From NCBI RefSeq assembly GCF_006385875.1, contig NZ_VFSU01000012.1, positions 1 through 64,000 of the forward strand: a DNA stretch of 64,000 nucleotides. The letters are read 5' to 3'. How positions within the stretch are numbered: position 1 is the stretch's first letter; each line of letters starts with the position of its first letter. The position numbers and the translations under genes were made by a program. The DNA is from Sandaracinobacter neustonicus (GTDB lineage Bacteria > Pseudomonadota > Alphaproteobacteria > Sphingomonadales > Sphingomonadaceae). Below the pieces are notes generated by a model. That model ran no database searches, had not been told where the DNA came from, and saw only the letters and a program-made list of their open reading frames with translations. This document shows, in pieces, positions 1 through 64,000 of this stretch.

Positions 1-137
1 CCTTCAAGGTAGCGGTCATACCAGCGATAGAACGTCCGGCGGGCGATACCGAGCTTGTCCAGCGTGCGTTTGGCGGGCAGGTGCGACTGCTCGACGATCC
101 GGATGATCTCGAGTTTTTCGGATGCGGGATACCTCAT
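1..137 (-). CDS. IS3-family transposase OrfB, N-terminal fragment
   Basis: The reading frame starts at an ATG that overlaps the orfA stop in the order ATGA, the usual arrangement for translational coupling or frameshifting in IS3 elements. The visible 45 residues begin MRYPASEKLEIIRIVE and contain the segment RTFYRWYDRYLE, a helix-turn-helix typical of the start of IS3 OrfB proteins. The DDE integrase core (rve domain) would follow but is beyond the left edge. Whether the full protein is intact cannot be judged. Confidence 0.8.
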   Translation of the reverse strand, partial: MRYPASEKLEIIRIVEQSHLPAKRTLDKLGIARRTFYRWYDRYLE

Positions 138-520
138 TCGTCGTCGCCCCCATCCGCGATCATGCTTTTTTTCAGCAGACGGTTTTCGAGTGTCAGGTCG
201 GCCACGCATTCCTTCAAGGCCCGGGCCTCGCGGCGCAGGTCCTGCACCTCGCCGGTGGTCGCGGCACGAGCGGTGTCGCCGGCCAGGCGGCGCTTGCCAG
301 CTTCCATGAACTCCTTCGACCAGGTGTAGTACAGGCTCTGCGCGATGCCTTCCTTGCGGCACAGCTCGGCAATGCTGTCCTCGCCGCGTAGCCCATCGAG
401 CACGATGCGGATCTTGTCCTCCGCCGAGAAATGGCGACGCGTCTGCCGCCGAATGTCCTTCACCACCCGCTCAGCAGGGGCCTTGGTCGGCGATTTTTTC
501 AAGGAGGGTTGGGCCTTCAT
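134..520 (-). CDS. IS3-family transposase OrfA (HTH_Tnp_1)
   Basis: A 128-residue DNA-binding subunit of an IS3-type transposase. It has a basic N-terminus, the HTH segment RRHFSAEDKIRIVLDGL, then IAELCRKEGI and LYYTWSKEFMEAG, followed by a leucine-rich C-terminal coiled coil (LRREARALKE..LTLENRLLKKS) used for multimerisation and ending at the orfB overlap. I chose the ATG at 520, which follows a GGAACGAAG ribosome-binding stretch. A start at 553 would add 11 residues without family support. It functions in element transposition and has no link to the neighbouring chromosomal genes. Confidence 0.85.
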   Translation of the reverse strand: MKAQPSLKKSPTKAPAERVVKDIRRQTRRHFSAEDKIRIVLDGLRGEDSIAELCRKEGIAQSLYYTWSKEFMEAGKRRLAGDTARAATTGEVQDLRREARALKECVADLTLENRLLKKSMIADGGDDE

Positions 521-677
521 CTTCGTTCCTTCGTCACTACGACGAAGCCCCAACCCTCCTTAAATCACAACCTCAAATCTGTGCCATTGGTGCTGACGGC
601 GGACAATGTCTACAAATCGAATGAGCGCATCAATTTCAGATTCTGAAAATTTCAATCAACCGGAGATAAAGATAAAC

Positions 678-764
678 ATGATTGATTTTAGAATATTATG
701 GGAAGATGAAATTTTAGAAAATGAAAATGCAATGGATCGTGAAAAAGGTGAGATGAAATTTTAG
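678..764 (+). other. possible 28-codon ORF in AT-rich spacer, with a 16-bp direct repeat
   Basis: Between the IS end and the next gene lies about 200 bp of very AT-rich DNA. It contains an ATG-initiated 28-codon frame (starting MIDFRILWEDEI) that ends within the second copy of a direct repeat GATGAAATTTTAGAAA (705-720 and 752-767). There is a purine-rich stretch upstream but no convincing ribosome-binding site. It may be the remnant of a gene disrupted by the IS insertion. I see no recognisable domain, so coding status is doubtful. Confidence 0.25.
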
Positions 765-820
765 AAATTTCCGAATTGTCGATTCAAAATTATAAATAAA
801 TCTGTAATTTGGAAGATATT

Positions 821-1330
821 GTGAAAATTTCAATTTTGTCGATAGCTATTTCAGGATTTGTTGCGATCTCAGTGGTAGCTTTATCCGCATTCGCCTTAGG
901 AAAGAACTCTGGTACGTCGCTGAAAGATGGTCCGAATATCGATATAAAGTATGCCGATGCGACCTCAAATATCGCTCACCGGAATCTCGTAGGTATTTGG
1001 GGGGTAGCTAACGAACGTTGCGCATCGGACTTTGTGATTGTGTATTCTGCAGATGGAAGATTTGCCAGCGGCGATGGTCGAGAGGGCATTGAGGGGAAGT
1101 GGAAAATAGATGGAAGAATCATAACTCACAACAGAACAATAAAATACAACATAGATGATGATGAATTGAATATGATTATAAACAAGAATCCAAATATGTA
1201 TGTTTATACAATAATCAATTTATCTGAAAATGAACTTACCATTGACAGCGATGGTGAAAAATTTGACCTAATCAAATGCCATGATGGTAATTACACATTT
1301 CAGGATGGTGGCAGCTTCAAAGAGGGTTGA
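821..1330 (+). CDS. hypothetical membrane-anchored or exported lipocalin-like protein, low GC
   Basis: A 169-residue protein with an N-terminal hydrophobic segment (ISILSIAISGFVAISVVALSAFA) that acts as a signal anchor or signal peptide. A small beta-rich domain follows, with the pattern LVGIWG...C..D..IVY..DGRF...G.EGKWKIDG, like the short 'new lipoprotein' domains in which a Trp-Gly strand, a Cys and repeated DG turns form a lipocalin-like barrel. The GTG at 821 is preferred because GGAAG sits five bases upstream; a TTG at 809 is the alternative. GC content is far below the rest of the window and codon use is AT-rich, which suggests recent acquisition together with the adjacent IS. The function is unknown. 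Confidence 0.65.
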   Translation: MKISILSIAISGFVAISVVALSAFALGKNSGTSLKDGPNIDIKYADATSNIAHRNLVGIWGVANERCASDFVIVYSADGRFASGDGREGIEGKWKIDGRIITHNRTIKYNIDDDELNMIINKNPNMYVYTIINLSENELTIDSDGEKFDLIKCHDGNYTFQDGGSFKEG

Positions 1331-1382
1331 TCCGCGCTGAGCACGTGGTCATCCGACCACATTCCAGACGCTATCACTATAC

Positions 1383-1520
1383 CCCCCCCCTTGCAGGGGG
1401 AGAGGGCTGCGGTGCGCCGCAGGCAATCTAAGTGGATCACACGCACGGCACTGGGCATTAAGGCGCAGCGCCAATTTTGAGGGTGCAGGGAAATCATTTC
1501 CCTGCCCGCCGGAGGCAAAA
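1383..1520 (+). repeat. interspersed mosaic repeat, short copy
   Basis: The gap 1331-1648 holds one copy of the dispersed intergenic repeat: a C-tract/GCAGGGGGAGAG arm, the segment GCCGCAGGCAATC, a TGGATCACACGCACG segment, then TTTTGAGGGTGCAGGGAAAT. That last segment runs into a perfect palindrome whose arms are GCAGGGAAAT and ATTTCCCTGC around one central C (1485-1505), followed by CCGCCGGAGGCAAAA. A separate small hairpin (GGAACC/GGTTCC, 1603-1618) lies just past the end of the cell-wall hydrolase gene and could act in its termination. Confidence 0.8.
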
Positions 1521-1648
1521 AACCGCAAGGCCGCGTTTCAAGGTCAAAGCCCTGACAGCGCGGCGCGCAAAACCCGCCCCCGGGCCACACAGAAACGGGG
1601 CCGGAACCTGATGGTTCCAGCCCTGCCTCCATTCCCGTCCCTCGGGGT

Positions 1649-2266
1649 TTACCGGTAGAAGACGTGTTGCCCGACGGTTGCCACGCGGCGCAGTTTCCAG
1701 CCGGGGCTGACGCGGGTTGCGTGGAAGTGGGTCGCGTCTGGCACGATTTCGTGCCAGCTGTCAGACAGGGCGATGAGGGCGATGGCCTTGGCGGTTGCCC
1801 ATTGCGCCATGTTGGTGGCGGTGGGGATGGTGCCGCCGCGCACGAAGCTGAATTGCTTGGGGGCCTTCACCACGCCGCAGACGCCCGCGCCGAAGCGGCC
1901 GGATTCCACGCGGTTCATGATGACTTGCGCCACGGCCAGCTGGCCATCCAGCGGTTCGCCCTTGGATTCGAAGTAGACCGCCGAGGCGAGGCACTTCAGC
2001 TCTGCGGACATTTCCGGTTCGCCGGAGTTGCGCACTTCGCTCACCAACTGGGTCAGCGTGCCGGCTTCCGGCATCACAAGCCCCAGATTGGGTTCGGCGA
2101 ATTCGTGGGATTCATCCACCATCTCCACCGTGGGCACATGGAATGCCTCTGCGGGAGCGGTCGGGATATCGTTCAGAAAAGCAATGTCGCCGTTGGGCGC
2201 TTCGCCCGCGGCCAGAAGAAAGACAGCAGCGGCGGAAATGCCGGCCACCCGGAACTTGTTGCGCAT
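1649..2266 (-). CDS. cell wall hydrolase, SleB/Hydrolase_2 family
   Basis: A 205-residue exported protein with an N-terminal hydrophobic signal segment (RNKFRVAGISAAAVFLLAAG). Its C-terminal 120 residues match the SleB/CwlJ-type lytic transglycosylase fold: LKCLASAVYFESKGEP (with the catalytic Glu of the YFES motif), GQLAVAQVIMNRV, ATHFHATRV.PGW and a terminal HVFYR. Proteins of this type cleave peptidoglycan glycan strands in the periplasm. I placed the start at the ATG at 2266 because the signal segment begins there. An upstream TTG (2569) would add 101 residues of low-complexity sequence with no signal. It stands apart from the leftward cluster starting at 2511. Confidence 0.85.
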   Translation of the reverse strand: MRNKFRVAGISAAAVFLLAAGEAPNGDIAFLNDIPTAPAEAFHVPTVEMVDESHEFAEPNLGLVMPEAGTLTQLVSEVRNSGEPEMSAELKCLASAVYFESKGEPLDGQLAVAQVIMNRVESGRFGAGVCGVVKAPKQFSFVRGGTIPTATNMAQWATAKAIALIALSDSWHEIVPDATHFHATRVSPGWKLRRVATVGQHVFYR

Positions 2267-2510
2267 TAAAGACTCGGTACCCGCGGTTCCTGGGGCTGCG
2301 GGCCAAGAGCAGAGGGCCTGAAAAAACGAAGCCATCCGGTGTTGGAACCCGCGCGAACCGCGCTTGATAAGCCAGCCATTCTGCCCGGAATGGCCGGTGC
2401 CCTGCCGGGCCCCATCCTTCCGGAGGAACCCAGACCGGCCGACCCTTCTATGGGGTATCACGGGCCCGTCACAGTGCACGGGCCGCCCGTCGTTCATATG
2501 GGCGAAAGGG

Positions 2511-2846
2511 TCAACGCCCGGCGGGGAATCCCGGGACGAAGCGTTCTGGTGCAGCGATATCCAGTTCAAGAACCCACAGATCGGGGTCGAATCGCCTCTG
2601 TTTGTTAACGAATTCGGAAACCGGCTGTTCGCCCTCCGCCGCCAGCCGCCAATTGTCGGCTCCGCTCAGGCTCGGCAGCTTCTCATAGGCCCCCACGAAG
2701 GGGCCATGGCGGTGCACCAGCAGCAGCGCCGCGCCCCATAGGCTGCCCTTGTGCAAAACGGTTGCGAAACCGCCCGCGCCCTGCACCTGCCGCACCAGCG
2801 CGGGCACCTGCGTGCTGGCGGGAAGCCGGTGTTCAGGCAGGTCCAT
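2511..2846 (-). CDS. DUF1491 family protein
   Basis: A 111-residue protein with the DUF1491 pattern: RLPASTQVPALVRQVQ, GGFATVLHKG..WGAALLLVHR and the C-terminal FDPDLWVLELD..APERF. The family is conserved in Alphaproteobacteria and has no known function. The gene starts 14 bases inside the end of the thioesterase gene, and the whole set hpf / ptsN / thioesterase / DUF1491 is tightly packed on one strand, so it is probably co-transcribed. The start at 2846 fits the family N-terminus; a longer frame to 2930 would translate thioesterase codons out of frame. Confidence 0.8.
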   Translation of the reverse strand: MDLPEHRLPASTQVPALVRQVQGAGGFATVLHKGSLWGAALLLVHRHGPFVGAYEKLPSLSGADNWRLAAEGEQPVSEFVNKQRRFDPDLWVLELDIAAPERFVPGFPAGR

Positions 2847-3285
2847 CGCTGTAACCCGGCAGATCCGCCAGCAGGATGCGGGATCGCATGAAGGTGCCCT
2901 GCCCGCGCGCCACTTCCTCGCCATCGGCATCCAGCAGGCGGCTTTCGGCGATGATCACCCGCCGCGTGCCGCTGACCCAGCGGCCCACCGCGCGCAACGC
3001 CTCTGCCTTCACCGGCCGCGTCAGGAACAGGTTGAACTGGGTGGTGAGCACGAACTGCTCCTCCACCATGGAGTTGGCGGCATAGAAAGCGGCGTCATCC
3101 AGCATCTTGAAATAGATGGTGCCATGTGCCGCGCCTGCGGCGTGGAACATATCCGGCGTGATTTCGAAGCGGATTTCCGCCTTCCCCGCCTCTGGAATGG
3201 TCAGGCGGGAGCGGAAGATCTGGTTCACCGGCGCTTGGGCATAGAGCCGTTCCAGCCCGCGCAGATGGTCCGGACCAATGTTCAT
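2833..3285 (-). CDS. PaaI-family hotdog-fold thioesterase
   Basis: A 150-residue single hotdog domain. Diagnostic features are AAGAAHGTIYFKMLDDAAFYAANS (the HGGxxxxLxDxA-like substrate-entry helix, here HGTIYFKMLDDAA) and the strands LTTQFNLFLTRPV and AVGRWVSGTRRVIIAESRL..DGEEVARGQGTF. Members hydrolyse acyl-CoA thioesters, often aromatic or medium-chain; the substrate here is unknown. Its ATG overlaps the ptsN stop codon as ATGA, which points to translational coupling, and its end overlaps the DUF1491 start. A longer frame to 3321 exists but lies within ptsN. Confidence 0.85.
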   Translation of the reverse strand: MNIGPDHLRGLERLYAQAPVNQIFRSRLTIPEAGKAEIRFEITPDMFHAAGAAHGTIYFKMLDDAAFYAANSMVEEQFVLTTQFNLFLTRPVKAEALRAVGRWVSGTRRVIIAESRLLDADGEEVARGQGTFMRSRILLADLPGYSDGPA

Positions 3286-3743
3286 GCCGCCCGCCGCTGC
3301 GGCCCGGCCAGCAGCGTCCACAGCGCCCCCGGCTCCACCGCGCCGCGCATCTTCGCCACCAGCTGCTTGTCCCGCAGTGTGCGGCTGACGAGCGCGAGGC
3401 TCTTCAGATGATCCGCCCCGGCTTCTTCAGGGCCGATCAGCACCACCACAAGGTCCACCGGCAGGCCGTCCAGCGCATGCCAGTCCAGCGGATGTGCCGT
3501 GCGCACCACGGCGGCGGCCATGCCGCGCAAGCCCGCCACCCGGCCATGGGGAATGGCGCTGCCGCCCCCGAACCCGGTGGTGCCCAGCCGCTCCCGCTCT
3601 GCAAGGGCCGCCGATATCGCTTCTTCCGTTATGCCCGTCGCCGTGGCCAGCATGGCCGCGGCCCGGTCGAACACCGCCTTCGGCGTCGTGGCGTGAACAT
3701 CCAGCGCCACAGCCGAAGGGGCCAGCAAATCCCGAAATTCCAT
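3282..3743 (-). CDS. ptsN: PTS IIA-like nitrogen regulatory protein PtsN
   Basis: A 153-residue EIIA-Ntr domain. The phosphorylated histidine lies in GGGSAIPHGRV, about residue 63, and further family marks are DLLAPSAVALDV at the N-terminus, DLVVVLIGPEEAGADHLKSLALVSRTLRD and RGAVEPGALWTLL. The protein receives phosphate from the NPr/EI-Ntr relay and signals nitrogen or potassium status rather than transporting sugar. It follows hpf, as in the widespread rpoN-hpf-ptsN arrangement, but rpoN is not next to it here. The start at 3743 matches family N-termini. Confidence 0.93.
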   Translation of the reverse strand: MEFRDLLAPSAVALDVHATTPKAVFDRAAAMLATATGITEEAISAALAERERLGTTGFGGGSAIPHGRVAGLRGMAAAVVRTAHPLDWHALDGLPVDLVVVLIGPEEAGADHLKSLALVSRTLRDKQLVAKMRGAVEPGALWTLLAGPQRRAA

Positions 3744-3810
3744 TGATCCTGTCCGTCGATCCTGTCTGTTCAATCGCCGCCCGCCCATACACGACGGGCA
3801 GTCGTTCCGA

Positions 3811-4389
3811 TCAGCTTCTCGGCTCGACCCAGCCGATATTCCCGTCTTCCCGGCGATAGACCATGTTCAGATCACCCGTGCGGCTGTTCTTGAACAGCAG
3901 CGCGGTGGTGTTGCGCAGATCCAGCATCATCACCGCGTCGGACACGCTGGCATCAGGAATGTCCACCCGCGTTTCGGCGATGGTCAGCGGCGCATCCGGG
4001 GCCTCGACCTCGTCCGCTGCAGCCTCGAAAATGCGATACTCAGCATTGTCCGGCACGTCCGCCAGCGGCAGTTCCGCGAGAGAGAGGCCGCCCGTCTTGT
4101 CTTTCAGGCGGCGCATGTAGCGGCGCAGCTGCTTCTCGATCTTGTCCGCCGCGCCATCGAACGCGGTGTTAGCCAGCGCCGCCCGGTTCGATCCCTTCAG
4201 CACCACGCCCTGCATCACATGCATCACGATGTCGCACTGGAAACTGTCATGCGGGCCAGGGCTGAGCGTGACCGTCGCGCCGATGGAGCGCTTGAAATAG
4301 GTCTCCCTTATGGTCTGCATGCGTTCATCCACATGCACCCGGAAAGCCTGCCCCGTTTCCACCTGGTGGCCCGCAACCCGGATGTCCAT
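3811..4389 (-). CDS. hpf: ribosome hibernation-promoting factor, long form
   Basis: A 192-residue long-type HPF. The N-terminal S30AE domain (about 1-105: MDIRVAGHQVETGQAFR..V, TVTLSPG..DSFQCDIVMHV, AFDGAADKIEKQLRRYMRRLKD) binds the 30S decoding region. The C-terminal domain (about 135-190: SDAVMMLDLRN.TALLFKNSRTGDLNMVYRREDGNIGWVEP) drives 100S ribosome dimer formation. A strong GAGGAGAGAG ribosome-binding stretch precedes the ATG. It is the likely first gene of the hpf-ptsN-thioesterase-DUF1491 operon. Confidence 0.95.
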   Translation of the reverse strand: MDIRVAGHQVETGQAFRVHVDERMQTIRETYFKRSIGATVTLSPGPHDSFQCDIVMHVMQGVVLKGSNRAALANTAFDGAADKIEKQLRRYMRRLKDKTGGLSLAELPLADVPDNAEYRIFEAAADEVEAPDAPLTIAETRVDIPDASVSDAVMMLDLRNTTALLFKNSRTGDLNMVYRREDGNIGWVEPRS

Positions 4390-4414
4390 CGTCTCTCTCC
4401 TCTTTCTCTCCCGC

Positions 4415-5083
4415 TCAGCTGTGCTTCAGCCAGAGCGGCTCCTTCATCCTGCCCACGAAATCGGCATGCGCTTCCAGTTCCGCAAGGGGAACGGCCCATT
4501 GCCGCCGGGGCCAGACCTTCGTCGGCCCATCCACCTGAACCTCCGCTGTCACGGCCAGATCAAAGCCGATCTGCCGCCCGCCCGTCAGCTCCACATACAC
4601 GTCAGCCAGCAGCTCGGCGTCGATCAGCGCGCCGTGCAGCACGCGGTGAGACCGGTCGATCCCGAAACGCTGGCACAAGGCATCCAGCGAATGTTTCGCG
4701 CCGGGAAAGCGCTTGCGGGCCAGCTCCAGCGTGTCCACCACCAGCGCATTGCCGATCGCGCCCCGGCCACACAGTTCCAGTTCGTAATTCAAAAAGCGCA
4801 TGTCGAACGCGGCATTGTGCGCGATCAGCGTGGCCCCCTCGATAAACGTCAGAATCTCGGCCGCCACCGCCGCGAAACGCGGCTTATCCGCCAGAAAATC
4901 CTCTGACAGGCCATGCACAGCCTGCGCTTCAGCCGGCATCGAACGGCCCGGGTTCACATACAGATGCAGATGACGCCCCGTGGGCACCCGCTCAAACAGC
5001 TCGATCCCGGCGAATTCCACAAGCCGGTGCCCATCCCTTGGGTCCAGACCCGTCGTCTCGGTATCGAACACGATCTCGCGCAT
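4415..5083 (-). CDS. dnaQ: DNA polymerase III subunit epsilon
   Basis: A 222-residue 3'-5' proofreading exonuclease of the DnaQ/DEDDh type. Exo I is IVFDTETTGLDP, exo II is LIAHNAAFDMRFLNYE, and the terminal motif is HRVLHGALIDAELLADVY with the conserved His and Asp. The start at 5083 gives the canonical N-terminus MREIVFDTETTG. The open frame runs further upstream only because it enters the intergenic repeat. In Caulobacter dnaQ follows coaE on the other side of the origin; here it sits beyond hemE, suggesting local rearrangement. Confidence 0.95.
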   Translation of the reverse strand: MREIVFDTETTGLDPRDGHRLVEFAGIELFERVPTGRHLHLYVNPGRSMPAEAQAVHGLSEDFLADKPRFAAVAAEILTFIEGATLIAHNAAFDMRFLNYELELCGRGAIGNALVVDTLELARKRFPGAKHSLDALCQRFGIDRSHRVLHGALIDAELLADVYVELTGGRQIGFDLAVTAEVQVDGPTKVWPRRQWAVPLAELEAHADFVGRMKEPLWLKHS

Positions 5084-5175
5084 TTTCCGACTTATCCGCG
5101 CGTTTGGGCAGGGCTGCAAGGGGTATCCGGGGGGTGATGGGCGCTGAGGCCGGGTTGTCAGCCCCGGCGGTTGTG

Positions 5176-5650
5176 AAACGAAGGGGCTCTGCCCCTTCAC
5201 CCCGGCAGGGGCGTGACGCCCCTGCACCCCCTGAGTTTTTTAGCCCCTCCTCTTCAGGGGAGGGGTTGGGGTGGGGGCCATCCGCTGGGCGCGAGGTTGG
5301 AGGTTTATGGCCTGCGGCGCTTTGGGGCTTGTCCCGCGCTCTCCACCCGTCACCCCGGACTTGATCCGGGGTCCAGCTGTTCTTCTCCAACCTTGCGGGC
5401 AAGAAAGCTGGACCCCGGATCAAGTCCGGGATGACGTTGTGGGGGTGGAGAGGATAGTGGATCAGGCCCACCGTTGCTCCCCTCTCTCCATCTCTCTCCC
5501 CAACGGGGAGAGAGAGCTGCGTAGCGCCGCAGGCAATCGAATCTGATCACACGCACGAAGCTGCAGTTGAAGCGCGACGTGAATTTCGAGGGTGCAGGGA
5601 AATCATTTCCCTGCCGGGTCCGGGCAGAGCCCGGCCGCCGGAGGCAGATC
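5176..5650 (+). repeat. interspersed mosaic repeat, full-length copy
   Basis: The whole dnaQ-hemE gap is a composite repeat. In order: AAGGGGCTCTGCCCCTT and GCAGGGGCGTGACGCCCCTGC palindrome modules (5181-5226); an AGCCCCTCC / GGGGAGGGG hairpin with a G-rich tail (5242-5278); an ATCCGCTGGGCGCGAGG segment; a pair of inverted modules ACTTGATCCGGGGTCC and GGATCAAGTCCGGGATGAC (5350-5435); a GAGAGAG / CCAACGGGGAGAGAG stretch; GCCGCAGGCAATCGAATC; and the GCAGGGAAAT palindrome near 5610. The same order recurs at 13518 and 32335. It lies upstream of dnaQ, so it may contribute to leader RNA structure. Confidence 0.85.
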
Positions 5651-5668
5651 AACGCCGCGTTACGTCCC

Positions 5669-6694
5669 CTACCCCCGCAACTCCGCCAACAGCTGCTCCA
5701 CATGCGCGATGGGTGTGAAGCGGTCGATCCCGTGCCCCAGATTCAGGATATGCGGCCGCCCGGCCATCGCTTCCAGACACCCGGCCATCGCGCGGGACAG
5801 CGGCTCTCCACCCGCTTTCAGGGCCATCGGGTCCAGATTGCCTTGCAGCGGCAGCGTGTCGGGCGTGTTGGCGAGGATGAAGTGGAGGTCGGTGGATTCG
5901 TCGATGGCGAGTGCGGAAACTCTGGTTTCGCGGGCGTAGGCGGGGGCTTTTTCGGCGGCGCCTCGGGGGAAGCCGATGATCGGAGTTTGTGGGTGCCGGG
6001 CGCGCAGTTGGTCCACCAGCCGGGCGGTGGGGGCGATCACCCAGCGTTCGAACTCCGTTGGTGCGAGGCTGCCGGACCAGCTGTCGAACAGCATCAGCGC
6101 GTCGGCCCCGGCTTCAATCTGGCCTGAGAGATAGTGCAGCGTTTCGGCTTCGATGCGGCTGATCAGCGCCTGAAAACGCGCCGGGTCGGCATAGGCCATC
6201 AACCGGGCGTCGGCCTGATCCTTCGAGCCTTGCCCGGCGACCATGTAGGTGGCGACGGTGTAGGGCGAGCCGGCGAAACCGAACAACGCCTTGTCCGGTG
6301 CCAACCGGCTGCGGACTTTGCGCACCGTTTCCCAGATCGCGTCATAATGGTGGCGGGCGGGGGCCAGCGACGCGAGGTCCGCCTCTTTCAGCGGCGGGGC
6401 GAGCCTTGGCCCCTCGCCTTCGGCGAAGCTGAGATCCTGCCCGATGGCGTGCGGCACGATCAGGATATCGGAAAACAGGATCGCGACATCGAAGCCGAAG
6501 CGGCGGATGGGCTGCAGGGTGATTTCAGCCGCCGCCTCGCTGTCATAGCAGAGCTTCAGGAAGCTGCCCTTTTCCGCGCGGAGTTCGCGATATTCCGGCA
6601 GGTATCGCCCCGCCTGCCGCATCAGCCAGACGGGTGGGGGGGAGAGGGCCTGCCCGTTCAGGACGGCGAGGGCGCGGGGGATTTCCGGGTTCAT
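5669..6694 (-). CDS. hemE: uroporphyrinogen decarboxylase
   Basis: A 341-residue enzyme that decarboxylates the four acetate groups of uroporphyrinogen III to give coproporphyrinogen III in haem synthesis. The signature PVWLMRQAGRYLPEYRELR is near the N-terminus, followed by LCYDSEAAAEITLQPIRRFG.DVAILFSDILIVPHAIG, GFAGSPYT.ATYM, LMLFDSWSG, and the C-terminal QGNLDP and HILNLGHGI. The ATG at 6694 gives MNPEIPRALAVLNG, typical of the family; an upstream start at 6730 would run into the candidate origin. hemE flanks the origin in Caulobacter and Rickettsia. Confidence 0.96.
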   Translation of the reverse strand: MNPEIPRALAVLNGQALSPPPVWLMRQAGRYLPEYRELRAEKGSFLKLCYDSEAAAEITLQPIRRFGFDVAILFSDILIVPHAIGQDLSFAEGEGPRLAPPLKEADLASLAPARHHYDAIWETVRKVRSRLAPDKALFGFAGSPYTVATYMVAGQGSKDQADARLMAYADPARFQALISRIEAETLHYLSGQIEAGADALMLFDSWSGSLAPTEFERWVIAPTARLVDQLRARHPQTPIIGFPRGAAEKAPAYARETRVSALAIDESTDLHFILANTPDTLPLQGNLDPMALKAGGEPLSRAMAGCLEAMAGRPHILNLGHGIDRFTPIAHVEQLLAELRG

Positions 6695-7061
6695 TCGCTC
6701 GTCTCTATCGGCGGCTTCTCGCCCACGCAAACGGCCCGGTCCCCTTCAATTCAAAGACTCTTTAATGAATGGATTGTTTCAGAAGTAGGGCGGTGAATCA
6801 TGGGGATGGAATCTTGTCCACAGGGCGCTCCACAATCCGGGGGCTTCGCAACCGGCTAAGACTCTTCACGGATTCCGGGTTGTGCAGCGGCTGTGGAAAA
6901 TGCGTCGGCCCCCGTCCACAAACGGATAACAGGGCCTGAACCCGTCTGATGCAATCGGCGGCATATCCGCTTGACGGGGAAACGGGCCACCATTCATCGA
7001 TTCCTTCCCAGATTCGCCGGGTTTTTCCGGTGGATTGTCCACAGGCGCTGGGGCAGGAGGA
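6695..7061. other. candidate chromosomal replication origin (hemE-ppsR intergenic region)
   Basis: A gene-free 0.37-kb gap between divergent hemE and ppsR, the position of oriC in Caulobacter. Visible DnaA-box-like nonamers are TTGTCCACA at 6814-6822 and again at 7035-7043, and TGTGGAAAA (inverse of TTTTCCACA) at 6892-6900; CCGTCCACA at 6912-6920 is a weaker match. Five GANTC (CcrM methylation) sites lie at 6756, 6860, 6871, 6999 and 7011. An AT-rich stretch (6746-6782) could be the unwinding element. The synteny and site cluster are observed; origin function is inferred, and GC skew was not computed. Confidence 0.65.
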
Positions 7062-7895
7062 ATGGGTGAGGAAAATGTGACACGGCTCCACCTGCATCTG
7101 GTTTCAGACTCCACCGGCGAAACGCTGGAAAGCTTGGTGAAAGCCGGGCTGGCGCAGTTCGCCGATGTCGACGCCGTGAAACATTATTGGCCGATGGTCC
7201 GCTCCGAAGGTCATCTGGATCGCGTGCTGGACGAAGTCTCCCGCACCCCCGGGCTCGTGCTCTACACATTGGTCGCCCGAAATGTGCGCGCCCGGCTGGA
7301 AACCCGCTGCGCCGCGCTGGGCCTGCCGGTCATCGCCGTGATGGACCCGGTGATCGAAGGCCTGGAACGCATGCTGGGCACCCGCGCGGAAAGCCGCCCC
7401 GGCGGCCAGCACCGCATGGACGAAGCCTATTTCGGCCGCATCGAAGCCATCCACTGGACAATGGAGCATGACGACGGCCTGCTGCCGCACGAATGGGAAG
7501 ACGCAGACCTTGTGCTCGCAGGAGTCTCCCGCAGCTCCAAAACTCCCACCTCCGTCTATCTCGCCAACCGGGGCTACAAGGTAGCGAACATCCCGCTGGT
7601 GCCCAACCGCCCCATCCCGCCGGAACTGTTCGAACTGAAAAAGCCCCTGATCGTCGGCCTCACCGTCGCCCCCGAACGGCTGATGCAAGTCCGCCGCGCC
7701 CGCATCCTGGGCCACGACACCGCCGGGATCTCCGCGAAATACGCAGACCCGGACGCCGTCGCCGACGAACTCAACAGCGCCCGCCGCATGTTCGCAGACC
7801 GGGGATGGCCAGTGATCGACGTAACCCGCCGAAGCATCGAGGAAACGGCGGCGGAGCTGATGAACCTGCTGGGGATGCGGCGTGAGGTGGGGTGA
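7062..7895 (+). CDS. ppsR: pyruvate, water dikinase regulatory protein (PPSR, DUF299)
   Basis: A 277-residue bifunctional kinase/pyrophosphorylase that inactivates PEP synthase or PPDK by ADP-dependent Thr phosphorylation and reactivates it with phosphate. It begins with LHLHLVSDSTGETLESL, has the nucleotide-binding loop GVSRSSKTPTSVYLANRG and ends with VTRRSIEETAAEL. The ATG at 7062 follows AGGAGG with only one base of spacing; a GTG at 7077, four bases after GAGGA, is an equally good start. It corresponds to the first gene right of the Caulobacter origin, and maf, aroE and coaE follow in the same direction. Confidence 0.93.
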   Translation: MGEENVTRLHLHLVSDSTGETLESLVKAGLAQFADVDAVKHYWPMVRSEGHLDRVLDEVSRTPGLVLYTLVARNVRARLETRCAALGLPVIAVMDPVIEGLERMLGTRAESRPGGQHRMDEAYFGRIEAIHWTMEHDDGLLPHEWEDADLVLAGVSRSSKTPTSVYLANRGYKVANIPLVPNRPIPPELFELKKPLIVGLTVAPERLMQVRRARILGHDTAGISAKYADPDAVADELNSARRMFADRGWPVIDVTRRSIEETAAELMNLLGMRREVG

Positions 7896-7954
7896 GCCGG
7901 TGGGCGTGGCGGCTGAGGATTCCGTCCATGGAACTCTCTCTTTTTGGTTTTTTG

Positions 7955-8280
7955 CCTCCGGCGGGCAGGGAAATGATTTCCCTGCACCCTCTAACTTTGC
8001 GTTGCGCTTGAACTCCAACGCCGTGCGGATGATCCGCTTTGATTGCCTGCGGCGCACCGAAGGCTCTCTCGCCCCGTTGGGGGGAGAGATGGAGAGGGGG
8101 GAGCAACGCTGGGCTAAGTCAACCCCTGTAACCACACGTAAAACCGAAAGCGCCGCAGGCAGAAAACCAAACCAGCACCCGCAACCCCAACACCAAATCC
8201 ACAACACCAATTCAGAGGGTGCAGGGAAATCATTTCCCTGCCGGGTGCAGGGCAGAGCCCTGCCCGCCGGAGGCAAAACC
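7955..8280 (-). repeat. two inverted copies of the mosaic repeat between ppsR and maf
   Basis: The 0.39-kb gap holds one copy in reverse orientation (TTGCCTCCGGCGGGCAGGG, the GCAGGGAAAT-type palindrome at about 7965-7985 with a G in place of the usual central C, then ATTGCCTGCGGCGC and GCCCCGTTGGGGGGAGAG). A second, forward copy of the palindrome end is at 8215-8275 (GAGGGTGCAGGGAAAT..CCCTGCCGGG..GCCGGAGGCAAAA). The second copy ends only a few bases before the maf start codon, so it lies in the maf 5' region. Confidence 0.75.
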
Positions 8281-8282
8281 GC

Positions 8283-8870
8283 ATGATCATCCTAGCCAGC
8301 GAAAGCGCCTCCAGAAAAGCCATGCTAACCGCAGCAGGCGTGAAGTTCGAAGCCGTCCCGGCAAGGATAGACGAAGCGGCGATAACCGAGGCGATGCGCG
8401 GCAGCCCGGTCCGCGATGTGGCGGATCGGCTGGCGGAGATGAAGGCGCTGAAGCTGAGCCGGTCGCGCCCCGGTCTCATGGTGCTGGGCAGCGATTCCAT
8501 GCTGGAGCTGGAGCGCGGGGTGTGGCTGGAGAAGCCGGGGACTCTGGACGGGTTGCGGGCGCAGCTCAGGCTTCTGCGTGGGCGGGTGCATCGGCTGGTG
8601 AGCGCGGCGATGGTCGCGCAGGACGGTCAGCCCTTGTGGCGGCATGTGGAGGTGGCGACGCTGACGGTGCGGGACTTCAGCGAGGATTGGCTGGAGGATT
8701 ATGTGGCGGCGTGCGGAGAACAGGTGCTGTCCAGCGTCGGCGGCTATCATCTGGAGGGGCTGGGGGCGCAACTGTTCACGCGGATCGAGGGTGACCAGTT
8801 CGTGGTGCGGGGATTGCCCTTGCTGGCGGTGCTGGGGTGGCTGCGCGAAGCCGGGGAGTTGCGGATTTGA
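8283..8870 (+). CDS. maf: Maf-family nucleoside triphosphate pyrophosphatase
   Basis: A 195-residue Maf/HAM1-like house-cleaning enzyme that hydrolyses non-canonical or excess nucleotides (dTTP/UTP or m7GTP type) to monophosphates. The N-terminus MIILASESASRKAML matches the family's first loop; GSDSMLEL, RVHRLVSAAMV and the C-terminal VGGYHLEGLGAQLFTRIEGD..VVRGLPLL complete the signature. The start ATG at 8283 is directly after a repeat copy. The stop codon overlaps the first codon of aroE, as in the maf-aroE-coaE operon of Caulobacter. Confidence 0.93.
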   Translation: MIILASESASRKAMLTAAGVKFEAVPARIDEAAITEAMRGSPVRDVADRLAEMKALKLSRSRPGLMVLGSDSMLELERGVWLEKPGTLDGLRAQLRLLRGRVHRLVSAAMVAQDGQPLWRHVEVATLTVRDFSEDWLEDYVAACGEQVLSSVGGYHLEGLGAQLFTRIEGDQFVVRGLPLLAVLGWLREAGELRI

Positions 8871-9739
8871 AGCGGGCAGAGGTGATCGGCGACCCGATCG
8901 CGCAATCGAAATCGCCGTTGATTCACGGCTTCTGGCTCTCGGCGCTGGGGCTGGAGGGAGAGTATCGTGCCACACATATGCGCACGGATGACCTGCCCAC
9001 TTTCTTCGCGGAACGGCGGGCGCAGCCCGATTGGGCGGGCTGCAATGTCACGATGCCGCACAAGGAAGCGGTGATTCCATTTCTGGACCGGCTCGATCCG
9101 CTGGCGGAAAAGCTGCGCGCGGTGAACACGATCGTCCGCACCGGCGGCGGCGAACTTCTGGGTTTCAACACCGATGTCGCGGGTGTGGCGGAGCCGCTGA
9201 AGCGCCATCTCATTGGCGGCTATCCCGGCCATGTCGCGACTTATGCGCAGATCATCGGCGCGGGCGGCGCGGCGCGGGCGGCGGTGTTGGGGGCGATCGA
9301 GGCCGGATATCGGGATTTCGACATCTTCAACCGCTCCCCGGCGCGGGCCGATGCGCTGGCCGAACTGGCGGGCGCGCCATTCGGAACCGGCAATTCGCTG
9401 GAGGCGCTGGGGCCGATCCGAAACCCGAACGAGGGCGAGGCGGTTCAACGCTATAGCCATATTCTGATCAACGCGACCGGCATGGGGATGGGCGGCGCAA
9501 ACCCGGTCCCCATCGACCTGTCGGCTTATTATCCGGACACGATCGTGTTCGACATGGTCTATGCCCCGCTGGAAACGCCGCTTCTGGCGCAGGCGCGCGC
9601 GCTGGGCTTGCGCACCATCGACGGGCTGGAGATGCTGGTGGGGCAGGCGGCCGTGGCGTTCGAGCATTTCTTCGGCGTAAAACCCCCGCGCGAGCGTGAC
9701 GCGGAACTGCGCGCCCTGCTGACGGGAGGACAGGCATGA
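8867..9739 (+). CDS. aroE: shikimate dehydrogenase
   Basis: A 290-residue NADPH-dependent enzyme that reduces 3-dehydroshikimate in aromatic amino acid synthesis. The N-terminal substrate domain shows GDPIAQSKSPLIHGFW and NVTMPHKEAVIPFLD with the catalytic Lys; GFNTDVAGV follows, then the Rossmann loop IIGAGGAARAAVLG and NRSPARADALAEL. The closing segment is LDGLEMLVGQAAVAFEHFFG. I choose the TTG at 8867 that overlaps the maf stop (TTGA); the frame opens further upstream only within maf. The stop overlaps coaE. Confidence 0.93.
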   Translation: MKRAEVIGDPIAQSKSPLIHGFWLSALGLEGEYRATHMRTDDLPTFFAERRAQPDWAGCNVTMPHKEAVIPFLDRLDPLAEKLRAVNTIVRTGGGELLGFNTDVAGVAEPLKRHLIGGYPGHVATYAQIIGAGGAARAAVLGAIEAGYRDFDIFNRSPARADALAELAGAPFGTGNSLEALGPIRNPNEGEAVQRYSHILINATGMGMGGANPVPIDLSAYYPDTIVFDMVYAPLETPLLAQARALGLRTIDGLEMLVGQAAVAFEHFFGVKPPRERDAELRALLTGGQA

Positions 9740-10338
9740 AACGGCCGGTTGTGATCGGGCTGACGGGCTCCATCGGCATGGGAAAATCCAAGGTCGCCTC
9801 CAAATTCCGCCATCTGGGCGTGCCGGTGTTCGATGCCGATGCGGCGGTGCGGCAGGTGCAGGGGCCGGGCGGCGTGGCGTTGCCCGCGATCGAGGCCGCC
9901 TTCCCCGGCACCACCGGCAAGGCAGGCGTGGACAGGGCGAAGCTGGGCGCGGCGGTGTTCGGGAAGCCTAAGGAATTGAAGCGGCTGGAACGCATCGTCC
10001 ACCCGGCCGTGGGCAAGCTGCAGCAGGCCTTCCGCCGCAAATATCGCAGCCGCCGCGCCATCGTGCTGGATATCCCGCTGCTGCTGGAAGGCGAAGGCTG
10101 GAAGCATGTGGACATGATCGCCGTCGCGTCGGCCCCCTTCCATGTGCAGCGCGCCCGCGTGCTGGCCCGGCCGGGGATGACAGAGGCGAAATTCCGCAAC
10201 GTGCTGCAACATCAGATGCCGGATTCGGAAAAACGGCGAATTGCCGATATCGTGATCGAAACCGGGCGCGGACGGCTGCTGACCTTCCGCACCGTGCAGG
10301 CAATCGCCCGAGTCGCAAAAGGGCACAAAGGCGGCTGA
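9736..10338 (+). CDS. coaE: dephospho-CoA kinase
   Basis: A 200-residue P-loop kinase for the last step of coenzyme A synthesis. The Walker A loop is GLTGSIGMGKSKVA, followed by GVPVFDADAAVRQ, LERIVHPAV and the catalytic/lid region IVLDIPLLLEG, with VQRARVLARPGMTEAKF as substrate helix. The ATG overlaps the aroE stop as ATGA. In Caulobacter dnaQ follows here; in this genome coaE is followed by a SpoIIAA-like gene. Confidence 0.95.
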   Translation: MKRPVVIGLTGSIGMGKSKVASKFRHLGVPVFDADAAVRQVQGPGGVALPAIEAAFPGTTGKAGVDRAKLGAAVFGKPKELKRLERIVHPAVGKLQQAFRRKYRSRRAIVLDIPLLLEGEGWKHVDMIAVASAPFHVQRARVLARPGMTEAKFRNVLQHQMPDSEKRRIADIVIETGRGRLLTFRTVQAIARVAKGHKGG

Positions 10339-10371
10339 TAGCAGGCGCAACGTTCCGGGGAGGACGGCGGA

Positions 10372-10740
10372 ATGTATGAGCGGATCGAAACATCACCCGG
10401 CACCATCGGCATCCGGCTGGGCGAAACGCTGACCATAGACGAAATCAACCAGCTCTACGCCGACGCAGCCGAGGCGCTCACCAGCCACGAAAGGCTGAAC
10501 TACTTTGTAGACGCCCGCGCATGGTCCCACGCCGGGCTGCAAGCCGGGCTTCACAGCCTGAAAATGCGCCTCGCCCACCTCGACTGGTTCCACCGCTTCG
10601 AACGCGTCGCCGTGGTGACAGACAGCGTCCTGCTGGGCGGATCGGTGAAACTGCTGGACCTGTTGACCCCAATGATGGACGTCCGCGCCTTCTCACCCGC
10701 CGACGTCGAGGCGGGCTTGCGCTGGTGCGAGGGCGGGTAG
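10372..10740 (+). CDS. SpoIIAA-like (STAS-fold) protein
   Basis: A 122-residue protein with the SpoIIAA_like pattern: an N-terminal MYERIETSPGTIGIRLGETLTIDEINQLY, a central LNYFVDARAWSHAGLQAGLHSLKMRLAHLD and WFHRFERVAVVTDSV, and a closing EVRxF-type strand here written MDVRAFSPADVEAGLRW. The family is related to CRAL-TRIO/STAS domains and its role is undefined. It starts 33 bases after coaE on the same strand, so it may be the last gene of the ppsR-coaE transcript. Start ATG follows GAGGACGGCGGA. Confidence 0.75.
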   Translation: MYERIETSPGTIGIRLGETLTIDEINQLYADAAEALTSHERLNYFVDARAWSHAGLQAGLHSLKMRLAHLDWFHRFERVAVVTDSVLLGGSVKLLDLLTPMMDVRAFSPADVEAGLRWCEGG

Positions 10741-10744
10741 GAGG

Positions 10745-11195
10745 AGGCTTTGCCTCCGGCGGGCAGGGAAATCATTTCCCTGCACCCTCAACATTGGCGT
10801 CGCGCGACAACTTCAGCGCCGCTTGAGTGATCCACTTTACTTGCCTGCGACGCTACGTGTCTCTCTCCCCCTGCAAGGGGGAGAGTTGGAGAGGGGGTGT
10901 CAGCGGTTGGCCTAATCCACTGACATCATAGAAGCGCACCGAAAAGCGCCGAAGGCTATAACGGACTTACCACCACCCAAACCGCCGCACCGGATCAAAG
11001 TTGGGGGGCCACGTGGGGAGAACGCAGGACACTCTCCAAAGCGCCGCAGGCACCTAATTCCCAACCTCACGCCAAGCGGAGAACCCCCACAAAATCCCTC
11101 ACCTGCATAGGAGGGGTTAAAAACTTCCGGGGGTGCAGGGGCGTCAGGCCCCTGCCGGGGTGAAGGGGCAGAGCCCCTTCGTTCAAAGCGCCACC
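10745..11195 (-). repeat. interspersed mosaic repeat, reverse copy
   Basis: The gap 10741-11423 (680 bp) has no convincing gene. It holds a reversed mosaic repeat: TTTGCCTCCGGCGGGCAGGG, the GCAGGGAAAT palindrome near 10762-10782, a TTGCCTGCGACGC segment and CCCCCTGCAAGGGGGAGAG. Farther on (11130-11185) is a reversed copy of the GCAGGGGCGTCAGGCCCCTGC / AAGGGGCAGAGCCCCTT module pair. The remaining sequence (11200-11420) is C- and A-rich with no recognised feature apart from the start region of the dipeptidase. Confidence 0.75.
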
Positions 11196-11423
11196 TTCCA
11201 AGAAGTCACCACAAAGAGACATCGAAGAACCACCCGCAATCCCCACCCCAGCCCAACCCAGAATCCGCCCCCATCGCCCACCTTCCATCCAGCCAAATTC
11301 CCCCACAATCCGAGTCCACTACCCCCCGGATTCCACACGTCCCCTAAACCCCAACCCGCTTCAATCGCCGTCTCAACGCGAAGCTCGCTTGACCTCGCTT
11401 GTTCGCCGTCCCATCAACGGGTC

Positions 11424-12668
11424 ATGCGCAGCTTCATCCTTGCCGGAACCGCCCTGTTCGCCGCCGCCTGTGCCCAGGCCCAGCCCGCGAACCCCACCGA
11501 TACAGACGCCCGTGTGGAGGCGGTGCTGAAGGCAGCCCCCGTCGCCGATGGCCACAACGATTGGCCCTATGCGCTGCGTTTGGCCTACGGTCTGGAGGGC
11601 GCGAAGACGGCCGATCTCGAAAAGCCGGTCACGGTCGTCTCCACCAGCGCGTTTGCCACCGGGGAGCCGACGGTGGGCCACACCTCCATCCCGTGGATCC
11701 GCAAGGGACATCTGGGTTACCAGCTCTGGTCGGTTTACGTGCCCGCAAGCCTTTCGCCTGACGAAGCCGTAAAGCAGACGTTCGAGCAGATCGGCATTGC
11801 CAAAAGCTTTGCCCAGCGCCGGCCGGACGTGTTCGCCAATGTGCTGACGGCGGATGAAGCCGTGAAGGCCGTGAAGGCGGGCAAGCTGGCGGGGATCGTC
11901 GCGATCGAGGGGGCCAATCAGGTCAACGACGATATCGAAACGCTGCGCAAGGCCCATGCACAGGGCGTCCGCTCGATGACGCTGGCGCACAGCAAAAACA
12001 CCCGCCTGTTCGACAGCGCGACCGACACCCCGCTGCACAACGGCATCGCCAAAGAGGCCCCGGCCTTCATCGCCGAGATGAACCGGCTGGGCGTCCTCGT
12101 GGACCTGTCGCATGTCTCGCCGGCCGTGATGAATCAGGTGCTGGATATCACCAAGGCCCCGGTGATCTTCTCGCACAGCTCTGCCCGTGCGCTGGCGGAC
12201 GTGCCGCGCAACGTGCCGGATGATGTGCTGAAGCGCATGCCTGCCAACGGCGGCATCGTCATGGTCACCTTCGTGCCGCAGTTCATCAACCCGGCCCGTA
12301 TCGAATGGCAGGCCCGGCGCGACGCCGCCGCCAAGGCCGCAGGCCCCGATTCGGCCGAAGCGATGAAGGCGTGGGACGCCGCCAATCCGCGCCCCGTCAC
12401 CACGCTGGCGATGGTCGCGGATCATGTCGAGCATGTCGCCAAGGTCGCCGGATATGATCATGTTGGCCTCGGCGGAGATTTCGATGGCGTGCCAGACCTG
12501 CCCGAGGGCCTTGAAAGCGTCGCCAAATATCCGGCGCTGTTCGCGGAACTGGCCCGGCGCGGCTGGTCGGACGCAAATCTGAAGAAGCTGTCGAGCGAGA
12601 ATTTCCTCCGCGTCCTGCGCGCGAACGAAAAGGTCGCAAAACAGCTGTCCAAATCCGCCACCCGCTGA
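11424..12668 (+). CDS. membrane dipeptidase (peptidase family M19), exported
   Basis: A 414-residue zinc dipeptidase. The N-terminus RSFILAGTALFAAACAQA is an export signal, with a possible lipobox ending at Cys. Metal-binding and fold motifs are APVADGHNDWPYALR (HxD), GIVAIEGANQV (bridging Glu), VDLSHVSPAVM, VIFSHSSARAL and VGLGGDFDGVPDLP. Family members hydrolyse dipeptides, including D-residue peptides. The ATG at 11424 is chosen because it begins the signal peptide; the open frame upstream extends into repeat DNA. It stands alone between repeat-rich gaps. Confidence 0.92.
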   Translation: MRSFILAGTALFAAACAQAQPANPTDTDARVEAVLKAAPVADGHNDWPYALRLAYGLEGAKTADLEKPVTVVSTSAFATGEPTVGHTSIPWIRKGHLGYQLWSVYVPASLSPDEAVKQTFEQIGIAKSFAQRRPDVFANVLTADEAVKAVKAGKLAGIVAIEGANQVNDDIETLRKAHAQGVRSMTLAHSKNTRLFDSATDTPLHNGIAKEAPAFIAEMNRLGVLVDLSHVSPAVMNQVLDITKAPVIFSHSSARALADVPRNVPDDVLKRMPANGGIVMVTFVPQFINPARIEWQARRDAAAKAAGPDSAEAMKAWDAANPRPVTTLAMVADHVEHVAKVAGYDHVGLGGDFDGVPDLPEGLESVAKYPALFAELARRGWSDANLKKLSSENFLRVLRANEKVAKQLSKSATR

Positions 12669-12758
12669 GCACCCTCAGACAAAGGCGTCAGCTTCGGCCA
12701 ACACCATTCGTCGAAAAGCGGCTTGACCTTTGGTTGCCCGGTCTCAACCTGTCAGGCC

Positions 12759-13499
12759 ATGTGGCGCGCTGCTCTCCCCTTGCTCTTGCTTGGCGCCTGC
12801 GACAGCCCGCCGGTTGCGCAGAGCGTCATGCAATCCAGCCCAGGCACCGGGGAAATCCGCCCGGTCAAAGCGCCCATCGGCCCCGCCTTCCCCGCGCCGG
12901 ACAGGCCCGTGGCCAGCATTGCCTCCGCCACATGGTCCGACGAAGACGCACGAGACAATGACGGCGAGGCCGAAGACGTAATCCGACGCCTCGGCATTCG
13001 CCCCGGCATGCACATCGCCGATATCGGCGCAGGCTCCGGCTATTACACCATCCGCCTCTCCCCCGTGGTCGGCCTAACGGGCAGGATCGTCGCCAACGAC
13101 ATCATCCCGGATTATCTCGCCCGCCTGCGCAAACGCAGCGCAGACAAGGGCCTCACCAACGTGGATTTCACCCTCGGAGACGCAGGCGACGCCAACCTCG
13201 CCAGCCAAAGCGTAGACCTCGCCCTCATGGCGCACATGTATCACGAAATCTCCGAGCCCTTCGCGCTGCTCTGGCGGCTGCAAGACGATCTGAAACCCGG
13301 CGGCCGCCTCGCCATCCTCGATTCAGATCGCCCGACGGCGCGCCACGGCACCCCGCCAGCGCTGCTCCGCTGCGAACTCGCCGCCGCGGGCTACCAACAG
13401 ATCGCCTTCAACCGCCTCGAAAACGGCCGCTACCTCACCGTCTTCCAACCCACCTTCCGCCCGGACCCCGGCACCATCCGCCCCTGCAAGGCGAACTGA
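12759..13499 (+). CDS. class I SAM-dependent methyltransferase with lipoprotein signal
   Basis: A 246-residue protein with an N-terminal lipoprotein signal (WRAALPLLLLGAC, lipobox LGAC) followed by a methyltransferase domain. The SAM-binding loop is IADIGAGSGYYTIRLS, an acidic strand end is IVANDIIPDYLARL, and ALMAHMYHEISEPF and LKPGGRLAILDSDRP give later motifs. Exported methyltransferase-fold proteins of this type are common in sphingomonads and Caulobacter but their substrate is unknown. The ATG at 12759 is chosen to match the signal. It converges on parB across a repeat. Confidence 0.8.
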   Translation: MWRAALPLLLLGACDSPPVAQSVMQSSPGTGEIRPVKAPIGPAFPAPDRPVASIASATWSDEDARDNDGEAEDVIRRLGIRPGMHIADIGAGSGYYTIRLSPVVGLTGRIVANDIIPDYLARLRKRSADKGLTNVDFTLGDAGDANLASQSVDLALMAHMYHEISEPFALLWRLQDDLKPGGRLAILDSDRPTARHGTPPALLRCELAAAGYQQIAFNRLENGRYLTVFQPTFRPDPGTIRPCKAN

Positions 13500-13517
13500 G
13501 CGGGCGTGGCGCTTAGA

Positions 13518-13930
13518 ACGAAGGGGCTCTGCCCCTTCACCCCGGCAGGGGCGTGACGCCCCTGCACCCCCTTAGTTTTTTAGCCCCTCCTCCTTTAGGG
13601 GAGGGGTTGGGGGTGGGGGCCATCCGCTTGGCGCGAGGCTGGATTTCAATGCCTGCGGCGCTTCAGGCCTTAACGCCACCCCCTCACCCCGGACTTGATC
13701 CGGGGTCCAGCTTCTCTTCTCCAACGTGGCCAAAGACCAGCCTCGATCCCGGATCAAGTCCGGGATGACGCTGTGGTAGCGGAAATGCTGGTGGATCAAC
13801 CCCGACATTGCCACCCCCCTTCCCCAACGGGGAGAGAGGCCCCGCGCCGCAGGTAATCAATCCAATACCCCCACAACGGCGGAGATCGGCCACAATGCAG
13901 ATATCGAGAGTGCAGGGATTCATGTCCCTG
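13518..13930 (+). repeat. interspersed mosaic repeat, near full-length copy
   Basis: The convergent gap 13500-13968 repeats the module order seen at 5176: AAGGGGCTCTGCCCCTT, CAGGGGCGTGACGCCCCTG, AGTTTTTTAGCCCCTCC hairpin with G-rich tail, ATCCGCTTGGCGCGAGG, the GACTTGATCCGGGGTCC / GGATCAAGTCCGGGATGAC inverted pair (13688-13769), CCAACGGGGAGAGAG and CGCCGCAGGTAATC. The last palindrome is degenerate (GCAGGGATTCATGTCCCTGC, 13913-13932). Position between two gene 3' ends would allow it to act as a bidirectional terminator. Confidence 0.85.
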
Positions 13931-13968
13931 CCAGGGGAGTTTGAGGGAGCAGCGCCCCCTCAAAAACC

Positions 13969-14829
13969 TCACCCCTGCAACCGGGCAATGATCGAATCCA
14001 ACTGATCCAGATCGGAAAAGCGCAACGTCACAGTCCCCCGCTTCCCGCGCGCTTCGATCGCCACCTGCAGCCCAAGCGAGTCCGACAGTTGCGATTCCAG
14101 CGCATCCAGCTCCGGATCCCGGCGGCTTGAGGCTTGCGCCTTGGGGGCGGTAATCCCCTGGCTCCGGCGCGCCGCTTCTTCCGCCTGGCGAACAGTAAGT
14201 CCTTGTGCTGCAATATCTTTTGCCAGAGCGCTGGGGTCTTTCGCCTGCATCACCGCCTTGGCGTGGCCCAGCGTCAGCAGCCCCATTTTCACCAGCGTCT
14301 GCACATCGTCAGGCAAATCCAGCAGCCGCAGCAGGTTGGCGACATGGCTGCGCGCCTTACCAGTGACGGAGGCGACCATTTCCTGCGTATGCCCGAATTC
14401 GGCGATAAGGCGTTGATACCCCTGCGCTTCTTCAATCGGGTTCAGGTCCGTGCGCTGGACATTCTCGATAATGGCGGCTTCGAAGCCGTCGATATCGCTG
14501 AAGTTGCGGATCACAACCGGGATTTCATGCAGCCCGGCCATCTGGCTGGCGCGCCAGCGCCGTTCACCGGCGACGATTTCGTAGCGCCCCTCGGCCGAAG
14601 GGCGAACGAGGATGGGCTGGAGCACACCCTTTATACGGATGGAATCCGCCAGTTCGTTCAGCGCGATCTCGTCGAAGGTGCGCCGGGGCTGGCCCGGGTT
14701 CGGGCTGATCGAGGCGACTGGCAGCAGGCTTGCTGCCTTGCTGTCATTGGTCGCTACCGGCGGCGCGGACCCCATTTCTTCCAGAAGGGCGGACAGCCCG
14801 CGACCCAGTCCTGCACGTTTCACCGTCAT
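13969..14829 (-). CDS. parB: chromosome partitioning protein ParB
   Basis: A 286-residue CTPase clamp that loads at parS. The N-terminus has the ParA-interacting basic segment KRAGLGRGLSALLEEMG. The CTP-binding/ParB motifs are PVASISPNPGQPRRTFDE, ELADSIRIKGVLQPILVRP, YEIVAGERRWRASQMAG and IIENVQRTDLNPIEEA, followed by the parS-reading helix-turn-helix (GHTQEMVASVTGKARSHVANLLRLLDLP) and a C-terminal dimer domain. GGAGGG precedes the ATG at 14829. It is the last gene of mnmG-rsmG-parA-parB, transcribed toward the candidate origin. Confidence 0.96.
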   Translation of the reverse strand: MTVKRAGLGRGLSALLEEMGSAPPVATNDSKAASLLPVASISPNPGQPRRTFDEIALNELADSIRIKGVLQPILVRPSAEGRYEIVAGERRWRASQMAGLHEIPVVIRNFSDIDGFEAAIIENVQRTDLNPIEEAQGYQRLIAEFGHTQEMVASVTGKARSHVANLLRLLDLPDDVQTLVKMGLLTLGHAKAVMQAKDPSALAKDIAAQGLTVRQAEEAARRSQGITAPKAQASSRRDPELDALESQLSDSLGLQVAIEARGKRGTVTLRFSDLDQLDSIIARLQG

Positions 14830-14878
14830 ATAACCCTCCACTGCGTCCCCCTTGTGGCTTTGAACTCTTACCAACATG

Positions 14879-15646
14879 TCAGGCCGCTTTCGCGGCCGCG
14901 CCGATCATTTCCCGCGCCAGCGCCATATAGGCCTCCGATCCCGGGCAACGAATATCGTAGAGCAACGCGGGCATGCCGTGGCTGGGCGCTTCGGACAGCC
15001 GCACGTTGCGCGGAATCATCGTTTCATACACCCGCGCACCCAGCGCCGCGCGCACATCCGCTGCGACGAGGTCAGACAGCCGGTTACGCCGGTCGTGCAT
15101 GGTCAGCACCACGCCTTCGATATCCAGTCGGGGATTTTGCCGTGCGCGCACCTGCTCGATGGTTTTCAACAGCTGGGACAACCCCTCCATCGCGTAGAAT
15201 TCCGTCTGCAACGGAATCATCACACCATCGGCCGCGACCAGCGCGTTCAGCGTCAACAGCGAGAGGGAGGGCGGGCAATCGATGAACAGCCAGTCACAGG
15301 CGGGCAACTTCTGGATCGCTGCCTTCAGCCGCCCGGCGGCGTTCGGCTGGCCAGACAGCTCGATTTCCGCTGCCGCCAGCCCTTCGACTGCGGGCACGAG
15401 GAACAGCCCCGGAACCAGCGTCTCCTGTGCCGCTTCCGCCGCCAGTTCAGGATCGAACAACAGGTCATAGCTGGAGGGGTTGCGCCGGTCGCGTGGAATG
15501 CCAAACCCAGTGGAGGCATTGCCTTGCGGATCGAAATCCAGAAGGGTCACGCGGTGCCCACTGGCCGCCAGCGCGGTGGCAAGATTGATGGCAGTGGTCG
15601 TCTTGCCGACCCCGCCCTTCTGGTTCGCGACTGCTATGGTTCGCAT
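14879..15646 (-). CDS. parA: chromosome partitioning ATPase ParA
   Basis: A 255-residue deviant Walker-type ATPase that moves ParB-parS complexes. The start MRTIAVANQKGGVGKTTTAINL includes the KGGVGKTT signature, followed by VTLLDFDPQGNASTG (Walker A') and WLFIDCPPSLSLLTL (Walker B). The start codon overlaps the rsmG stop in the order TGATG. The 49-base spacing to parB is consistent with co-transcription. Confidence 0.97.
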   Translation of the reverse strand: MRTIAVANQKGGVGKTTTAINLATALAASGHRVTLLDFDPQGNASTGFGIPRDRRNPSSYDLLFDPELAAEAAQETLVPGLFLVPAVEGLAAAEIELSGQPNAAGRLKAAIQKLPACDWLFIDCPPSLSLLTLNALVAADGVMIPLQTEFYAMEGLSQLLKTIEQVRARQNPRLDIEGVVLTMHDRRNRLSDLVAADVRAALGARVYETMIPRNVRLSEAPSHGMPALLYDIRCPGSEAYMALAREMIGAAAKAA

Positions 15647-16254
15647 CAGAGCCTCTTCAGGTTTCGGGCGACGAGAATCCGGGCCTCGGGATCGGTCAGG
15701 CTCTCGTGGGTTTCAAGATCGAAGATGAAGCGCCCCTCGGCCTCGTCAACCTCTTCGGCCCAGCGGCGGCCTTTCAGGAAGACGAACTGCCCTCCCGGGC
15801 GGACATGGCGAATGGCCCAGTCGAACAGGGTGGCAAGCGGCGCGGCGGCGCGGGCGGTGGCGACGTCCACGCCCAGCGTCGGGAGTTGCTCAACCCGGCC
15901 GTTGATCACCGTGGCGGAATCGCGCAGAGCCAATTCGTCGCGTACAGCTTCCAGAAATCGGCACTTCTTGGCGATGGAATCGACCAGCACCATCTTGCCC
16001 CAATCCAGCGCGGCCAACACCATGCCGGGGAAGCCGCCGCCGGCCCCGATGTCGAGCCAGCTTTGCCCCTTGGGCACGAGGCGGGTGATCTGCGCGGAAT
16101 CGGCAAAATGGCGGCCCCAGACATCGCCGAGAGTGGCGGGGCCGACGAGATTCATCCGTTCCTGCCACTCGATCAGCAGCGATTCGTAGCGCTCAAGCCG
16201 CTGAATTGTTCCACGTGGAACATTAAATTCAGCTTCGAACGTCTGGCGATCCAT
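15646..16254 (-). CDS. rsmG: 16S rRNA (guanine527-N7)-methyltransferase RsmG
   Basis: A 202-residue SAM-dependent methyltransferase acting on G527 of 16S rRNA. Motifs: an N-terminal RLERYESLLIEWQERMNLVGPAT, the helix WGRHFADSAQI, SAM loop WLDIGAGGGFPGMVLA, VLVDSIAKKCRFLEAV, and ATARAAAPLATL. A parS site (16207-16222) is embedded in codons for the N-terminal VPRGT segment. It overlaps parA and is preceded by another parS at 16257. Confidence 0.95.
   Translation of the reverse strand: MDRQTFEAEFNVPRGTIQRLERYESLLIEWQERMNLVGPATLGDVWGRHFADSAQITRLVPKGQSWLDIGAGGGFPGMVLAALDWGKMVLVDSIAKKCRFLEAVRDELALRDSATVINGRVEQLPTLGVDVATARAAAPLATLFDWAIRHVRPGGQFVFLKGRRWAEEVDEAEGRFIFDLETHESLTDPEARILVARNLKRL
16207..16222. 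promoter_or_regulatory. parS site 1 (inside rsmG)
   Basis: Perfect 16-bp palindrome TGTTCCACGTGGAACA, the ParB-binding centromere sequence. It lies in the 5' part of the rsmG coding region and is read there as part of the peptide VPRGT. ParB binding is inferred from the match to known parS and the adjacent parB. Confidence 0.95.
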
Positions 16255-16256
16255 AA

Positions 16257-16272
16257 TGTTCCACGTGGAACA
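16257..16272. promoter_or_regulatory. parS site 2 (rsmG-mnmG gap)
   Basis: Perfect TGTTCCACGTGGAACA, two bases upstream of the rsmG start codon, so ParB bound here would cover the rsmG initiation region on DNA. It is spaced 50 bp centre to centre from site 1. Confidence 0.95.
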
Positions 16273-16344
16273 ATCGGGCGGCGGTGGAAAGCGCTATCTC
16301 CATCCATCCACAGCTTTTCGCAGCCGGAATGGACGGAAGGCCAA

Positions 16345-18174
16345 TCAGGCGGCGGAAAGCTGCGTCTTGCGGATCCAGGCGAGCAGGGCGGTGATAGCCG
16401 CCGGAGTTACACCCCGCACGCGCGCAGCTTGCCCCAGCGTTTCCGGTTGCGCCTTCTGAAGACGCTCGGCCATTTCATTGGAAAGACCGGGGATGTCGCG
16501 AAAAATTGTTCCACGTGGAACAATCACAGCTTCATCCTGCCTAACGCGAGCCACTTCCTGTTCCTGACGATCCAGATAGACGGCGTATGAAGCGTCCGTC
16601 AGCACTGTCTCGACAACATTCGGTTCCGCAGAGAGTTGCGGCGCAGCGCGTTGCAGAACCGTCCAGTCGACACCCGGAAAACGCGCCCATTCCCACAGGC
16701 TTCGGGCGATTCCATCACCCTTTACTTCCGGGATCGCGGCGGCCGGAACACGCGTGTCTTTCAGCGCTGTTGTCAGCTGCTCAACCGCCGCCAGTCGGTC
16801 CGAGAAAATGGATGAGCGGCGGGTGCCAAGACATCCCAATTGCCGGGCAATCGGCGTCAGGCGCAGGTCGGCATTGTCGGCCCGAAGGCGAAGACGGAAT
16901 TCCGCCCGGGAGGTGAACATGCGATAGGGTTCGGAAACGCCGTGCGTGACCAAATCGTCGACCATAACGCCAATATAGCTGGTCGCTCGGTCTGGCACCC
17001 AGTGTCGCCCAGTTGCATTCAGTCCCGCGACCAGCCCCTGTGCTGCCGCCTCTTCATAGCCAGTCGTGCCGTTCACCTGCCCCGCCAGCCAGAGGCCGGG
17101 GAGGGCTTGCAACTGAAGCGTCGAATCCAGCGCGCGCGGATCGAGGTAATCATATTCGACCGCATAGCCCGGTTGGGCGATCCGGCAAGCCCCCAGTCCG
17201 GGTATTGAGTGGATAATCGCGGCTTGAACCAGTTCGGGAAGACTGGTGGATATGCCGTTGGGATAGATCAGTGGATCATCCAACCCTTCCGGTTCAAGGA
17301 AGATCTGGTGGCCGTCGCGGTCGCCGAACCGCATGACCTTGTCCTCGATGGAGGGGCAATAGCGCGGGCCGACACCTTCGATGCGTCCGGCGTACATCGG
17401 CGAGAGGCCGATATTGCCCCGGATCACGTCATGCGTCTGTTGCGTTGTGCGGGTGATATAGCAATCGACCTGCGGCACGTCCGAATGAGTCGTCAGGCTT
17501 GAAAAATAGGCAGGCTGGGCGTCCCCCGACTGCACTTCGAGATTGGCCCAGTCGATGGTTCGCCCGTCAAGCCGTGGTGGCGTGCCGGTCTTGAGGCGCC
17601 CCATCGGCAGCCCGAGAGCGCGGAGGCGCAGGGCGAGGCGGGACGCGCCCGCCTCACCAACACGGCCGCCAGCGATCTGGCGCTCGCCGATGTGCATCAC
17701 GCCGCCGAGAAAGGTTCCACTCGTGAGTACAACAGCCCGAGCCGGGAGCGGACCTATACTTGTTTCAACGCCGGTGCAGCGTCCGTCTTCGACAAGAAGA
17801 TCCGTGACTTCTGCCTCTACAATCTCCACGCCGGAGTCAGCGACGAGCGCGCGGACCGCGGCGGCGTAGCGCTTGCGATCAGCTTGCGCGCGCGGTCCCT
17901 GCACGGCTGCGCCCCGACTGCGGTTGAGAAGGCGGAACTGGATACCGGCCGCATCTGCGGCGCGGCCCATGATGCCGTCCATAGCGTCAATCTCGCGGAC
18001 GAGATGGCCTTTGCCCAGCCCACCAATCGCCGGGTTGCAACTCATCTGGCCGATATTGTCGGCCGCGAAGGTCACCAGAGCAACGCGCGCGCCGGTTCGC
18101 GCAGCAGCGCAGGCCGCCTCGCAGCCGGCATGACCGCCGCCGATCACTATGACGTCATGGGATTTCACGCGCAC
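16345..18174 (-). CDS. mnmG: tRNA uridine-5-carboxymethylaminomethyl modification enzyme MnmG
   Basis: A 609-residue FAD protein that works with MnmE to modify U34 of tRNAs. The FAD-binding start is [29 protein letters not shown]; also visible are [74 protein letters not shown] and the C-terminal [29 protein letters not shown] domain. A parS site falls in the C-terminal coding part. Length matches the family. It is preceded by an intergenic region with three more parS sites. Confidence 0.97.
16507..16522. promoter_or_regulatory. parS site 3 (inside mnmG)
   Basis: Perfect TGTTCCACGTGGAACA within the mnmG coding region, translated there as VPRGT in the linker before the C-terminal domain. The same peptide results as at site 1 because the palindrome is read in the same frame. 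Confidence 0.95.
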
Positions 18175-18186
18175 CTCTTAGCGGAA

Positions 18187-18202
18187 TGTTCCACGTGGAA
18201 CA
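18187..18202. promoter_or_regulatory. parS site 4 (mnmG-mnmE gap)
   Basis: Perfect TGTTCCACGTGGAACA, 13 bases upstream of the mnmG start codon, between the promoter area and the gene. Binding of ParB here could influence transcription of the mnmG-parB operon; that effect is inference. Confidence 0.95.
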
Positions 18203-18288
18203 ATCGGTCCTGGCCAGCGCGGTTCAGACCGGATATTTCGTTGAATGATGGGCAGCCAGCCTATTCAATTCACATGCATAATTCCAAT

Positions 18289-18304
18289 TGTTCCACGTGG
18301 AACA
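18289..18304. promoter_or_regulatory. parS site 5 (mnmG-mnmE gap)
   Basis: Perfect TGTTCCACGTGGAACA in the 178-bp gap between mnmE and mnmG, 32 bp from site 6 measured start to start, close to three helical turns. Confidence 0.95.
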
Positions 18305-18320
18305 TTTTCGCGGCCCACAA

Positions 18321-18336
18321 TGTTCCACGTGGAACA
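18321..18336. promoter_or_regulatory. parS site 6 (mnmG-mnmE gap)
   Basis: Perfect TGTTCCACGTGGAACA, 17 bases from the mnmE stop codon. It is the outermost of the six parS sites, which together span about 2.1 kb. Confidence 0.95.
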
Positions 18337-18352
18337 ATCTGGGCCGATGCGT

Positions 18353-19633
18353 CTACTTTCCGATGCAAAAGCGGGAGAAAATCGCGCCCAGAATGACCTC
18401 TGGGCCGATCCTGCCAGACAGGCGTCCGAGGGCGTGAGCGGCGGCGCGCAGGTCTTCAGCGGTGAGAACAGGGTCGGCTTTGGATTGGGCTGACTTCAGC
18501 GCACCCAGCGCTTCCGCGATCAGATGCTGTTGGCGCGCTGTGGTGATGGCTGGGGGTTCGCCAGAGGGGATGTGATCTTCTGCCCATTCCGTCAGCCAGG
18601 CTTCCAGTTCCGCGAGTCCTGCTCCCGTTCTGGCGGAGAGATGGAGGCGTCCGCTGTGAAATCCCGGCGTTTCCCCGGTCTCGTCGATCCGATTGACGAC
18701 ATTGCCGCCGGGGGCGAGGTTCAGCACGAGGTCGGCGCTTTCGGCGCGGGCTATCGCTCGCGCGATTCCTTCGGCTTCGATCGGATCGCTCGTCTCGCGC
18801 AGGCCTGCCGTGTCCAGCAGGATTGCCGGGCGGCCGCCGAGATCGAGGTGGACTTCGATGACATCTCGCGTGGTTCCCGCGTGCGGCGTCACGATGGCAA
18901 CATCCCGGCGGGCGAGGGCGTTGATCAGGCTGGACTTGCCTGCGTTCGGCGGGCCAGTCACGGCGATGGTAAGGCCATGGCGGATGCGCTCGCCAACAGG
19001 CGCGGAGTGGAGTGCGGCCTCCATGCTGTCGACGAGTCGTGTGAGTGGGCCGCCGCGCATCCGCTCAGCATAGACATTACTCGCTTCGACATCGCCTTCG
19101 TCGGAAAAGTCCAGCTGGGCTTCGATTTCGGCCATGATGCCGATCAACTGGTCGCGCCAGCTGTCGGCGAGGTCGCGCAGGCGGCCGCCTGCCTGCGCAA
19201 GCGCGGTTTCGCGTTGCAGTTCCGTTTCGGCCACGATCAGGTCTGACAAAGCTTCGACCTGCGTGAGATCGAGGCGGCCGGATTCAAAGGCGCGCCGGGT
19301 GAACTCCCCGGCTTCCGCCGGGCGCGCGCCCAGCGCAGAGAGCGCGGCCTGTACGGCGGCCACCACGGCCGGGCTGCCGTGGCAATGGAGTTCGGCACTG
19401 TCCTCTCCGGTGAAGCTGTTCGGGCCGGGGAAGATCAGCACCAATGCCTGATCCAGTGGTGCCTGATCGTGCGGGCGGCGCAGCGTGCGGAGCCGGGCTT
19501 CGCGGGTGGGCGGCAGGCGGCGGGAGCCGCTGATTTGGCGCACGATATCGAACACGCCTTCGCCGCTCAGGCGGATGACGGCGACTCCGGCGGGTGGCGG
19601 GCCGGAGGAGAGGGCGAAGATCGGAGCTGCCAT
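18353..19633 (-). CDS. mnmE: tRNA modification GTPase MnmE
   Basis: A 426-residue GTPase partner of MnmG. The N-terminal tetrahydrofolate-binding domain starts IFALSSGPPPAGVAVIRLSG; the G domain shows AVTGPPNAGKSSLINAL (G1), AGTTRDVIE (G2) and LLDTAGLRET (G3). The G4 position reads NRID rather than the usual NKxD, an unusual but conservative change. The C-terminus is FCIGK, the catalytic Cys motif. It is slightly shorter than typical homologues, with a compact segment between G3 and G4. Confidence 0.95.
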   Translation of the reverse strand: MAAPIFALSSGPPPAGVAVIRLSGEGVFDIVRQISGSRRLPPTREARLRTLRRPHDQAPLDQALVLIFPGPNSFTGEDSAELHCHGSPAVVAAVQAALSALGARPAEAGEFTRRAFESGRLDLTQVEALSDLIVAETELQRETALAQAGGRLRDLADSWRDQLIGIMAEIEAQLDFSDEGDVEASNVYAERMRGGPLTRLVDSMEAALHSAPVGERIRHGLTIAVTGPPNAGKSSLINALARRDVAIVTPHAGTTRDVIEVHLDLGGRPAILLDTAGLRETSDPIEAEGIARAIARAESADLVLNLAPGGNVVNRIDETGETPGFHSGRLHLSARTGAGLAELEAWLTEWAEDHIPSGEPPAITTARQQHLIAEALGALKSAQSKADPVLTAEDLRAAAHALGRLSGRIGPEVILGAIFSRFCIGK

Positions 19634-19678
19634 GATGCACTGGCGTTTAGCGGCAAGGCTGTGGTGAGGGAAGCGAGG

Positions 19679-22024
19679 CTAAAGCGACTTGGGCCAGGCC
19701 GATCTGGGGGTGCCGCCTTCGCAGAAGTTGCGGATGTAATCGCGCGTTTCCGGCAGGGCGTTCTTCCGGTCCAGTTCGCTAAGATTGCCTTCGGCTTCCA
19801 GCGCGCGATAGCTGGCGAGCGTGTCGCGCCAGGCGCGGCAGGCGCCGGGGATATCGCCGAGATTGTAGAGGTTTCCTGCGCTGGTGCGCAGCGCGGCGGT
19901 ACGGGAGCGGCGGGCTCCGGGGGCGTTGCCCGCCAGTTCCACCAGCCGGTCATGCGCGGCCAGCACTCGTGCTGTTGCAGCTTTGCTGGCGGCGGCGTCG
20001 CGGCGATCTGCGTGGACTTGCGCCAAAACTTCACCGGTAATGGCCTGCATCTGCAACGCGCCTGCATCATTTGTGTCCATCGCGGCCATCCGGTCGGCGT
20101 GGCGGACAGCTTCCTCGATGGCGGTGCGGGCTTGTGAATCCTGTTCGTTGGTGCGGTGGACGACGGCACTGTACCACAGCGAGACGGCGAGTTTGCGCAG
20201 CAGGGCCGGGTCTTCCGGCTTCTCGGCCAGCAGGCTGCGATTGATCGCCACGGCCTGATCCAGCGCGGCGCGGGCTTCCGGGGCCTGTTTCAGCTTGTGA
20301 TGCGCTTCCGCCAGCAACCGGAGGTTGGCGGAACGGGCCGAGCGGACTTCTGGATCGGACTGGATTTGCGGCGGGAGGGCGGCAATCAGCGCTTCGGCGC
20401 GCTGATGTTGCGGGAGGGCGGCCGCGTAATCGTCGTTCCAGCCGAAGCTGTCGCCTTGCGCCTGAATGGCCGTGATGGCGAGAGCGGCGGCTTCTGCGTC
20501 TGCTCGGGTGAAGGCGGCGACGGCTTGTTCGGCTTCCGCGGCCTGCGCGCGGGCGGCATCTGCCTTGTTGTTGTTGTAGAGGTTGGTGCCCGCCTGTTCG
20601 AGCCTGAGCGTCGCGAAGGCAAGCGCAGTGCTGCGGTCCTGCGGGTCGGCGGCGAAGGCGGGGGCAAGCAGCGCCTCTGCGCGGCTTAGCAGGGCGTTGG
20701 CGTCTGCATAGCGGCCCAGCGATTGCTGCTGGCCGCCGCCGGTGACTTCGGCGAGGCGGACGAAGCCGCGTCCGGCTTCGGCGCGGACATCGGGCGGGGC
20801 GCTTTCCATGGCGGCGAGCGCCTCCAGATAAGAGATTGCCGTTTTCGCCAGTGTTTCCCGTGCCCTGGTTGCGCCTTGCACCTTGCTGACATCGTCATAG
20901 ACGTCGAACAGCAGGGCGTTGGCGATGGCCCGCGTCTGTTCGAAGCGGGCTTCTGCCTCTGCCTCTGCGCGGCGAATCCGGGCGTTGGCGACGCTGACGG
21001 CGATCAGGCCGCCGACGAGGACGGCGAGGGCGAGGGCGCTGGCCGCAACGGCGATACGATTGCGGGCGGCGAATTTGCGCAGGCGATAGAGTTCGCCGCC
21101 GCTCATAGCTGCGACCGGCTGGCCGCTGCGCCACGCCGCGAGATCGGCGGCGAGTGCGGCTGCCGTGGGATAGGCCTGTTCGGCCGGGGCGGTGGCGCGG
21201 GCGATGATGGCGGCCAGTTCCGGTTCCGGTTCGGGGATGAGGCGCTTCAGCAGGCGGCCGAGGCCGACGATATCCGTTGCGGTGGTCGCGCCTTCCGCGT
21301 CGGCGGGGCGGGCGATGCCGAAATCGATCAGTTTCAGCGTGCCATCGGTTTGAACGAGCAGGTTCAGAGGCGTGATGTCGCGGTGGATCACCAGCCGGCC
21401 ATGGGCGTAACTAATTGCGTTTGCGCCTGTTTCCACAAGTCGAACGCGCGCGGGCGTGTCCAGCGACTGCTGGTTGGCCCATTTGTCGACCGGCAGCCCC
21501 TCGATCAGCTCCATCACGATATAGGGGCTGCCGCTCTCCGTCTCTCCGCCGTCATACAGGCGGGCGATATTGGGGTGCTGCAGGGTGGCCAGCGTCTGGC
21601 GTTCGGCGCGGAAACGCTGGGTGAGCACGTCGGACAGGAGGCCGGGCTTGATGACCTTGATGGCGGTTTCGTGGGCGAAATCGCCGGTGTCGCGCGTGGC
21701 GCGATAGACTGCGCCCATGCCGCCCCGGCCGATCAGCGCCAGAATCCGGTATTGGCCGATGCGATCGGGAAGCTGACCGTCTCCGCCGATGCCGATGGCG
21801 GCTGCGCCGGTGCGCAGGGCCTGTGCGTTACCCGTTCCCATGGAGGCGATGCGGTCTGCCTCCAGCATGGATTCGAGCCGGGCGCGCACGTCGCTGTTGG
21901 CCGTGCGGTCTGCGATCCAGCGGGCGCGGCTGGTTTCGGGCACGTCCAGCAGTTCATCGAACAGGGCCAGCGCCTCGCGTTCGATAGGCAGGCGCGGGTC
22001 TTCGGGGTTGCCCGGCTCAACCAT
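19679..22024 (-). CDS. serine/threonine protein kinase with C-terminal helical repeats
   Basis: A 781-residue membrane kinase. The kinase domain (about 85-300) has a glycine loop LIGRGGMGAVYRA, ATP-binding Lys in AIKVIKP, catalytic HRDITPLNLL and DFGIARP. Two oddities: the usual Lys after HRD is Thr, and only about 17 residues separate DFG from the alpha-F-like DIVGLGRLL, so the activation segment with its APE motif is missing. A transmembrane helix follows (about 335-358, IAVAASALALAVLVGGLIAVSV), then about 400 residues of Ala-rich TPR-like helices outside. It overlaps the end of the sigma-factor gene, so the two are co-expressed. Confidence 0.85.
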   Translation of the reverse strand: MVEPGNPEDPRLPIEREALALFDELLDVPETSRARWIADRTANSDVRARLESMLEADRIASMGTGNAQALRTGAAAIGIGGDGQLPDRIGQYRILALIGRGGMGAVYRATRDTGDFAHETAIKVIKPGLLSDVLTQRFRAERQTLATLQHPNIARLYDGGETESGSPYIVMELIEGLPVDKWANQQSLDTPARVRLVETGANAISYAHGRLVIHRDITPLNLLVQTDGTLKLIDFGIARPADAEGATTATDIVGLGRLLKRLIPEPEPELAAIIARATAPAEQAYPTAAALAADLAAWRSGQPVAAMSGGELYRLRKFAARNRIAVAASALALAVLVGGLIAVSVANARIRRAEAEAEARFEQTRAIANALLFDVYDDVSKVQGATRARETLAKTAISYLEALAAMESAPPDVRAEAGRGFVRLAEVTGGGQQQSLGRYADANALLSRAEALLAPAFAADPQDRSTALAFATLRLEQAGTNLYNNNKADAARAQAAEAEQAVAAFTRADAEAAALAITAIQAQGDSFGWNDDYAAALPQHQRAEALIAALPPQIQSDPEVRSARSANLRLLAEAHHKLKQAPEARAALDQAVAINRSLLAEKPEDPALLRKLAVSLWYSAVVHRTNEQDSQARTAIEEAVRHADRMAAMDTNDAGALQMQAITGEVLAQVHADRRDAAASKAATARVLAAHDRLVELAGNAPGARRSRTAALRTSAGNLYNLGDIPGACRAWRDTLASYRALEAEGNLSELDRKNALPETRDYIRNFCEGGTPRSAWPKSL

Positions 22025-22574
22025 CGATCGGGTTTTCGACCGCGTCCTGCAACCATGCGCGCGCTGTTCGCCAGCGCCGCTTCAGCGTGGCCTCTGACAG
22101 GCCCGTCACCTGGGCGATGTCGCCCAGCGGCATCCCCCCGAAATAGCGCATTTCCACAAGCTCGGCCAATTGCATGTCGATCACCCCCAAGCGTCTCAGC
22201 GCAGTTTCGAGGGCAATCAGGTCAATCCGTTGTTCGCCGTCGATATCGGGGTTCAGTTCGACCTTGTAATGATGGCGCTTGTCCGCCCCCTTTTGTCGGG
22301 CGTGGTCGATCAGGATGTTGCGCATCAGTCGGGCGGCCAGCGCGATGACATGGGCGCGATCGGCGATGTCGATCCGGCCCATCTTCACCAGCCGCAGGAT
22401 TGCATCGTTGATGAGATCGCCGGACGAGAAAGAGACATGGCGTTCGCGCCTCAGTTGGGCTGAGGCGATGGTGCGCAATTCCGGGTAGAGTAGCTCCACG
22501 AGCTGATCGCGTGCGGCCGTATCTCCGCCGCGCCATTCGCGGATCAGCGCGTCGACTTGCAGACGTGCGTCCAT
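22017..22574 (-). CDS. ECF-type RNA polymerase sigma factor
   Basis: A 185-residue sigma-70 protein of the ECF subfamily that is usually encoded next to a Ser/Thr kinase. Region 2 covers DQLVELLYPELRTIASAQLRRER, DLINDAILRLVKM and AARLMRNILIDHARQK; region 4 covers LVEMRYFGGMPLGDIAQVTGLSEATLKRRWRTARAWL. There is no anti-sigma gene beside it. The stop codon overlaps the kinase start by eight bases, which suggests translational coupling and regulation of the sigma factor by kinase phosphorylation (inference from comparable pairs). Confidence 0.9.
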   Translation of the reverse strand: MDARLQVDALIREWRGGDTAARDQLVELLYPELRTIASAQLRRERHVSFSSGDLINDAILRLVKMGRIDIADRAHVIALAARLMRNILIDHARQKGADKRHHYKVELNPDIDGEQRIDLIALETALRRLGVIDMQLAELVEMRYFGGMPLGDIAQVTGLSEATLKRRWRTARAWLQDAVENPIDG

Positions 22575-22689
22575 CGGCCCCCTTCCGACCTGAATCGGAT
22601 GGCAGGTTATGAGCCGGTGGCGGTGGCTTCAAGAACGCAGAGGGGCGATTTCGCGGTGAACCATGAAGATTTTTACACCTTCGGTGGTT

Positions 22690-22965
22690 TTAACCCTTTT
22701 TCTCGTCCTTCTTGTCCGCCTTGGTGCCGGGCGGGGTCATCGCCGTCATCATCATCTTGCCCCAGGCTTCGATGCCCTCGTTCACGCCGGGGACGCCGCT
22801 CGTCCAGGTCTTGATCAGCTTCTGCCAGTCATCTGAGGAAGGGCCTTCGAAGGTGAGCGCCTTCATGCGTTCCACCCAGGCTTCGTGCAGCGGGGTGAGA
22901 TCCGGCAGGCCGAGGAAGGCGCGGGCCTCTGCCGGGGTGGCTTCGATCTCGACTTCGAACTTCAT
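22690..22965 (-). CDS. DUF6489 family protein
   Basis: A 91-residue cytoplasmic protein with the pattern MKFEVEIEATPAEARAFLGLPDLTPLHEAWVERMKAL and W..MMMTAMTP, closing in a Lys-rich tail (KADKKDEKKG). The family resembles a short phasin-like helical protein found in sphingomonads; no function is established. A strong GGGAGAGA stretch precedes the ATG. Its leftward neighbours are unrelated. Confidence 0.8.
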   Translation of the reverse strand: MKFEVEIEATPAEARAFLGLPDLTPLHEAWVERMKALTFEGPSSDDWQKLIKTWTSGVPGVNEGIEAWGKMMMTAMTPPGTKADKKDEKKG

Positions 22966-22991
22966 CTCGTCTCTCCCTTCGGTTGCAGTGG

Positions 22992-23483
22992 TCAGCTCCG
23001 GAAGCTGATGTCGCCCGGCGGGCGGGGGGCCTGATAGATCAGTTCCGCGCGAACGCGGACGGTGCGGATGGAAATGCGGATTTCCAGCGCAAACATGAGG
23101 AGCGCGGCCATCAGCAGCAGGATGGCGAGGATGAACAGCACCGGCACCAGCTGGTCCGGGTGGAAGGGGCTGACAGCGGAGACGAACAGCACGGCGATCA
23201 GCGTGCAGATCGTCAGCGCCGAGGAGACGGAGAGGCCGACCGCACGATTGGCGAGCAGCATACGCCTGTCCAGGCTGGAAAGTTCGGAAATGATGAGGCT
23301 GCGCTCCACATCATCTTTCGGGTCTGTGGATTCCAGCTTGCGGGCGCGATCGATCACCCGGCCGAGTCGGGTGGTGATGGCCGACAGAAAGCCCCCGATC
23401 GCCGTGAGCAGGAACACCGGGGCGATTGCCAGCTGGATCGTCTGGGCCAGTGCCGGGATGTTTTCGTCGTTCAGCGGGAACAT
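22992..23483 (-). CDS. DUF2721 family membrane protein
   Basis: A 163-residue inner-membrane protein. After LNDENIPALAQTIQLAIAPVFLLTAIGGFLSAITTRLGRVIDRARKLE comes a charged cytoplasmic helix (SLIISELSSLDRRMLLANRAV) and two more membrane segments (SVSSALTICTLIAVLFVSAV and LVPVLFILAILLLMAALLMFALEI). The start at 23483 begins MFPLNDENIP, which fits the family; a longer frame to 23564 would invade the DksA-like gene. Function unknown. Confidence 0.85.
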   Translation of the reverse strand: MFPLNDENIPALAQTIQLAIAPVFLLTAIGGFLSAITTRLGRVIDRARKLESTDPKDDVERSLIISELSSLDRRMLLANRAVGLSVSSALTICTLIAVLFVSAVSPFHPDQLVPVLFILAILLLMAALLMFALEIRISIRTVRVRAELIYQAPRPPGDISFRS

Positions 23484-23542
23484 GCTGCAATGGCTGCGGT
23501 TTTGCGGACCCCGAGTCAAGAGTTGCCGGTTCCCGGCCGTGG

Positions 23543-23860
23543 TCAGGCGGCGCAACTGATGCACAGCGTGGCTGTGGGCTGCGCAGCAAGCCGCGCCGGG
23601 GCGATCTCTCCGCCGCAGCTGGCGCAGACGCCGTAGCTGCCATTGTCGATGCGTTGCAGGGCGGCGTTGATCGCGCGCGCTTCGGACAGGCGGACCTGTT
23701 CCAGCCCCTCGGCGGTTTCCAGTTCTTCCAGCTGGTTGGCCTGCTCGCTCCAGTCTGCGTCGAGCGGCTGGCCGCCTTCGGCTTCGAGCTTTTCCACTTC
23801 GGCGCCCAGCTCCTTCAGGCGGGCTTCCAGAGTGGCGCGGATTTCAGCTGTGCTGGTCAT
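23543..23860 (-). CDS. TraR/DksA-family C4 zinc-finger protein
   Basis: A 105-residue short DksA-like protein. It has an N-terminal coiled coil (IRATLEARLKELGAEVEKLEAEG), ALQRIDNGSYGVCASCGG and a C-terminal IAPARLAAQPTATLCISCA, giving the CxxC-x17-CxxC zinc finger. Proteins of this type bind the RNA polymerase secondary channel and modulate transcription, though the coiled-coil tip acidic residues should be checked before assuming DksA activity. A long frame to 24010 is an artefact of overlap with the YdcH-like gene. Confidence 0.87.
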   Translation of the reverse strand: MTSTAEIRATLEARLKELGAEVEKLEAEGGQPLDADWSEQANQLEELETAEGLEQVRLSEARAINAALQRIDNGSYGVCASCGGEIAPARLAAQPTATLCISCAA

Positions 23861-23870
23861 GATTGGTCCT

Positions 23871-24119
23871 TCAGGCGACGCGGGCAGCGGAGACGATGGC
23901 GGCGATCTCGTCGAGGATGGCGAGGCGTTCACGCGAAGTCGCTTCGGCGCGTTCGTCTGATGCCGGGTCTGCGCCGAGATCGATGGCGTGGACGGCGGCG
24001 TCCAGTTCATCGAGGCGGGTGGCGAGATGGCGGAAGTGGGCGTCTTCGGCCTTCAGGTTGCGAAGCAGGTCTGCGTCAGCCGGATAGATATCATGCAGGG
24101 ATTGGGGAATGTGCGTCAT
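23871..24119 (-). CDS. YdcH/DUF465-like small helical protein
   Basis: An 82-residue, highly charged helical protein: HIPQSLHDIYPADADLLRNLKAEDAHFRHLATRLDELDAAVHAID, ending ILDEIAAIVSAARVA. The segment LK.ED.HF..L...LDELD is the YdcH/DUF465 hallmark. Function is unknown. The ATG at 24119 follows AAAGGAGGACTTACCG. It is 10 bases upstream of the DksA-like gene in the same direction, so the two are probably one transcript. Confidence 0.8.
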   Translation of the reverse strand: MTHIPQSLHDIYPADADLLRNLKAEDAHFRHLATRLDELDAAVHAIDLGADPASDERAEATSRERLAILDEIAAIVSAARVA

Positions 24120-24407
24120 CGGTAAGTCCTCCTTTTGGGGACGATGATGGGCGACAGGGGTGCGCCCGTCGTTGATCCCCGTCAAGCCAGAGCGTCGGAT
24201 TGGCATGAGGGCAGAATGTTCATCGGGAAATCTACCGAATGTTGGGAATATGAACCAAAAATTTGTGAAACGTTCATCTGATGTTAAGCAGTCGCAACGG
24301 GTGGAATTTCATAACATATTGATATTACGAAAGTTCATCCAACCGATCACAGTTGGCACGGCGGATGCATTGCTGTTGGCATCTCTGGATCAACAGGAGC
24401 GGTTACG

Positions 24408-24755
24408 ATGACGACGAACATGATGAACTCGGTGAAGAGCCTGGCGCTGGCACTTGTGGCTTCGGGCGTGATGCTTGGAATTGCAGCCGGCCCGGCAGCG
24501 GCTGGCACTGTGGCCGGCGGTGGCCGTGAAGCGCGGATCGAAGTTTCGAAATTCGACCTGACCCGCGCGGAAGGCCGCAAGGCGGTCGAAAGCCGGGTGG
24601 CTGCAATGGCCGGGCGGATGTGCGCAGAAGGCGGCGTGAACCTGACGGATCGCGCGGAAGCGGCCGAGTATCGGCTTTGCGTGGCGGATGCGGTGGCTTC
24701 GGCCCGCACGCAGATCGCGGCCATTCTGAGCCAGCAGGCGCTGGCCTCGCGTTAA
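24408..24755 (+). CDS. UrcA family protein
   Basis: A 115-residue exported protein. A signal peptide (NSVKSLALALVASGVMLGIAAGPAAAG) precedes a domain with IEVSKFDLTRAEGRKAVESRVAAMAGRMC and LCVADAVASARTQIAAIL; the two Cys in the latter region (C of RMC and C of RLC) likely form the family disulphide. UrcA proteins are widespread in sphingomonads and of unknown function. The gap 24120-24407 upstream is AT-rich and likely carries its promoter, but I see no clear -35/-10 pair. A perfect 13-bp stem hairpin follows at 24814. Confidence 0.85.
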   Translation: MTTNMMNSVKSLALALVASGVMLGIAAGPAAAGTVAGGGREARIEVSKFDLTRAEGRKAVESRVAAMAGRMCAEGGVNLTDRAEAAEYRLCVADAVASARTQIAAILSQQALASR

Positions 24756-24813
24756 GCAAAGTTTCGCGATTTCGCCGGGATTATCCCCTCTCTCTCCCGG
24801 CGGAAACACAAGG

Positions 24814-24846
24814 ACGGCCCGGCGGACCCCCTCTCCGCCGGGCCGT
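24814..24846 (+). terminator. hairpin after the UrcA gene
   Basis: Perfect 13-bp inverted repeat: ACGGCCCGGCGGA at 24814-24826 and TCCGCCGGGCCGT at 24834-24846 with a 7-base loop. It stands 58 bases past the UrcA stop codon. There is no strong T-run downstream, so it could be a terminator of the sort common in GC-rich genomes or an RNA-stabilising hairpin. Confidence 0.7.
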
Positions 24847-25051
24847 CTGACGTTTGCATGCAACAGTGTGCCAGCAATTTTCGCGCCAAGTGGGAAAAGT
24901 TGCGACGAACGGTTGATCGGCGAATTGACAGGTGGCAGGCTGATTGCCAGTTGTTTGGGGCCGGATGCATTGTTGCGTACCCGCCTTATCCTGGCCTGTT
25001 CGGTTGCGTAATTGTTGCGTGCACAGGGTTTGACTGCCGGCGGTGGCAGGA

Positions 25052-25088
25052 AGCGGCGTCGCGGAGGTTGCGACGCCGCTTTGTTTTT
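25052..25088 (+). terminator. strong intrinsic terminator without an adjacent gene
   Basis: Perfect 11-bp stem (AGCGGCGTCGC at 25052-25062, GCGACGCCGCT at 25070-25080), 7-base loop and TTGTTTTT immediately after, the textbook Rho-independent terminator for the plus strand. The only upstream gene on that strand is UrcA, which already has a hairpin at 24814. The interval 24850-25050 therefore may encode a small RNA. Apart from these two hairpins I see nothing else in the 24756-25189 gap. Confidence 0.8.
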
Positions 25089-25189
25089 GTGGCCCTGTTT
25101 TTGGGGCGGCGGGTTCGCCGGGCCGCCCGATTTTCCATGTCCGTCCGATTGGGCTGGCGGGACCGGCGGCCGGGTGGCAAGCTGGGGGC

Positions 25190-25468
25190 ATGGAACAGCT
25201 TCGAGACGTGGGCAGTGGCGTGACCGACAATGTCGGCCGGAGCCGCTATGAGCTGGTGGTGGACGGCGTGACCGCCTTCGCCGAATATCGGCTGCTGGGC
25301 GACAGGATCGTCTTTCCGCACACGGTGGTGCCGCCGGAAATCGGCGGCCGAGGCGTGGGCGGGCGGCTGGTGAACGCGGCGCTGGATGATGCGGAGCGGC
25401 GGGGGTTGGCTGTGGTGGCCGAGTGTTCGTTTGTGGCGAAGGTGGTTGCGGCGAGGGCGAATCGCTAA
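25190..25468 (+). CDS. GNAT-family N-acetyltransferase (YjdJ-like)
   Basis: A 92-residue minimal acetyltransferase. VTDNVGRSRYELVVDGVTAFAEYRL..DRIVFPHTVVPPEIGGRGVGGRLVNAALDDAERRGLAVVAECSFVAKVV contains the acetyl-CoA loop GGRGVGGRL and closing strand of the YjdJ/GTLF3A-like small GNATs. The start at 25190 gives MEQLRDVG. The substrate is not predictable. It is followed at 25545 by a convergent low-GC gene. Confidence 0.85.
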   Translation: MEQLRDVGSGVTDNVGRSRYELVVDGVTAFAEYRLLGDRIVFPHTVVPPEIGGRGVGGRLVNAALDDAERRGLAVVAECSFVAKVVAARANR

Positions 25469-25544
25469 CCTGCGGGCTCTCCGCAGCGATGGTCGGCAGA
25501 TGCTGAGTTTCGCTATGTTGGCCAGGAGATGGCACCCGGCTATC

Positions 25545-26588
25545 CTAGTCGGCGGCCATCGGAAGCATTGCTGCAATTCCCCGTCGCAGTTCCCTTTTCA
25601 GGAAATACTTGGCACCAGTCCCGATCGCTGGTGCGTATGAGACTGCATCCTGTAGGGTTGGGTGTGCGACGAAGTATTCACATGAGGCTGAGGCAATCGA
25701 CATCAAAATGTCGTCGCCAATATCAAATCCACTCCCACGGAAGCCGACCGCCAAGCGTCTTCTTGAGAGAGGAAAGAAAACACTTCGGAGACTGTCATTG
25801 TCAATAAGCACCATTGGCATAAACTGACCGGATTCGTCCACGCCAACAACCGCACAATCTGGAAGAATTAAATCACTATTAGTCGTTACAATTTTCCATG
25901 AAAATGTTTCTAAGCATCTTATTCTATTAATAGGAACTGGATGATGCAAAAGTGCATCTAAATGACCGCTAGAAACAATATCATTAATAGGTAAAGTTTT
26001 AAATAGTTCTATTAATTTAACAATGTCTTGATGAATGCTTGAAAAATTTTCGTCGAGAAGGCGTCTGCACAATAGGTAAAAATCATGGCGTGAAATGCCG
26101 ATATTTTTTAAAATATCGGATTTCGTGTCATAAACCTCGCTCACACGAATTTTTATCTCTGGTGGCAAGGGGTGAGTGTCCATCCCTATAAACCGCCTAG
26201 CGCCTGCCTCTGTACGGATCTCTGATATGATCTCGTCCATGAGTTCGCGTATTAAACGCGGAAATACATGGCGGATGGACGCGGATCGGATAGACAGATG
26301 CGCTGCAAGCTCGCAAATCTCTCGTGAATCGACTGATTCAGAGTTCGCTTCCGCTCTGGACGCCAAGTCAGAGAAATAACCCTCGCTGTTTGTAATATCT
26401 TTATCAATTTCTGCATGCTTTGGATCAGAGCTAGAATAGAAATGCCCTTCAAGTCCGACATTTTCTGTGCTCGATATGTAATTTCTTGTCAAACGGATCA
26501 CCCTTACCTGAGTGACCTTTTTTGAGGCGGATTTTCCAAATCTCCTCAAAAGAAACTGTGGTAGGTAGTGCTGTCTTTTACCGGACAT
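25545..26588 (-). CDS. DUF4238 domain-containing protein
   Basis: A 347-residue protein beginning SGKRQHYLPQFLLRRFG, the diagnostic DUF4238 N-terminus (xRxHYLPxFLLRxF). Further family-like stretches are ENVGLEGHFYSSS, IRSASIRHVFPRLI and the strand VVTTNSDLILPDCAVVG followed by FFPLSRRRLAVGF. The mechanism of the family is not known. GC content and codon usage are much lower than in flanking genes, especially 25850-26150, which points to horizontal acquisition. It stands alone between GNAT and uvrA with no accessory partner genes, so a defence role cannot be argued from context. Confidence 0.85.
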   Translation of the reverse strand: MSGKRQHYLPQFLLRRFGKSASKKVTQVRVIRLTRNYISSTENVGLEGHFYSSSDPKHAEIDKDITNSEGYFSDLASRAEANSESVDSREICELAAHLSIRSASIRHVFPRLIRELMDEIISEIRTEAGARRFIGMDTHPLPPEIKIRVSEVYDTKSDILKNIGISRHDFYLLCRRLLDENFSSIHQDIVKLIELFKTLPINDIVSSGHLDALLHHPVPINRIRCLETFSWKIVTTNSDLILPDCAVVGVDESGQFMPMVLIDNDSLRSVFFPLSRRRLAVGFRGSGFDIGDDILMSIASASCEYFVAHPTLQDAVSYAPAIGTGAKYFLKRELRRGIAAMLPMAAD

Positions 26589-26640
26589 GAAACTCTACTC
26601 AAATTGAAGGGAAACTATAGTGGTAGAATTCCAGATAAAC

Positions 26641-29532
26641 TCAAGGATTGCAATTGGATAACAGTCCCCGCAAATACCCGCCCGTGAAGCCCTTGCCGGA
26701 CTTCACGATCTGTTCTGGTGTGCCGGTTGCGACGATGGTGCCGCCGCCTGCTCCACCTTCGGGGCCGAGGTCGATGACCCAGTCTGCGGTTTTGATGACT
26801 TCCAGATTATGTTCGATCACGACCACCGTGTTGCCTTGCTCGACGAGGGCTTGCAGGACTTCCAGCAGTTTGCGGACGTCTTCGAAGTGGAGGCCTGTGG
26901 TGGGTTCGTCGAGGATGTAGAGGGTCTGGCCGGTGGCGCGGCGGCTGAGTTCCTTGGCCAGCTTTACGCGCTGGGCTTCGCCGCCGCTGAGTGTTGTGGC
27001 CTGCTGGCCGACGTGGACGTAGCCGAGGCCGACTTCTTCCAGCATTTTCAGCCGGTCGCGGATGGGGGGGACGGCTTCGAAGAGTTTCACGGCGTCTGAA
27101 ACCGTCATGTCCAGCACGTCGGCGATGCTGTGGCCCTTGTGCAGGACTTCCAGCGTTTCGCGGTTGTAGCGTTTGCCGTGGCAGACGTCGCACTGGACAT
27201 AGACATCGGGCAGGAAGTGCATTTCGATCTTCAGCATGCCGTCGCCCTGGCAGGCTTCGCAGCGGCCGCCTTTCACGTTGAAGCTGAAGCGGCCGGGCTT
27301 GTAGCCGCGCGCCAGCGATTCCGGCAGGCCGGCGAACCAGTCCCGGATGTGGGTGAAGGCCCCGGTGTAGGTGGCGGGGTTGGAGCGCGGGGTGCGGCCG
27401 ATGGGGGATTGATCGATGTCGATCACCTTGTCCAGATGTTCGAGGCCAGTGATTTCATCGTGCGGGCCGGCGTGCAGGCGCGCGCCGTTCAGCGCCTTGG
27501 CGGCCGCCGGATAGAGGGTGTCGATCACGAAGCTGGACTTGCCCGAGCCGGAGACGCCGGTGACGCAGGTGAAGGTGCCGAGCGGGATGGCGGCGCTGAC
27601 GTTCTGCAGGTTGTTGGCGCGCGCGCCTTTCACCTTGAGTTGCTTGCCATTGCCCTTGCGGCGGGTGGCGGGAACCTCCACCTTGCGGCGGCCGGAGAGA
27701 TAATCGCCTGTGAGGCTGTTCGGGTTGTTCAGGATATCGGCGAGCGTGCCTTCGGCGATGATGTTGCCGCCGTTGCGGCCCGCGCCGGGGCCCATATCGA
27801 CGACATGATCGGCGGTGCGGATGGCGTCTTCGTCATGCTCCACCACCAGCACGGTGTTGCCGAGGTCCCGCAGGCGCTTCAGCGTTTCCAGCAGCCGGTC
27901 ATTGTCGCGCTGGTGCAGGCCGATGGAGGGTTCATCCAGCACATAAAGCACGCCGGACAGGCCCGAGCCGATCTGGCTGGCGAGGCGGATGCGCTGGGAT
28001 TCGCCGCCGGACAGCGTGCCGGAGGTGCGATCAAGGCTGAGATAGCCGAGGCCGACGTTGACGAGGAAGCCGAGCCGCTCGTTGATTTCCTTCAGGATGC
28101 GGCTGGCGATTTCCTGTTGTTTCGCCGTGAGATGGGCTGGCAGCGCCTGAAACCATATCGCGGCATCCGCGACGGAACGGCGGGTGCTGTCTGAAATGCT
28201 TTCGCCCGCGATCTTCACGCTGAGCGCTTCGGGTTTCAGCCGCGCGCCGCCGCAGGCTTCGCACGGGGCGGCGGACTGGTAGCGGCCCAGTTCCTCGCGC
28301 ATCCATGCGCTTTCGGTGTCGCGGAAGCGCTTGTCGAGGTTGGCCAGCACGCCGTCGAACGGCTTGTTCACTTCATAGCGCTTGCGGCCGTCTTCGAAGA
28401 CGAGCGGGATCGCTTTGCCCTTGGTGCCGTGCAGGATGGCTTCGCGGGTTTCCTCGGGCAGCTTCGCCCATGGCTGGTCCAGCGTGCCGCCGAGCGCGCC
28501 GACGACGGAGCCGAGCACCTGCATATAGTAAGGCGAGGGCGGCGAGGATTTGGCCCATGGCACCACCGCGCCGTCTTTCAGGCTGAGCGCTTCGTTGGGG
28601 ACGACGAGGAAGGGATCGAAGAACAGCCGTTCGCCAAGGCCGTTGCAGGTGGGGCAGGCCCCCTGCGGGGCGTTAAAGGAGAAGAGGCGGGGTTCGATTT
28701 CGGGCAGGGTGAAGCCGGAGACGGGGCAGGCGAATTTTTCCGAGAAGGTGATCACTTCGTTGACGTCGGGCTTGCCCGCCACCCCCACCCCCGGCCCCTC
28801 CCCTGAAGGGGAGGGGAGGATTTCCACGACGGCCAGGCCGTCTGCCAGTTTCAGGGCGGTTTCGAAGCTCTCCGCGAGGCGGCTGGCGATGTCTGCGCGG
28901 ACGACGAGGCGGTCGACCACGACGTCGATGTTGTGCTTGTATTTCTTGTCCAGCGTGGGGGCGTCTTCGATGTCGACCACCTCGCCGTTGACGCGCAGGC
29001 GCTGGAAGCCTGCCTTTTTCCACTCGGCGATTTCCTTTTTATATTCGCCCTTGCGGCCGCGCACGACGGGGGCGAGCAGCATCAGCCTTGTGCCTTCGGG
29101 CAGCGCCAGCACCCGATCCACCATCTGACTGACCGTCTGCGCGGAGATCGGGAGGCCGGTGGCGGGGCTGTAGGGCACGCCGGTGCGCGCCCAGAGCAGG
29201 CGCATATAATCATAGATTTCGGTGACGGTGCCGACGGTGGAGCGCGGGTTGCGGCTGGTGGTTTTCTGCTCGATGCTGATCGCCGGGCTGAGGCCCTCGA
29301 TATGATCGACATCCGGCTTCTGCATCAGCTCAAGGAACTGGCGGGCGTAGGCGGACAGGCTTTCCACATAGCGGCGCTGACCCTCGGCATAGATGGTGTC
29401 GAAGGCGAGGCTGGATTTGCCGGAGCCGGAGAGGCCGGTGATGACGATCAGCCTGTCCCTCGGCAGATCAATGTCCACGGATTTGAGGTTGTGCTCGCGC
29501 GCGCCGCGGACGGAGATGTGGGTGAGGCTCAT
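26641..29532 (-). CDS. uvrA: excinuclease ABC subunit A
   Basis: A 963-residue nucleotide-excision repair ATPase. N-terminal ATPase: [30 protein letters not shown]; zinc finger CPTCNGLG and CEACGGARL; signature [29 protein letters not shown]-terminal ATPase: [62 protein letters not shown]. An extra segment at about residues 238-255 ([18 protein letters not shown]) is encoded by DNA that matches the intergenic repeat. A LexA box lies just upstream of the start. Confidence 0.96.
28768..28821 (-). repeat. intergenic-repeat module inserted in frame within uvrA
   Basis: On the coding strand the DNA reads CTCCCCTCCCCTTCAGGGG then AGGGGCCGGGGGTGGGGG, the same hairpin and G-rich tail as the mosaic repeat at 5242-5278 and 13578-13622. 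Its 54 bases are a multiple of three and add about 18 residues rich in Pro, Ser and Gly between the DGLAVVEI and [11 protein letters not shown] stretches, which are contiguous in typical UvrA proteins. Exact ends are approximate. Confidence 0.7.
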
Positions 29533-29540
29533 GAAAGTAT

Positions 29541-29555
29541 GTTCTACCTATGTTC
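29541..29555. promoter_or_regulatory. LexA (SOS) box upstream of uvrA
   Basis: GTTC TACCTAT GTTC, an exact match to the alphaproteobacterial LexA operator GTTC-N7-GTTC, located 9 bases upstream of the uvrA ATG. This predicts LexA repression of uvrA and induction by DNA damage. Confidence 0.85.
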
Positions 29556-29678
29556 CGGGCGCGAGGGAAGAGGGCGCGGCGGCGCGGCAGAAGTGGGGGC
29601 TGGGCGGGAAAAAGGGAAGAGGGTTGGCGCCCCGCCCGGCCAGCAGGGCGCCCGTGACGAACCCTTCAGGCGGCTCCT

Positions 29679-30170
29679 TTACGCGGCTCTTGCGCGCTCG
29701 CCGCTGCTTGCCGGAGCCTGCGCCCAGCAATCCAGCCGGACGGAATCCAGATACGCCTGCTGCATATCCTCCGTGAGGATTTCCGCGAGGCGGACGCCCT
29801 CTATCCACAGCTCGATCACATGATAGCGCCCGCCGCTCATGCCCTGGCGGGTGCAGGTTTCAACTGGCCAGCCTTCGCGCGCGGCCAGCGCATGCACCTG
29901 TTCCGGCGAAAGCGGGGTGCCCAGCGCGAAATGCAGCGCCGAGCGGCGGCGGGTGGGGCCGGGCAGGCCGACCATGCCTTCGGGGCCTTCCACCAGCAGC
30001 GTGCCGGCCGGATAGACTTCCACCAGCGTGTTCGTGGCGTCATCGGCATGGGCGAACCAGCTGCCTTCGGCGACGCGAGGACAGGGCGAGGCCTTCCCGC
30101 CCATCAGTTCGGCCAGAATCCGGGCGACCCGTTCGGGATCTTCGGCGTCTGTCGACAAGTGAAACAACAT
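29679..30170 (-). CDS. VOC-fold-like hypothetical protein
   Basis: A 163-residue cytoplasmic protein: [50 protein letters not shown] and [24 protein letters not shown] give the repeated beta-alpha-beta pattern of glyoxalase/VOC proteins, but no clear metal triad is visible. It resembles a conserved hypothetical protein of sphingomonads. The start at 30170 (MLFHLS) is preferred over 30182 on similarity of N-terminus. It is divergent from the hydrolase at 30300. Confidence 0.6.
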
Positions 30171-30299
30171 GTTCAGGCACACTTTCCGTGCTGTGGCGTA
30201 GACCCCTCTTCACCATGGCGAATGCCTGATGCAGGCGGGCGCGTCTTGGACGGAATCGACGGAAGCATTCCGCGCTTTACGGCGACCGGGCGCTGCGGC

Positions 30300-31769
30300 A
30301 TGCAGCCGGGCATGACCGAAACAGCTCTCCCCGACGGGCAGCCGAAGAAAAAGCGCAGCCGCATCTGGCGTTGGCTGGGATTTGTGGCGCTGCTGGGCTT
30401 GCTGATCACGATATTGATGGCGTTCCACAACCCGCCGATGCGGTTGATGCCGGTGCCTGCGGCCTTTGCGAAATCCGGCTCTCAGCTGTTTCAGGCCAAC
30501 CCCAATCTTCGGCACGACAACCGGATCGAGCTGTTCTATGCCACCAACCGGCTGCCGCTGGGGCCACGCAACGATCGCATCCATTCCATCACCCCGGGGC
30601 GTGACCTGCTGCTGGGGGTGACGACGATCCGCATCGGCGATCAGGGCACGACATGGGACCGGGTTTATGAATGGTCGATGGGCGAGGACGGCGAGCGGCG
30701 GCCGCAGCTGATCCTTGAGCAGATGCGGGAGCTTGCGTCACTGCCCGGTGACGAGGCGGTGCCACCTGCCGGGCCGGTGCTGGACCCTTCCATGCGCGCC
30801 TGGCTGGGGCTGGTGGACGAGGCGTTGGGCCGCAGTCTGGACCCGGACATCATCATCTATGTGCATGGCGCGAACTCCACGGTGGAGCGCGCCGCCGGGC
30901 AGGCGGCACAGCTGCGCCACTTCACCGGGCAGAATGCCGTGGTGCTGCTGTTCGCATGGCCGACTGCCGAGAATTTCCTTGTCTATCCGCGCGATATCGG
31001 CACCGCCTTTGGCGCGGCCCCGCAGTTCGCCCGGCTGGTGGAGCTGCTGGCCACCCACACTCGCGCCCGCAAGATCGACGTGCTGAGCTATTCCGCCGGC
31101 GGCACGGTTGCCTCTGACGGGTTGGCGCGGGTGGGCAGCTGGTCGCGCGCGACGGGGCTGAACCCAAAGCTGGGGCAGGTGCACCATGCCGCGCCGGATG
31201 CCGATCTGCGCGGGTTCGTGGGGGACCTGCGCGATTATGCCGGGTTGCCGGACCGGGTGACGGTGAGCCTGAACATGGAGGACAGCGCGCTGCGGCTATC
31301 CGAAGTGATGAACCGGGGATCGCGCGCCGGGCGGCCGGACCTGCGCGAGCTTTCCCCCGGCGATCTGCGCTTCCTGCAGCAGGCCAACAAGGAACTGGGG
31401 CTGGAGATCGTGCGGGTGCGCCCCGGCGACCTGCACGGCGTGAGCGCGCGCTCGCACGCCTTCTGGTATATGGACCCATGGGCCGCCAGCGACGTGCTGC
31501 TGCAGCTGATGTTCGGCAAGGGCGCACAGGCACGCGGGCTGGCGGCGGGGCCGGGGGCGAGCGGGTTGTCTTACTGGGTGTTCCCGCCGGACTATGAAGC
31601 GCGGCTGCCGGGCGTGATCGAGCGCGCCTCAGTCGGGATGGCGGAAGCGGCCATCGGCCAGAAAGGCGAGCACCTGGGCGACGCTGTCCGGGTGGAAGGG
31701 CAACATGCTGTGGGCGACATGGACGACGATATGATCGGCCATGCCGTCGATCCGGGTGGCCGCAACTGA
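30300..31769 (+). CDS. DUF900-type alpha/beta hydrolase, membrane-anchored
   Basis: About 489 residues. A basic N-terminus and transmembrane segment (IWRWLGFVALLGLLITILMAF) precede RIELFYATNRLPLGPRNDRIHSI, the DUF900 start, then IIIYVHGANSTVERAAGQAAQLRHF, VVLLFAWPTAENFLVYPRD and IDVLSYSAGGTVASDGL with the nucleophile-elbow-like SYSAGG. The His is probably in QVHHAAPDAD or SARSHAFWY. Function unknown. A second ATG at 30312 is possible. The last 141 bases overlap the 3' end of the convergent lipase-like gene, so the terminal 47 residues may be non-native. Confidence 0.78.
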   Translation: MQPGMTETALPDGQPKKKRSRIWRWLGFVALLGLLITILMAFHNPPMRLMPVPAAFAKSGSQLFQANPNLRHDNRIELFYATNRLPLGPRNDRIHSITPGRDLLLGVTTIRIGDQGTTWDRVYEWSMGEDGERRPQLILEQMRELASLPGDEAVPPAGPVLDPSMRAWLGLVDEALGRSLDPDIIIYVHGANSTVERAAGQAAQLRHFTGQNAVVLLFAWPTAENFLVYPRDIGTAFGAAPQFARLVELLATHTRARKIDVLSYSAGGTVASDGLARVGSWSRATGLNPKLGQVHHAAPDADLRGFVGDLRDYAGLPDRVTVSLNMEDSALRLSEVMNRGSRAGRPDLRELSPGDLRFLQQANKELGLEIVRVRPGDLHGVSARSHAFWYMDPWAASDVLLQLMFGKGAQARGLAAGPGASGLSYWVFPPDYEARLPGVIERASVGMAEAAIGQKGEHLGDAVRVEGQHAVGDMDDDMIGHAVDPGGRN

Positions 31770-32291
31770 GACCTTGCCGTCGTTCGGGCGCGGCAGCAGG
31801 CTTTCCGGCACCAGATTCACGCTGACATCGCCCGCCACCACGCCCAGCTCATAATCGACCGTGCCGAAGATCGCCTCGTCGGCCCTGGGCCGGTTGGTGC
31901 GCAGATAGGGCGCGACCGGGCCGAGCAGCGCGTTCGACAGATGCGCGTCATACAGGGCGTCCGCCAGCTCCGACCCCTGATTGGGCGGGCCAAGCTGCAC
32001 CACCCGCCCCAGCCGCTTCGGCCGCTGCCGGTAAATCAGCGCCCGCGCCACCAGCCCACCCAGCGAATGGGTGACGATGTGCATCGGGCCATCCAGCGTC
32101 GCCTCGAATGCAGCCATGCGCGGGGCGATATGATCCAGAATCTCCGCCATCGATCGGCGCATGCCGTAACTGGGGGCGGCCGTGGCGAACCCCTGATGCC
32201 CGAGTTCGGACGCGAGAAAGCCCATCGAAAGGCCGGTGCGGCCATGACCGTGGAGAAGAAAGACACCCGCTGGCATGGGTGGCTGATGCAC
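31629..32291 (-). CDS. lipase-like alpha/beta hydrolase
   Basis: A 220-residue hydrolase. FLLHGHGRTGLSMGFLA gives the oxyanion-hole loop, MHIVTHSLGGLVARALI the catalytic Ser (HSLGG), DGKVSVAATRIDGMADHIVVHVAHSML the acid and His region, and a Phe-Leu-Ala-Asp-Gly-Arg-Phe end matches small cytosolic lipase-like proteins. The GTG at 32291 or ATG at 32276 may start it. It converges on the DUF900 gene with a 141-bp antisense overlap; its C-terminus looks genuine by family resemblance. Confidence 0.82.
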   Translation of the reverse strand: MHQPPMPAGVFLLHGHGRTGLSMGFLASELGHQGFATAAPSYGMRRSMAEILDHIAPRMAAFEATLDGPMHIVTHSLGGLVARALIYRQRPKRLGRVVQLGPPNQGSELADALYDAHLSNALLGPVAPYLRTNRPRADEAIFGTVDYELGVVAGDVSVNLVPESLLPRPNDGKVSVAATRIDGMADHIVVHVAHSMLPFHPDSVAQVLAFLADGRFRHPD

Positions 32292-32334
32292 CGGCGGCGG
32301 TGGTGGGGCAAGGGTGGGGCTATGACTGACGTTT

Positions 32335-32825
32335 GAAGGGGCTCTGCCCCTTCACCCCGGCAGGGGCGTGACGCCCCTGCACCGCCTTAGTTTTTAGCCC
32401 GCTGCAAGGGAGTGGGTGGGGCCATCTGCTTGGCGCGAGGTTGGGGGTTTATTGCCTGCGGGGCTTTTGGGGTGGGCCACTTTGCCTCTCCACGCGTCAC
32501 CCCGGATCAAGTCCGGGGTGACGGTTCTGGTTGGTGGTGAGGGTAGTGGGTTTGCTCAGGGGCCTTCGACCCTTCGACAAGCTCAGGACTCAGGCTGAGC
32601 GGGTGGGGAGGCTGGGAGGGGGTGCTGAGGGCGGTGGATCAGGCCCGGCGTTGCTCCCCTCTCTCCACCTCTCTCCCCGGCGGGGAGAGAGCCACGTGGC
32701 GCCGCAGGCAATGGAATCTGATCACGTCCACGACGTTGCAGTTCGCGCGCAACGCCAATTTTGAGGGTGCAGGGAAATCATTTCCCTGCCGGGGTGAAGG
32801 GGCAGAGCCCCTTCGAACTCCACGC
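32335..32825 (+). repeat. interspersed mosaic repeat, full-length copy with an extra palindrome
   Basis: Fills the gap 32292-32830. Module order repeats that of 5176: AAGGGGCTCTGCCCCTT, CAGGGGCGTGACGCCCCTG, the ATCTGCTTGGCGCGAGG segment, GTCACCCCGGATCAAGTCC, a TTCGACAAGCTCAGGACTC stretch seen in many alphaproteobacterial intergenic repeats, GGCGGGGAGAGAG, GCCGCAGGCAATGGAATC, then AATTTTGAGGGTGCAGGG and the GCAGGGAAAT palindrome (about 32768-32788) and AAGGGGCAGAGCCCCTT. The last modules reach the 3' end of the glycosyltransferase gene. Confidence 0.85.
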
Positions 32826-32830
32826 CCACC

Positions 32831-33631
32831 TTACGCCGGACTGCTCCAGTTCTGCTGCCTGAGCACGGTGTCTTTCTGGCCCCGGGCGATGAAGCGGGGT
32901 TGCAGGAAGCGGTAGAAGAACCAGTCTTTCTGGCTCGGCAGGGTGGCGTGGTAGAGGATGCGTTCGGGCAGGGTCCAGCGGACGGACTTGCGGTCTTCCC
33001 GGCGGGGGGAGGGTTGGACCCACAGGTCTGTGGCGTAGCTGATGCGGCCTTGTTTCCACAGGCGGTGCACCAGCTCATGGTCTTTCAGCACATAGGGCCA
33101 GAGGGCAGGGTCATAGCCGCCCGACGCTTTGTAGGGGGCCGTGCGGAACAGGTGGGCATAGCCGCCGCCATGCGCCTGATGGGTGAGGAGGTTGGGGATG
33201 ATGTGGGTGTAGAGCCAACGGCCGGCTCGTTCCCATCCGCTATGGGCGTTGGGGCCGGTATCATGGGCGATGAAGCCGATGGTGCTGGGGGCGGCGGCCT
33301 CCAGCCGGCGGGTGGCGGTTTCCAGATAGTGGGGCGGGTAGATTGTGTCGGCGTCGCAAATGGCGATGAATTCGGTGCGGACGGCGGCGATGCCCATGTT
33401 GAGCGCGTGCACCTGGCCGGGGATGGGTTGGGTGAGCAGGGTCGTTTCGATGCCCTGCTGTGTTTCCGCCCATTCCTGCGCACGCGCGGTGGTGGCGTCT
33501 GTGGAGCCGTTGTCCACCAGCACCACGCGGAACGGCCGCAGGGTTTGCGCGCTGAGGCTGGCGAGGGTGGCGGGGAGCCATTGTTCCTCGTTGAAATAGG
33601 GGATCACGATCGTCCAGCGCGGTTCGGGCAT
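32831..33631 (-). CDS. family 2 glycosyltransferase
   Basis: A 266-residue soluble GT-A glycosyltransferase. Motifs: WTIVIPYFNEEQWLPATLASL, VVLVDNGSTDATTARA, PGQVHALNMGI and EFIAICDADTIYPPHYL, where the DAD triad binds the nucleotide sugar through a metal. LKDHELVHRLWKQG supplies the acceptor-side acidic residues (ED-like DHE). There is no membrane segment. It likely adds a sugar to an envelope glycan, perhaps linked to the polysaccharide genes 34-46 kb, but it is separated by DUF952. Confidence 0.85.
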   Translation of the reverse strand: MPEPRWTIVIPYFNEEQWLPATLASLSAQTLRPFRVVLVDNGSTDATTARAQEWAETQQGIETTLLTQPIPGQVHALNMGIAAVRTEFIAICDADTIYPPHYLETATRRLEAAAPSTIGFIAHDTGPNAHSGWERAGRWLYTHIIPNLLTHQAHGGGYAHLFRTAPYKASGGYDPALWPYVLKDHELVHRLWKQGRISYATDLWVQPSPRREDRKSVRWTLPERILYHATLPSQKDWFFYRFLQPRFIARGQKDTVLRQQNWSSPA

Positions 33632-33715
33632 ATTTGCCCCCTAGCGGCTGGTGAGGCGTTGCGAAAGCTCGGGCGAAAGCTTGCGCGGATGCGTGGGCAG
33701 CGGCAGGAGACGGGA

Positions 33716-34015
33716 ATGGCTTTGTTCAAGATTTTTCGTGCCCGCGAATGGGTAGCCTTCGAGGCGGACGGGCGGTTCGAGGGCTCTGCCGACGATCTGC
33801 GGGACGGGTTCATCCATCTGTCTGCGGCGGCGCAGCTGGAGGGCACGTTGAAGCGGCATTTCGCCGGGGAAGGCGGGCTGGTGCTGGCGGAGGTGGATGT
33901 GGCGGACGATCCGGCGCTGAAGTGGGAGGAGTCGCGCGGCGGGGCGCTGTTCCCGCACCTGTATCGGCCGTTGCTGCTGGCCGATGTGGTGGGCCGGGCT
34001 GACCCCCCGGCCTGA
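33716..34015 (+). CDS. DUF952 family protein
   Basis: A 99-residue small protein with LFKIFRAREWVAFEADGRFEGSADDLRDGFIHLSAAAQL and DPALKWEESRGGALFPHLYRPL, the DUF952 signature (including GFIHLS and FPHLY). Function is unknown. The ATG at 33716 follows AGGAGACGG. Its TGA stop codon forms the loop of a GC-rich hairpin (34002-34028) shared with the convergent beta-helix gene. Confidence 0.85.
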   Translation: MALFKIFRAREWVAFEADGRFEGSADDLRDGFIHLSAAAQLEGTLKRHFAGEGGLVLAEVDVADDPALKWEESRGGALFPHLYRPLLLADVVGRADPPA

Positions 34016-34028
34016 GGCCGGGGGGGGT
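34002..34028. terminator. convergent hairpin at DUF952 / beta-helix gene ends
   Basis: ACCCCCCGGCC (34002-34012), loop TGA, GGCCGGGGGG continuing to 34028. The loop is the DUF952 stop codon. No T-run follows on the plus strand. The hairpin probably separates the convergent transcripts, with the stop codon in the loop an incidental but visible detail. Confidence 0.65.
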
Positions 34029-34035
34029 ATCCCGA

Positions 34036-35379
34036 TCAGTTGGTGACGGCGCGCACGGCCGCGGGCAGGTTGCCGGAGATGGCCTTCAGGATCGTGGCGG
34101 GGGTGGTCGCGTCTTGCGCTGCGCCCCAGTTTTCCGCCTTAACCGGATCCAGCGTGACGACCCCGTAAGAGAAGGTGCTGAGCAGGCCGATGCCCCGCGT
34201 GCGTGCGGACGACGGGTTGAGGGTGAGGAAGGCGCTGAGCGGCGGGTCTTTTTCCGTCGGGCGGCCGCCGAACACGGATTCCCAGCTTTCGCCGATCTTC
34301 CTTTCGGTATCGTAGAGGTCGATATTGTCGGCCCAGGTGGAATCTTCGCTGACACCGATGCCCTTCATGGTGATGTTCCGCGCCACCTCTACCTGCGAGA
34401 CGGTGGAGACGCGGATCTGCGGCTGCATCGCCCCGCCGGTGCGGCCGTCCGGCGTGCGCAGCGAGCTGTTATTCTTGTCTGCCCAGTGCGAGGCGACGAT
34501 CACATTGTTGAACAGCCTGGCACCGATGGTGCCGGCCAGGGTGATGCCGTGCAGCGCAGAGCCCCAATAGACGTTGCCGGTGATTTCCAGATTGCGGTGA
34601 TAGACGTTGGGAGCTTCGCTTCCCACGAACAGGCCGTGCACCGCGCCGTTCAGCCCCAATTGCATGAAGTTGTTGCGGATCTTCACATCGGTGACGCCGA
34701 CTGTTTCCTGCCTTGTCCAGAACTGGATCGCGTCCGGGTGTTCGCCCAGGCTGTAGTTGGGCTGGAAATTGTGGAAATGGTTGTTGGCGATTTCGCCGCC
34801 GGCCAGCGCGGCGACGTTCAGCCCTTCACGCACATAGCCGATGCTGTTGTGCAGCACCCGGACGTTGGTCGAGCGCTGCACATAGATGGCGACGCGCAGA
34901 TCCTCGAAATCATTGGAGCCGACGAGGATGTTGCTGGCGAAGCGCACATGCATCCCGCCCTGCCCATCGTCCCACGGGTCGCGGTTGATGTTGGCACCGC
35001 GGATGCGGTTGCCGGTGAAGCGGATGTTCTGGCCGGTGATGGAGACCACCGGGTTGGCGCTGGACTGCGCGTCGATGCCGCTGATGGAAAGGCCGGTCGC
35101 CGTGCCGAGCGTCATCTTGCCGAAGGCGGCCCGGTTCGAGGCGTCTGCGGAGCGGATGCTGACGAAGCCGCCGCTGTATTTGAACTTGGTGAAGCTGAAA
35201 TCCCCATAATGGCCGGGCGCCAGCAGGATGGTGTCTCCGGCAGTGGCAGCGGTGAGGGCATTCCACAGATCGGCGCGGTTGGCGGCGTTGAAGGTGCGGG
35301 CTTCGGCCGCGGCAGGGGCCGCAAGCGCGGCTGCGACTAGGGCGACGTGGAGGACTGGGCGGACGGCTGAAATGAACAT
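34036..35379 (-). CDS. exported right-handed parallel beta-helix protein (paralogue 1)
   Basis: A 447-residue protein with a signal peptide (FISAVRPVLHVALVAAALAAPAAAEA). The mature part starts FNAANRADLWNALTAATAGDTILLAPGHYG, the pectate-lyase-like entry to the helix, followed by repeated rungs with ..ISGIDA, ..RFTGNRI, ..RVLHNSI and ..EIANNHF. Shared motifs with the proteins at 38300 and 44193 are DPWDD, YVREGLNVAA, NYSLGEHPDAIQFW, VHGLF and NVYWGSALHGIT. The acid/His cluster EHPD is a candidate active site for a polysaccharide lyase or epimerase; this is inference. The start at 35379 fits the signal. Confidence 0.85.
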   Translation of the reverse strand: MFISAVRPVLHVALVAAALAAPAAAEARTFNAANRADLWNALTAATAGDTILLAPGHYGDFSFTKFKYSGGFVSIRSADASNRAAFGKMTLGTATGLSISGIDAQSSANPVVSITGQNIRFTGNRIRGANINRDPWDDGQGGMHVRFASNILVGSNDFEDLRVAIYVQRSTNVRVLHNSIGYVREGLNVAALAGGEIANNHFHNFQPNYSLGEHPDAIQFWTRQETVGVTDVKIRNNFMQLGLNGAVHGLFVGSEAPNVYHRNLEITGNVYWGSALHGITLAGTIGARLFNNVIVASHWADKNNSSLRTPDGRTGGAMQPQIRVSTVSQVEVARNITMKGIGVSEDSTWADNIDLYDTERKIGESWESVFGGRPTEKDPPLSAFLTLNPSSARTRGIGLLSTFSYGVVTLDPVKAENWGAAQDATTPATILKAISGNLPAAVRAVTN

Positions 35380-35572
35380 GGGGCGGACTCCGCTGGAATG
35401 AACCTGCCGCGGTGCGACCAAGCGACCCGGCTGACATGAGGACGTCGGCCGGGGCGGCGGTTTGCGCAGGTTAATGCGTGAATCCGTGGAAGGATTGACG
35501 AGCGGAAAGTCTTTGCTGTGAAAGGGTTAACGGTAGGGAGGTGGCGGCGTTAACGAATGGACGCCGGGCAGC

Positions 35573-36202
35573 TCAGGCGGCCGGGGTGGACTGGGCGGCG
35601 CGGGCGCGGCGGTAACCATCGCGGGCGGTGCAGCGGCCCCACCAGCCCCGTGTTTCAGGCCCCAGATCGGCCAGCAGGCCCAGCGTGCCCGCCAGCAGGC
35701 AGGCATAGCCGACGGCGATGTCGGCGGCGGTGAAGCGGCCAGCGGCCAGCCACTCCCGCCCGTCTGCCAGATGCGTTTCCACCCAGCCCATGCGGGAGAG
35801 GAACCATTTGGCATAGGCATCCGCCACGGCGGGCTGGCGCTTCTCCGGCGGCTCCAGCAGGCGGTAGCGCAGCACGAGGGTCTGCGGGAAGGTGAAGGTG
35901 GCGTCGGACTGGAACAGGTAGTTGGTGTAGAGCGCGAAATCCGCTTCATCCGGCGTAACGGCAAGCGGGGTGGGGCCATGTTTTGCCGCCAGATAGTGCA
36001 GGATGCCGCTACTTTCCGTGAGTTCGGCGGCCCCGTCTTTCAGGAAGGGGATGGTGCCCAGCGGGTTGATGGCGAGATAATCCGGCTGCTGCCAGCGCGG
36101 CGGAAAGGGCAGCAGGTGCAACGTATAGGGCAGGCCCATCTCCTCCAGCATCCACAGCGGGCGGAACGAGCGGGCATCTGCGCAGTGCCACAAATCCATC
36201 AT
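35573..36202 (-). CDS. glutathione S-transferase-like protein
   Basis: A 209-residue GST-fold protein. The N-terminal thioredoxin-like domain has MDLWHCADARSFRPLWMLEEMGLPYTLHLLPFPPR and NPLGTIPFLKDG..ELTESSGILHYLA (the GSH gamma-glutamyl site TESxAIxxYL variant); the C-terminal helical domain ends GPETRGWWGRCTARDG. The N-terminal CADARS region carries the likely catalytic Ser or Cys. Two adjacent ATG codons (36202, 36199) are possible starts. It is divergent from murA. Confidence 0.85.
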   Translation of the reverse strand: MMDLWHCADARSFRPLWMLEEMGLPYTLHLLPFPPRWQQPDYLAINPLGTIPFLKDGAAELTESSGILHYLAAKHGPTPLAVTPDEADFALYTNYLFQSDATFTFPQTLVLRYRLLEPPEKRQPAVADAYAKWFLSRMGWVETHLADGREWLAAGRFTAADIAVGYACLLAGTLGLLADLGPETRGWWGRCTARDGYRRARAAQSTPAA

Positions 36203-36266
36203 CTTCTCCCGTTGCGGTGCATAGCCACTCGCCTAGCCGCGCAGCAGCGGCTAATCACCCTGATCT

Positions 36267-37550
36267 ATGGACCAGATACGCATTTCGGGCGGACGCCCGC
36301 TGAAGGGGAAAATCCCGGTTTCCGGGGCGAAGAATGCGGCGTTGACGCTGCTGCCCGCCGCCTTGCTGACGGATGAGCCGCTGACCTTGCGCAACCTGCC
36401 CCGGCTGGCCGATGTGGACACCTTCGGGCATTTGCTGAACGTGCTGGGGGCCTCCACGCAGACGCAAGGCTCCCGCCCGGAGGATTTTGGGCGGGTGATG
36501 ACGATTTCCGCCAGCCGGATGACCTCCACCACCGCGCCTTATGACATCGTGCGGAAGATGCGCGCCTCCATCCTTGTGCTGGGGCCGTTGCTGGCGCGCG
36601 AGGGGGTGGCGACGGTCAGCCAGCCGGGCGGCTGCGCCATCGGCAACCGGCCGATCGATCTGCATCTGAAGGGCCTTGAGGCGCTGGGCGCGGAGATCGA
36701 GCTGACGTCGGGCTATGTGCGGGCGAAGGCGCCCAAGGGCGGGTTGACCGGCGGGCACATCATCTTCCCCGTCGTCAGCGTGGGGGCGACGGAGAATGTG
36801 CTGATGGCCGCCGTGCTGGCCAAGGGCCAGACGGTGATGGAAAATGCCGCGCGCGAGCCGGAGATTGTCGATCTGGCCAATTGCCTTGTCGCCATGGGCG
36901 CGCGGATTTCCGGCATCGGCACGGAACGCCTCGTGATCGACGGTGTGGACCGGCTGCACGGCGCGACCTACGCGGTGATGCCCGATCGGATCGAGGCGGG
37001 AAGCTATGCCTGCGCCGCGGCCATCACCGGCGGCGAAGTGGTGCTGCTGGGGGCCGACCGGGCGCTGCTGGGATCGACCTTGCCGGTGCTGGAGGCGGCC
37101 GGAGTTTCCTTCGAGGATGTGAAGGGCGGGCTGAAGGTGAGCCGCGCCAACGGGCTGCACGGGGTGACGGCCACCACCGCGCCATGGCCGGGGCTGGCGA
37201 CCGACATGCAGGCGCAGCTGATGGCGCTGGTGACGGTGGCGGACGGGGCTTCGGTGCTGACGGAAACCATCTTTGAAAACCGTTACATGCATGTGCCCGA
37301 GCTGGCGCGCATGGGGGCGGATATCACGGTGACGGGCCGCTCCGCCGTGGTGCGCGGGGTGCCGAAGCTGCATGGCGCGCCGGTGATGGCGACCGACCTT
37401 CGCGCCTCCATGAGCCTGGTGATCGCGGGCCTTGCGGCCGAGGGGGAGACGATCGTGCGGCGCGTCTACCATCTGGATCGCGGCTATGAACGGCTGGAGG
37501 AAAAGCTGCAGGCCGTGGGGGCGGACATCGAACGGGTGGACGGGGACTGA
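36267..37550 (+). CDS. murA: UDP-N-acetylglucosamine 1-carboxyvinyltransferase
   Basis: A 427-residue enzyme that transfers enolpyruvate from PEP to UDP-GlcNAc, the first committed step of peptidoglycan synthesis. [21 protein letters not shown] is the family start; the fosfomycin-target Cys is in [15 protein letters not shown] at residue 123; [36 protein letters not shown] and [32 protein letters not shown] follow. DUF2948 lies five bases downstream and may be co-transcribed. Confidence 0.97.
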
Positions 37551-37555
37551 GCGCG

Positions 37556-37963
37556 ATGACCGAGCTTCTGCTGCTGAGGGCCGAAGATGGCGAGGATCTG
37601 AAGATCCTGTCGGCCTGCGCGCAGGACATGGCCGTGAAGGCGATGGACGTCTCGTGGGAGCCGAAGCGGCGGCGGCTGGTGCTGCTGGGCAACCGCTATC
37701 GCTGGGAGGCGAAGGAGCCGACGCGGGTGCGCAGCGCCCTGCGCTTCGAAGGCGTGCTGGCAGTGGCGCGGCGTGAATGGCCCGACGAGCGGCATGCCGT
37801 GCTGCCGCTGCTGGCCGTGACGGAGAGCGTGCCCGGCGAGTTGGTGCTGGCATTCGGCGGCGGCACGGCGCTGCGGCTGCGGGTGGATGCGATCGATGTG
37901 ATTCTGGAAGATATGTCCGGCGCGTGGGGTGCGCTGGCGGTGCCGGGGCACGGGCAGGATTGA
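37556..37963 (+). CDS. DUF2948 family protein
   Basis: A 135-residue protein with LLLRAEDGEDLKILSACAQDMAVKAMDVSWEPKRRRLVLLGNRYRWE and ALRFEGVLAVARR, all DUF2948 hallmarks, followed by LRLRVDAIDVILEDMSGAW. The family often accompanies murA or hisD in Alphaproteobacteria; function unknown. The start lies five bases after the murA stop. The following gap 37964-38299 holds AT-rich sequence before the large beta-helix gene (ATAAAACAAAGGG just before its ATG) and no gene. Confidence 0.85.
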   Translation: MTELLLLRAEDGEDLKILSACAQDMAVKAMDVSWEPKRRRLVLLGNRYRWEAKEPTRVRSALRFEGVLAVARREWPDERHAVLPLLAVTESVPGELVLAFGGGTALRLRVDAIDVILEDMSGAWGALAVPGHGQD

Positions 37964-38299
37964 GGGGCGCCTGACCCCTGCCTGATTCCTGTCCGGCAAG
38001 GTGTCGGGGCAGGCTGATTCCTGACTTGAAAGCACGACGGGCGGTGCCGCGCAAACGATGGGCGGCCCTGTTCGGGGGGTGATTCGTGGCCGCCTTCGGC
38101 AGATACTGAATTGGCCGAATCGGCTGATTGTTGAGGCAATTGTGTCGGAAAGGTCATGTCTCGTCCGAAGAGCGCGCCCACGACTCGGCGGCAAAAAAGA
38201 ACGGTTCGCCGCTCGTCATGTCGAATTTTCTTGAGGCTGTCATGCAGCCGTGAATTTGTGTGACGGGTCGTAAAAAAATATAAAACAAAGGGTTGCTAA

Positions 38300-40408
38300 A
38301 TGTTGTTCAAGAAGGGTGCCGCATTGTGCGGCGCGACGATGCTTGCCGCTGTCTCGGGCTCGGCAATGGCGCAAACCCTCGTTCAGGACGATCTTGGTTA
38401 CGAGGATGTCGCCCGCGATAGCGGCATTATTCTTGGCGTGACCTCTCTCTCCAGCAGATCCGGAACGGCCGTTTCAGCTGTTCGCACGACGGCCGCCGCT
38501 TCCACTGCGAAGGCCGTGGTGACAACGCCCGCCGTCACCGTGACGCCGGCTGCCGCTGCGTCGGCTGCTGCTCCGGTGCAGGCCGTTGTCCCTTCCTCGA
38601 CGGTGGTGCCGGCCTCCATGGTGTTGGTGACGAAGGAAGACAGCCGCGACAGCGCTGCCTATCTGGGCGGCACCTTCCTGTCCGGGATCAACGTCGATAC
38701 GCTCCGTGCGCTGCTCGCGAAAATTGCGCCGGGTCTTGTGAACCTGCCGGCCGTGGTCGAGACCGTGCCGGCCGATCCTGTCGCCGAGACGCCCGCGCCG
38801 GAGATCACCACCCCGCCCGTGGCCGAAACAACGCCCGTGGCCGAAACAACGCCCGAGCCGACCACCCCGACCGCGTCTGAGACTGACCCGACGCGCGGGC
38901 CGGAGACGCCCGCCGAGGAAGCGACTTCGACGCCCGCCGAGGTGGTGAAGGAAGTGGTTCAGGACGTGATCGACACCGTCACCGAGGTGGTGAATGAGGT
39001 GGTCGACACCGTGAAGGACGTGGTGGAAACCGTTGTGGATGCCGTGACCGGCGGCGAAGCCAGCGGCGGCTCCGGCGTGGACACCTCTGGCACGACGGAC
39101 ACCGACACCCTGCCCACAACGCCTGTGGTGACCAGCCCGGCGGCTCCGGTGGAGGAGGTTTCCACACCGGCCACCCCGGCGCAGAACGGCCAGTTGCCGG
39201 CCGTGGAGAAGACCTTCGATGTCTATAACCTGGCGCAGCTGCGCGCGGCGCTGGCGGAAGCGTTGAACCTGTCTGGCGCGATCATCCGCATCCATCCGGG
39301 CAATTATGCCGCGCTGAGCTGGATCAATCGCGATTACAGCAAGGGGCGCGTTTATCTGATCGCCGCCACCGACGAAAAGCCGGTGTTCACCCAGATGAAC
39401 TTCGCAAATTCGAAGAACATTGTGATCAGCGGGGTTCAGGTTTCCAGCGCCGAGGGCATATTGGTGTCGTTCGTGGGGGCATCCAACATGGTGCTCACAT
39501 CCAGCCTTCTGACCAGCGAGGAAAATGACACCGACCCGTGGAATAACGGGAACACCGGGATTCACATCCGCTTCGCCTCGAACATCACCGTGCAGGATGT
39601 GACCATCTCTGACCTGCGGCTGGCTGCTTTTGTGCAGCGCTCGTCCAACGTGGCGATCCGCTATGGCACGATGAAGTATGTGCGCGAGGGGCTGAACGTC
39701 GCCGCGGTCGATAACCTGTTGCTGGAGCGCAATTATTTCTCGGAGATCCACCCCAATTATGCCCTGAAGGAACATCCGGACGCGGTGCAGTTCTGGAACC
39801 GCAACGAGGTGGCCGGTGTCAGCAATGCCCGGCTGATCGAGAATGTGATGATGCTTGGCGGTTGCCGCGCGGTGCAGGGCCTGTTCCTGAGTACCGAGCT
39901 GAACGCTTACCCGCACCGGAATCTCGAGATCCGCGGCAATGTCTATTACGGCGCGTCTCCGCACGGGATCACGGTGGGCGTTGCTGATGGCGTGAAGCTG
40001 GTGGGCAATGTGGTGTTGGTGTCGCCATGGGGTGAACGCAACAACAGCATCCGCTCGGAAGACGGGCGTTGCAGCGGCGGCTACAAGCCCAGAATGGCTG
40101 TGAACAAGGCGACGAATGTCGAGGCCCATGACAATATCGGCTCGGGAGTGCCGCTGGTTCTGGCGGATGCCAATACATACAACAACTTCAAGGTGTATGA
40201 CAAAACCTACGGCGGCACTCCGTGGGAGGATCTGCTGGCTGCGCGGCCGATGGCCGACACGCCGAAGCTTGAGGAGTTCGTGACCAAGGATCCGTCGGAG
40301 GCGCGGAGCGCGGGCGCGGGTATGCTGGCGGTATTCCCGCACGGAGACCGTCAACTCGGCAGGATCCAGGGCATGCTGGACGCACTGGCGGTCCACAGCG
40401 GTTCCTGA
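38300..40408 (+). CDS. exported beta-helix protein with low-complexity N-terminal region (paralogue 2)
   Basis: A 702-residue protein. A signal peptide (LFKKGAALCGATMLAAVSGSAMAQ) is followed by about 280 residues rich in Val, Thr, Ala, Pro and Glu, including a tandem PVAETT duplication (18-bp DNA repeat near 38816) and an amphipathic EVV/DTV stretch (VVKEVVQDVIDTVTEVVNEV). The beta-helix begins near residue 312 (FDVYNLAQLRAALAEALN). Shared motifs with the paralogues are DPWNN, YVREGLNVAA, NYALKEHPDAVQFW, VQGLF and NVYYGASPHGIT. The upstream leader ends in AAAGGGTTGCTAA before the ATG. The N-terminal part may act as a spacer that projects the helix from the cell. Confidence 0.85.
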   Translation: MLFKKGAALCGATMLAAVSGSAMAQTLVQDDLGYEDVARDSGIILGVTSLSSRSGTAVSAVRTTAAASTAKAVVTTPAVTVTPAAAASAAAPVQAVVPSSTVVPASMVLVTKEDSRDSAAYLGGTFLSGINVDTLRALLAKIAPGLVNLPAVVETVPADPVAETPAPEITTPPVAETTPVAETTPEPTTPTASETDPTRGPETPAEEATSTPAEVVKEVVQDVIDTVTEVVNEVVDTVKDVVETVVDAVTGGEASGGSGVDTSGTTDTDTLPTTPVVTSPAAPVEEVSTPATPAQNGQLPAVEKTFDVYNLAQLRAALAEALNLSGAIIRIHPGNYAALSWINRDYSKGRVYLIAATDEKPVFTQMNFANSKNIVISGVQVSSAEGILVSFVGASNMVLTSSLLTSEENDTDPWNNGNTGIHIRFASNITVQDVTISDLRLAAFVQRSSNVAIRYGTMKYVREGLNVAAVDNLLLERNYFSEIHPNYALKEHPDAVQFWNRNEVAGVSNARLIENVMMLGGCRAVQGLFLSTELNAYPHRNLEIRGNVYYGASPHGITVGVADGVKLVGNVVLVSPWGERNNSIRSEDGRCSGGYKPRMAVNKATNVEAHDNIGSGVPLVLADANTYNNFKVYDKTYGGTPWEDLLAARPMADTPKLEEFVTKDPSEARSAGAGMLAVFPHGDRQLGRIQGMLDALAVHSGS

Positions 40409-40442
40409 TCGTGGCCTTCTGAAGAACAGGCTGACAATGGCG

Positions 40443-40484
40443 GGAGCGCGCGGGCCGATGGGATCGCGCGCTCCTTCCTTTGTT
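40443..40484 (+). terminator. terminator after beta-helix paralogue 2
   Basis: Perfect 10-bp stem: GGAGCGCGCG (40443-40452) and CGCGCGCTCC (40465-40474), loop of 12 bases, followed by TTCCTTTGTT. It lies 35 bases past the stop codon and separates paralogue 2 from the ligase-like gene. Confidence 0.75.
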
Positions 40485-40558
40485 GCAGCCGCGTTAAGCT
40501 ACCTTTGTTTACCGGTTTACGTCTGGCCCCGGCTTTCCCCTTTCGCTATGACGACGGC

Positions 40559-42163
40559 ATGATCGGCCTTCGCGACAGAATCCTGCCGCCCTACACCCGT
40601 CGGGTGGACGACCTGCGGCACAGGCTTTCGAAATATGTCGCGATCTTCGCGCTGATCCTCGTGGCGATGTTCATGGGCTTCTGGCTGGCCGTGTTCGGCA
40701 CGCTGGTGGTGCAGCCCTTCTTCATGCTGGTGGGGGTGTTGTTCCTGATCTCGCTGTGGCTGCTGGACGATACGGAGCCGGACCTTCGGCCGGCGTTGAC
40801 GAAGATTCTGCTGATCTATGCCGCACTGGAGGTGATCTGGCCGTCGTATCTGGCGGTCGCCATTCCCGGCCTTCCGTGGATCACCCCGCCGCGGCTGACG
40901 CTGCTGATCATGATGTTCGTGGTGACGCTGCAATTCGCGCAATCCAGCCGTGCTCGTGGCGAAGTGCTGGAAGCGCTGGCCTACAGCAAGCATGCCATGT
41001 GGTTTCTGGGTGTTTTCTGGGCACTTGCCTTTGCGACGAGCCTGCTGTCGCCGACACCGGGCACATCCTTCGTGATGGTGCTGGAATGGTTCCTGCTGTG
41101 GAATATGCCGTTCGTGGTGGCGGTCTGGCTGTTCGGAGACCGGGAGACCTTCGCGCGCTTCATCCGCATCACCTTATGGGCGACCTGCTTCGTTTTCGTG
41201 CTGACGGTGCTGGAATATATCCAGCGCCGGCCGATCTGGTTCGGCTATATCCCCTCGTTCCTGAAGATCGAGGGGCCGCTGTTCAACGCGCTGATGCAGG
41301 AACAGGTGCGTGTCGGCGATGATCGCTATCGCGCGCGCGGGGTGTTCGCCGTCCACCTCTATTACGCGCAGTTCATCCTGATGGTGACGCCCTTCATCCT
41401 GCACAAGGCGATCGAGAACCGGGGCTGGATGCGCTTTTGGGCCTGTGCGCTCCTGCTGCTCAACCTGGTGATCATCTGGATGACCAACACGCGAACGGGG
41501 ATGTCTGGTTTCATCCTGGTGTGTGCCGGCATGATCGGGCTGTATGCGCTGAGGCGCTTTCTGAATCCGACCAGCAAGGCCGACATGGTGGCGCCTGGTA
41601 TCTTCATAGCGGTACCAGTGGGGATCCTGATGCTGGGGGTTCTGATCGCGTCCAGCAAGCGTCTGCAGATCATGACCATCGGCGGGGCGCAGACGCGGGG
41701 CAGCGATCGGGGCCGGGACATGCAGTGGCAGAAGGGCTGGGCTGCGCTGGAGACGAACCCGTTCGGGCATGGCGGGGGCATCTCGGCCAAGATCGCCGGC
41801 CGATACGTCAATGATCGCTACATCATCGACAGCCTGTGGCTGAACTTCCTGCTGGATTTCGGCGTGCTGGCCTTCGCCGCCTTCATGGGCTTCCTGATTA
41901 CAACCGCATATTATGGTGTGCGCATGTATGTGACCGCAAAGGACGAGACCGTGCGCCTGATGGGGCCAGCCGCCGTCGCCGTGGGCGGGCTGGTGCTGAC
42001 CTCTTACACCATCAGCTTCACCGGCAACATGCCCTTCATGATGATGCTGGTGGGGGCGGTCTATGCGTTCCGGCGCATTGAGCTGAAAGAGGCTGCGGCC
42101 CTGAAGCAGCCGATCCCGAAGCCGGTTGCCCTGATGCCCTTGCGATCTTCGTTCCGAGTGTGA
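40559..42163 (+). CDS. O-antigen ligase/polymerase-like membrane protein
   Basis: A 534-residue polytopic protein with about a dozen hydrophobic segments (for example KYVAIFALILVAMFMGFWLAVFG, TLLIMMFVVTLQFAQ, TLWATCFVFVLTVLEYI, CALLLLNLVIIWMTNTRTGMSGFIL). The segment NTRTGMSGFILVC is the TRTG-like motif of the Wzy/WaaL family, and a large periplasmic loop (after about residue 365: RGSDRGRDMQWQKGWAALETNPFGHGGG) fits the family. It polymerises or ligates lipid-linked glycans at the periplasmic face. The ATG at 40559 is preferred; a frame to 40505 adds 18 residues. Substrate unknown. Confidence 0.85.
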   Translation: MIGLRDRILPPYTRRVDDLRHRLSKYVAIFALILVAMFMGFWLAVFGTLVVQPFFMLVGVLFLISLWLLDDTEPDLRPALTKILLIYAALEVIWPSYLAVAIPGLPWITPPRLTLLIMMFVVTLQFAQSSRARGEVLEALAYSKHAMWFLGVFWALAFATSLLSPTPGTSFVMVLEWFLLWNMPFVVAVWLFGDRETFARFIRITLWATCFVFVLTVLEYIQRRPIWFGYIPSFLKIEGPLFNALMQEQVRVGDDRYRARGVFAVHLYYAQFILMVTPFILHKAIENRGWMRFWACALLLLNLVIIWMTNTRTGMSGFILVCAGMIGLYALRRFLNPTSKADMVAPGIFIAVPVGILMLGVLIASSKRLQIMTIGGAQTRGSDRGRDMQWQKGWAALETNPFGHGGGISAKIAGRYVNDRYIIDSLWLNFLLDFGVLAFAAFMGFLITTAYYGVRMYVTAKDETVRLMGPAAVAVGGLVLTSYTISFTGNMPFMMMLVGAVYAFRRIELKEAAALKQPIPKPVALMPLRSSFRV

Positions 42164-42165
42164 GG

Positions 42166-42560
42166 CCGGCGGCGGCTGACGAAATCGGCATCGTCCACCA
42201 CCACGACATACGCCGACGGACCGGCAATGAGCAGGGCGGCCAGCACGCGGCGGCCCTTGTCCGTGCGGACGGCGTTCAGGAACTCGTCTCCCTTGCCTGC
42301 CCTTGTCGCATATAGCGCTCATTGGGCGGGAAGCTCACGCGGAGACATCATGGACGCCGGGCGCGGCAGCGGGGACAGGGTCGCGCCCTCCTGCGCAGCG
42401 ATACAGGCCGCCAGTTGGGATTTTCCTGAAGGCAGAGCGAAGCCGGCGCCTGGCTGAGGGCCGCCTTCAGCGCCGGCCAGTCGGCGGCATTGTCTGGATG
42501 GCGGACGGGTCTGCCCCGGTGGACACCAAAGCTCCGCTGCGGCTCGTCTTGCTGTTCGTC
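42166..42560 (-). pseudogene. possible degraded gene between ligase and flippase genes
   Basis: This 395-bp minus-strand interval has no intact gene. Successive stretches of coding-like, GC-rich third-codon-position sequence lie in different frames: one beginning just after the flippase stop (with RSFGVHRGRPVRHP and ADWPALKAALSQAP), a second with QLAACIAAQEGATL, and a third near 42170-42280 (GDEFLNAVRTDKGRRVLAAL, then AYVVVVDDADFVSRR). They could be remnants of one frameshifted gene. The call rests on codon-position composition read by eye and is weak; no family is recognised. Confidence 0.25.
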
Positions 42561-42561
42561 A

Positions 42562-44028
42562 TCAGATTCGTTCCCTGACCCGGCGCAGGATATCCGTGCA
42601 GCCCTTCCTGTCGATCACCCAGATACAGACCGCATATAGAAGCACGCCGGTAGCGACGCTGAGCGGCAGGCGCAGGATGGTGTGGGGAATATGGCCGGTG
42701 AGCCACTGATCGAGCGCCAGAACGGCCATCCCCATCAGCGCGGCGGCAAGGATGGGCCGCCAAATGGCGGAGAGGATATGCAGCAGGTTGATGCCGATCA
42801 TCCGGGCCAGAATGTGGCTGTGAATCGGCACGAACAGAAACTGCATGGCAAAGCGTGTCCATACCACCGCCATCAGGCCATGATCGGCGGCGAAATAGAT
42901 GCAGACAAGGCTCGTCACCGCTGTGATCATGTTCCAGTGAAACTGGAAGCGGGCGACACCGCGCGCGGACAGCACGGCGTTGTTCAGCTCGAGCACCGTG
43001 CTCAACAACGTGTAGATGGCGACCGGGCCAAGCACGTCCGCCACCGGGGCCCATTTGGGCCCCAGCAGCAGATCCGTGATCGGGACCGCCATTGCCCAGA
43101 TCCCGAACAAGACCGGTGCCATGATGATGAAGGTGGCGTGCAGCGTGGTGAGGTAGCCCAAGGCGATACGGGCGGGTTCTGCCTGCAGCGACGACAGAAT
43201 CGGGAAGATGGTGCGCCGGATCGAGGTGGTGACGGTTCTGACCGGCGAGACGATGATCTGCTGGGCAAGCGTGAGGTAGCCAAGATCGGCGGGTGGCAGC
43301 TTCTTGCCCACGACCGGGCGTTCGGCATAGCCGGAGATGATCCCCAGGACGCCCGCCAGCGTGATGTAGCTGCTGTAGGCTATGAGAGGGCGCAGCGCTT
43401 CCAGCGAGAAGGCGAGGCGCGGACGCCAGCCGCTGGTGCGGAAACACATGATGACGATGGTGAGGCAGATCGCATATTGCTGGGCCAGCAGTGCGAACAC
43501 CGAGGCCCCGCCTGCCGCCAGCCCGACCGCGACGACCGCGCCCGCAAGGCCCGCGACGAACTCAGCCTTTGCAATGCTCTGGAAGCGGAACTCGCGTTCC
43601 AGCATCGACATGGGCACCCCCTGGGCTGCCACGAGAATCAGGATCGGCGCGATGGCCCGGACATAAGGCGTGAGCCTTGGTTCATCAAACAGGCTGGCGA
43701 TGGGGCCGGCCAGCGCGAACATCAGCCCGGCGGCGATCGTGCCCAGCGTCAGCGAGGCCCAGAACACGCTGTCCTGCTCCAGTCGCGAGACCTCTTTCTG
43801 TTGCACCAGCGCGATGCGCAGGCCGAAATCGGCGAACACCTGTGTGAAGGTGATCAGGAAGAAGATCAGCGCGAACAGGCCGAATTCGGTGGGCGTGAGG
43901 AAGCGCGAGAGCAGGCTGATTGTGCCGATGCCGATCAGCGCGCGCAGGCCGCGTGACAAGGCTGCGGCCCCCGATCCGAGCGCGGCGGCGCGGGCGAGAC
44001 CGGCTTTGGGCGGGGTGGAATTATCCAT
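42562..44028 (-). CDS. Wzx-like oligosaccharide flippase (MOP superfamily)
   Basis: A 488-residue polytopic protein of the polysaccharide-transporter family. ALSRGLRALIGIGTISLLSRFLTPTEFGLFALIFFLITFTQVFADFGLRIALVQ is the typical start (SRFLTPxEFG); pairs of membrane segments run through IGYxxLAQQI-like LGYLTLAQQIIVSPVRTV and the C-terminal VLALDQWLTGHIPH. It moves undecaprenyl-linked oligosaccharide across the inner membrane. The ATG at 44028 begins MDNSTPPKAG. Gene order with the ligase/polymerase and glycosyltransferases suggests a Wzy-type pathway. Confidence 0.9.
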   Translation of the reverse strand: MDNSTPPKAGLARAAALGSGAAALSRGLRALIGIGTISLLSRFLTPTEFGLFALIFFLITFTQVFADFGLRIALVQQKEVSRLEQDSVFWASLTLGTIAAGLMFALAGPIASLFDEPRLTPYVRAIAPILILVAAQGVPMSMLEREFRFQSIAKAEFVAGLAGAVVAVGLAAGGASVFALLAQQYAICLTIVIMCFRTSGWRPRLAFSLEALRPLIAYSSYITLAGVLGIISGYAERPVVGKKLPPADLGYLTLAQQIIVSPVRTVTTSIRRTIFPILSSLQAEPARIALGYLTTLHATFIIMAPVLFGIWAMAVPITDLLLGPKWAPVADVLGPVAIYTLLSTVLELNNAVLSARGVARFQFHWNMITAVTSLVCIYFAADHGLMAVVWTRFAMQFLFVPIHSHILARMIGINLLHILSAIWRPILAAALMGMAVLALDQWLTGHIPHTILRLPLSVATGVLLYAVCIWVIDRKGCTDILRRVRERI

Positions 44029-44192
44029 TGTTATCTGTTGATCTGCCCCATCGTGCTGCACACGCACACGCGGCCTTCTATGGCGGGGCGGGGCGTCAGG
44101 CTCAAGCGGGAAGTTGGTTGAGGCGGGGGGTGGATGGGGGCACTCGAATCTGATCGCCCCGACCGCACCGGCGCATGAGAAGGCCCCGGAGC

Positions 44193-45434
44193 CTAAGGCG
44201 CGGGCGGCAGTTCCGCGCCGCAGATCAGGCGGGCGCCCTGCCCTGCCTTGCCTGCGGCGGAGTCGGGATTGACGATGAATGCCTCCAGCGGTGGTTCCGA
44301 GCCTTTGGGCGGGTTCAGGAAGATTTTCCGCAGGGGCGTGCCGTTGTTGCCACGCGCCTGGGCGGTGAGGTTGTTGCTGCCTTCGACGGTTTCGAGGATC
44401 GTGAAGGAGGTGGAGATGTTGCTGCTGATGCGGCCGCTGGAGGTGGCCCCGACGGCGCGGATCTTGGGGATGAGGGCGCTGGAGTTGCGGCCGTCTGTGG
44501 TTCGCTGCGGCACCGGCTGGGTTTCGACATGGTCTGAGCCGAGGACCGTGTTGCGTTCGATCAGCACATTGTCTGCGCCGCTCAGCGAGATGCCGTGGAG
44601 CGCCGAGCCGTAATAGATATTGTCGCGCACGATGGTGTTGCGCAGGCGGAACTTCGGATCGACTTCCGGCTTGGGGGTGCCGCCGCCGAAGATACCATGC
44701 ACGGCGCGCGGGCCGCCGAGGTTCAGGAAATTGCCTTCGATCAGCGTATTGTTGCTGTTGCTCACGTCGCGCGCGCCCCAGAACTGGATCGCGTCGGGAT
44801 GTTCCTTCAGCCCGTAATTGGGCATCATGTGGGAAAAGCGGTTGCAGCGGATCGTGCCGTCATCCACGCTGACCCAGTTGAGGCCTTCGCGGATGTAGGC
44901 GAAGCTGTTGCCTGCGACCACGATCTTGCGGCTGATGCTGACCTGCATGGCGGTCGCCACTTCGCGGAAGCGGTTGTTGCGGATTTCCACATCATCCGTG
45001 TTGCGAAGGCCGATGCCGATTCCGCGATCGTCCCATGGATCATTGTTGATGTTCTGGCCGCGAATCAGGCTGTTGCTGACACGGATGGACTGGCTGTTCT
45101 CGATCCGGACGATGCGGCCGCGCTCATCGTAGGAGCCGCCGATTTCCACGCCCTGCAGTGTCCAGCCGGAGGAGCCGATGATCTGCGCGTTGGGGAACAC
45201 GGCCCCCTTGCCGCTGATGGTGACGGGCGCGCCGGACAGCTTGCGGCCGTTGATGATGAGCGGGGCGTAAGCGCCGGGCGCGACGATGATCCGGTCTCCG
45301 GCGCGGACGGTGGCCAGCGCACTGTTCAACTGGGCGTCTGAGGAAACGGCGATGTCGCGGGCGTCTGCGCTGCTGCAGCCGATGAGGGCGGGCAGCAGGC
45401 CGAACAACAGCGGCGACGAACGGGGGCACGGCAT
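44193..45434 (-). CDS. beta-helix lipoprotein (paralogue 3)
   Basis: A 413-residue protein with a lipoprotein signal (LLFGLLPALIGCSS, lipobox LIGC). The helix starts IAVSSDAQLNSALATVRAGDRIIVAPGAY. Shared motifs with paralogues 1 and 2: NSLIRGQNINNDPWDD, YIREGLN, NYGLKEHPDAIQFW, VHGIF and NIYYGSALHGIS. The C-terminal part (EAFIVNPDSAAGKAGQGARLICG) also parallels the ends of the others. It is therefore a membrane-anchored member of the set; a role in processing an exported polysaccharide is inferred. The start at 45434 begins the signal; the longer frame upstream overlaps the glycosyltransferase gene. Confidence 0.85.
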   Translation of the reverse strand: MPCPRSSPLLFGLLPALIGCSSADARDIAVSSDAQLNSALATVRAGDRIIVAPGAYAPLIINGRKLSGAPVTISGKGAVFPNAQIIGSSGWTLQGVEIGGSYDERGRIVRIENSQSIRVSNSLIRGQNINNDPWDDRGIGIGLRNTDDVEIRNNRFREVATAMQVSISRKIVVAGNSFAYIREGLNWVSVDDGTIRCNRFSHMMPNYGLKEHPDAIQFWGARDVSNSNNTLIEGNFLNLGGPRAVHGIFGGGTPKPEVDPKFRLRNTIVRDNIYYGSALHGISLSGADNVLIERNTVLGSDHVETQPVPQRTTDGRNSSALIPKIRAVGATSSGRISSNISTSFTILETVEGSNNLTAQARGNNGTPLRKIFLNPPKGSEPPLEAFIVNPDSAAGKAGQGARLICGAELPPAP

Positions 45435-45450
45435 GGGCTGGGGCCTTTCG

Positions 45451-46356
45451 CTAGCGGGAGATGCCGAGGGCGTTGAGGATCGAGAGCAGCGCCATGCGCG
45501 GATCGAGCGGGGCGAGGCTGCGGGCTTCGGCGAACCATGGGGCGGCGCGCTTGTGCTCTCCCATGTGGCGCAGATTGCCCGCGATGCGGTGCAGGTGGAA
45601 CAAATGCGCCTTCGGATGCTGTTCGAAGCGGGCACTGTGCTTGTTGAGCAGGGCGATCCAGCTGTCGACCCGCTTGGCGCGATCGCGGGTGATGCTGTTG
45701 GGGGTGAAGCGCTGGATCACCAGCGGCTCATCGGTGAAGGCGATGCTGCCCTGTTCGGCAAGGCGGATGGCGATATCCCAATCCACCAGCGATTTCAGGC
45801 TGGTATCGAACATGCCGATGTCGATCAGCGTCTGGCGGCGGGCGAGCAGGGTTTGTGTGCTGATGGGGTTGGTGGCCATCAGCGTGGGGAGGATATGGCC
45901 GGAGACATGGGTGACGGCGGGATCGGGGTGATAGGCGATGCGCTGGCGGCCGGTGCGGCCGGTGGCTGGATCGTCCGCCGTGCCGGTGATCAGCAGGCCG
46001 CAGTAGACGGCGACGGGATCATCCGTGGCAGCGGCCAGCGTTGCCAGTTGCCGCTCCAGCTTGCGCGGCAGCCATTCGTCATCCGAATCCTGAAAGGCGA
46101 TCCAGTTGCCGCGCGATTCGCGGATACCGCTGTTGCGGGCGGCGGAAATGCCGCCGTTGGGCTGGCGGATCAGCCGCACGCGCGGATCGGCGATGGCTTC
46201 GACGCGGGCGGCGGTGGCGTCTGCCGAGCCATCGTCGACCACGATCACTTCCAGCGGCGGGCGGGTTTGCGACAGCACGCTGCGCACGGCGGTTTCGATG
46301 GTGGCTTCCCGATTATAGGCCGGGATGACGACGGAAATGCTGGAATCTTCTGCCAT
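45451..46356 (-). CDS. family 2 glycosyltransferase
   Basis: A 301-residue GT-A glycosyltransferase. SISVVIPAYNREATIETAVRSVLSQT, VIVVDDGSADATAARVEA, GGISAARNSGI and IAFQDSDDEWLPRKLERQ carry the nucleotide-sugar and metal sites (DSDD). SLVDWDIAIRLAEQG holds the acceptor-side acid. The C-terminus (HKRAAPWFAEARSLAPLDPRMALLSILNALG) resembles a helical tail seen in some exopolysaccharide glycosyltransferases. It is 16 bases upstream of beta-helix paralogue 3 on the same strand, indicating a shared transcript. Confidence 0.9.
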   Translation of the reverse strand: MAEDSSISVVIPAYNREATIETAVRSVLSQTRPPLEVIVVDDGSADATAARVEAIADPRVRLIRQPNGGISAARNSGIRESRGNWIAFQDSDDEWLPRKLERQLATLAAATDDPVAVYCGLLITGTADDPATGRTGRQRIAYHPDPAVTHVSGHILPTLMATNPISTQTLLARRQTLIDIGMFDTSLKSLVDWDIAIRLAEQGSIAFTDEPLVIQRFTPNSITRDRAKRVDSWIALLNKHSARFEQHPKAHLFHLHRIAGNLRHMGEHKRAAPWFAEARSLAPLDPRMALLSILNALGISR

Positions 46357-46483
46357 TCGTTCCTTAGCCCCGTTGCCTTGCCTGTCGTTGATAGGCGAGG
46401 CGGCACGACCTGTCATGCCCGGAGCGGCGGACGGTTGATACAGATTGTTGAGCTGAGCGGCAGATGCCCTGACAGAGATTAGC

Positions 46484-48049
46484 CTACACCCGGCGCGCGC
46501 CGTTCAGGCGAACCGGGGTTCCGTCCGCGCCTTCGCCGCGCAGGGCGGTGGGCAGTAGGGCTTCGGGCAAATCCTGATAGCTGACGGGGCGCAGGAAGCG
46601 GTCGATCGCCAGCGTGCCGACCGAGGTGCTGCGGCCATCCGAGGTGGCCGGGTAAGGGCCGCCGTGCACCATCGCATGGGTGACTTCCACGCCGGTGGGC
46701 CAGCCGTTGGCGAGGATGCGGCCCACCTTGCGCTCAAGGATGGGGAGCAGCTTTGCTGCGGCCTCATAGTCGGCCGGATCGGCGTGCAGCGTGGCGGTGA
46801 GCTGGCCCTCCAGCGCGCGCAGAACCATGGCCAACTCCTCCAGCGAAGCGCAGGCGACCACCAGCGAGGTCGCGCCGAAGATTTCATGCGCCTGCCCGAT
46901 ATCGGCCAGCAGTTGCGCGCCCGTCATCGTGAACAGCCCGGCGCTGCCGCGCGTGGGCTGGCCCGCTTCCGGGGCGAGCGCGACTTCGGTGGCCGCCGCC
47001 GCGAGCGCGGCCTTGCCGCTGTTGTAGGCGGCGTGGATGCCGCTGGTGAGCATCACCTGCGGCGCGGCGCAGGAGACTTGCGCGCCCGCTTCGGCCAGAA
47101 ACGCGTCCAGATCCGGCCCGGCGACGGCCAGCAGCAGGCCCGGATTGGTGCAGAATTGGCCCGCGCCCATGGTGAGCGAGCCGACGAAGCCCTGCGCCAG
47201 CGCCGCACCCCGCGTCTTCAGGGCATGGGGTAGCAGGATCACCGGGTTCACCGCCGACATTTCGGCATAGACGGGGATGGGAACCGGGCGTTCGGCGGCG
47301 ATCTTCATCAGCGCCGTGCCGCCCCCGCGCGAGCCGGTGAAACCGACGGCGGTGATGCGCGGATCGGCGACCAGCGCCCCGCCCACCGCATTGGAGGTGC
47401 CCTGCAACAGGCTGAACACGCCTGCGGGCATGCCTGTTTTGCGGATGGCGGCTTCGAAGGCGGACGCGACCAGTTCAGAGGTGCCGGGGTGTGCCGGATG
47501 GCCCTTCACCACCACGGTGCAGCCAGCCGCCAGCGCCGAGGCGGTGTCTCCGCCTGCGGTGGAGAAGGCGAGCGGGAAGTTCGACGCGCCGAACACCGCG
47601 ACCGGGCCGAGCGGCACAGTGCGCAGGCGAAGATCGGGCTTGGGCGGTGTGCGGGCGGCATCGGCGGTGTCGATCCTGAGCTGTTGCCCGCCGCCTTCCA
47701 GCACCTCTTTCGCGAACAGCCGCAGCTGGCCGGTGGTGCGGCCGCGCTCGCCTTGCAGCCGGGCGAGCGGCAGCCCGGTTTCGCGGTGCGCGCGTTCGAT
47801 CAGGGCATCGCCCAGCGCTTCGATTTCACTGGCGACGGCTTCCAGAAAGGCGGCGCGTTCGGCCAGCGGGCGGGCGGCATAATCTTCGAACGCGGCTTCG
47901 GCGGCGGCGCAGGCGTCTGCGACATCGGCCGGGGTGGCTTCGGCGAAGCGCGGTTCGGCGATGGCTTCGCCCAGCGACGGATCGTGCGCGACGAAGCCGG
48001 CAGCGGCCGGGCGGCGGACTCCGCCGATGAAGAGGTCACCGCTCAGCAT
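46484..48049 (-). CDS. aldehyde dehydrogenase, ketoglutarate-semialdehyde type
   Basis: A 521-residue NAD(P)-dependent dehydrogenase. LRTVPLGPVAVFGASNFPLAFSTAGGDTASALAAGC, VVVKGHPAHPGTSELVA, GFTGSRGGGTALMKIA, PVYAEMSAVNPV (active-site Glu region) and MGAGQFCTNPGLL (nucleophile Cys). The KGHPAHPGT pattern is typical of alpha-ketoglutaric semialdehyde (2,5-dioxovalerate) dehydrogenases of sugar-acid and hydroxyproline degradation. No other enzymes of those pathways are in the window. It diverges from a GntR regulator with a palindrome between them. Confidence 0.88.
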   Translation of the reverse strand: MLSGDLFIGGVRRPAAAGFVAHDPSLGEAIAEPRFAEATPADVADACAAAEAAFEDYAARPLAERAAFLEAVASEIEALGDALIERAHRETGLPLARLQGERGRTTGQLRLFAKEVLEGGGQQLRIDTADAARTPPKPDLRLRTVPLGPVAVFGASNFPLAFSTAGGDTASALAAGCTVVVKGHPAHPGTSELVASAFEAAIRKTGMPAGVFSLLQGTSNAVGGALVADPRITAVGFTGSRGGGTALMKIAAERPVPIPVYAEMSAVNPVILLPHALKTRGAALAQGFVGSLTMGAGQFCTNPGLLLAVAGPDLDAFLAEAGAQVSCAAPQVMLTSGIHAAYNSGKAALAAAATEVALAPEAGQPTRGSAGLFTMTGAQLLADIGQAHEIFGATSLVVACASLEELAMVLRALEGQLTATLHADPADYEAAAKLLPILERKVGRILANGWPTGVEVTHAMVHGGPYPATSDGRSTSVGTLAIDRFLRPVSYQDLPEALLPTALRGEGADGTPVRLNGARRV

Positions 48050-48166
48050 GTCTTAAACTCCTGTCCCTGTTCTGGTTCCGGCCCCGGTCCATGGGACCGG
48101 CGGCGCATGGGCGGTCCTCTAAAGACTGCCGCGCGGCCTGCCCAGCCCGGAAGCGGCATATGGAGA

Positions 48167-48180
48167 TGATAGCGCTATCA
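48167..48180. promoter_or_regulatory. palindromic operator candidate between dehydrogenase and GntR genes
   Basis: A perfect 14-bp palindrome, TGATAGCGCTATCA, lies in the 253-bp divergent promoter region. Its CG-centred form resembles operators of LacI-family regulators in sphingomonads more than typical FadR sites, so the local GntR protein is only one possible ligand. Confidence 0.6.
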
Positions 48181-48302
48181 ACCAAGGGCGATCAACGGGA
48201 GAGATCGGCTCGAGTGCGCAGATGGCGCGGAATTCCCGCTCGTCCTTGCCTCATGCGGCCTGCAAATGTATGACTTTACGATGGAAAATTGGCGCGCTTC
48301 AC

Positions 48303-48989
48303 ATGTCGAATGAATCGCTGGTCAGCGCCCGCGTAGCGGATGCCATCGGCGGGGCCATCGTGCGCGGCGACTATCCGGCGGGAAGCGTGCTGCCCTCTGA
48401 GCTGGATTTGTGCGAGCAGTTCGGCGTCTCCCGCACCGGGATTCGTGAAGCGCTGAAGATGCTGGGCTCAAAAAAGCTCATCTCGCCGCGCCGCCGGGTT
48501 GGCGGAATCGTGAACGAGCGCAGCTTATGGTCCTTGCTGGACCCGGACGTGTTGCGCTGGATGCGCGGCGCGCCCACCGACATGCGGCTTCTGAAGGATC
48601 TGGCACGGCTGCGATTGGCCATCGAGCCGGAGGCCGCGCGGCAGGCGGCCCTGCATCAGGACCGCGCGGCGATCGACGCCATCCGCATCGCCGGGGAGGC
48701 GATGGCGGCGGACCCGGCGCAGGCGCTGATGGCGGATATCGCCTTCCATGTCGCGGTGCTGCGCGCCAGCGGCAATCGCTTCTTTCAGGCGCTGGGGCCG
48801 ATGGTGGAAAGCGCGCTGGCCATGAGTATTCCCGTGACCAACGAAGTGAAGCAGGTGCCCAAGGCGGACATCCTGCTGCACATGGCCATTCACGACGCGA
48901 TCCGCGACGGCCACGCCGACGAGGCTGCGGAGCGGGCGCATGAACTGATCGCGGAAACGGTGCGGCTGCTGGAACTGGCCGAAGGCTGA
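48303..48989 (+). CDS. FadR/GntR-family transcriptional regulator
   Basis: A 228-residue regulator. The winged helix-turn-helix covers LVSARVADAIGGAIVRGDYPAGSVLPSE, ELDLCEQFGVSRTGIREALKML and LISPRRRVGGIVNE; the C-terminal FCD domain includes LARLRLAIEPEAARQA, DIAFHVAVLRASGNRF and HMAIHDAIRDGHADEA with the His/Asp metal-site residues. Such proteins usually control sugar-acid use, which fits the divergent dehydrogenase. The ATG at 48303 is selected; an earlier ATG at 48222 adds 27 unlikely residues. Confidence 0.88.
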   Translation: MSNESLVSARVADAIGGAIVRGDYPAGSVLPSELDLCEQFGVSRTGIREALKMLGSKKLISPRRRVGGIVNERSLWSLLDPDVLRWMRGAPTDMRLLKDLARLRLAIEPEAARQAALHQDRAAIDAIRIAGEAMAADPAQALMADIAFHVAVLRASGNRFFQALGPMVESALAMSIPVTNEVKQVPKADILLHMAIHDAIRDGHADEAAERAHELIAETVRLLELAEG

Positions 48990-49012
48990 CGTCTCCGGCC
49001 GGTGACTTAAGC

Positions 49013-52000
49013 CTATTCGGCGGCTTCGGTCACCGCTTCGTCCGTCAGCGGGTGAGAGAGGCGGCTCACCATTTCCTTGGGGCAGACCTGCCAGAAGCGG
49101 GTGCGGGCGCGGTCCCAGTCTTCCAGCAGGCCGCGCGCCCATGTGCTGCCCGTCAGGCTGGCGTGGCGGGCGATCAGGCCTTTGCAGACATCTTCCCAAT
49201 GATAGCTGGCGAAGCGCTGCCAGATTACCGATTCCGGGTTCACCTTCTTCGCGAACTGGTTCTTTTCATCGTAAACGAAGGCCATTCCGCCCGTCATCCC
49301 GGCGGCGAAATTGTCGCCGATCTGGCCCAGAATCACGGCGGTGCCGCCCGTCATATATTCGCAACCGTTGGCGCCGCAGCCTTCGATCACCGTGGTTGCG
49401 CCGGAGTTGCGCACGGCGAAGCGCTCGCCCGCCTGCCCGGCCGCGAACAGTTCGCCGCTGGTCGCGCCATAAAGACAGGTGTTGCCGATGATGGCGTTCT
49501 TCTGCGTGGCGAGCGGCGAGGAGACCATGGGGCGGACGACGATGGTCGCGCCGGACAGGCCCTTGCCGACATAATCGTTCGAATCGCCGAACACTTCCAG
49601 ATGCACGCCCTGCACCGCGAACGCGCCGAGCGACTGGCCCGCCGAGCCGCGCAGCCGCACATGCACATGGCCGGGCGCGAGGCCGTTCATGCCATATTTG
49701 CGGGTGATCATCGCCGACAGCCGGGTGCCCACCGCGCGGTGGGTGTTGCGCACCGAATAGGTGAGCTGCATCTTCTCGCCACGTTCGAACACCGGCCCCG
49801 CATCGCGCAGGATATCTGCATCCAGACTGTCCGGCACGGGGTTGCGCGGCGCGTCTTTGGTGGAGCGGCGCATGGAATCGGCAGCGTCCACCTTGGCGAG
49901 GATCGGGTTCAGATCCAGATCGTCCAGATGCTCCGCGCCCCGGCTCACCTGCCGCAGCAGCTCGGTGCGGCCGATCACTTCGTCCAGTGATCGCACCCCC
50001 AGCCGGGCGAGGATGTCGCGGGTTTCCTCGGCGATGAAGCTCATCAGGTTGATGACCTTTTCCGGCGTGCCGCTGAACTTCTGCCTGAGCGCTTCGTCCT
50101 GCGTGCAGACGCCGACGGGACAGGTGTTGCTATGGCATTGCCGCACCATGATGCAGCCCATGGCGACGAGGCTGAGCGTGCCGATGCCGAATTCTTCGGC
50201 ACCGAGGATGGCGGCAATCACGATGTCGCGGCCGGTTTTCAGGCCGCCATCGGTGCGCAGCTTCACCTTCTGGCGAAGGCCGTTCAGCGTGAGCACCTGA
50301 TTGACTTCGGACAGCCCCATTTCCCACGGCGTGCCCGCATATTTGACGGACGTCTGGGGCGAAGCGCCGGTGCCGCCGACATTGCCGGCCACAAGAATCA
50401 CATCGGCATGTGCCTTGGCGACGCCCGCCGCCACGGTGCCGATCCCCGCCGAGGAGACCAGCTTCACACAGACCTTCGCATCCGGGTTTATCTGCTTCAG
50501 ATCGTAGATCAGCTGGGCGAGATCCTCGATGGAATAGATATCATGGTGCGGCGGCGGCGAGATCAGCATCACGCCCGGCGTGGCGTGGCGCAGCCGGGCG
50601 ATCATCTCGGTCACCTTGAAGCCGGGCAGCTGGCCGCCCTCGCCGGGCTTCGCCCCTTGCGCCACCTTGATCTCGATCTCGTTGCAGGCGTTCAGATATT
50701 CCGCCGTGACGCCGAAGCGGCCGGAGGCGATCTGCTTGATGTTGGAATTGGCGTTGTCGCCATTGGCATAGGGCTTGTAGCGGATCGCATCCTCGCCGCC
50801 CTCGCCCGACACCGCCTTGGCGCCGATGCGGTTCATGGCGATGGCCAGCGTTTCATGCGCCTCCGGGCTGAGCGCGCCCAGCGACATGCCCGGCGTGACG
50901 AAGCGCTTGCGGATTTCCGAAATGCTTTCCACTTCCTCGATGGGCAGCGGCTTGTCGGCGTAATTGAACTCCAGCAGGTCGCGCAGGAAGATGGGCGGTT
51001 GCTTGCGCAGCCCGTCGGAGAAGCGCTTGTAATGGCTGTAGCTGTCGTTCGCGACGGCTTCTTGCAGGATGTGGATGAGGCCCGCCTGCCAGACATGCGG
51101 TTCCCCGCCGGAGCGGAAGCGGTAGAGGCCGCCCACCGGCAGCGCCGTTGCGGTTTCGTCGAAGGCGCGCTCATGCCGTTCCTGCGCGGAGAGGAACAGG
51201 CTGTGATAGCCTTCGCCGGAGATCTTGGTGGGCATTCCGGGGAAGAAATCGGCGACCAGCGCGCGGCTGAGGCCGACCGCTTCGAAATTATAGCCGCCGC
51301 GATAGGAGGAGATCACCGCAATCCCCATCTTCGCCATGATCTTCAGAATGCCATCGTCCACCGCCTTGCGATAGCGGGCAACGCAATCGTTCAGGCTGAT
51401 CGGCCCGAACAGGCCGCGCGCGTGGCGATCGGCGATGGAGGCTTCCGCCAGCCATGCGTTCACCGTGGTCGCCCCCACGCCGATCAGCACCGCGAAATAA
51501 TGCGTATCCAGGCATTCGGCGGAGCGGACGTTGATGGAGGCGAAGGTGCGCAGCCCCTTGCGCACGAGGTGGGTGTGCACCCCGGCGGCCGCGAGGATCA
51601 TGGTGACGGCGCAGCGATCCGCCGACTGATGCTCATCCGTCAGGAACAGCTGGCTCTTGCCCGAGCGCACGGCTTCCTCCGCCTCGGCGCGGATGCGGGC
51701 GATGGCGGCGCGCAGGCCGTCCGCGCCGTCGGCATAGTCGAAGGTGCAGTCGATCTCGGCGGCGGCGGAGCCGAAGTGAGATTTCAGCGCGCCCCATTCC
51801 GCCGAGGAAATGACGGGGCTGTCCAGCACCATCACGCCCTTCTGCTGTTCGTCGGAATCGAGGATGTTGCCATGGTTGCCGAAGCGGGTCTTCAGGCTCA
51901 TCACCCGCGATTCACGCAGGCTGTCGATGGGCGGGTTCGTCACCTGGCTGAAATTCTGCCGGAAGAAATCCGCCATGGAGCGCGAGTTGGCGCTGATAAC

Positions 52001-53557
52001 GGCCAGCGGCGTGTCATCGCCCATGGAGCCGATGGCTTCCTTGGCATCCTCCACCATGGGCCCCAGGATCAGTTCCATATCCTCTAGCGTGCGGCCCGCC
52101 GCGATCTGCAGGCGGCGCAGCTCCGGGCCGCCGGGATAGGCGGGCGTTTCCTTTGCGGCCGGGAGGCCTGCGAGCGAGGTGAAATCCCCCACCCAGTCCG
52201 CATAAGGCTGCGCGGCAGAGAGGCGATCCTTCAGGTCGCGGTCGTGGAACAGCCGGCCTTCGCCCAGATCGATGCCGATCATCTGGCCCGGGCCTAGACG
52301 GCCCTTTTCCACCACATTTTCCTCCAGCGTGAACACCATGCCGGTTTCCGAGCCGACGATCAGCAGACCGTCTTTCGTGCGGGTGTAGCGCATCGGCCGC
52401 AGCGCGTTTCGATCCAGCCCGGCGACGATCCAGCGGCCATCCGTCATCGCCAGCGCAGCGGGGCCGTCCCACGGCTCCATCACGCTGGCGAAATAGGCGT
52501 ACATGCTCTTGTGCGCGGGCGGCATGTCCGCGTCTTTCGCCCAGGCTTCGGGCACCAGCATCGTCTTGGCCGTCGGCGCGTCGCGGCCCGAGCGGACGAT
52601 GGCTTCGAACACGGCGTCCAGCGCGGCGGTATCGGAACTGCCCGCCGGGATCAGCGGCTTGATATCCTCGCTATGGTCCCCGAACGCGGAGGCCGCCATC
52701 TTGATCTCGTGGCTTTTCATCCAGTTGCTGTTGCCGCGGATGGTGTTGATTTCGCCGTTATGGGCCAGGCAGCGGAAGGGCTGCGCCAGCCACCATTGCG
52801 GGAAGGTGTTGGTGGAGTAGCGCTGGTGATAAATGGCGCAGCGGCTTTCGAACCGCTCGTCCGTGAGATCGGGGTAGAAAAGAGACAGGCTCTCGGCGAG
52901 GAACAGCCCCTTGTAGATGATGGAGCGGCAGCTGAGCGAGCAGATGTAGAAGCCCTGAATCTGCGCTTCGATCACCTTCTTCTCGATGCGGCGGCGCAGG
53001 ATATACAGCTGCTTTTCGAAGGCATCGCGGGCGGCTTCCGAGGTGTCTGCCGGCCCCGCGATCATGATCTGCTCGATATCGGGGCGCAGCGCCTGCGCCT
53101 TGGTGCCGATCACCGAGACATCCACCGGCACCTGCCGCCAGCCATAGATGAAATGGCCCTCGGCGATGATCTCCGCCTCGACGATGGAGCGGCAGCTTTC
53201 CTGCGCGGCGAGATCGGTGCGCGGCATAAACACCATGCCCACCGCCAACAGGTTCGGGCGCGGACGCTGTCCGGCCCGATCGATCGCATCGTGGAAGAAG
53301 GCGACGGGCAGGTCCAGATGGATGCCAGCGCCGTCGCCCGTTTTCCCATCCGCGTCCACCGCGCCGCGATGCCACACCGCCTTCAGCGCCTCGATCCCCG
53401 CTTCCACCACGCGGCGGCTGGGCTTGCCGTCGATCGCGGCGACAAGGCCCACGCCGCAGGCATCCGATTCGAGATCGGGGCGATACAGCCCTTCCTCAGC
53501 CAGACGGCGGCGGGCGGCATGTTCGGGCAACAGGATGTCGGCGGGGTGGTGCATCAT
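49013..53557 (-). CDS. gltB: glutamate synthase (NADPH) large subunit
   Basis: A 1514-residue enzyme. The glutaminase domain starts after propeptide cleavage at Cys34 ([15 protein letters not shown]), includes [36 protein letters not shown]; the synthase domain has [53 protein letters not shown] and [16 protein letters not shown] with Fe-S-cluster cysteines; the C-terminal GXGXG domain ([30 protein letters not shown]) closes it. Codons from 53557 are used; a TTG at 53560 would add one residue. With gltD it makes glutamate from glutamine and 2-oxoglutarate. Confidence 0.97.
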   Translation of the reverse strand: [1514 protein letters not shown]

Positions 53558-53573
53558 CAATACCTTTTGCGCG

Positions 53574-54146
53574 CTATTTGGCGGGCGGTTGCTGCGGGCC
53601 GAGCTTGCGCAGTTCGGCGTCGATCTTGGGGCCGACGGCTTTTTCGGCGGCCTGCACGCGTGGGCCGAACTTCGCCTGCATCGTCTTGGCGACTTCGGCG
53701 TTCACCGCGGGTTGGCGGGCCAGCATCTTCGCGCCCGCCGGAGTCTTGTAGAAAGCGGTGATGGCGTTCAGCTCGTCCACGGTGAAATCGCGGGCGTAGA
53801 TGTCGATCGCCGCCTGACGAGAGGCAGCCAGCATCTCGCGCTGGATCGGGCCAAGCGCATCCGCCTGCATCGCGCCGACACGGGCCATGGTGGCGTTCAC
53901 TTCGGCCGGTTTCTGCTGCGCCAGCGCGCGGAACCCGGGGTTCTGGTTGAGCGCGGCACGGATCATCTCCCCCTTGCGCATGGCGGCGAGCTGCGCATCC
54001 AGCTGCGCCTTGGAACGCGGCATGGGGTTGGTGATGTCCACCACGGCGGCGGCTGCGGTTTTCGCGTCTGTCTGAGCGAGCAGCGGCTGGGCTGCCAGCA
54101 ATGCGGGAAGGGCGGCGAGAGTCGCGGCCCGGAACAGGATCGTCAT
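53574..54146 (-). CDS. DUF2059 domain-containing exported protein
   Basis: A 190-residue protein. A signal peptide (FRAATLAALPALLAAQPLLAQ) is followed by helical DUF2059 features: IQREMLAASRQAAIDIYARDFTVDELNAITAFYKTPAGAKMLARQPAVNAE (the conserved YA..FT..EL..I..FY.TP.GKK block). Its ATG overlaps the gltD stop as ATGA and gltB starts 16 bases after its stop, so it is embedded in the glt operon. Its role in nitrogen metabolism, if any, is unknown. Confidence 0.88.
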   Translation of the reverse strand: MTILFRAATLAALPALLAAQPLLAQTDAKTAAAAVVDITNPMPRSKAQLDAQLAAMRKGEMIRAALNQNPGFRALAQQKPAEVNATMARVGAMQADALGPIQREMLAASRQAAIDIYARDFTVDELNAITAFYKTPAGAKMLARQPAVNAEVAKTMQAKFGPRVQAAEKAVGPKIDAELRKLGPQQPPAK

Positions 54147-55615
54147 GCTACCTCCTTGGTGGCCGCGCTCTTTGCGGCGGCCGTGCTCGCCTGCGTTTTC
54201 AACCAGGCGTGCATCGACTGTGCGACATCGCGGCCTTCGCGAACAGCCCAGACGACAAGGCTGGCCCCGCGCACAATGTCTCCGGCCGCGAAAACGCCCG
54301 GCAGGCTGGTGGAAAAGCGCGCGCCATCGGCCTTCACCGTGCCCCAGCGGGTGGTGGCGAGATCGGGGGCTTCGAAGGTGACGGGCAGATCTTCGGGATC
54401 GAAACCCAGCGCTTCGATCACCAGTTCGGCGGGCAGGGTGAAATCCTGCCCCGGTTCCGGTTCCGGCTGGCGGCGGCCCGAAGCATCGGGTGCGCCAAGC
54501 CGCATGCGCCGCGCCGTGACGGTGGCGACGCGGCCATCAGGACCGGACGCAAAGGCGGCGGGAGCGGCGAGCCATTCGAAATGCACGCCCTCTTCCTCGG
54601 CGTTCAGCGTTTCCCGCTGCGAGCCCGGCATGTTGGCGCGATCCCGCCGATAGAGGCAGGTCACGTTGAGCGCGCCCTGCCGGATGGCGGTGCGCACGCA
54701 ATCCATCGCCGTGTCGCCGCCGCCGATCACCACCACATTGCGGCCCAGCGCGTTCAGTTCGCCGGATTCGAAGGCGGGCACATCATCGCCCAGCCCCTTG
54801 CGGTTGGAGGCGATCAGATAGTCCAGCGCCTTCACCACGCCGGGCAGTTCGGAACCGGCAAGGCCCAGCGGCCGGGGCTTGTAGACGCCCGTCGCGATCA
54901 GCAGCCCGTCGTGGCGTTTGCGCAGCTCTGCGAAGGACACGTCGCTGCCCACTTCGGTGTTGAAATGGAACTGCACCCCGCCTTCGGCCAGCCGGCGGGT
55001 GCGGCGCTCCACCACCTCTTTCTCAAGCTTGAAGCCGGGGATGCCATAGATCAGCAGGCCGCCCGCGCGATCCTCCCGTTCATAGACATGCACTTCGTAA
55101 CCGCGCACGCGCAGCAGTTCCGCCGCCGTCAGCCCCGCCGGGCCGGAACCGATGATACCGACCGACTGGCGCGAGCGATCCGCCAGCGGTTGCAGCGGCT
55201 CCACCCAGCCTTCTTTCCACGCGGTATCGGTGATGAATTTCTCCACCGAGCCGATGGTGACGGCACCATGGCCCGATTGCTCGATGACGCAGCTGCCCTC
55301 GCACAGCCGATCCTGCGGGCAGATGCGGCCGCAGATTTCCGGCATGGTGGAGGTGGCGGCGGACAGCTCATAGGCTTCGCGCAACCGGCCCTCGGCGGCC
55401 AGCTTCAGCCAATCCGGGATGTTGTTGTTCAGGGGGCAGTGCACCTGACAGAAGGGCACGCCGCACTGCGAGCAGCGCGACGCCTGCTCTTCCGCCTTGG
55501 CGACGAGGAAGCTGCGGCTGATCTCGTGGAAATCATGCGCACGGTCTTCCGGCGAGCGCTTCTCCGGGAAGGCCTGATCTGTGTGGATGAAGCTGAGCAT
55601 TCGGCTGTTGGCCAC
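54143..55615 (-). CDS. gltD: glutamate synthase (NADPH) small subunit
   Basis: A 490-residue FAD/NADPH subunit. The N-terminal Fe-S region has CSQCGVPFCQVHCPLNNNIPDW and EICGRICPQDRLCEGSC; FAD loop GIIGSGPAGLTAAELL; NADPH loop VVVIGGGDTAMDCVRTA; the C-terminal GVFAAGDIVRGASLVVWAVREGRDVA. It transfers electrons to the large subunit. The start is a GTG at 55615; the ATG at 55600 (MLSFIHT) is an alternative. A hairpin and an inverted repeat lie just upstream. Confidence 0.96.
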   Translation of the reverse strand: MANSRMLSFIHTDQAFPEKRSPEDRAHDFHEISRSFLVAKAEEQASRCSQCGVPFCQVHCPLNNNIPDWLKLAAEGRLREAYELSAATSTMPEICGRICPQDRLCEGSCVIEQSGHGAVTIGSVEKFITDTAWKEGWVEPLQPLADRSRQSVGIIGSGPAGLTAAELLRVRGYEVHVYEREDRAGGLLIYGIPGFKLEKEVVERRTRRLAEGGVQFHFNTEVGSDVSFAELRKRHDGLLIATGVYKPRPLGLAGSELPGVVKALDYLIASNRKGLGDDVPAFESGELNALGRNVVVIGGGDTAMDCVRTAIRQGALNVTCLYRRDRANMPGSQRETLNAEEEGVHFEWLAAPAAFASGPDGRVATVTARRMRLGAPDASGRRQPEPEPGQDFTLPAELVIEALGFDPEDLPVTFEAPDLATTRWGTVKADGARFSTSLPGVFAAGDIVRGASLVVWAVREGRDVAQSMHAWLKTQASTAAAKSAATKEVA

Positions 55616-55625
55616 CTGGCGATAT

Positions 55626-55650
55626 CCCCCGGAATCGGAAAGTCCGGGGG
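55626..55650 (-). promoter_or_regulatory. leader hairpin upstream of gltD
   Basis: CCCCCGGA (55626-55633) and TCCGGGGG (55643-55650) form a GC-rich hairpin with a nine-base loop about 11 bases before the gltD start codon, in the 5' untranslated region. It may influence initiation or serve as a transcription attenuator; this is inferred from position only. Confidence 0.5.
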
Positions 55651-55683
55651 GCCTTAACAGCCATTTTCTTGCTTGGATAGAGG

Positions 55684-55706
55684 ATAGGTCAATATTGTTG
55701 ACCTAT
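55684..55706. promoter_or_regulatory. inverted repeat, operator candidate for gltD
   Basis: Perfect 9-bp arms, ATAGGTCAA at 55684-55692 and TTGACCTAT at 55698-55706, with a five-base spacer, in the AT-rich promoter region 70-90 bases upstream of the gltD start. The symmetry suggests a dimeric transcription factor site. I cannot name the regulator from the sequence. Confidence 0.6.
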
Positions 55707-55775
55707 TGTCGATCCTCGCGAGCCCGTTTCGCGCCTCAATGCTATTTGCGAACGATTATTAGTTCCGTTTCGGTA

Positions 55776-56582
55776 TTATCTGCTGAGCAACCAGATCAGC
55801 GACACCCCGCCCAGCACGATCCGATACCATGCGAACGGCGCAAAGCCGTGGCGGCCCACAAAGCCCACCAGCCAGCGCACCACCATCAGCGCCGAGATGA
55901 AGGCAGTGACAAAGCCGATTGCGATCAGCCCCAGATCATCGAAGCTGAGCAAATCCCGTTCTTTATACAGCGAATAGACCGTAGCCGCCGCCATGGTGGG
56001 AACCGCGAGGAAGAAGCTGAATTCGGCCGCCGTCTTGCGGTCCAGCCCCATCAGCAAGCCGCCCATGATCGTCGCGCCAGAGCGGGAGACGCCGGGGATC
56101 ATGGCGATGCACTGCACCGCGCCGACGCCCAGCGCCGTTTTCCACGGCATATCCTCCACCGTGCCCTCGACGCGCGGCTTCACCAGCCGCTCGATCAGCA
56201 GGATCAGGATGCCGCCCACGATCAGCGCGATGGCCACCACCATGGGGTTTTCCAGCAGCGCGCGAATCGCCGAGTAGGCAAACACGCCCACCACCATCGC
56301 CGGCAGGAAGCCCAGCAGGATGTTGCGGATGAACGAGATCGCCGCCGGCTCCTGCCTCAGTGCGCCCTGCGCGATATGCAGGAAGCGCTCCCGATAGGCG
56401 ACCAGCACGGCAAGGATCGCCCCCAGCTGGATCGCGATCTTGAACGCCACCGAGCCGTCGCCGGTGAAGCCCATCAATTCGGAGGCAAGGATGAGGTGGC
56501 CGGTGGAGGAGACGGGGATGAACTCCGTCAATCCCTCAAGCAGGCCGAGCAGGAAGGCCTGCAGAATCGCGATATTGTCCAT
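55776..56582 (-). CDS. uppP: undecaprenyl-diphosphatase
   Basis: A 268-residue membrane phosphatase that recycles undecaprenyl pyrophosphate for cell-wall and glycan synthesis. The first catalytic segment is LLGLLEGLTEFIPVSSTGHLIL (the Glu-rich PVSSTGH motif) and the second is CIAMIPGVSRSGATIMGGLLMGL (PGVSRSG). Eight membrane segments are visible. The ATG at 56582 begins MDNIAILQAFLLG. It follows the NDUFA9-like gene by 10 bases in the same direction. Confidence 0.96.
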   Translation of the reverse strand: MDNIAILQAFLLGLLEGLTEFIPVSSTGHLILASELMGFTGDGSVAFKIAIQLGAILAVLVAYRERFLHIAQGALRQEPAAISFIRNILLGFLPAMVVGVFAYSAIRALLENPMVVAIALIVGGILILLIERLVKPRVEGTVEDMPWKTALGVGAVQCIAMIPGVSRSGATIMGGLLMGLDRKTAAEFSFFLAVPTMAAATVYSLYKERDLLSFDDLGLIAIGFVTAFISALMVVRWLVGFVGRHGFAPFAWYRIVLGGVSLIWLLSR

Positions 56583-56592
56583 GAAGCGGCTT

Positions 56593-57534
56593 TCAGGCTG
56601 CGAATCGGCCGCCCGCGCGATAGCGGGCAAGCCATTGGCCAGAGACGGCCTCCAGCGGGGTGGCGGCGATACCGAGCCCGGCAAGGCCGGGATACGCGCC
56701 GGACACCACATTGTCCTGCTTCAGCATCAAATATTGATCTTTCGTCAGCGGTGCGCCGGGCAGGAAGCCCAGGCCCGCCAGCAGGCGCGCGCCGAAATCA
56801 GGCGCATCCACCAGCAGCTTTTCGCCATGGCCGGTTTCCTGCGCGATGAAGCCCAGAATCTGCTTCATGCTCAGCACTTCCGGGCCGCCGATCTCGAAAA
56901 TGCCGCTGGCGGATTGTTCGATGATGGCCTTCAGCGCAGCGGCCAGATCTTTCACATACACCGGCTGGAAGCGGCTGCCCGGTGCGATCACGGGAACCGC
57001 CGGGGCAGAGGCGATCAGACTGGCGAATCGGTTGGTGAAGCCATCCTCTGCGCCGAACACAAGGCTGGGGCGGACGATGGCGGCGGCCGGGAAGGCAGCC
57101 TTCACGGCAGCCTCGCCAGCCGCCTTGCTGCGGCCATAGGCAGACGCACTGGCGGCATCCGCGCCGATGGCGGAAAGGTGCACGAACGCCTTCGCGCCCG
57201 CCTGCGCGGCGGCGGTTGCGGCGGCCGCCGCGCCCTTCACATGCACATCCTCGAAGCTCTGCCCGCCCTTTTCGTCCAGCAGGCCCGTCAGGTTCACCAC
57301 CACATCGGCCCCGCGCACGGCAGCGGCAAGGCTGGCGGGCACCCGCACATCCGCGCAGATCGCGCCAATCTGCCCCACATCGCCCAGCGGCTTCAGCCGC
57401 AGCGCGGCGACCGTATCGCGAACAGCGATTCGAAGCTGCCAGCCCGCGCGGGCAAGGACTTCGGCTAGGGCGGTTCCGATGAATCCGGTGCCGCCGATCA
57501 GCACCACGAGGCCGGGGGTAGGAGCAATCTTCAT
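56593..57534 (-). CDS. complex I NDUFA9-like NAD(P)-binding protein
   Basis: A 313-residue short-chain-dehydrogenase-like protein with an atypical active site. It has the Rossmann loop LVVLIGGTGFIGTALAEVL, ADVVVNLTGLL, VHLSAIGADAASASAYGRSKAAGEAAV and AAAIVRPSLVFGAEDGF. Members of this group resemble the mitochondrial complex I subunit NDUFA9; bacterial copies are of uncertain role, perhaps in quinone metabolism. Co-directional with uppP. The ATG at 57534 follows a spacer to the tRNA gene. Confidence 0.85.
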   Translation of the reverse strand: MKIAPTPGLVVLIGGTGFIGTALAEVLARAGWQLRIAVRDTVAALRLKPLGDVGQIGAICADVRVPASLAAAVRGADVVVNLTGLLDEKGGQSFEDVHVKGAAAAATAAAQAGAKAFVHLSAIGADAASASAYGRSKAAGEAAVKAAFPAAAIVRPSLVFGAEDGFTNRFASLIASAPAVPVIAPGSRFQPVYVKDLAAALKAIIEQSASGIFEIGGPEVLSMKQILGFIAQETGHGEKLLVDAPDFGARLLAGLGFLPGAPLTKDQYLMLKQDNVVSGAYPGLAGLGIAATPLEAVSGQWLARYRAGGRFAA

Positions 57535-57610
57535 AGATTTCGTCCTTAGCCGGGGCGCCGGGCTGTTGACAATCGCGAGAGCTGCCAATAACGACGCCCG
57601 CCTACCCCGT

Positions 57611-57697
57611 GCCCAGATGGCGGAATTGGTAGACGCACCAGCTTCAGGTGCTGGCGATCGCAAGGTCGTGGAGGTTCGAGTCCTCTTCTGGGCACCA
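57611..57697 (+). tRNA. tRNA-Leu (anticodon CAG)
   Basis: An 87-base class II tRNA. The acceptor arms GCCCAGA (5') and TCTGGGC (3') pair; the D arm contains TTGGTAGAC; the anticodon stem-loop CCAGC-TTCAGGT-GCTGG gives the CAG anticodon; there is a variable arm and the T arm GAGGTTCGAGTCCTC; ACCA follows with CCA encoded. The 3' half is the attachment site of the integrative element to the right. Confidence 0.97.
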
Positions 57698-57720
57698 GGT
57701 ACCCCTTTTCACGGGGTGCC
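57698..57720 (+). terminator. hairpin after tRNA-Leu
   Basis: GGTACCCC (57698-57705) and GGGGTGCC (57713-57720) form an imperfect stem (one mismatch) around TTTTCAC immediately after the encoded CCA. It likely terminates or processes the tRNA transcript; since it lies beyond the tRNA end, it is probably element-derived. Confidence 0.5.
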
Positions 57721-57861
57721 AAAACATCCCCCAAGCATTGAAAAAACAAGGGTTTTCTGGCATAAGATGCCAAGGAATACCCACCTTGTGCCATGCCGTT
57801 TCACCCCCAAAGTTGGCTCAAATGTTGGTCTTTTCCTGATGCCAAAAATGGGAGATGCAAC

Positions 57862-59079
57862 ATGGCTCTTACCGCGGTGGAAGTTCGCTCTCTGAAGCCC
57901 AGAGAGAGCGCCTACAAGGTCAGTGATTCTGGCGGGCTGCAGATACTGGTGCATCCGACGGGCCAACGTTCCTGGCGTTACGCGTTCCGGTGGGCCGGCA
58001 GGCAACAGTCCATGGCGCTCGGCGTATTCCCGGCCGTCAGCCTTTCAGAGGCACGGGCGAAGCGCGATGCTGCCAAGAAGGTGCTGGCGAGCGGAACGAA
58101 CCCTGCAACTATTGTGCGCGAGGAGAAACGCGCGGCCCTTCTCGCAGAACAAGTTACGTTCAAGGTGGTCGCCGAGGAATGGCTCGCAAAATGCGAGCGC
58201 GAAGGACGGGCTGCCATCACGCTGAGCAAGCAGCGCTGGCTACTCAAATTTGCCTATCCTCAGCTCGGCAGCCGGCCAATCAACCGAATTTCGGCACATG
58301 AGGTCTATGAAGTGCTTCGGCGTGTCGAGACGAAAGGCTTCCACGAAACGGCGCGCCGGCTGCGTGGAACCTGCGGGCAGGTGTTTCGCTATGGCGTCGC
58401 CACTGCGCGCGCGGAGCGCGATGTGACCACGGATCTCCGCGGCGCGTTGACCACACCCAAGGTCAAGCATCTCGCAGCGATCACGAAACCCGATGAGGTT
58501 GGCGAGCTGATGTGCGCCATCGACCGTTTCGACGGCTTTCGGGTCACCCACATCGCACTTCGACTGGCGCCCCACCTCTTTGCCCGTCCGGGCGAGCTGA
58601 GGCATGCGGAATGGTCAGAGCTCGACCTCGAGCAGCGCATCTGGACGATCCAGGCCGAGAAGATGAAGATGCGCCGCCCGCACAGCGTTCCGCTGTCCCG
58701 GCAGGCGGCCGCTCTCCTTGAAGAGATCAGGCCGCTTAGCGGTGACCAGCGCTACGTGTTTCCGTGTCAGGGCAAACGCAATCGGCCCATGTGCGAGAAT
58801 ACGCTGAACCTCGCCCTTCAGAGGCTCGGCTATGGCGGCAGCCGGATGACGACCCACGGCTTTCGGGCAATGGCCTGCACGCTGCTCAACGAATCCGGCA
58901 GATGGAACCCGGATGCCATTGAACGGCAGCTAGCACACGTGGACGCAAATTCCGTGCGCCGCATCTATGCCCGCGGCGAATACTGGGCTGAGCGGGTTAC
59001 AATGATGCAGGCATGGTCTGACGAGCTGGACAGTTTGCGGGCGATGGCCGTGGAGCGTGCCAGAAAGCGGGCCGCCTAG
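57862..59079 (+). CDS. tyrosine recombinase/integrase (P4-like)
   Basis: A 405-residue integrase. It begins with the DUF4102 arm-binding domain ALTAVEVRSLKPRESAYKVSDSGGLQILVHPTGQRSWRYAFRW, then a SAM-like core-binding region (EEWLAKCEREGRAAITLSKQRW). The catalytic part has the Arg I region RLAPHLFARPGELRHAEWSEL and the HxxR box TTHGFRAMACTLL; the Tyr is probably in VRRIYARGEYW. GGAG seven bases upstream supports the ATG at 57862. It integrates the element into the tRNA-Leu 3' end and is transcribed away from it. Confidence 0.93.
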   Translation: MALTAVEVRSLKPRESAYKVSDSGGLQILVHPTGQRSWRYAFRWAGRQQSMALGVFPAVSLSEARAKRDAAKKVLASGTNPATIVREEKRAALLAEQVTFKVVAEEWLAKCEREGRAAITLSKQRWLLKFAYPQLGSRPINRISAHEVYEVLRRVETKGFHETARRLRGTCGQVFRYGVATARAERDVTTDLRGALTTPKVKHLAAITKPDEVGELMCAIDRFDGFRVTHIALRLAPHLFARPGELRHAEWSELDLEQRIWTIQAEKMKMRRPHSVPLSRQAAALLEEIRPLSGDQRYVFPCQGKRNRPMCENTLNLALQRLGYGGSRMTTHGFRAMACTLLNESGRWNPDAIERQLAHVDANSVRRIYARGEYWAERVTMMQAWSDELDSLRAMAVERARKRAA

Positions 59080-59172
59080 GGCAACCCTTACCCCGACAGG
59101 CATAGTCTTCACCCGATCTGACCGACCGTATGCGGAATCGGCGAAGCTCGTCCCTGAGGCGAGATCCGCAGA

Positions 59173-59382
59173 TTATTGGTGGCCGCCAACATCGTAGGAC
59201 ATCGGGTTGCGCATCCAGTCCCTGACCGCGGACTCTCGCCACCCGACGCAGCGCTCAGCGATACGGATCTGGCGCGGGAACTTCCCCGCATCAACCTTGC
59301 GGTACAGCGTAGAGCGGCAGAGCCCTGTGAGCCGGAGCACGGTAGGGAGACGCAGAATGCGGTCGGGCGTGTCTGTAGACAT
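59173..59382 (-). CDS. AlpA-like helix-turn-helix regulator
   Basis: A 69-residue excisionase-like regulator. RILRLPTVLRLTGLCRSTLYRKVDAGKFPRQIRIAERCVGWRESAVRDWM is the AlpA/MerR-type HTH pattern (LxTGLxRSTLYRxxxxGxFPxxxxL), used to activate integration or excision functions in mobile elements. It lies between the integrase and the transfer genes and is oriented with the transfer operon. Confidence 0.85.
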   Translation of the reverse strand: MSTDTPDRILRLPTVLRLTGLCRSTLYRKVDAGKFPRQIRIAERCVGWRESAVRDWMRNPMSYDVGGHQ

Positions 59383-59444
59383 GGGGGCCTCCTTGCTGCT
59401 GCATTGATCTGGTGGTTTGAGGATTGAAGCCGGGCAAACTTCAC

Positions 59445-59663
59445 TTATGGCCGCGGTCCCCGGGACCGTAGGAATCCCCGGTCGCTCTCGATGAAGCTGG
59501 CCAGCATAGCCGGGATCAGTTCTGTGATCTGCACTTCGGCGCCATAGGCCAGCGCATAATGGGCCGCATAGTCGACGAGATCCTGGTGCAGGTCGGGCAT
59601 GACATTGATACCGAGCTTCACCGGTGTGCGGTCTGGCAGGCGCGCGAGTTTCAGTTCCGCCAT
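59445..59663 (-). CDS. DUF2274 family protein
   Basis: A 72-residue protein: MAELKLARLPDRTPVKLGINVMPDLHQDLVDYAAHYALAYG and ITELIPAMLASFIESDRGF. DUF2274 proteins are found next to trbI in conjugative trb operons. The start at 59663 lies within the trbI 3' end (overlap of 13 bases), so it is translationally coupled. The ORF upstream of 59663 belongs to trbI. Function in conjugation is unknown. Confidence 0.85.
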   Translation of the reverse strand: MAELKLARLPDRTPVKLGINVMPDLHQDLVDYAAHYALAYGAEVQITELIPAMLASFIESDRGFLRSRGPRP

Positions 59664-60892
59664 TGTCCTGTCTCCTCTTGCTTCCATGGGGTTAGGATGA
59701 GGTCGCGGTGGACGACAAGACGCACCTCGGCGCCAGGCCGGATGGTAATTGTCGGCTGGATGTTGAGGTTTCGCGCGGTCAGCTGATCGCCTGCGCGAGC
59801 TGCATTCTGTTGCGTGGATTCCCGGATGGCGCGAACAAGGTCGCTTTCGCCCGAGAAAGTGAGATTGCCGCCAACGCCCAGCAGCGTCGAGATCGCCGCG
59901 CCCTGCAGCAGATGCCAGCTGTGGAAGTCGACCTTGTCGGCAAGGCCTGCATAGCCGGAGGGGTCGGTAGCTGGCACGTTCTCCAGACGGAGTGAGCTAC
60001 CATCGGGCCATAGAATCCGCTGCCAGACGATGAGGGCCCTGCGCTGGCCGAAGGCGACGACATGGTCGTAACGGCCAATCAACCGCGCTCCCTGCGGAAT
60101 GAGTAGTCGCCTGCCTGTAGGGCTGTCGAACACCTGTTCAGTGACCTGGGCTATGACGAGGCCGGGGGTATCGGAGTTGATCCCGGTAATGAGGCTGGCA
60201 GCAATCACACTCCCGGCAGCAATCAGATCGGGCGAAGCGGCGGGCACAAGCGGATGGGCATTGATCTCGTCGCCCGTATCCCGGGTCGCGACAAACCCCG
60301 CCTTCCCATCTGTGGCTCTTGCCTCCTGCGATGACGAAATGTCGCCCTGAGAAGTCTGCTGAATTACTGGCGCTGTGCTGGAAGGCGCCGTTTCGGCGCG
60401 GTCACGAAGCGGCACAAGGAGCACTGCCTCGCGAACCGCTTTGCGCTCGGCGATCAGACGCACCCGATCAGCAGCCTGCCGGCTGGCGTCGGCCTGAGGA
60501 TTGCCGCCCTGATCTATTCCGGACGCTTCCATCCCAATCGCATTGGTGCGCTGATGCTCCAGGATCGGGCGACCGAGGTCCCCCGGCAACGGAGGTCCGA
60601 GCTTTGGGACATCTTCGTAGGTTGCGGGCATTGATTGCAGCGCGTCGGCCGGCGGACGCGGAGGCGGCGCCTTCTCCGGCGCCCCGGAGATCAGCTCGAA
60701 TGTTGGCGGCCTGAGCGCGATCCAGGCGGTTGCCATCAGCGCCAGCGAAGAGCCCGCGGCAAGGCCGATGACGACGCTGCGGCGGAACCGGATCGCGCGC
60801 GGCGGCTGCGCCCTGAGCGCCAAAGTCTCCGGATCCTCCTTTGCCGGTGGGGGCGGGACCTCTTGCTGCACCGTATCGGGATCGTCGCTCAT
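59651..60892 (-). CDS. trbI: conjugal transfer protein TrbI (VirB10-like)
   Basis: A 413-residue T4SS core component. A cytoplasmic Pro-rich N-terminus, one inner-membrane helix (VVIGLAAGSSLALMATAWIALRP), a Pro-rich periplasmic linker and a C-terminal VirB10/TrbI domain (GSVIAASLITGINSDTPGLVIAQVTEQVFDS, LLIPQGARLIGRYDH, AGLADKVDFHSWHL and RPGAEVRLVVHRDLIL). It spans both membranes in the mating-pair apparatus. Its start overlaps the trbG stop as ATGA. Confidence 0.93.
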   Translation of the reverse strand: MSDDPDTVQQEVPPPPAKEDPETLALRAQPPRAIRFRRSVVIGLAAGSSLALMATAWIALRPPTFELISGAPEKAPPPRPPADALQSMPATYEDVPKLGPPLPGDLGRPILEHQRTNAIGMEASGIDQGGNPQADASRQAADRVRLIAERKAVREAVLLVPLRDRAETAPSSTAPVIQQTSQGDISSSQEARATDGKAGFVATRDTGDEINAHPLVPAASPDLIAAGSVIAASLITGINSDTPGLVIAQVTEQVFDSPTGRRLLIPQGARLIGRYDHVVAFGQRRALIVWQRILWPDGSSLRLENVPATDPSGYAGLADKVDFHSWHLLQGAAISTLLGVGGNLTFSGESDLVRAIRESTQQNAARAGDQLTARNLNIQPTITIRPGAEVRLVVHRDLILTPWKQEETGQWRN

Positions 60893-61740
60893 GACCCGCT
60901 CCGCGTACGTTCAGTTCCACCGACCCGCTGGATGCGCACGATCTGCTGCTTCTTTGTGCCGAGCCGGAGTTCCGCGACGTCGAAGATGCGGTCGACCACA
61001 TAGAAGCGGCCACGGACGCGATAGTTGACGAGCTGCGGCCCGCCATCCGCCCCGATGAGAAACAGGGGCGGCGCCTCGCCGACCGCAAGCGTCGGCGGGA
61101 ACTCGAGATAGGTCTGACGGCCATCATCGAACGCTCGCAGGGGCCGCCAGGCCGGTTTGTCACCGGACAACTGATAGTTAAATCTCAGCTGGTCGATCTC
61201 GAAGCCGGGTGATGCGCCCGGCGGCGCCACAGCTTCCACAGCCGGAACCGGACGTGAGACCGCCAGCAGCGCGTCCTGCGGATAGCTCCAGGACAGCGCC
61301 GTCATCGCCGTTCGCACCACACTGGTGAGCGCCACATGGTAGCTGCGGCGATCGGTGGTGATGACGAGATTGGTCGCAAGGCCGTTACCGACCGGCTTCA
61401 CCAGCACATGGGTGCGCTTTGAAGCGCCGGCGCCGCTGGTGGTATCGCCGATCACCCAGCGCACGGTATCCCCGCTTGCAACCGCGACGAGCGTCTCGCC
61501 CGCCTGCAGGGCGATATCTGTCACCCGTTCGGGCGCCGTCACCGCCCGGTAGATTGCGCCTTCGACGTAGGGATAGACATGGACCGCGTTCACAAAATCC
61601 TGCGCGGCGGGTCCATAGGTCGCCTGGCGGTTGGCGACTTCGATGACTCGCACGGGATCAGCCGGTGCGGACGCCGCTCCCTGAACGGGCGCGAGCAGAA
61701 TCGCCGACAAAAGCGGCGCGGCAAAAGGAATGCGCATCAT
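60889..61740 (-). CDS. trbG: conjugal transfer protein TrbG (VirB9-like)
   Basis: A 283-residue outer-membrane-associated T4SS component with a signal peptide (RIPFAAPLLSAILLAPVQGAAS). Motifs: VHVYPYVEGAIYRAVTAPERVTDIALQAGETL (VirB9 N-terminal), VVAVASGDTVRWVIGD, HVLVKPVGNGLATNLVITTDRRSYHVAL, NYQLSGDKPAWRP and PPLFLIGADGGPQLVNYRVRGRFYVVDRIFDVAELRLG. It forms the outer-membrane pore with TrbI and TrbH. Overlaps trbF. Confidence 0.93.
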   Translation of the reverse strand: MMRIPFAAPLLSAILLAPVQGAASAPADPVRVIEVANRQATYGPAAQDFVNAVHVYPYVEGAIYRAVTAPERVTDIALQAGETLVAVASGDTVRWVIGDTTSGAGASKRTHVLVKPVGNGLATNLVITTDRRSYHVALTSVVRTAMTALSWSYPQDALLAVSRPVPAVEAVAPPGASPGFEIDQLRFNYQLSGDKPAWRPLRAFDDGRQTYLEFPPTLAVGEAPPLFLIGADGGPQLVNYRVRGRFYVVDRIFDVAELRLGTKKQQIVRIQRVGGTERTRSGS

Positions 61741-62495
61741 GGCTGAAGCTCCTCAATGGCAGGGGATTGGCTGGCGGCGCTCCGGCGCGGCGCCGGGGCT
61801 TGCGCGGCAGCCGGCTCGAGCTCGCGGCTCCAGGCGATGGCGTCGACATAGATGCCAAGCGGATTCTTCCGCAGCGTGTCGGCGGTTTCCGGCACACGTG
61901 TCTCGATGGTGAGGATCGCCGTCCATTGCGACGTGGCGGTGCGGCTGCCGCGGGCGTAGATATTTTCCGTCCATTTGACCTGGAAGGAGCGCTCAGAGGC
62001 TCGCACGACGCTCGTCACCTGCACGGAGACACTTTCCTCGCCGATACGGGCGAACGGGTCGGAGGTTCGGGCATATTCGCCCAGAAACTGCGCGGCCTTC
62101 GGCGTCACGAAGTCATAGGCCGACAGCCAGTCGCGGCGCATCAGCACCGGGTCCATTGAGACCGAGCGGACATTGCCGATGAACGTGGCGAGGTGCCAGG
62201 CGATCTGTGGGTCCGTGGGCTGATGCGCCGTCTCGGCTTCGCTCAGCGCCCGGGGCTCACCCAGCCTGTCGACCTCGACCACATAGGGGATGACCCGGCT
62301 CTGGCGCGCCTGCCAGACGAAGGCGCCAGCCATGCCGACCGCGAGGCCGAGCGAACAGAAGGCCATCAGCCGCCAGTTGCGGGCCTGAACCCGGGCCGAG
62401 CCGATGCGGTCATCCCAGACCTGCCCGGCTCGGGCGTAAGGTGTAACGGGTTGCGGGGTTTGTCCGTATCGCTGGACGGCGCGTCTGAAGATCAT
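61737..62495 (-). CDS. trbF: conjugal transfer protein TrbF (VirB8-like)
   Basis: A 252-residue inner-membrane T4SS component. It has a cytoplasmic N-terminus, membrane helix (LMAFCSLGLAVGMAGAFVWQARQ), and the periplasmic VirB8 domain: VIPYVVEVDRLGEPRALSEA, PQIAWHLATFIGNVRSVSMDPVLMRRDWLSAYDF, VQVTSVVRASERSFQVKWTENIYARG and NPLGIYVDAIAWSREL. It links the inner-membrane complex to TrbG/TrbI. Overlaps trbG by four bases. Confidence 0.93.
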   Translation of the reverse strand: MIFRRAVQRYGQTPQPVTPYARAGQVWDDRIGSARVQARNWRLMAFCSLGLAVGMAGAFVWQARQSRVIPYVVEVDRLGEPRALSEAETAHQPTDPQIAWHLATFIGNVRSVSMDPVLMRRDWLSAYDFVTPKAAQFLGEYARTSDPFARIGEESVSVQVTSVVRASERSFQVKWTENIYARGSRTATSQWTAILTIETRVPETADTLRKNPLGIYVDAIAWSRELEPAAAQAPAPRRSAASQSPAIEELQP

Positions 62496-62498
62496 GGC

Positions 62499-63800
62499 TC
62501 AGTCGTTCCTTTCCCGGATGTCAGGGGTGGCGGAGGCGCCGCCGCGGTCGCCTTGCTGCAGGCTGTGCATGGCGATCTGGCGCCGATGGCGGCTGTCCTG
62601 TTGCCGGCGCAGCGACTGCGCCCAGGCCGGAGCTGCATCTCCCGCGACGTCAGACCCGCCGGATGCCCCGTTGCTGCCGTTCATCGCCGCCCAGGCGCCA
62701 TCGCGACCGCGCCGCGCGGCATCAGCAAGACCAAGGCCGGACGCGGCCTTCTGGCGGATGGCGCCGCCCGCCGCCTGCGCCATGCCGCCGATGCCAGCGC
62801 CGATGGTCGACGTCCCGGCACCGCTCTGGCCGAGCTGATAAGAGGCGGATGCCGCAGACCCCATGGTGGTGCCGGCGCGCACAGAGCCAAGCGCCGCACC
62901 GCCTGCAAGGCGCGCAGCACCGATTGTGGCGCCGCCGGCGAGGGCCGCGACTCCGGCCGCACCGGCGACAGTCCCGACGGCCGCTCCGGCACCCAGCTGT
63001 GGCGCACCGGAGACGAGGCCAGCGGCAACCGCAGGCCCGAAGATCCCGAGCCCGAACAGGGTGAGTGAGGCAAGAACGAGGCTCATCGCCTGCCCGATGT
63101 CGGGTTCCTGGCCTTTGATGGCGGCGGTGAACTCCGCGAAGTATCCCGAGCCGATACCGACGATGACAGCGAGCACCATAACCTTGATGCCCGACGAGAC
63201 CACGGCGCCCAGCACCCGTTCGGCGAGGAAGCTGGTGCGGTTCCAGAGTGCAAAGGGGACGAGGATGAAGCCTGCAAGCGCGGTCAGCTTGAACTCGAGG
63301 ATCGTCACGAACATCTGGACGGCCAGAATGAAGAAGGTGGCAATGACGATCGCCCAGGCGAAGAGCAGGACGGCGATGGTCAGGAAATTGTCGAAGAAGG
63401 TGGTGAACCCCATCAGCTGCGCGACCTGATCGAGAAGCGGCCAGGCGGCAGAGAAGCCGGTTCCGGCGAGCTTGCCGGGTTTCAGGAGATCGTCGGCGGT
63501 GATCATGCCTCCGCCTGCGGTCAGGCCGGCAGCCGCGAACGAGCGGAAGACGATGTCCGCCAGCAGCGCAAACCGGTTCAGGATGAAGGCGAAGGCGCCG
63601 ACGAAGAGGATCTTGCGCAGGAAGCGGCCGATCACATTGTCCTCGCCACCCATCGCCCAGAACAACCCGGCGAGCGTGATGTCGATGCCGATGAGGACGG
63701 TGGTCAGGAAGGCGACGTCCGGCCCCAGCAGGCCGAAGCCGCTGTCGATATACTGGATGAAGTCCGCCAGGAATCCGTCGATGACGCTCAGGTCTTGCAT
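62499..63800 (-). CDS. trbL: conjugal transfer protein TrbL (VirB6-like)
   Basis: A 433-residue polytopic protein. Five or six membrane segments (VAFLTTVLIGIDITLAGLFWAM, KILFVGAFAFILNRFALLADI, FLTIAVLLFAWAIVIATFFILAV, GIKVMVLAVIVGIGSG and LVLASLTLFGLGIFGP) precede a Gly/Ala-rich cytoplasmic tail with repeated GA motifs. It forms the inner-membrane channel part of the type IV secretion system. The intact tail and adjacent trbF/trbJ suggest a functional operon. Confidence 0.92.
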   Translation of the reverse strand: MQDLSVIDGFLADFIQYIDSGFGLLGPDVAFLTTVLIGIDITLAGLFWAMGGEDNVIGRFLRKILFVGAFAFILNRFALLADIVFRSFAAAGLTAGGGMITADDLLKPGKLAGTGFSAAWPLLDQVAQLMGFTTFFDNFLTIAVLLFAWAIVIATFFILAVQMFVTILEFKLTALAGFILVPFALWNRTSFLAERVLGAVVSSGIKVMVLAVIVGIGSGYFAEFTAAIKGQEPDIGQAMSLVLASLTLFGLGIFGPAVAAGLVSGAPQLGAGAAVGTVAGAAGVAALAGGATIGAARLAGGAALGSVRAGTTMGSAASASYQLGQSGAGTSTIGAGIGGMAQAAGGAIRQKAASGLGLADAARRGRDGAWAAMNGSNGASGGSDVAGDAAPAWAQSLRRQQDSRHRRQIAMHSLQQGDRGGASATPDIRERND

Positions 63801-63832
63801 GGGGGCTGTCCTGCGGAGGCGGGGGCAAGGGG

Positions 63833-64000
63833 CTATTTCGGGTTGTAGGCCTCGCCTGTTCCCAGAAACTTCACCGCTGCCGCGCGGGCGTCGGTCTCGG
63901 CCTGCAACCGCCGGGCCTGCTCGAAGGCTTCTGCACGGTAGTGGGCGGCGAGCAGGCTCTGTATCTGCAGCTGCTGTTTGGTGGAGAAGGCCAGCAGCTG
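63833..64000 (-). CDS. trbJ: conjugal transfer protein TrbJ, C-terminal fragment
   Basis: The 55 visible residues (QLLAFSTKQQLQIQSLLAAHYRA, RRLQAETDARAAAVKFLGTG and AYNPK, then a TAG stop) match the helical C-terminus of TrbJ (VirB5-like), which precedes trbL in P-type transfer operons. The rest lies beyond the right edge. Integrity and the presence of trbK between cannot be judged. Confidence 0.8.
   Translation of the reverse strand, partial: QLLAFSTKQQLQIQSLLAAHYRAEAFEQARRLQAETDARAAAVKFLGTGEAYNPK

Follow-up and report, generated by a model that had tools for sequence, protein, structure and literature searches.

The window analysed here, a 64,000-nucleotide stretch of the Sandaracinobacter neustonicus genome, contains three genes for right-handed β-helix proteins (BH1, BH2 and BH3), which are interspersed with genes typical of polysaccharide synthesis. 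The features are as follows:

32831..33631, minus strand: GT2b, a family 2 glycosyltransferase, near BH1
34036..35379, minus strand: BH1, a secreted right-handed β-helix protein of 447 aa (Sec-type signal peptide by eye)
34723..34740, minus strand: core motif HPDAIQ of BH1 (H214, D216, Q219)
38300..40408, plus strand: BH2, a β-helix protein of 702 aa (signal peptide by eye)
38939..39046, plus strand: valine-rich run in the BH2 spacer, resembling an amphipathic helix (sequence read directly)
39773..39790, plus strand: core motif HPDAVQ of BH2
40559..42163, plus strand: Wzy-type polymerase with a Wzy_C domain, a homologue of the sphingan G protein that co-occurs with the BH family
42562..44067, minus strand: Wzx-like flippase of the Polysacc_synt_3 type, not of the sphingan S type
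44193..45434, minus strand: BH3, a β-helix protein of 413 aa and probable outer-membrane lipoprotein (lipobox LIGC, Cys20, by eye)
44784..44801, minus strand: core motif HPDAIQ of BH3
45451..46356, minus strand: GT2a, a family 2 glycosyltransferase, co-oriented with BH3 and 16 bases upstream of it

A preliminary description had reported three paralogous exported β-helix proteins in this region. The genes are present at these positions and their products are paralogues, with a similarity far beyond chance: the pairwise alignments cover 382, 385 and 401 columns with 39%, 34% and 30% identity (E 5e-88, 3e-60 and 1e-45). Genome-wide, no family members besides these three were detected at E ≤ 0.001. 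The window contains three copies of the DNA pattern for EHPD, one per BH gene, compared with a mean of 0.48 and a maximum of 2 in shuffled sequences. The listed motifs DPW[DN][DN], REGLN, NYxLxEHPDA[IV]QFW, V[HQ]G[LI]F and N[VI]Y[YW]G.[AS][LP]HGI are present in all three proteins, and domain matches agree with the assignment of the neighbouring genes as polymerase-like, Wzx-like flippase and family 2 glycosyltransferase. The N-termini differ in the way that had been described (free, long-spacer and lipoprotein), with the signal peptides and the BH3 lipobox judged by eye and not by a predictor. In BH2, the helix is preceded by a spacer of about 280 residues, rich in Pro, Thr, Ala and Val.

Conservation was assessed in 73 family sequences, obtained from an initial 90 rows by dropping 9 repeats and 8 rows with poor cover of residues 130–285; the 73 include the three from the window, and some genomes contribute several rows. 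H214 and D216 (BH1 numbering) are found in all 73 rows and R184 in 68, while Q219 is likewise nearly invariant. HxD is retained even in the 38 rows that deviate from HPDA. Residues kept in at least 80% of the rows are R184 and G186 of the REGLN motif, P207, H214, D216, I218, Q219 and W221 of NYxLxEHPDAIQFW, position 248 (Q or H, with Q in 65 rows), G249, I250 and F251, as well as N269, G278 and I279. DPW[DN][DN], although shared by BH1–BH3, is not a motif of the whole family, as none of its residues reaches 80% across the 73 rows. Loci L004–L015 were picked by the pattern [KG]EHPDA[IV]Q and by a second pattern that ends in DPW, so that their agreement in motifs is to some extent a product of the selection. 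In the predicted BH1 model, R184, H214 and D216 are located in neighbouring strands and, judging only from these strand positions, the conserved motif residues may line one pocket. The His-x-Asp-x-x-Gln motif and the Arg on adjacent coils would then constitute a putative active site.

BH1 is related to the R protein of Sphingomonas pituitosa (28% identity over 305 columns, E 1e-24), a species named as a sphingan producer (PMC5399355). The S. pituitosa R gene lies between a Q-like glycosyltransferase gene and the gene for flippase S, with the polymerase gene G next and C- and D-like export genes to the left. It resembles the window family in that its product contains the HPDAIQ and QGIF region, and also in the neighbouring gene for a homologous Wzy, the window polymerase being a homologue of S. 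pituitosa G. By size, domains and place, and not by WelR sequence, this gene appears to be the counterpart of WelR, a protein of 675 aa composed of a β-helix plus laminin G, which is reported to liquefy welan and to release reducing sugar (PMC7899989); the assays employed (DNS reducing sugar and gel loss) are no proof of β-elimination. The homology to a sphingan-pathway R protein contradicts the earlier suggestion that the trio is a candidate undescribed system.

The relationship to the sphingan R proteins (SpnR, WelR, GelR) appears nevertheless not to be one of orthology, because in a tree rooted at midpoint only, the trio occupies a separate branch (99/99). In this tree BH1, BH2 and BH3 are each paired with a partner from a single genome, G250 (UFBoot 99–100). 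WelR contains laminin G and is said to have no signal peptide (PMC7899989), whereas BH1–BH3 lack any match to laminin G (E ≤ 0.1) and show Sec or lipoprotein signals by eye. A tripled R-type lyase was not found in the open-licence PMC literature, in searches partly aimed at other questions. The family itself is known, and its occurrence here in triplicate, with each copy placed differently, seems to be a new variation. The trio lies beside a slime-polymerising gene and its members are distant cousins of a reported welan-cutting enzyme, and this combination of WelR-type kinship and adjoining polymerase gene indicates that the three proteins probably trim or release slime.

Alternatively, the trio could bind polysaccharide or belong to the matrix without any catalysis and so keep slime at the surface. 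The lipoprotein and spacer forms would suit such an anchoring role, and laminin G domains are present in 4 of 18 distant relatives. Still, the retention of H214, D216 and R184 on neighbouring strands seems more than binding needs, and gelR introduced into strain NX02 was reported to free the capsule rather than to retain it (PMC5399355), which makes a pure binding role rather unlikely.

A cutting function is also consistent with the predicted fold of BH1, a right-handed β-helix with a mean pLDDT of 89.7, which resembles polysaccharide lyases as had been supposed. PL6 lyases and the lyase RbmB were among the best matches of the fold search (RbmB at rank 7). PL6 enzymes use a catalytic Lys/Arg and a calcium site; an R241A mutant of AlyGC was named in the PL6 comparison. 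The PL6 chondroitinase B and alginate lyases share a similar N-terminal cap with the window family (best E 7.5e-9), and the Chondroitinas_B model is matched by 5 of the 18 relatives (E ≤ 0.01). However, the scored similarity falls before the HxDxxQ region and thus precedes the conserved residues, for which reason filing under PL6 was rejected. The PL6 catalytic Lys has no conserved counterpart in the family either, as no Lys reaches 80% of the 73 rows and the sole Arg to do so is R184. Among solved structures, none could be convincingly aligned over the HxDxxQ region. RbmB of Vibrio cholerae, a VPS lyase with a β-helix, belongs to a polymer made by a Wzy/Wzx-like system (PMC11637428) and in these respects resembles the trio; it acts on another polymer, though, and is absent from the sequence matches to solved structures.

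The same fold class includes C5-epimerases of the AlgG or secreted AlgE kind, which would alter uronic acids within the polymer without cutting it. Export in several forms, together with one RTX protein among the 18 relatives, recalls secreted AlgE, and an alginate epimerase/lyase and AlgG were recovered in the fold search, but at ranks 25 and 38 and thus behind the PL6 lyases and RbmB. A profile of residues 138–300 matched AlgE6 and AlgE4 only with E 0.93 and 1.6. The DPHD motif is characteristic of mannuronan C5-epimerases, and it is not among the conserved columns of the 73 rows. As the sole tested relative is, in addition, reported as depolymerising (PMC7899989), epimerase activity is unlikely, and R-type cutting remains the preferred function.

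The link between the family and the polymerase extends beyond this strain. Among 298 Sphingomonadaceae genomes, 40 encode the family, 45 Wzy and 37 both, i.e. Wzy accompanies the family in 37 of its 40 genomes and is found in 8 of the 258 that lack it (Fisher p 8e-36), using a Wzy profile that was built from Wzy genes near family members. Genomes of the same genus are not independent, which is in part answered by the count at genus level (Wzy in 17 of 19 genera with the family and in 1 of 77 without). Both genes lie within 10 kb in 20 of the 37 genomes, with about 0.55 expected if placement in 3.1 Mb is assumed to be random; in 15 they are separated by more than 30 kb or split between contigs. 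Three of the 40 genomes contain the family without Wzy and, conversely, genome G163 of the same genus has Wzy, an S-type flippase and the XrtV locus, yet no family member. Of the Wzx/Wzy-like association proposed across genomes, the Wzy part therefore holds.

The glycosyltransferases behave differently. Outside the own genus, Wzy is present in 32 of 35 family genomes, compared with 6 of 35 for GT2b and 4 of 35 for GT2a, a contrast between unlike searches (a ten-row profile at E 1e-20 for Wzy and single proteins at E 1e-30 and 1e-40 for the GT2 genes). GT2a and GT2b were consequently rejected as partners across the bacterial family, although with the own genus included they occur in 8 and 11 of 40 genomes, above chance (p 0.001), and GT2b homologues also lie close to the BH1 partners of G250 and G101. 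Locus L057 of g21 was dismissed as a full polysaccharide cluster; it contains TCA-cycle and other genes beside GT2a, BH and Wzy homologues. The gene lists, derived from a home-made ORF picker, are rough, with some false frames kept and genes that can be missed.

The preliminary description had correctly stated that no dedicated Wza/Wzc export set is present in the window. Export genes are located on another contig (C29), in an XrtV locus with homologues of the initiating glucosyl transferase, Wza, Wzz, the kinase, J, L, I and rml. The sphingan homologues score 260 (C), 189 (D), 54 (F), 356 (J), 111 (L) and 195 bits (I); the E homologue was assigned by kinase match only, and rmlC and rmlD by eye from their N-termini. 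A sphingan-type pathway would yield a Rha-Glc-GlcA-Glc polymer; for its glucuronosyl (K) transferase the match in this genome is a weak split pair (E 1.5e-11), and for its rhamnosyl (Q) transferase 17 bits in the C29 stretch. Contig C11 encodes a nucleotide-sugar dehydrogenase. Gellan and sanxan pathways are described as dispersed, with gelG, gelS and gelR apart from the main cluster in one producer (PMC5399355), and the putative pathway is similarly scattered here, with G and R apart from the main cluster. Strain NX02, the sanxan strain, is reported to be without spnR (PMC5399355), in contrast to the three R-type genes in this genome.

The trio might serve a separate polymer, e.g. a second capsule or an O-antigen, instead of the XrtV pathway. 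A flippase and GT2 genes are encoded within the window itself and contig C11 carries a second Wza-like gene, but the genome's only initiating transferase of the Bac_transf type resides in the XrtV locus. Moreover, plasmid p2 of Novosphingobium combines an R gene with XrtV, C, D, F, I, K and J in one 14 kb stretch, in which G and S were not seen. A separate polymer is therefore quite improbable. A NosD-like copper-binding identity, suggested by PF05048 scores above cut-off for BH1 and BH3, is hardly credible, as NCBIfam TIGR04247 requires 300 bits and the three proteins reach 25.6, 14.6 and 48.5, and no nos protein is present among the other 7 window proteins scanned. A phage origin was rejected as well, BH1 having no match (E ≤ 0.01) among 50,697 phage records; in PHROGs, BH1 and BH2 have no match and BH3 has one, of unknown function (E 0.0011).

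It is fairly likely that the trio consists of R-family enzymes of the SpnR/WelR type, which cut the acidic, sphingan-like exopolysaccharide of this strain within one pathway formed by Wzy and the C29 genes, and from three placements. The C29 XrtV locus would start and export the chain, the Wzy encoded beside BH2 would polymerise the repeat units, and the completed chain would most likely be cut by the R proteins at its uronic acid, which would either trim it or detach it from the cell. With BH1 probably soluble, BH2 carried by its long spacer and BH3 presumably tethered to the outer membrane, the three placements suggest one cutting chemistry applied at different sites. For the trio we infer a lyase-type catalysis, as well as the identity of the polymer, where each protein acts and how the work is divided among them; the window and C29 genes would jointly serve one pathway.

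A further-reaching model is offered only tentatively and is itself doubtful: three lyases with one undescribed HxDxxQ/Arg site would work successively on one polymer at three places of the envelope, by periplasmic clearing of stray chain, cutting on the spacer and release at the outer membrane. In this model, the HxDxxQ group would constitute a family of polysaccharide lyases that use a catalytic site of their own and span sphingomonads, Phenylobacterium and roseobacter slime plasmids. The cutting and release of sphingan-type slime is a little-studied step, which is tied here to mutable conserved residues and a co-travelling polymerase. If the copies differ in place and not in chemistry, they would provide a natural test of where the envelope sets chain length and release, which could also help with industrial gums, gellan and welan among them.

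The flippase part of the proposed Wzx/Wzy-like association does not hold. The window flippase, not being of the sphingan S type, was rejected as part of the conserved unit, and it gave no alignment with the S. pituitosa flippase. The best match to an S-type flippase in this genome (E 2.6e-5) is on another contig, whereas among six genomes of the genus, S-type flippases are encoded beside Wzy in G163 (30%, E 5e-34) and near the GT2b gene in G284 (27%, E 7e-22). The flippase may thus have been exchanged in this lineage.

The genome of Sandaracinobacter neustonicus (Sphingomonadaceae, 3.65 Mb in 34 contigs) contains three open frames for exported beta-helix proteins, BH1, BH2 and BH3, with high third-position GC (0.84, 0.79 and 0.84, respectively). 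Pairwise alignments show that they are mutually paralogous, and a search of the same genome at E <= 0.001 matches these three only. The grouping of three related beta-helix genes in one neighbourhood, as given in the preliminary description, is correct and beyond chance. The neighbourhood is arranged as follows:

32831-33631, minus strand, family 2 glycosyltransferase GT2b
33671-34015, plus strand, probable DUF952 gene between GT2b and BH1, identified by eye, start approximate
34036-35379, minus strand, BH1
38300-40408, plus strand, BH2
38939-39046, within BH2, valine-rich run of the spacer, which looks like a long amphipathic helix
40559-42163, plus strand, polymerase Wzy
42562-44067, minus strand, flippase P0005
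44193-45434, minus strand, BH3
45451-46356, minus strand, family 2 glycosyltransferase GT2a

GT2a, BH3 and the flippase gene are co-directional and lie 16 and 125 bases apart, and BH2 and Wzy run together in the opposite direction, spaced by 150 bases. Between BH1 and BH2 lie an EPSP-synthase family gene, probably murA, and a DUF2948 gene, both likewise placed in the related genome G250. The BH2 counterpart of G250 has a valine-rich run similar to that at 38939-39046.

The trio forms a new branch of a known family, tripled and differently targeted. A homologue in Sphingomonas pituitosa belongs to a gene cluster that matches the sphingan genes in both Pfam content and order: J (AAA), L and Q (GT2), K (GT28 with an Alg14-like part), I (SurA-like), R (beta-helix plus laminin G), S (flippase) and G (Wzy_C). 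D and C, which are Wza- and Wzz-like, precede these on the left side. These letters are our assignment, which follows the layout of the sphingan cluster and the roles stated in PMC4443731. Compared with the S. pituitosa proteins, BH1 matches R at 28% (305 columns, E 1e-24) and the window's Wzy matches G at 27% (439 columns, E 2e-33); flippase P0005 gives no alignment with S. PMC5399355 lists S. pituitosa among the sphingan producers and mentions one case in which gelG/S/R are separate from the main region. It also credits the lyase SpnR with release of the polysaccharide, and reports that overexpression of gelR in the sanxan producer NX02 freed sanxan from the cell surface. WelR, described as sharing the architecture of the S. 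pituitosa R protein, is reported to turn welan gel fluid (PMC7899989). By analogy with this relative, whose assay was simple, the trio proteins are likely lyases.

New here is the tight tie of the family to one polymerase family. Among 298 Sphingomonadaceae genomes, the trio profile matches 40 and the Wzy profile 45; both occur in 37, the family alone in 3, Wzy alone in 8 and neither in 250 (Fisher p 8e-36). Counted by genus, the numbers are 17 with both, 2 and 1 with one alone, and 76 with neither; outside the window's own genus, Wzy accompanies the family in 32 of 35 genomes. In 20 of the 37 genomes the closest family gene and Wzy lie within 10 kb of each other; in 2 the distance is 10-30 kb, in 3 it is larger but within a single contig, and in 12 the genes are on separate contigs, a number that includes broken assemblies. 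GT2b and GT2a occur in 6 and 4 of the 35 genomes outside the own genus (p 0.09 each) and, with the own genus included, in 11 and 8 of 40 (p 0.001), but the contrast with Wzy is not like for like, as both were searched as single proteins under stricter limits. The proposed co-occurrence with Wzx/Wzy-like genes thus holds for the polymerase and fails for the flippase: P0005 has matches in 4 of the 16 genomes searched, its own included, and a close one (46%) in G101 only. Because an S-type flippase adjoins Wzy in G163, the lineage of the window may have swapped its flippase. G163, of the same genus (loci L116 and L093), combines Wzy, the S-type flippase and an exosortase V-linked (XrtV) locus with no family match, and offers a natural comparison lacking the enzyme.

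In G250, too, three family members are neighbours, accompanied by the Wzy, GT2a, GT2b, murA and DUF2948 genes known from the window; the gene order is altered, and there is no close flippase. In the tree, BH1, BH2 and BH3 each pair with their own G250 member (UFBoot/SH-aLRT 100/97, 99/92 and 100/98), and the trio is therefore older than the split of the two species. The three N-terminal forms of the trio are also new; as read from the sequences, the BH3 partner likewise has a lipobox, LAGC, and the BH2 partner a long spacer. G101 has four family members. A single open frame in G229 (L106, 555-3503) encodes two near-identical family beta-helix domains in tandem.

In a Foldseek search against the PDB, chondroitinase B, PL6 alginate lyases and RbmB are among the highest-ranking matches, and AlgG has rank 38; since TM-scores by query length are 0.21-0.49 among the 50 matches listed, they establish a fold class rather than a specific enzyme. 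A functional parallel is RbmB, a lyase acting on its own host's Wzy/Wzx-like polymer (PMC11637428).

A conserved HxDxxQ/Arg set is a further new feature. The alignment (90 sequences, 81 after removal of repeats, 73 distinct after a coverage filter; BH1 numbering) shows unvarying H214 and D216, Q219 in 69 (His in 4), R184 in 68, G249 in 70 and Q248 in 65, BH1 having His there, as in 3 sequences. Asn 237, 269 and 292 are invariant and resemble the structural Asn ladder of beta-helices. Judged from the ladder's position, the BH1 model strands 141-146, 161-176, 183-198, 216-220, 248-252 and 277-285 are read as the same sheet in successive coils, and the conserved polar residues would lie in this sheet or the loops preceding it, the region of the cleft in other beta-helix lyases. 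In the single model, that of BH1, this placement argues against the motif residues being scattered buried turns. A profile of residues 138-300 gave weak, mostly repeat-type matches to solved structures, and no solved relative of the site was found by sequence because HxDxxQ is in none of the matches displayed. WelR mutants at L19, F352, N382, M383, N494, Q558 and E568 (PMC7899989) appear to miss this set if WelR is numbered as the S. pituitosa protein.

Further components lie on contigs C29, C11 and C28, so the genome most likely encodes a sphingan-like pathway in scattered parts, of which the window carries the polymerase and the R genes. Homologues of the export genes absent from the window are on C29, where the sole Bac_transf match of the genome is a glucose phosphotransferase (TIGR03023, above cut-off). 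It adjoins EpsI type V and exosortase V, which also exceed their cut-offs, with kinase, Wzz, Wza and EpsL homologues nearby that fall below equivalog cut-offs. Further along are homologues of J (356 bits), L (111 bits) and I (195 bits), one more GT2 and then genes read as rmlA, rmlC, rmlD and rmlB (rmlC and rmlD by eye). On C11 an open frame of just 279 residues encodes a nucleotide-sugar dehydrogenase domain (E 9e-68), and C28 has a weak, split K-like pair:

9689-10650 of L145 (C28), overlapping Alg14-like and GT28 C-terminal genes between acyl-CoA dehydrogenase and molybdopterin-binding genes

This pair is possibly a split glucuronosyltransferase. The link between the window's R genes and an XrtV-type locus is supported by the Novosphingobium plasmid p2, which groups XrtV, C, D, F, I, K, J and R homologues.

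A conjugative, mobile Novosphingobium plasmid (L096, NZ_CP063447.1:1-14244) has a sphingan-like cluster in which an R-type gene is grouped with XrtV, Wza, Wzz, WelK, J and I. R-type relatives also lie amid polysaccharide genes on roseobacter plasmids (L095 10001-11149, L094 12001-13002 and L097 12001-12948), one of them adjoining type I secretion genes; sulfotransferase genes also occur in the vicinity.
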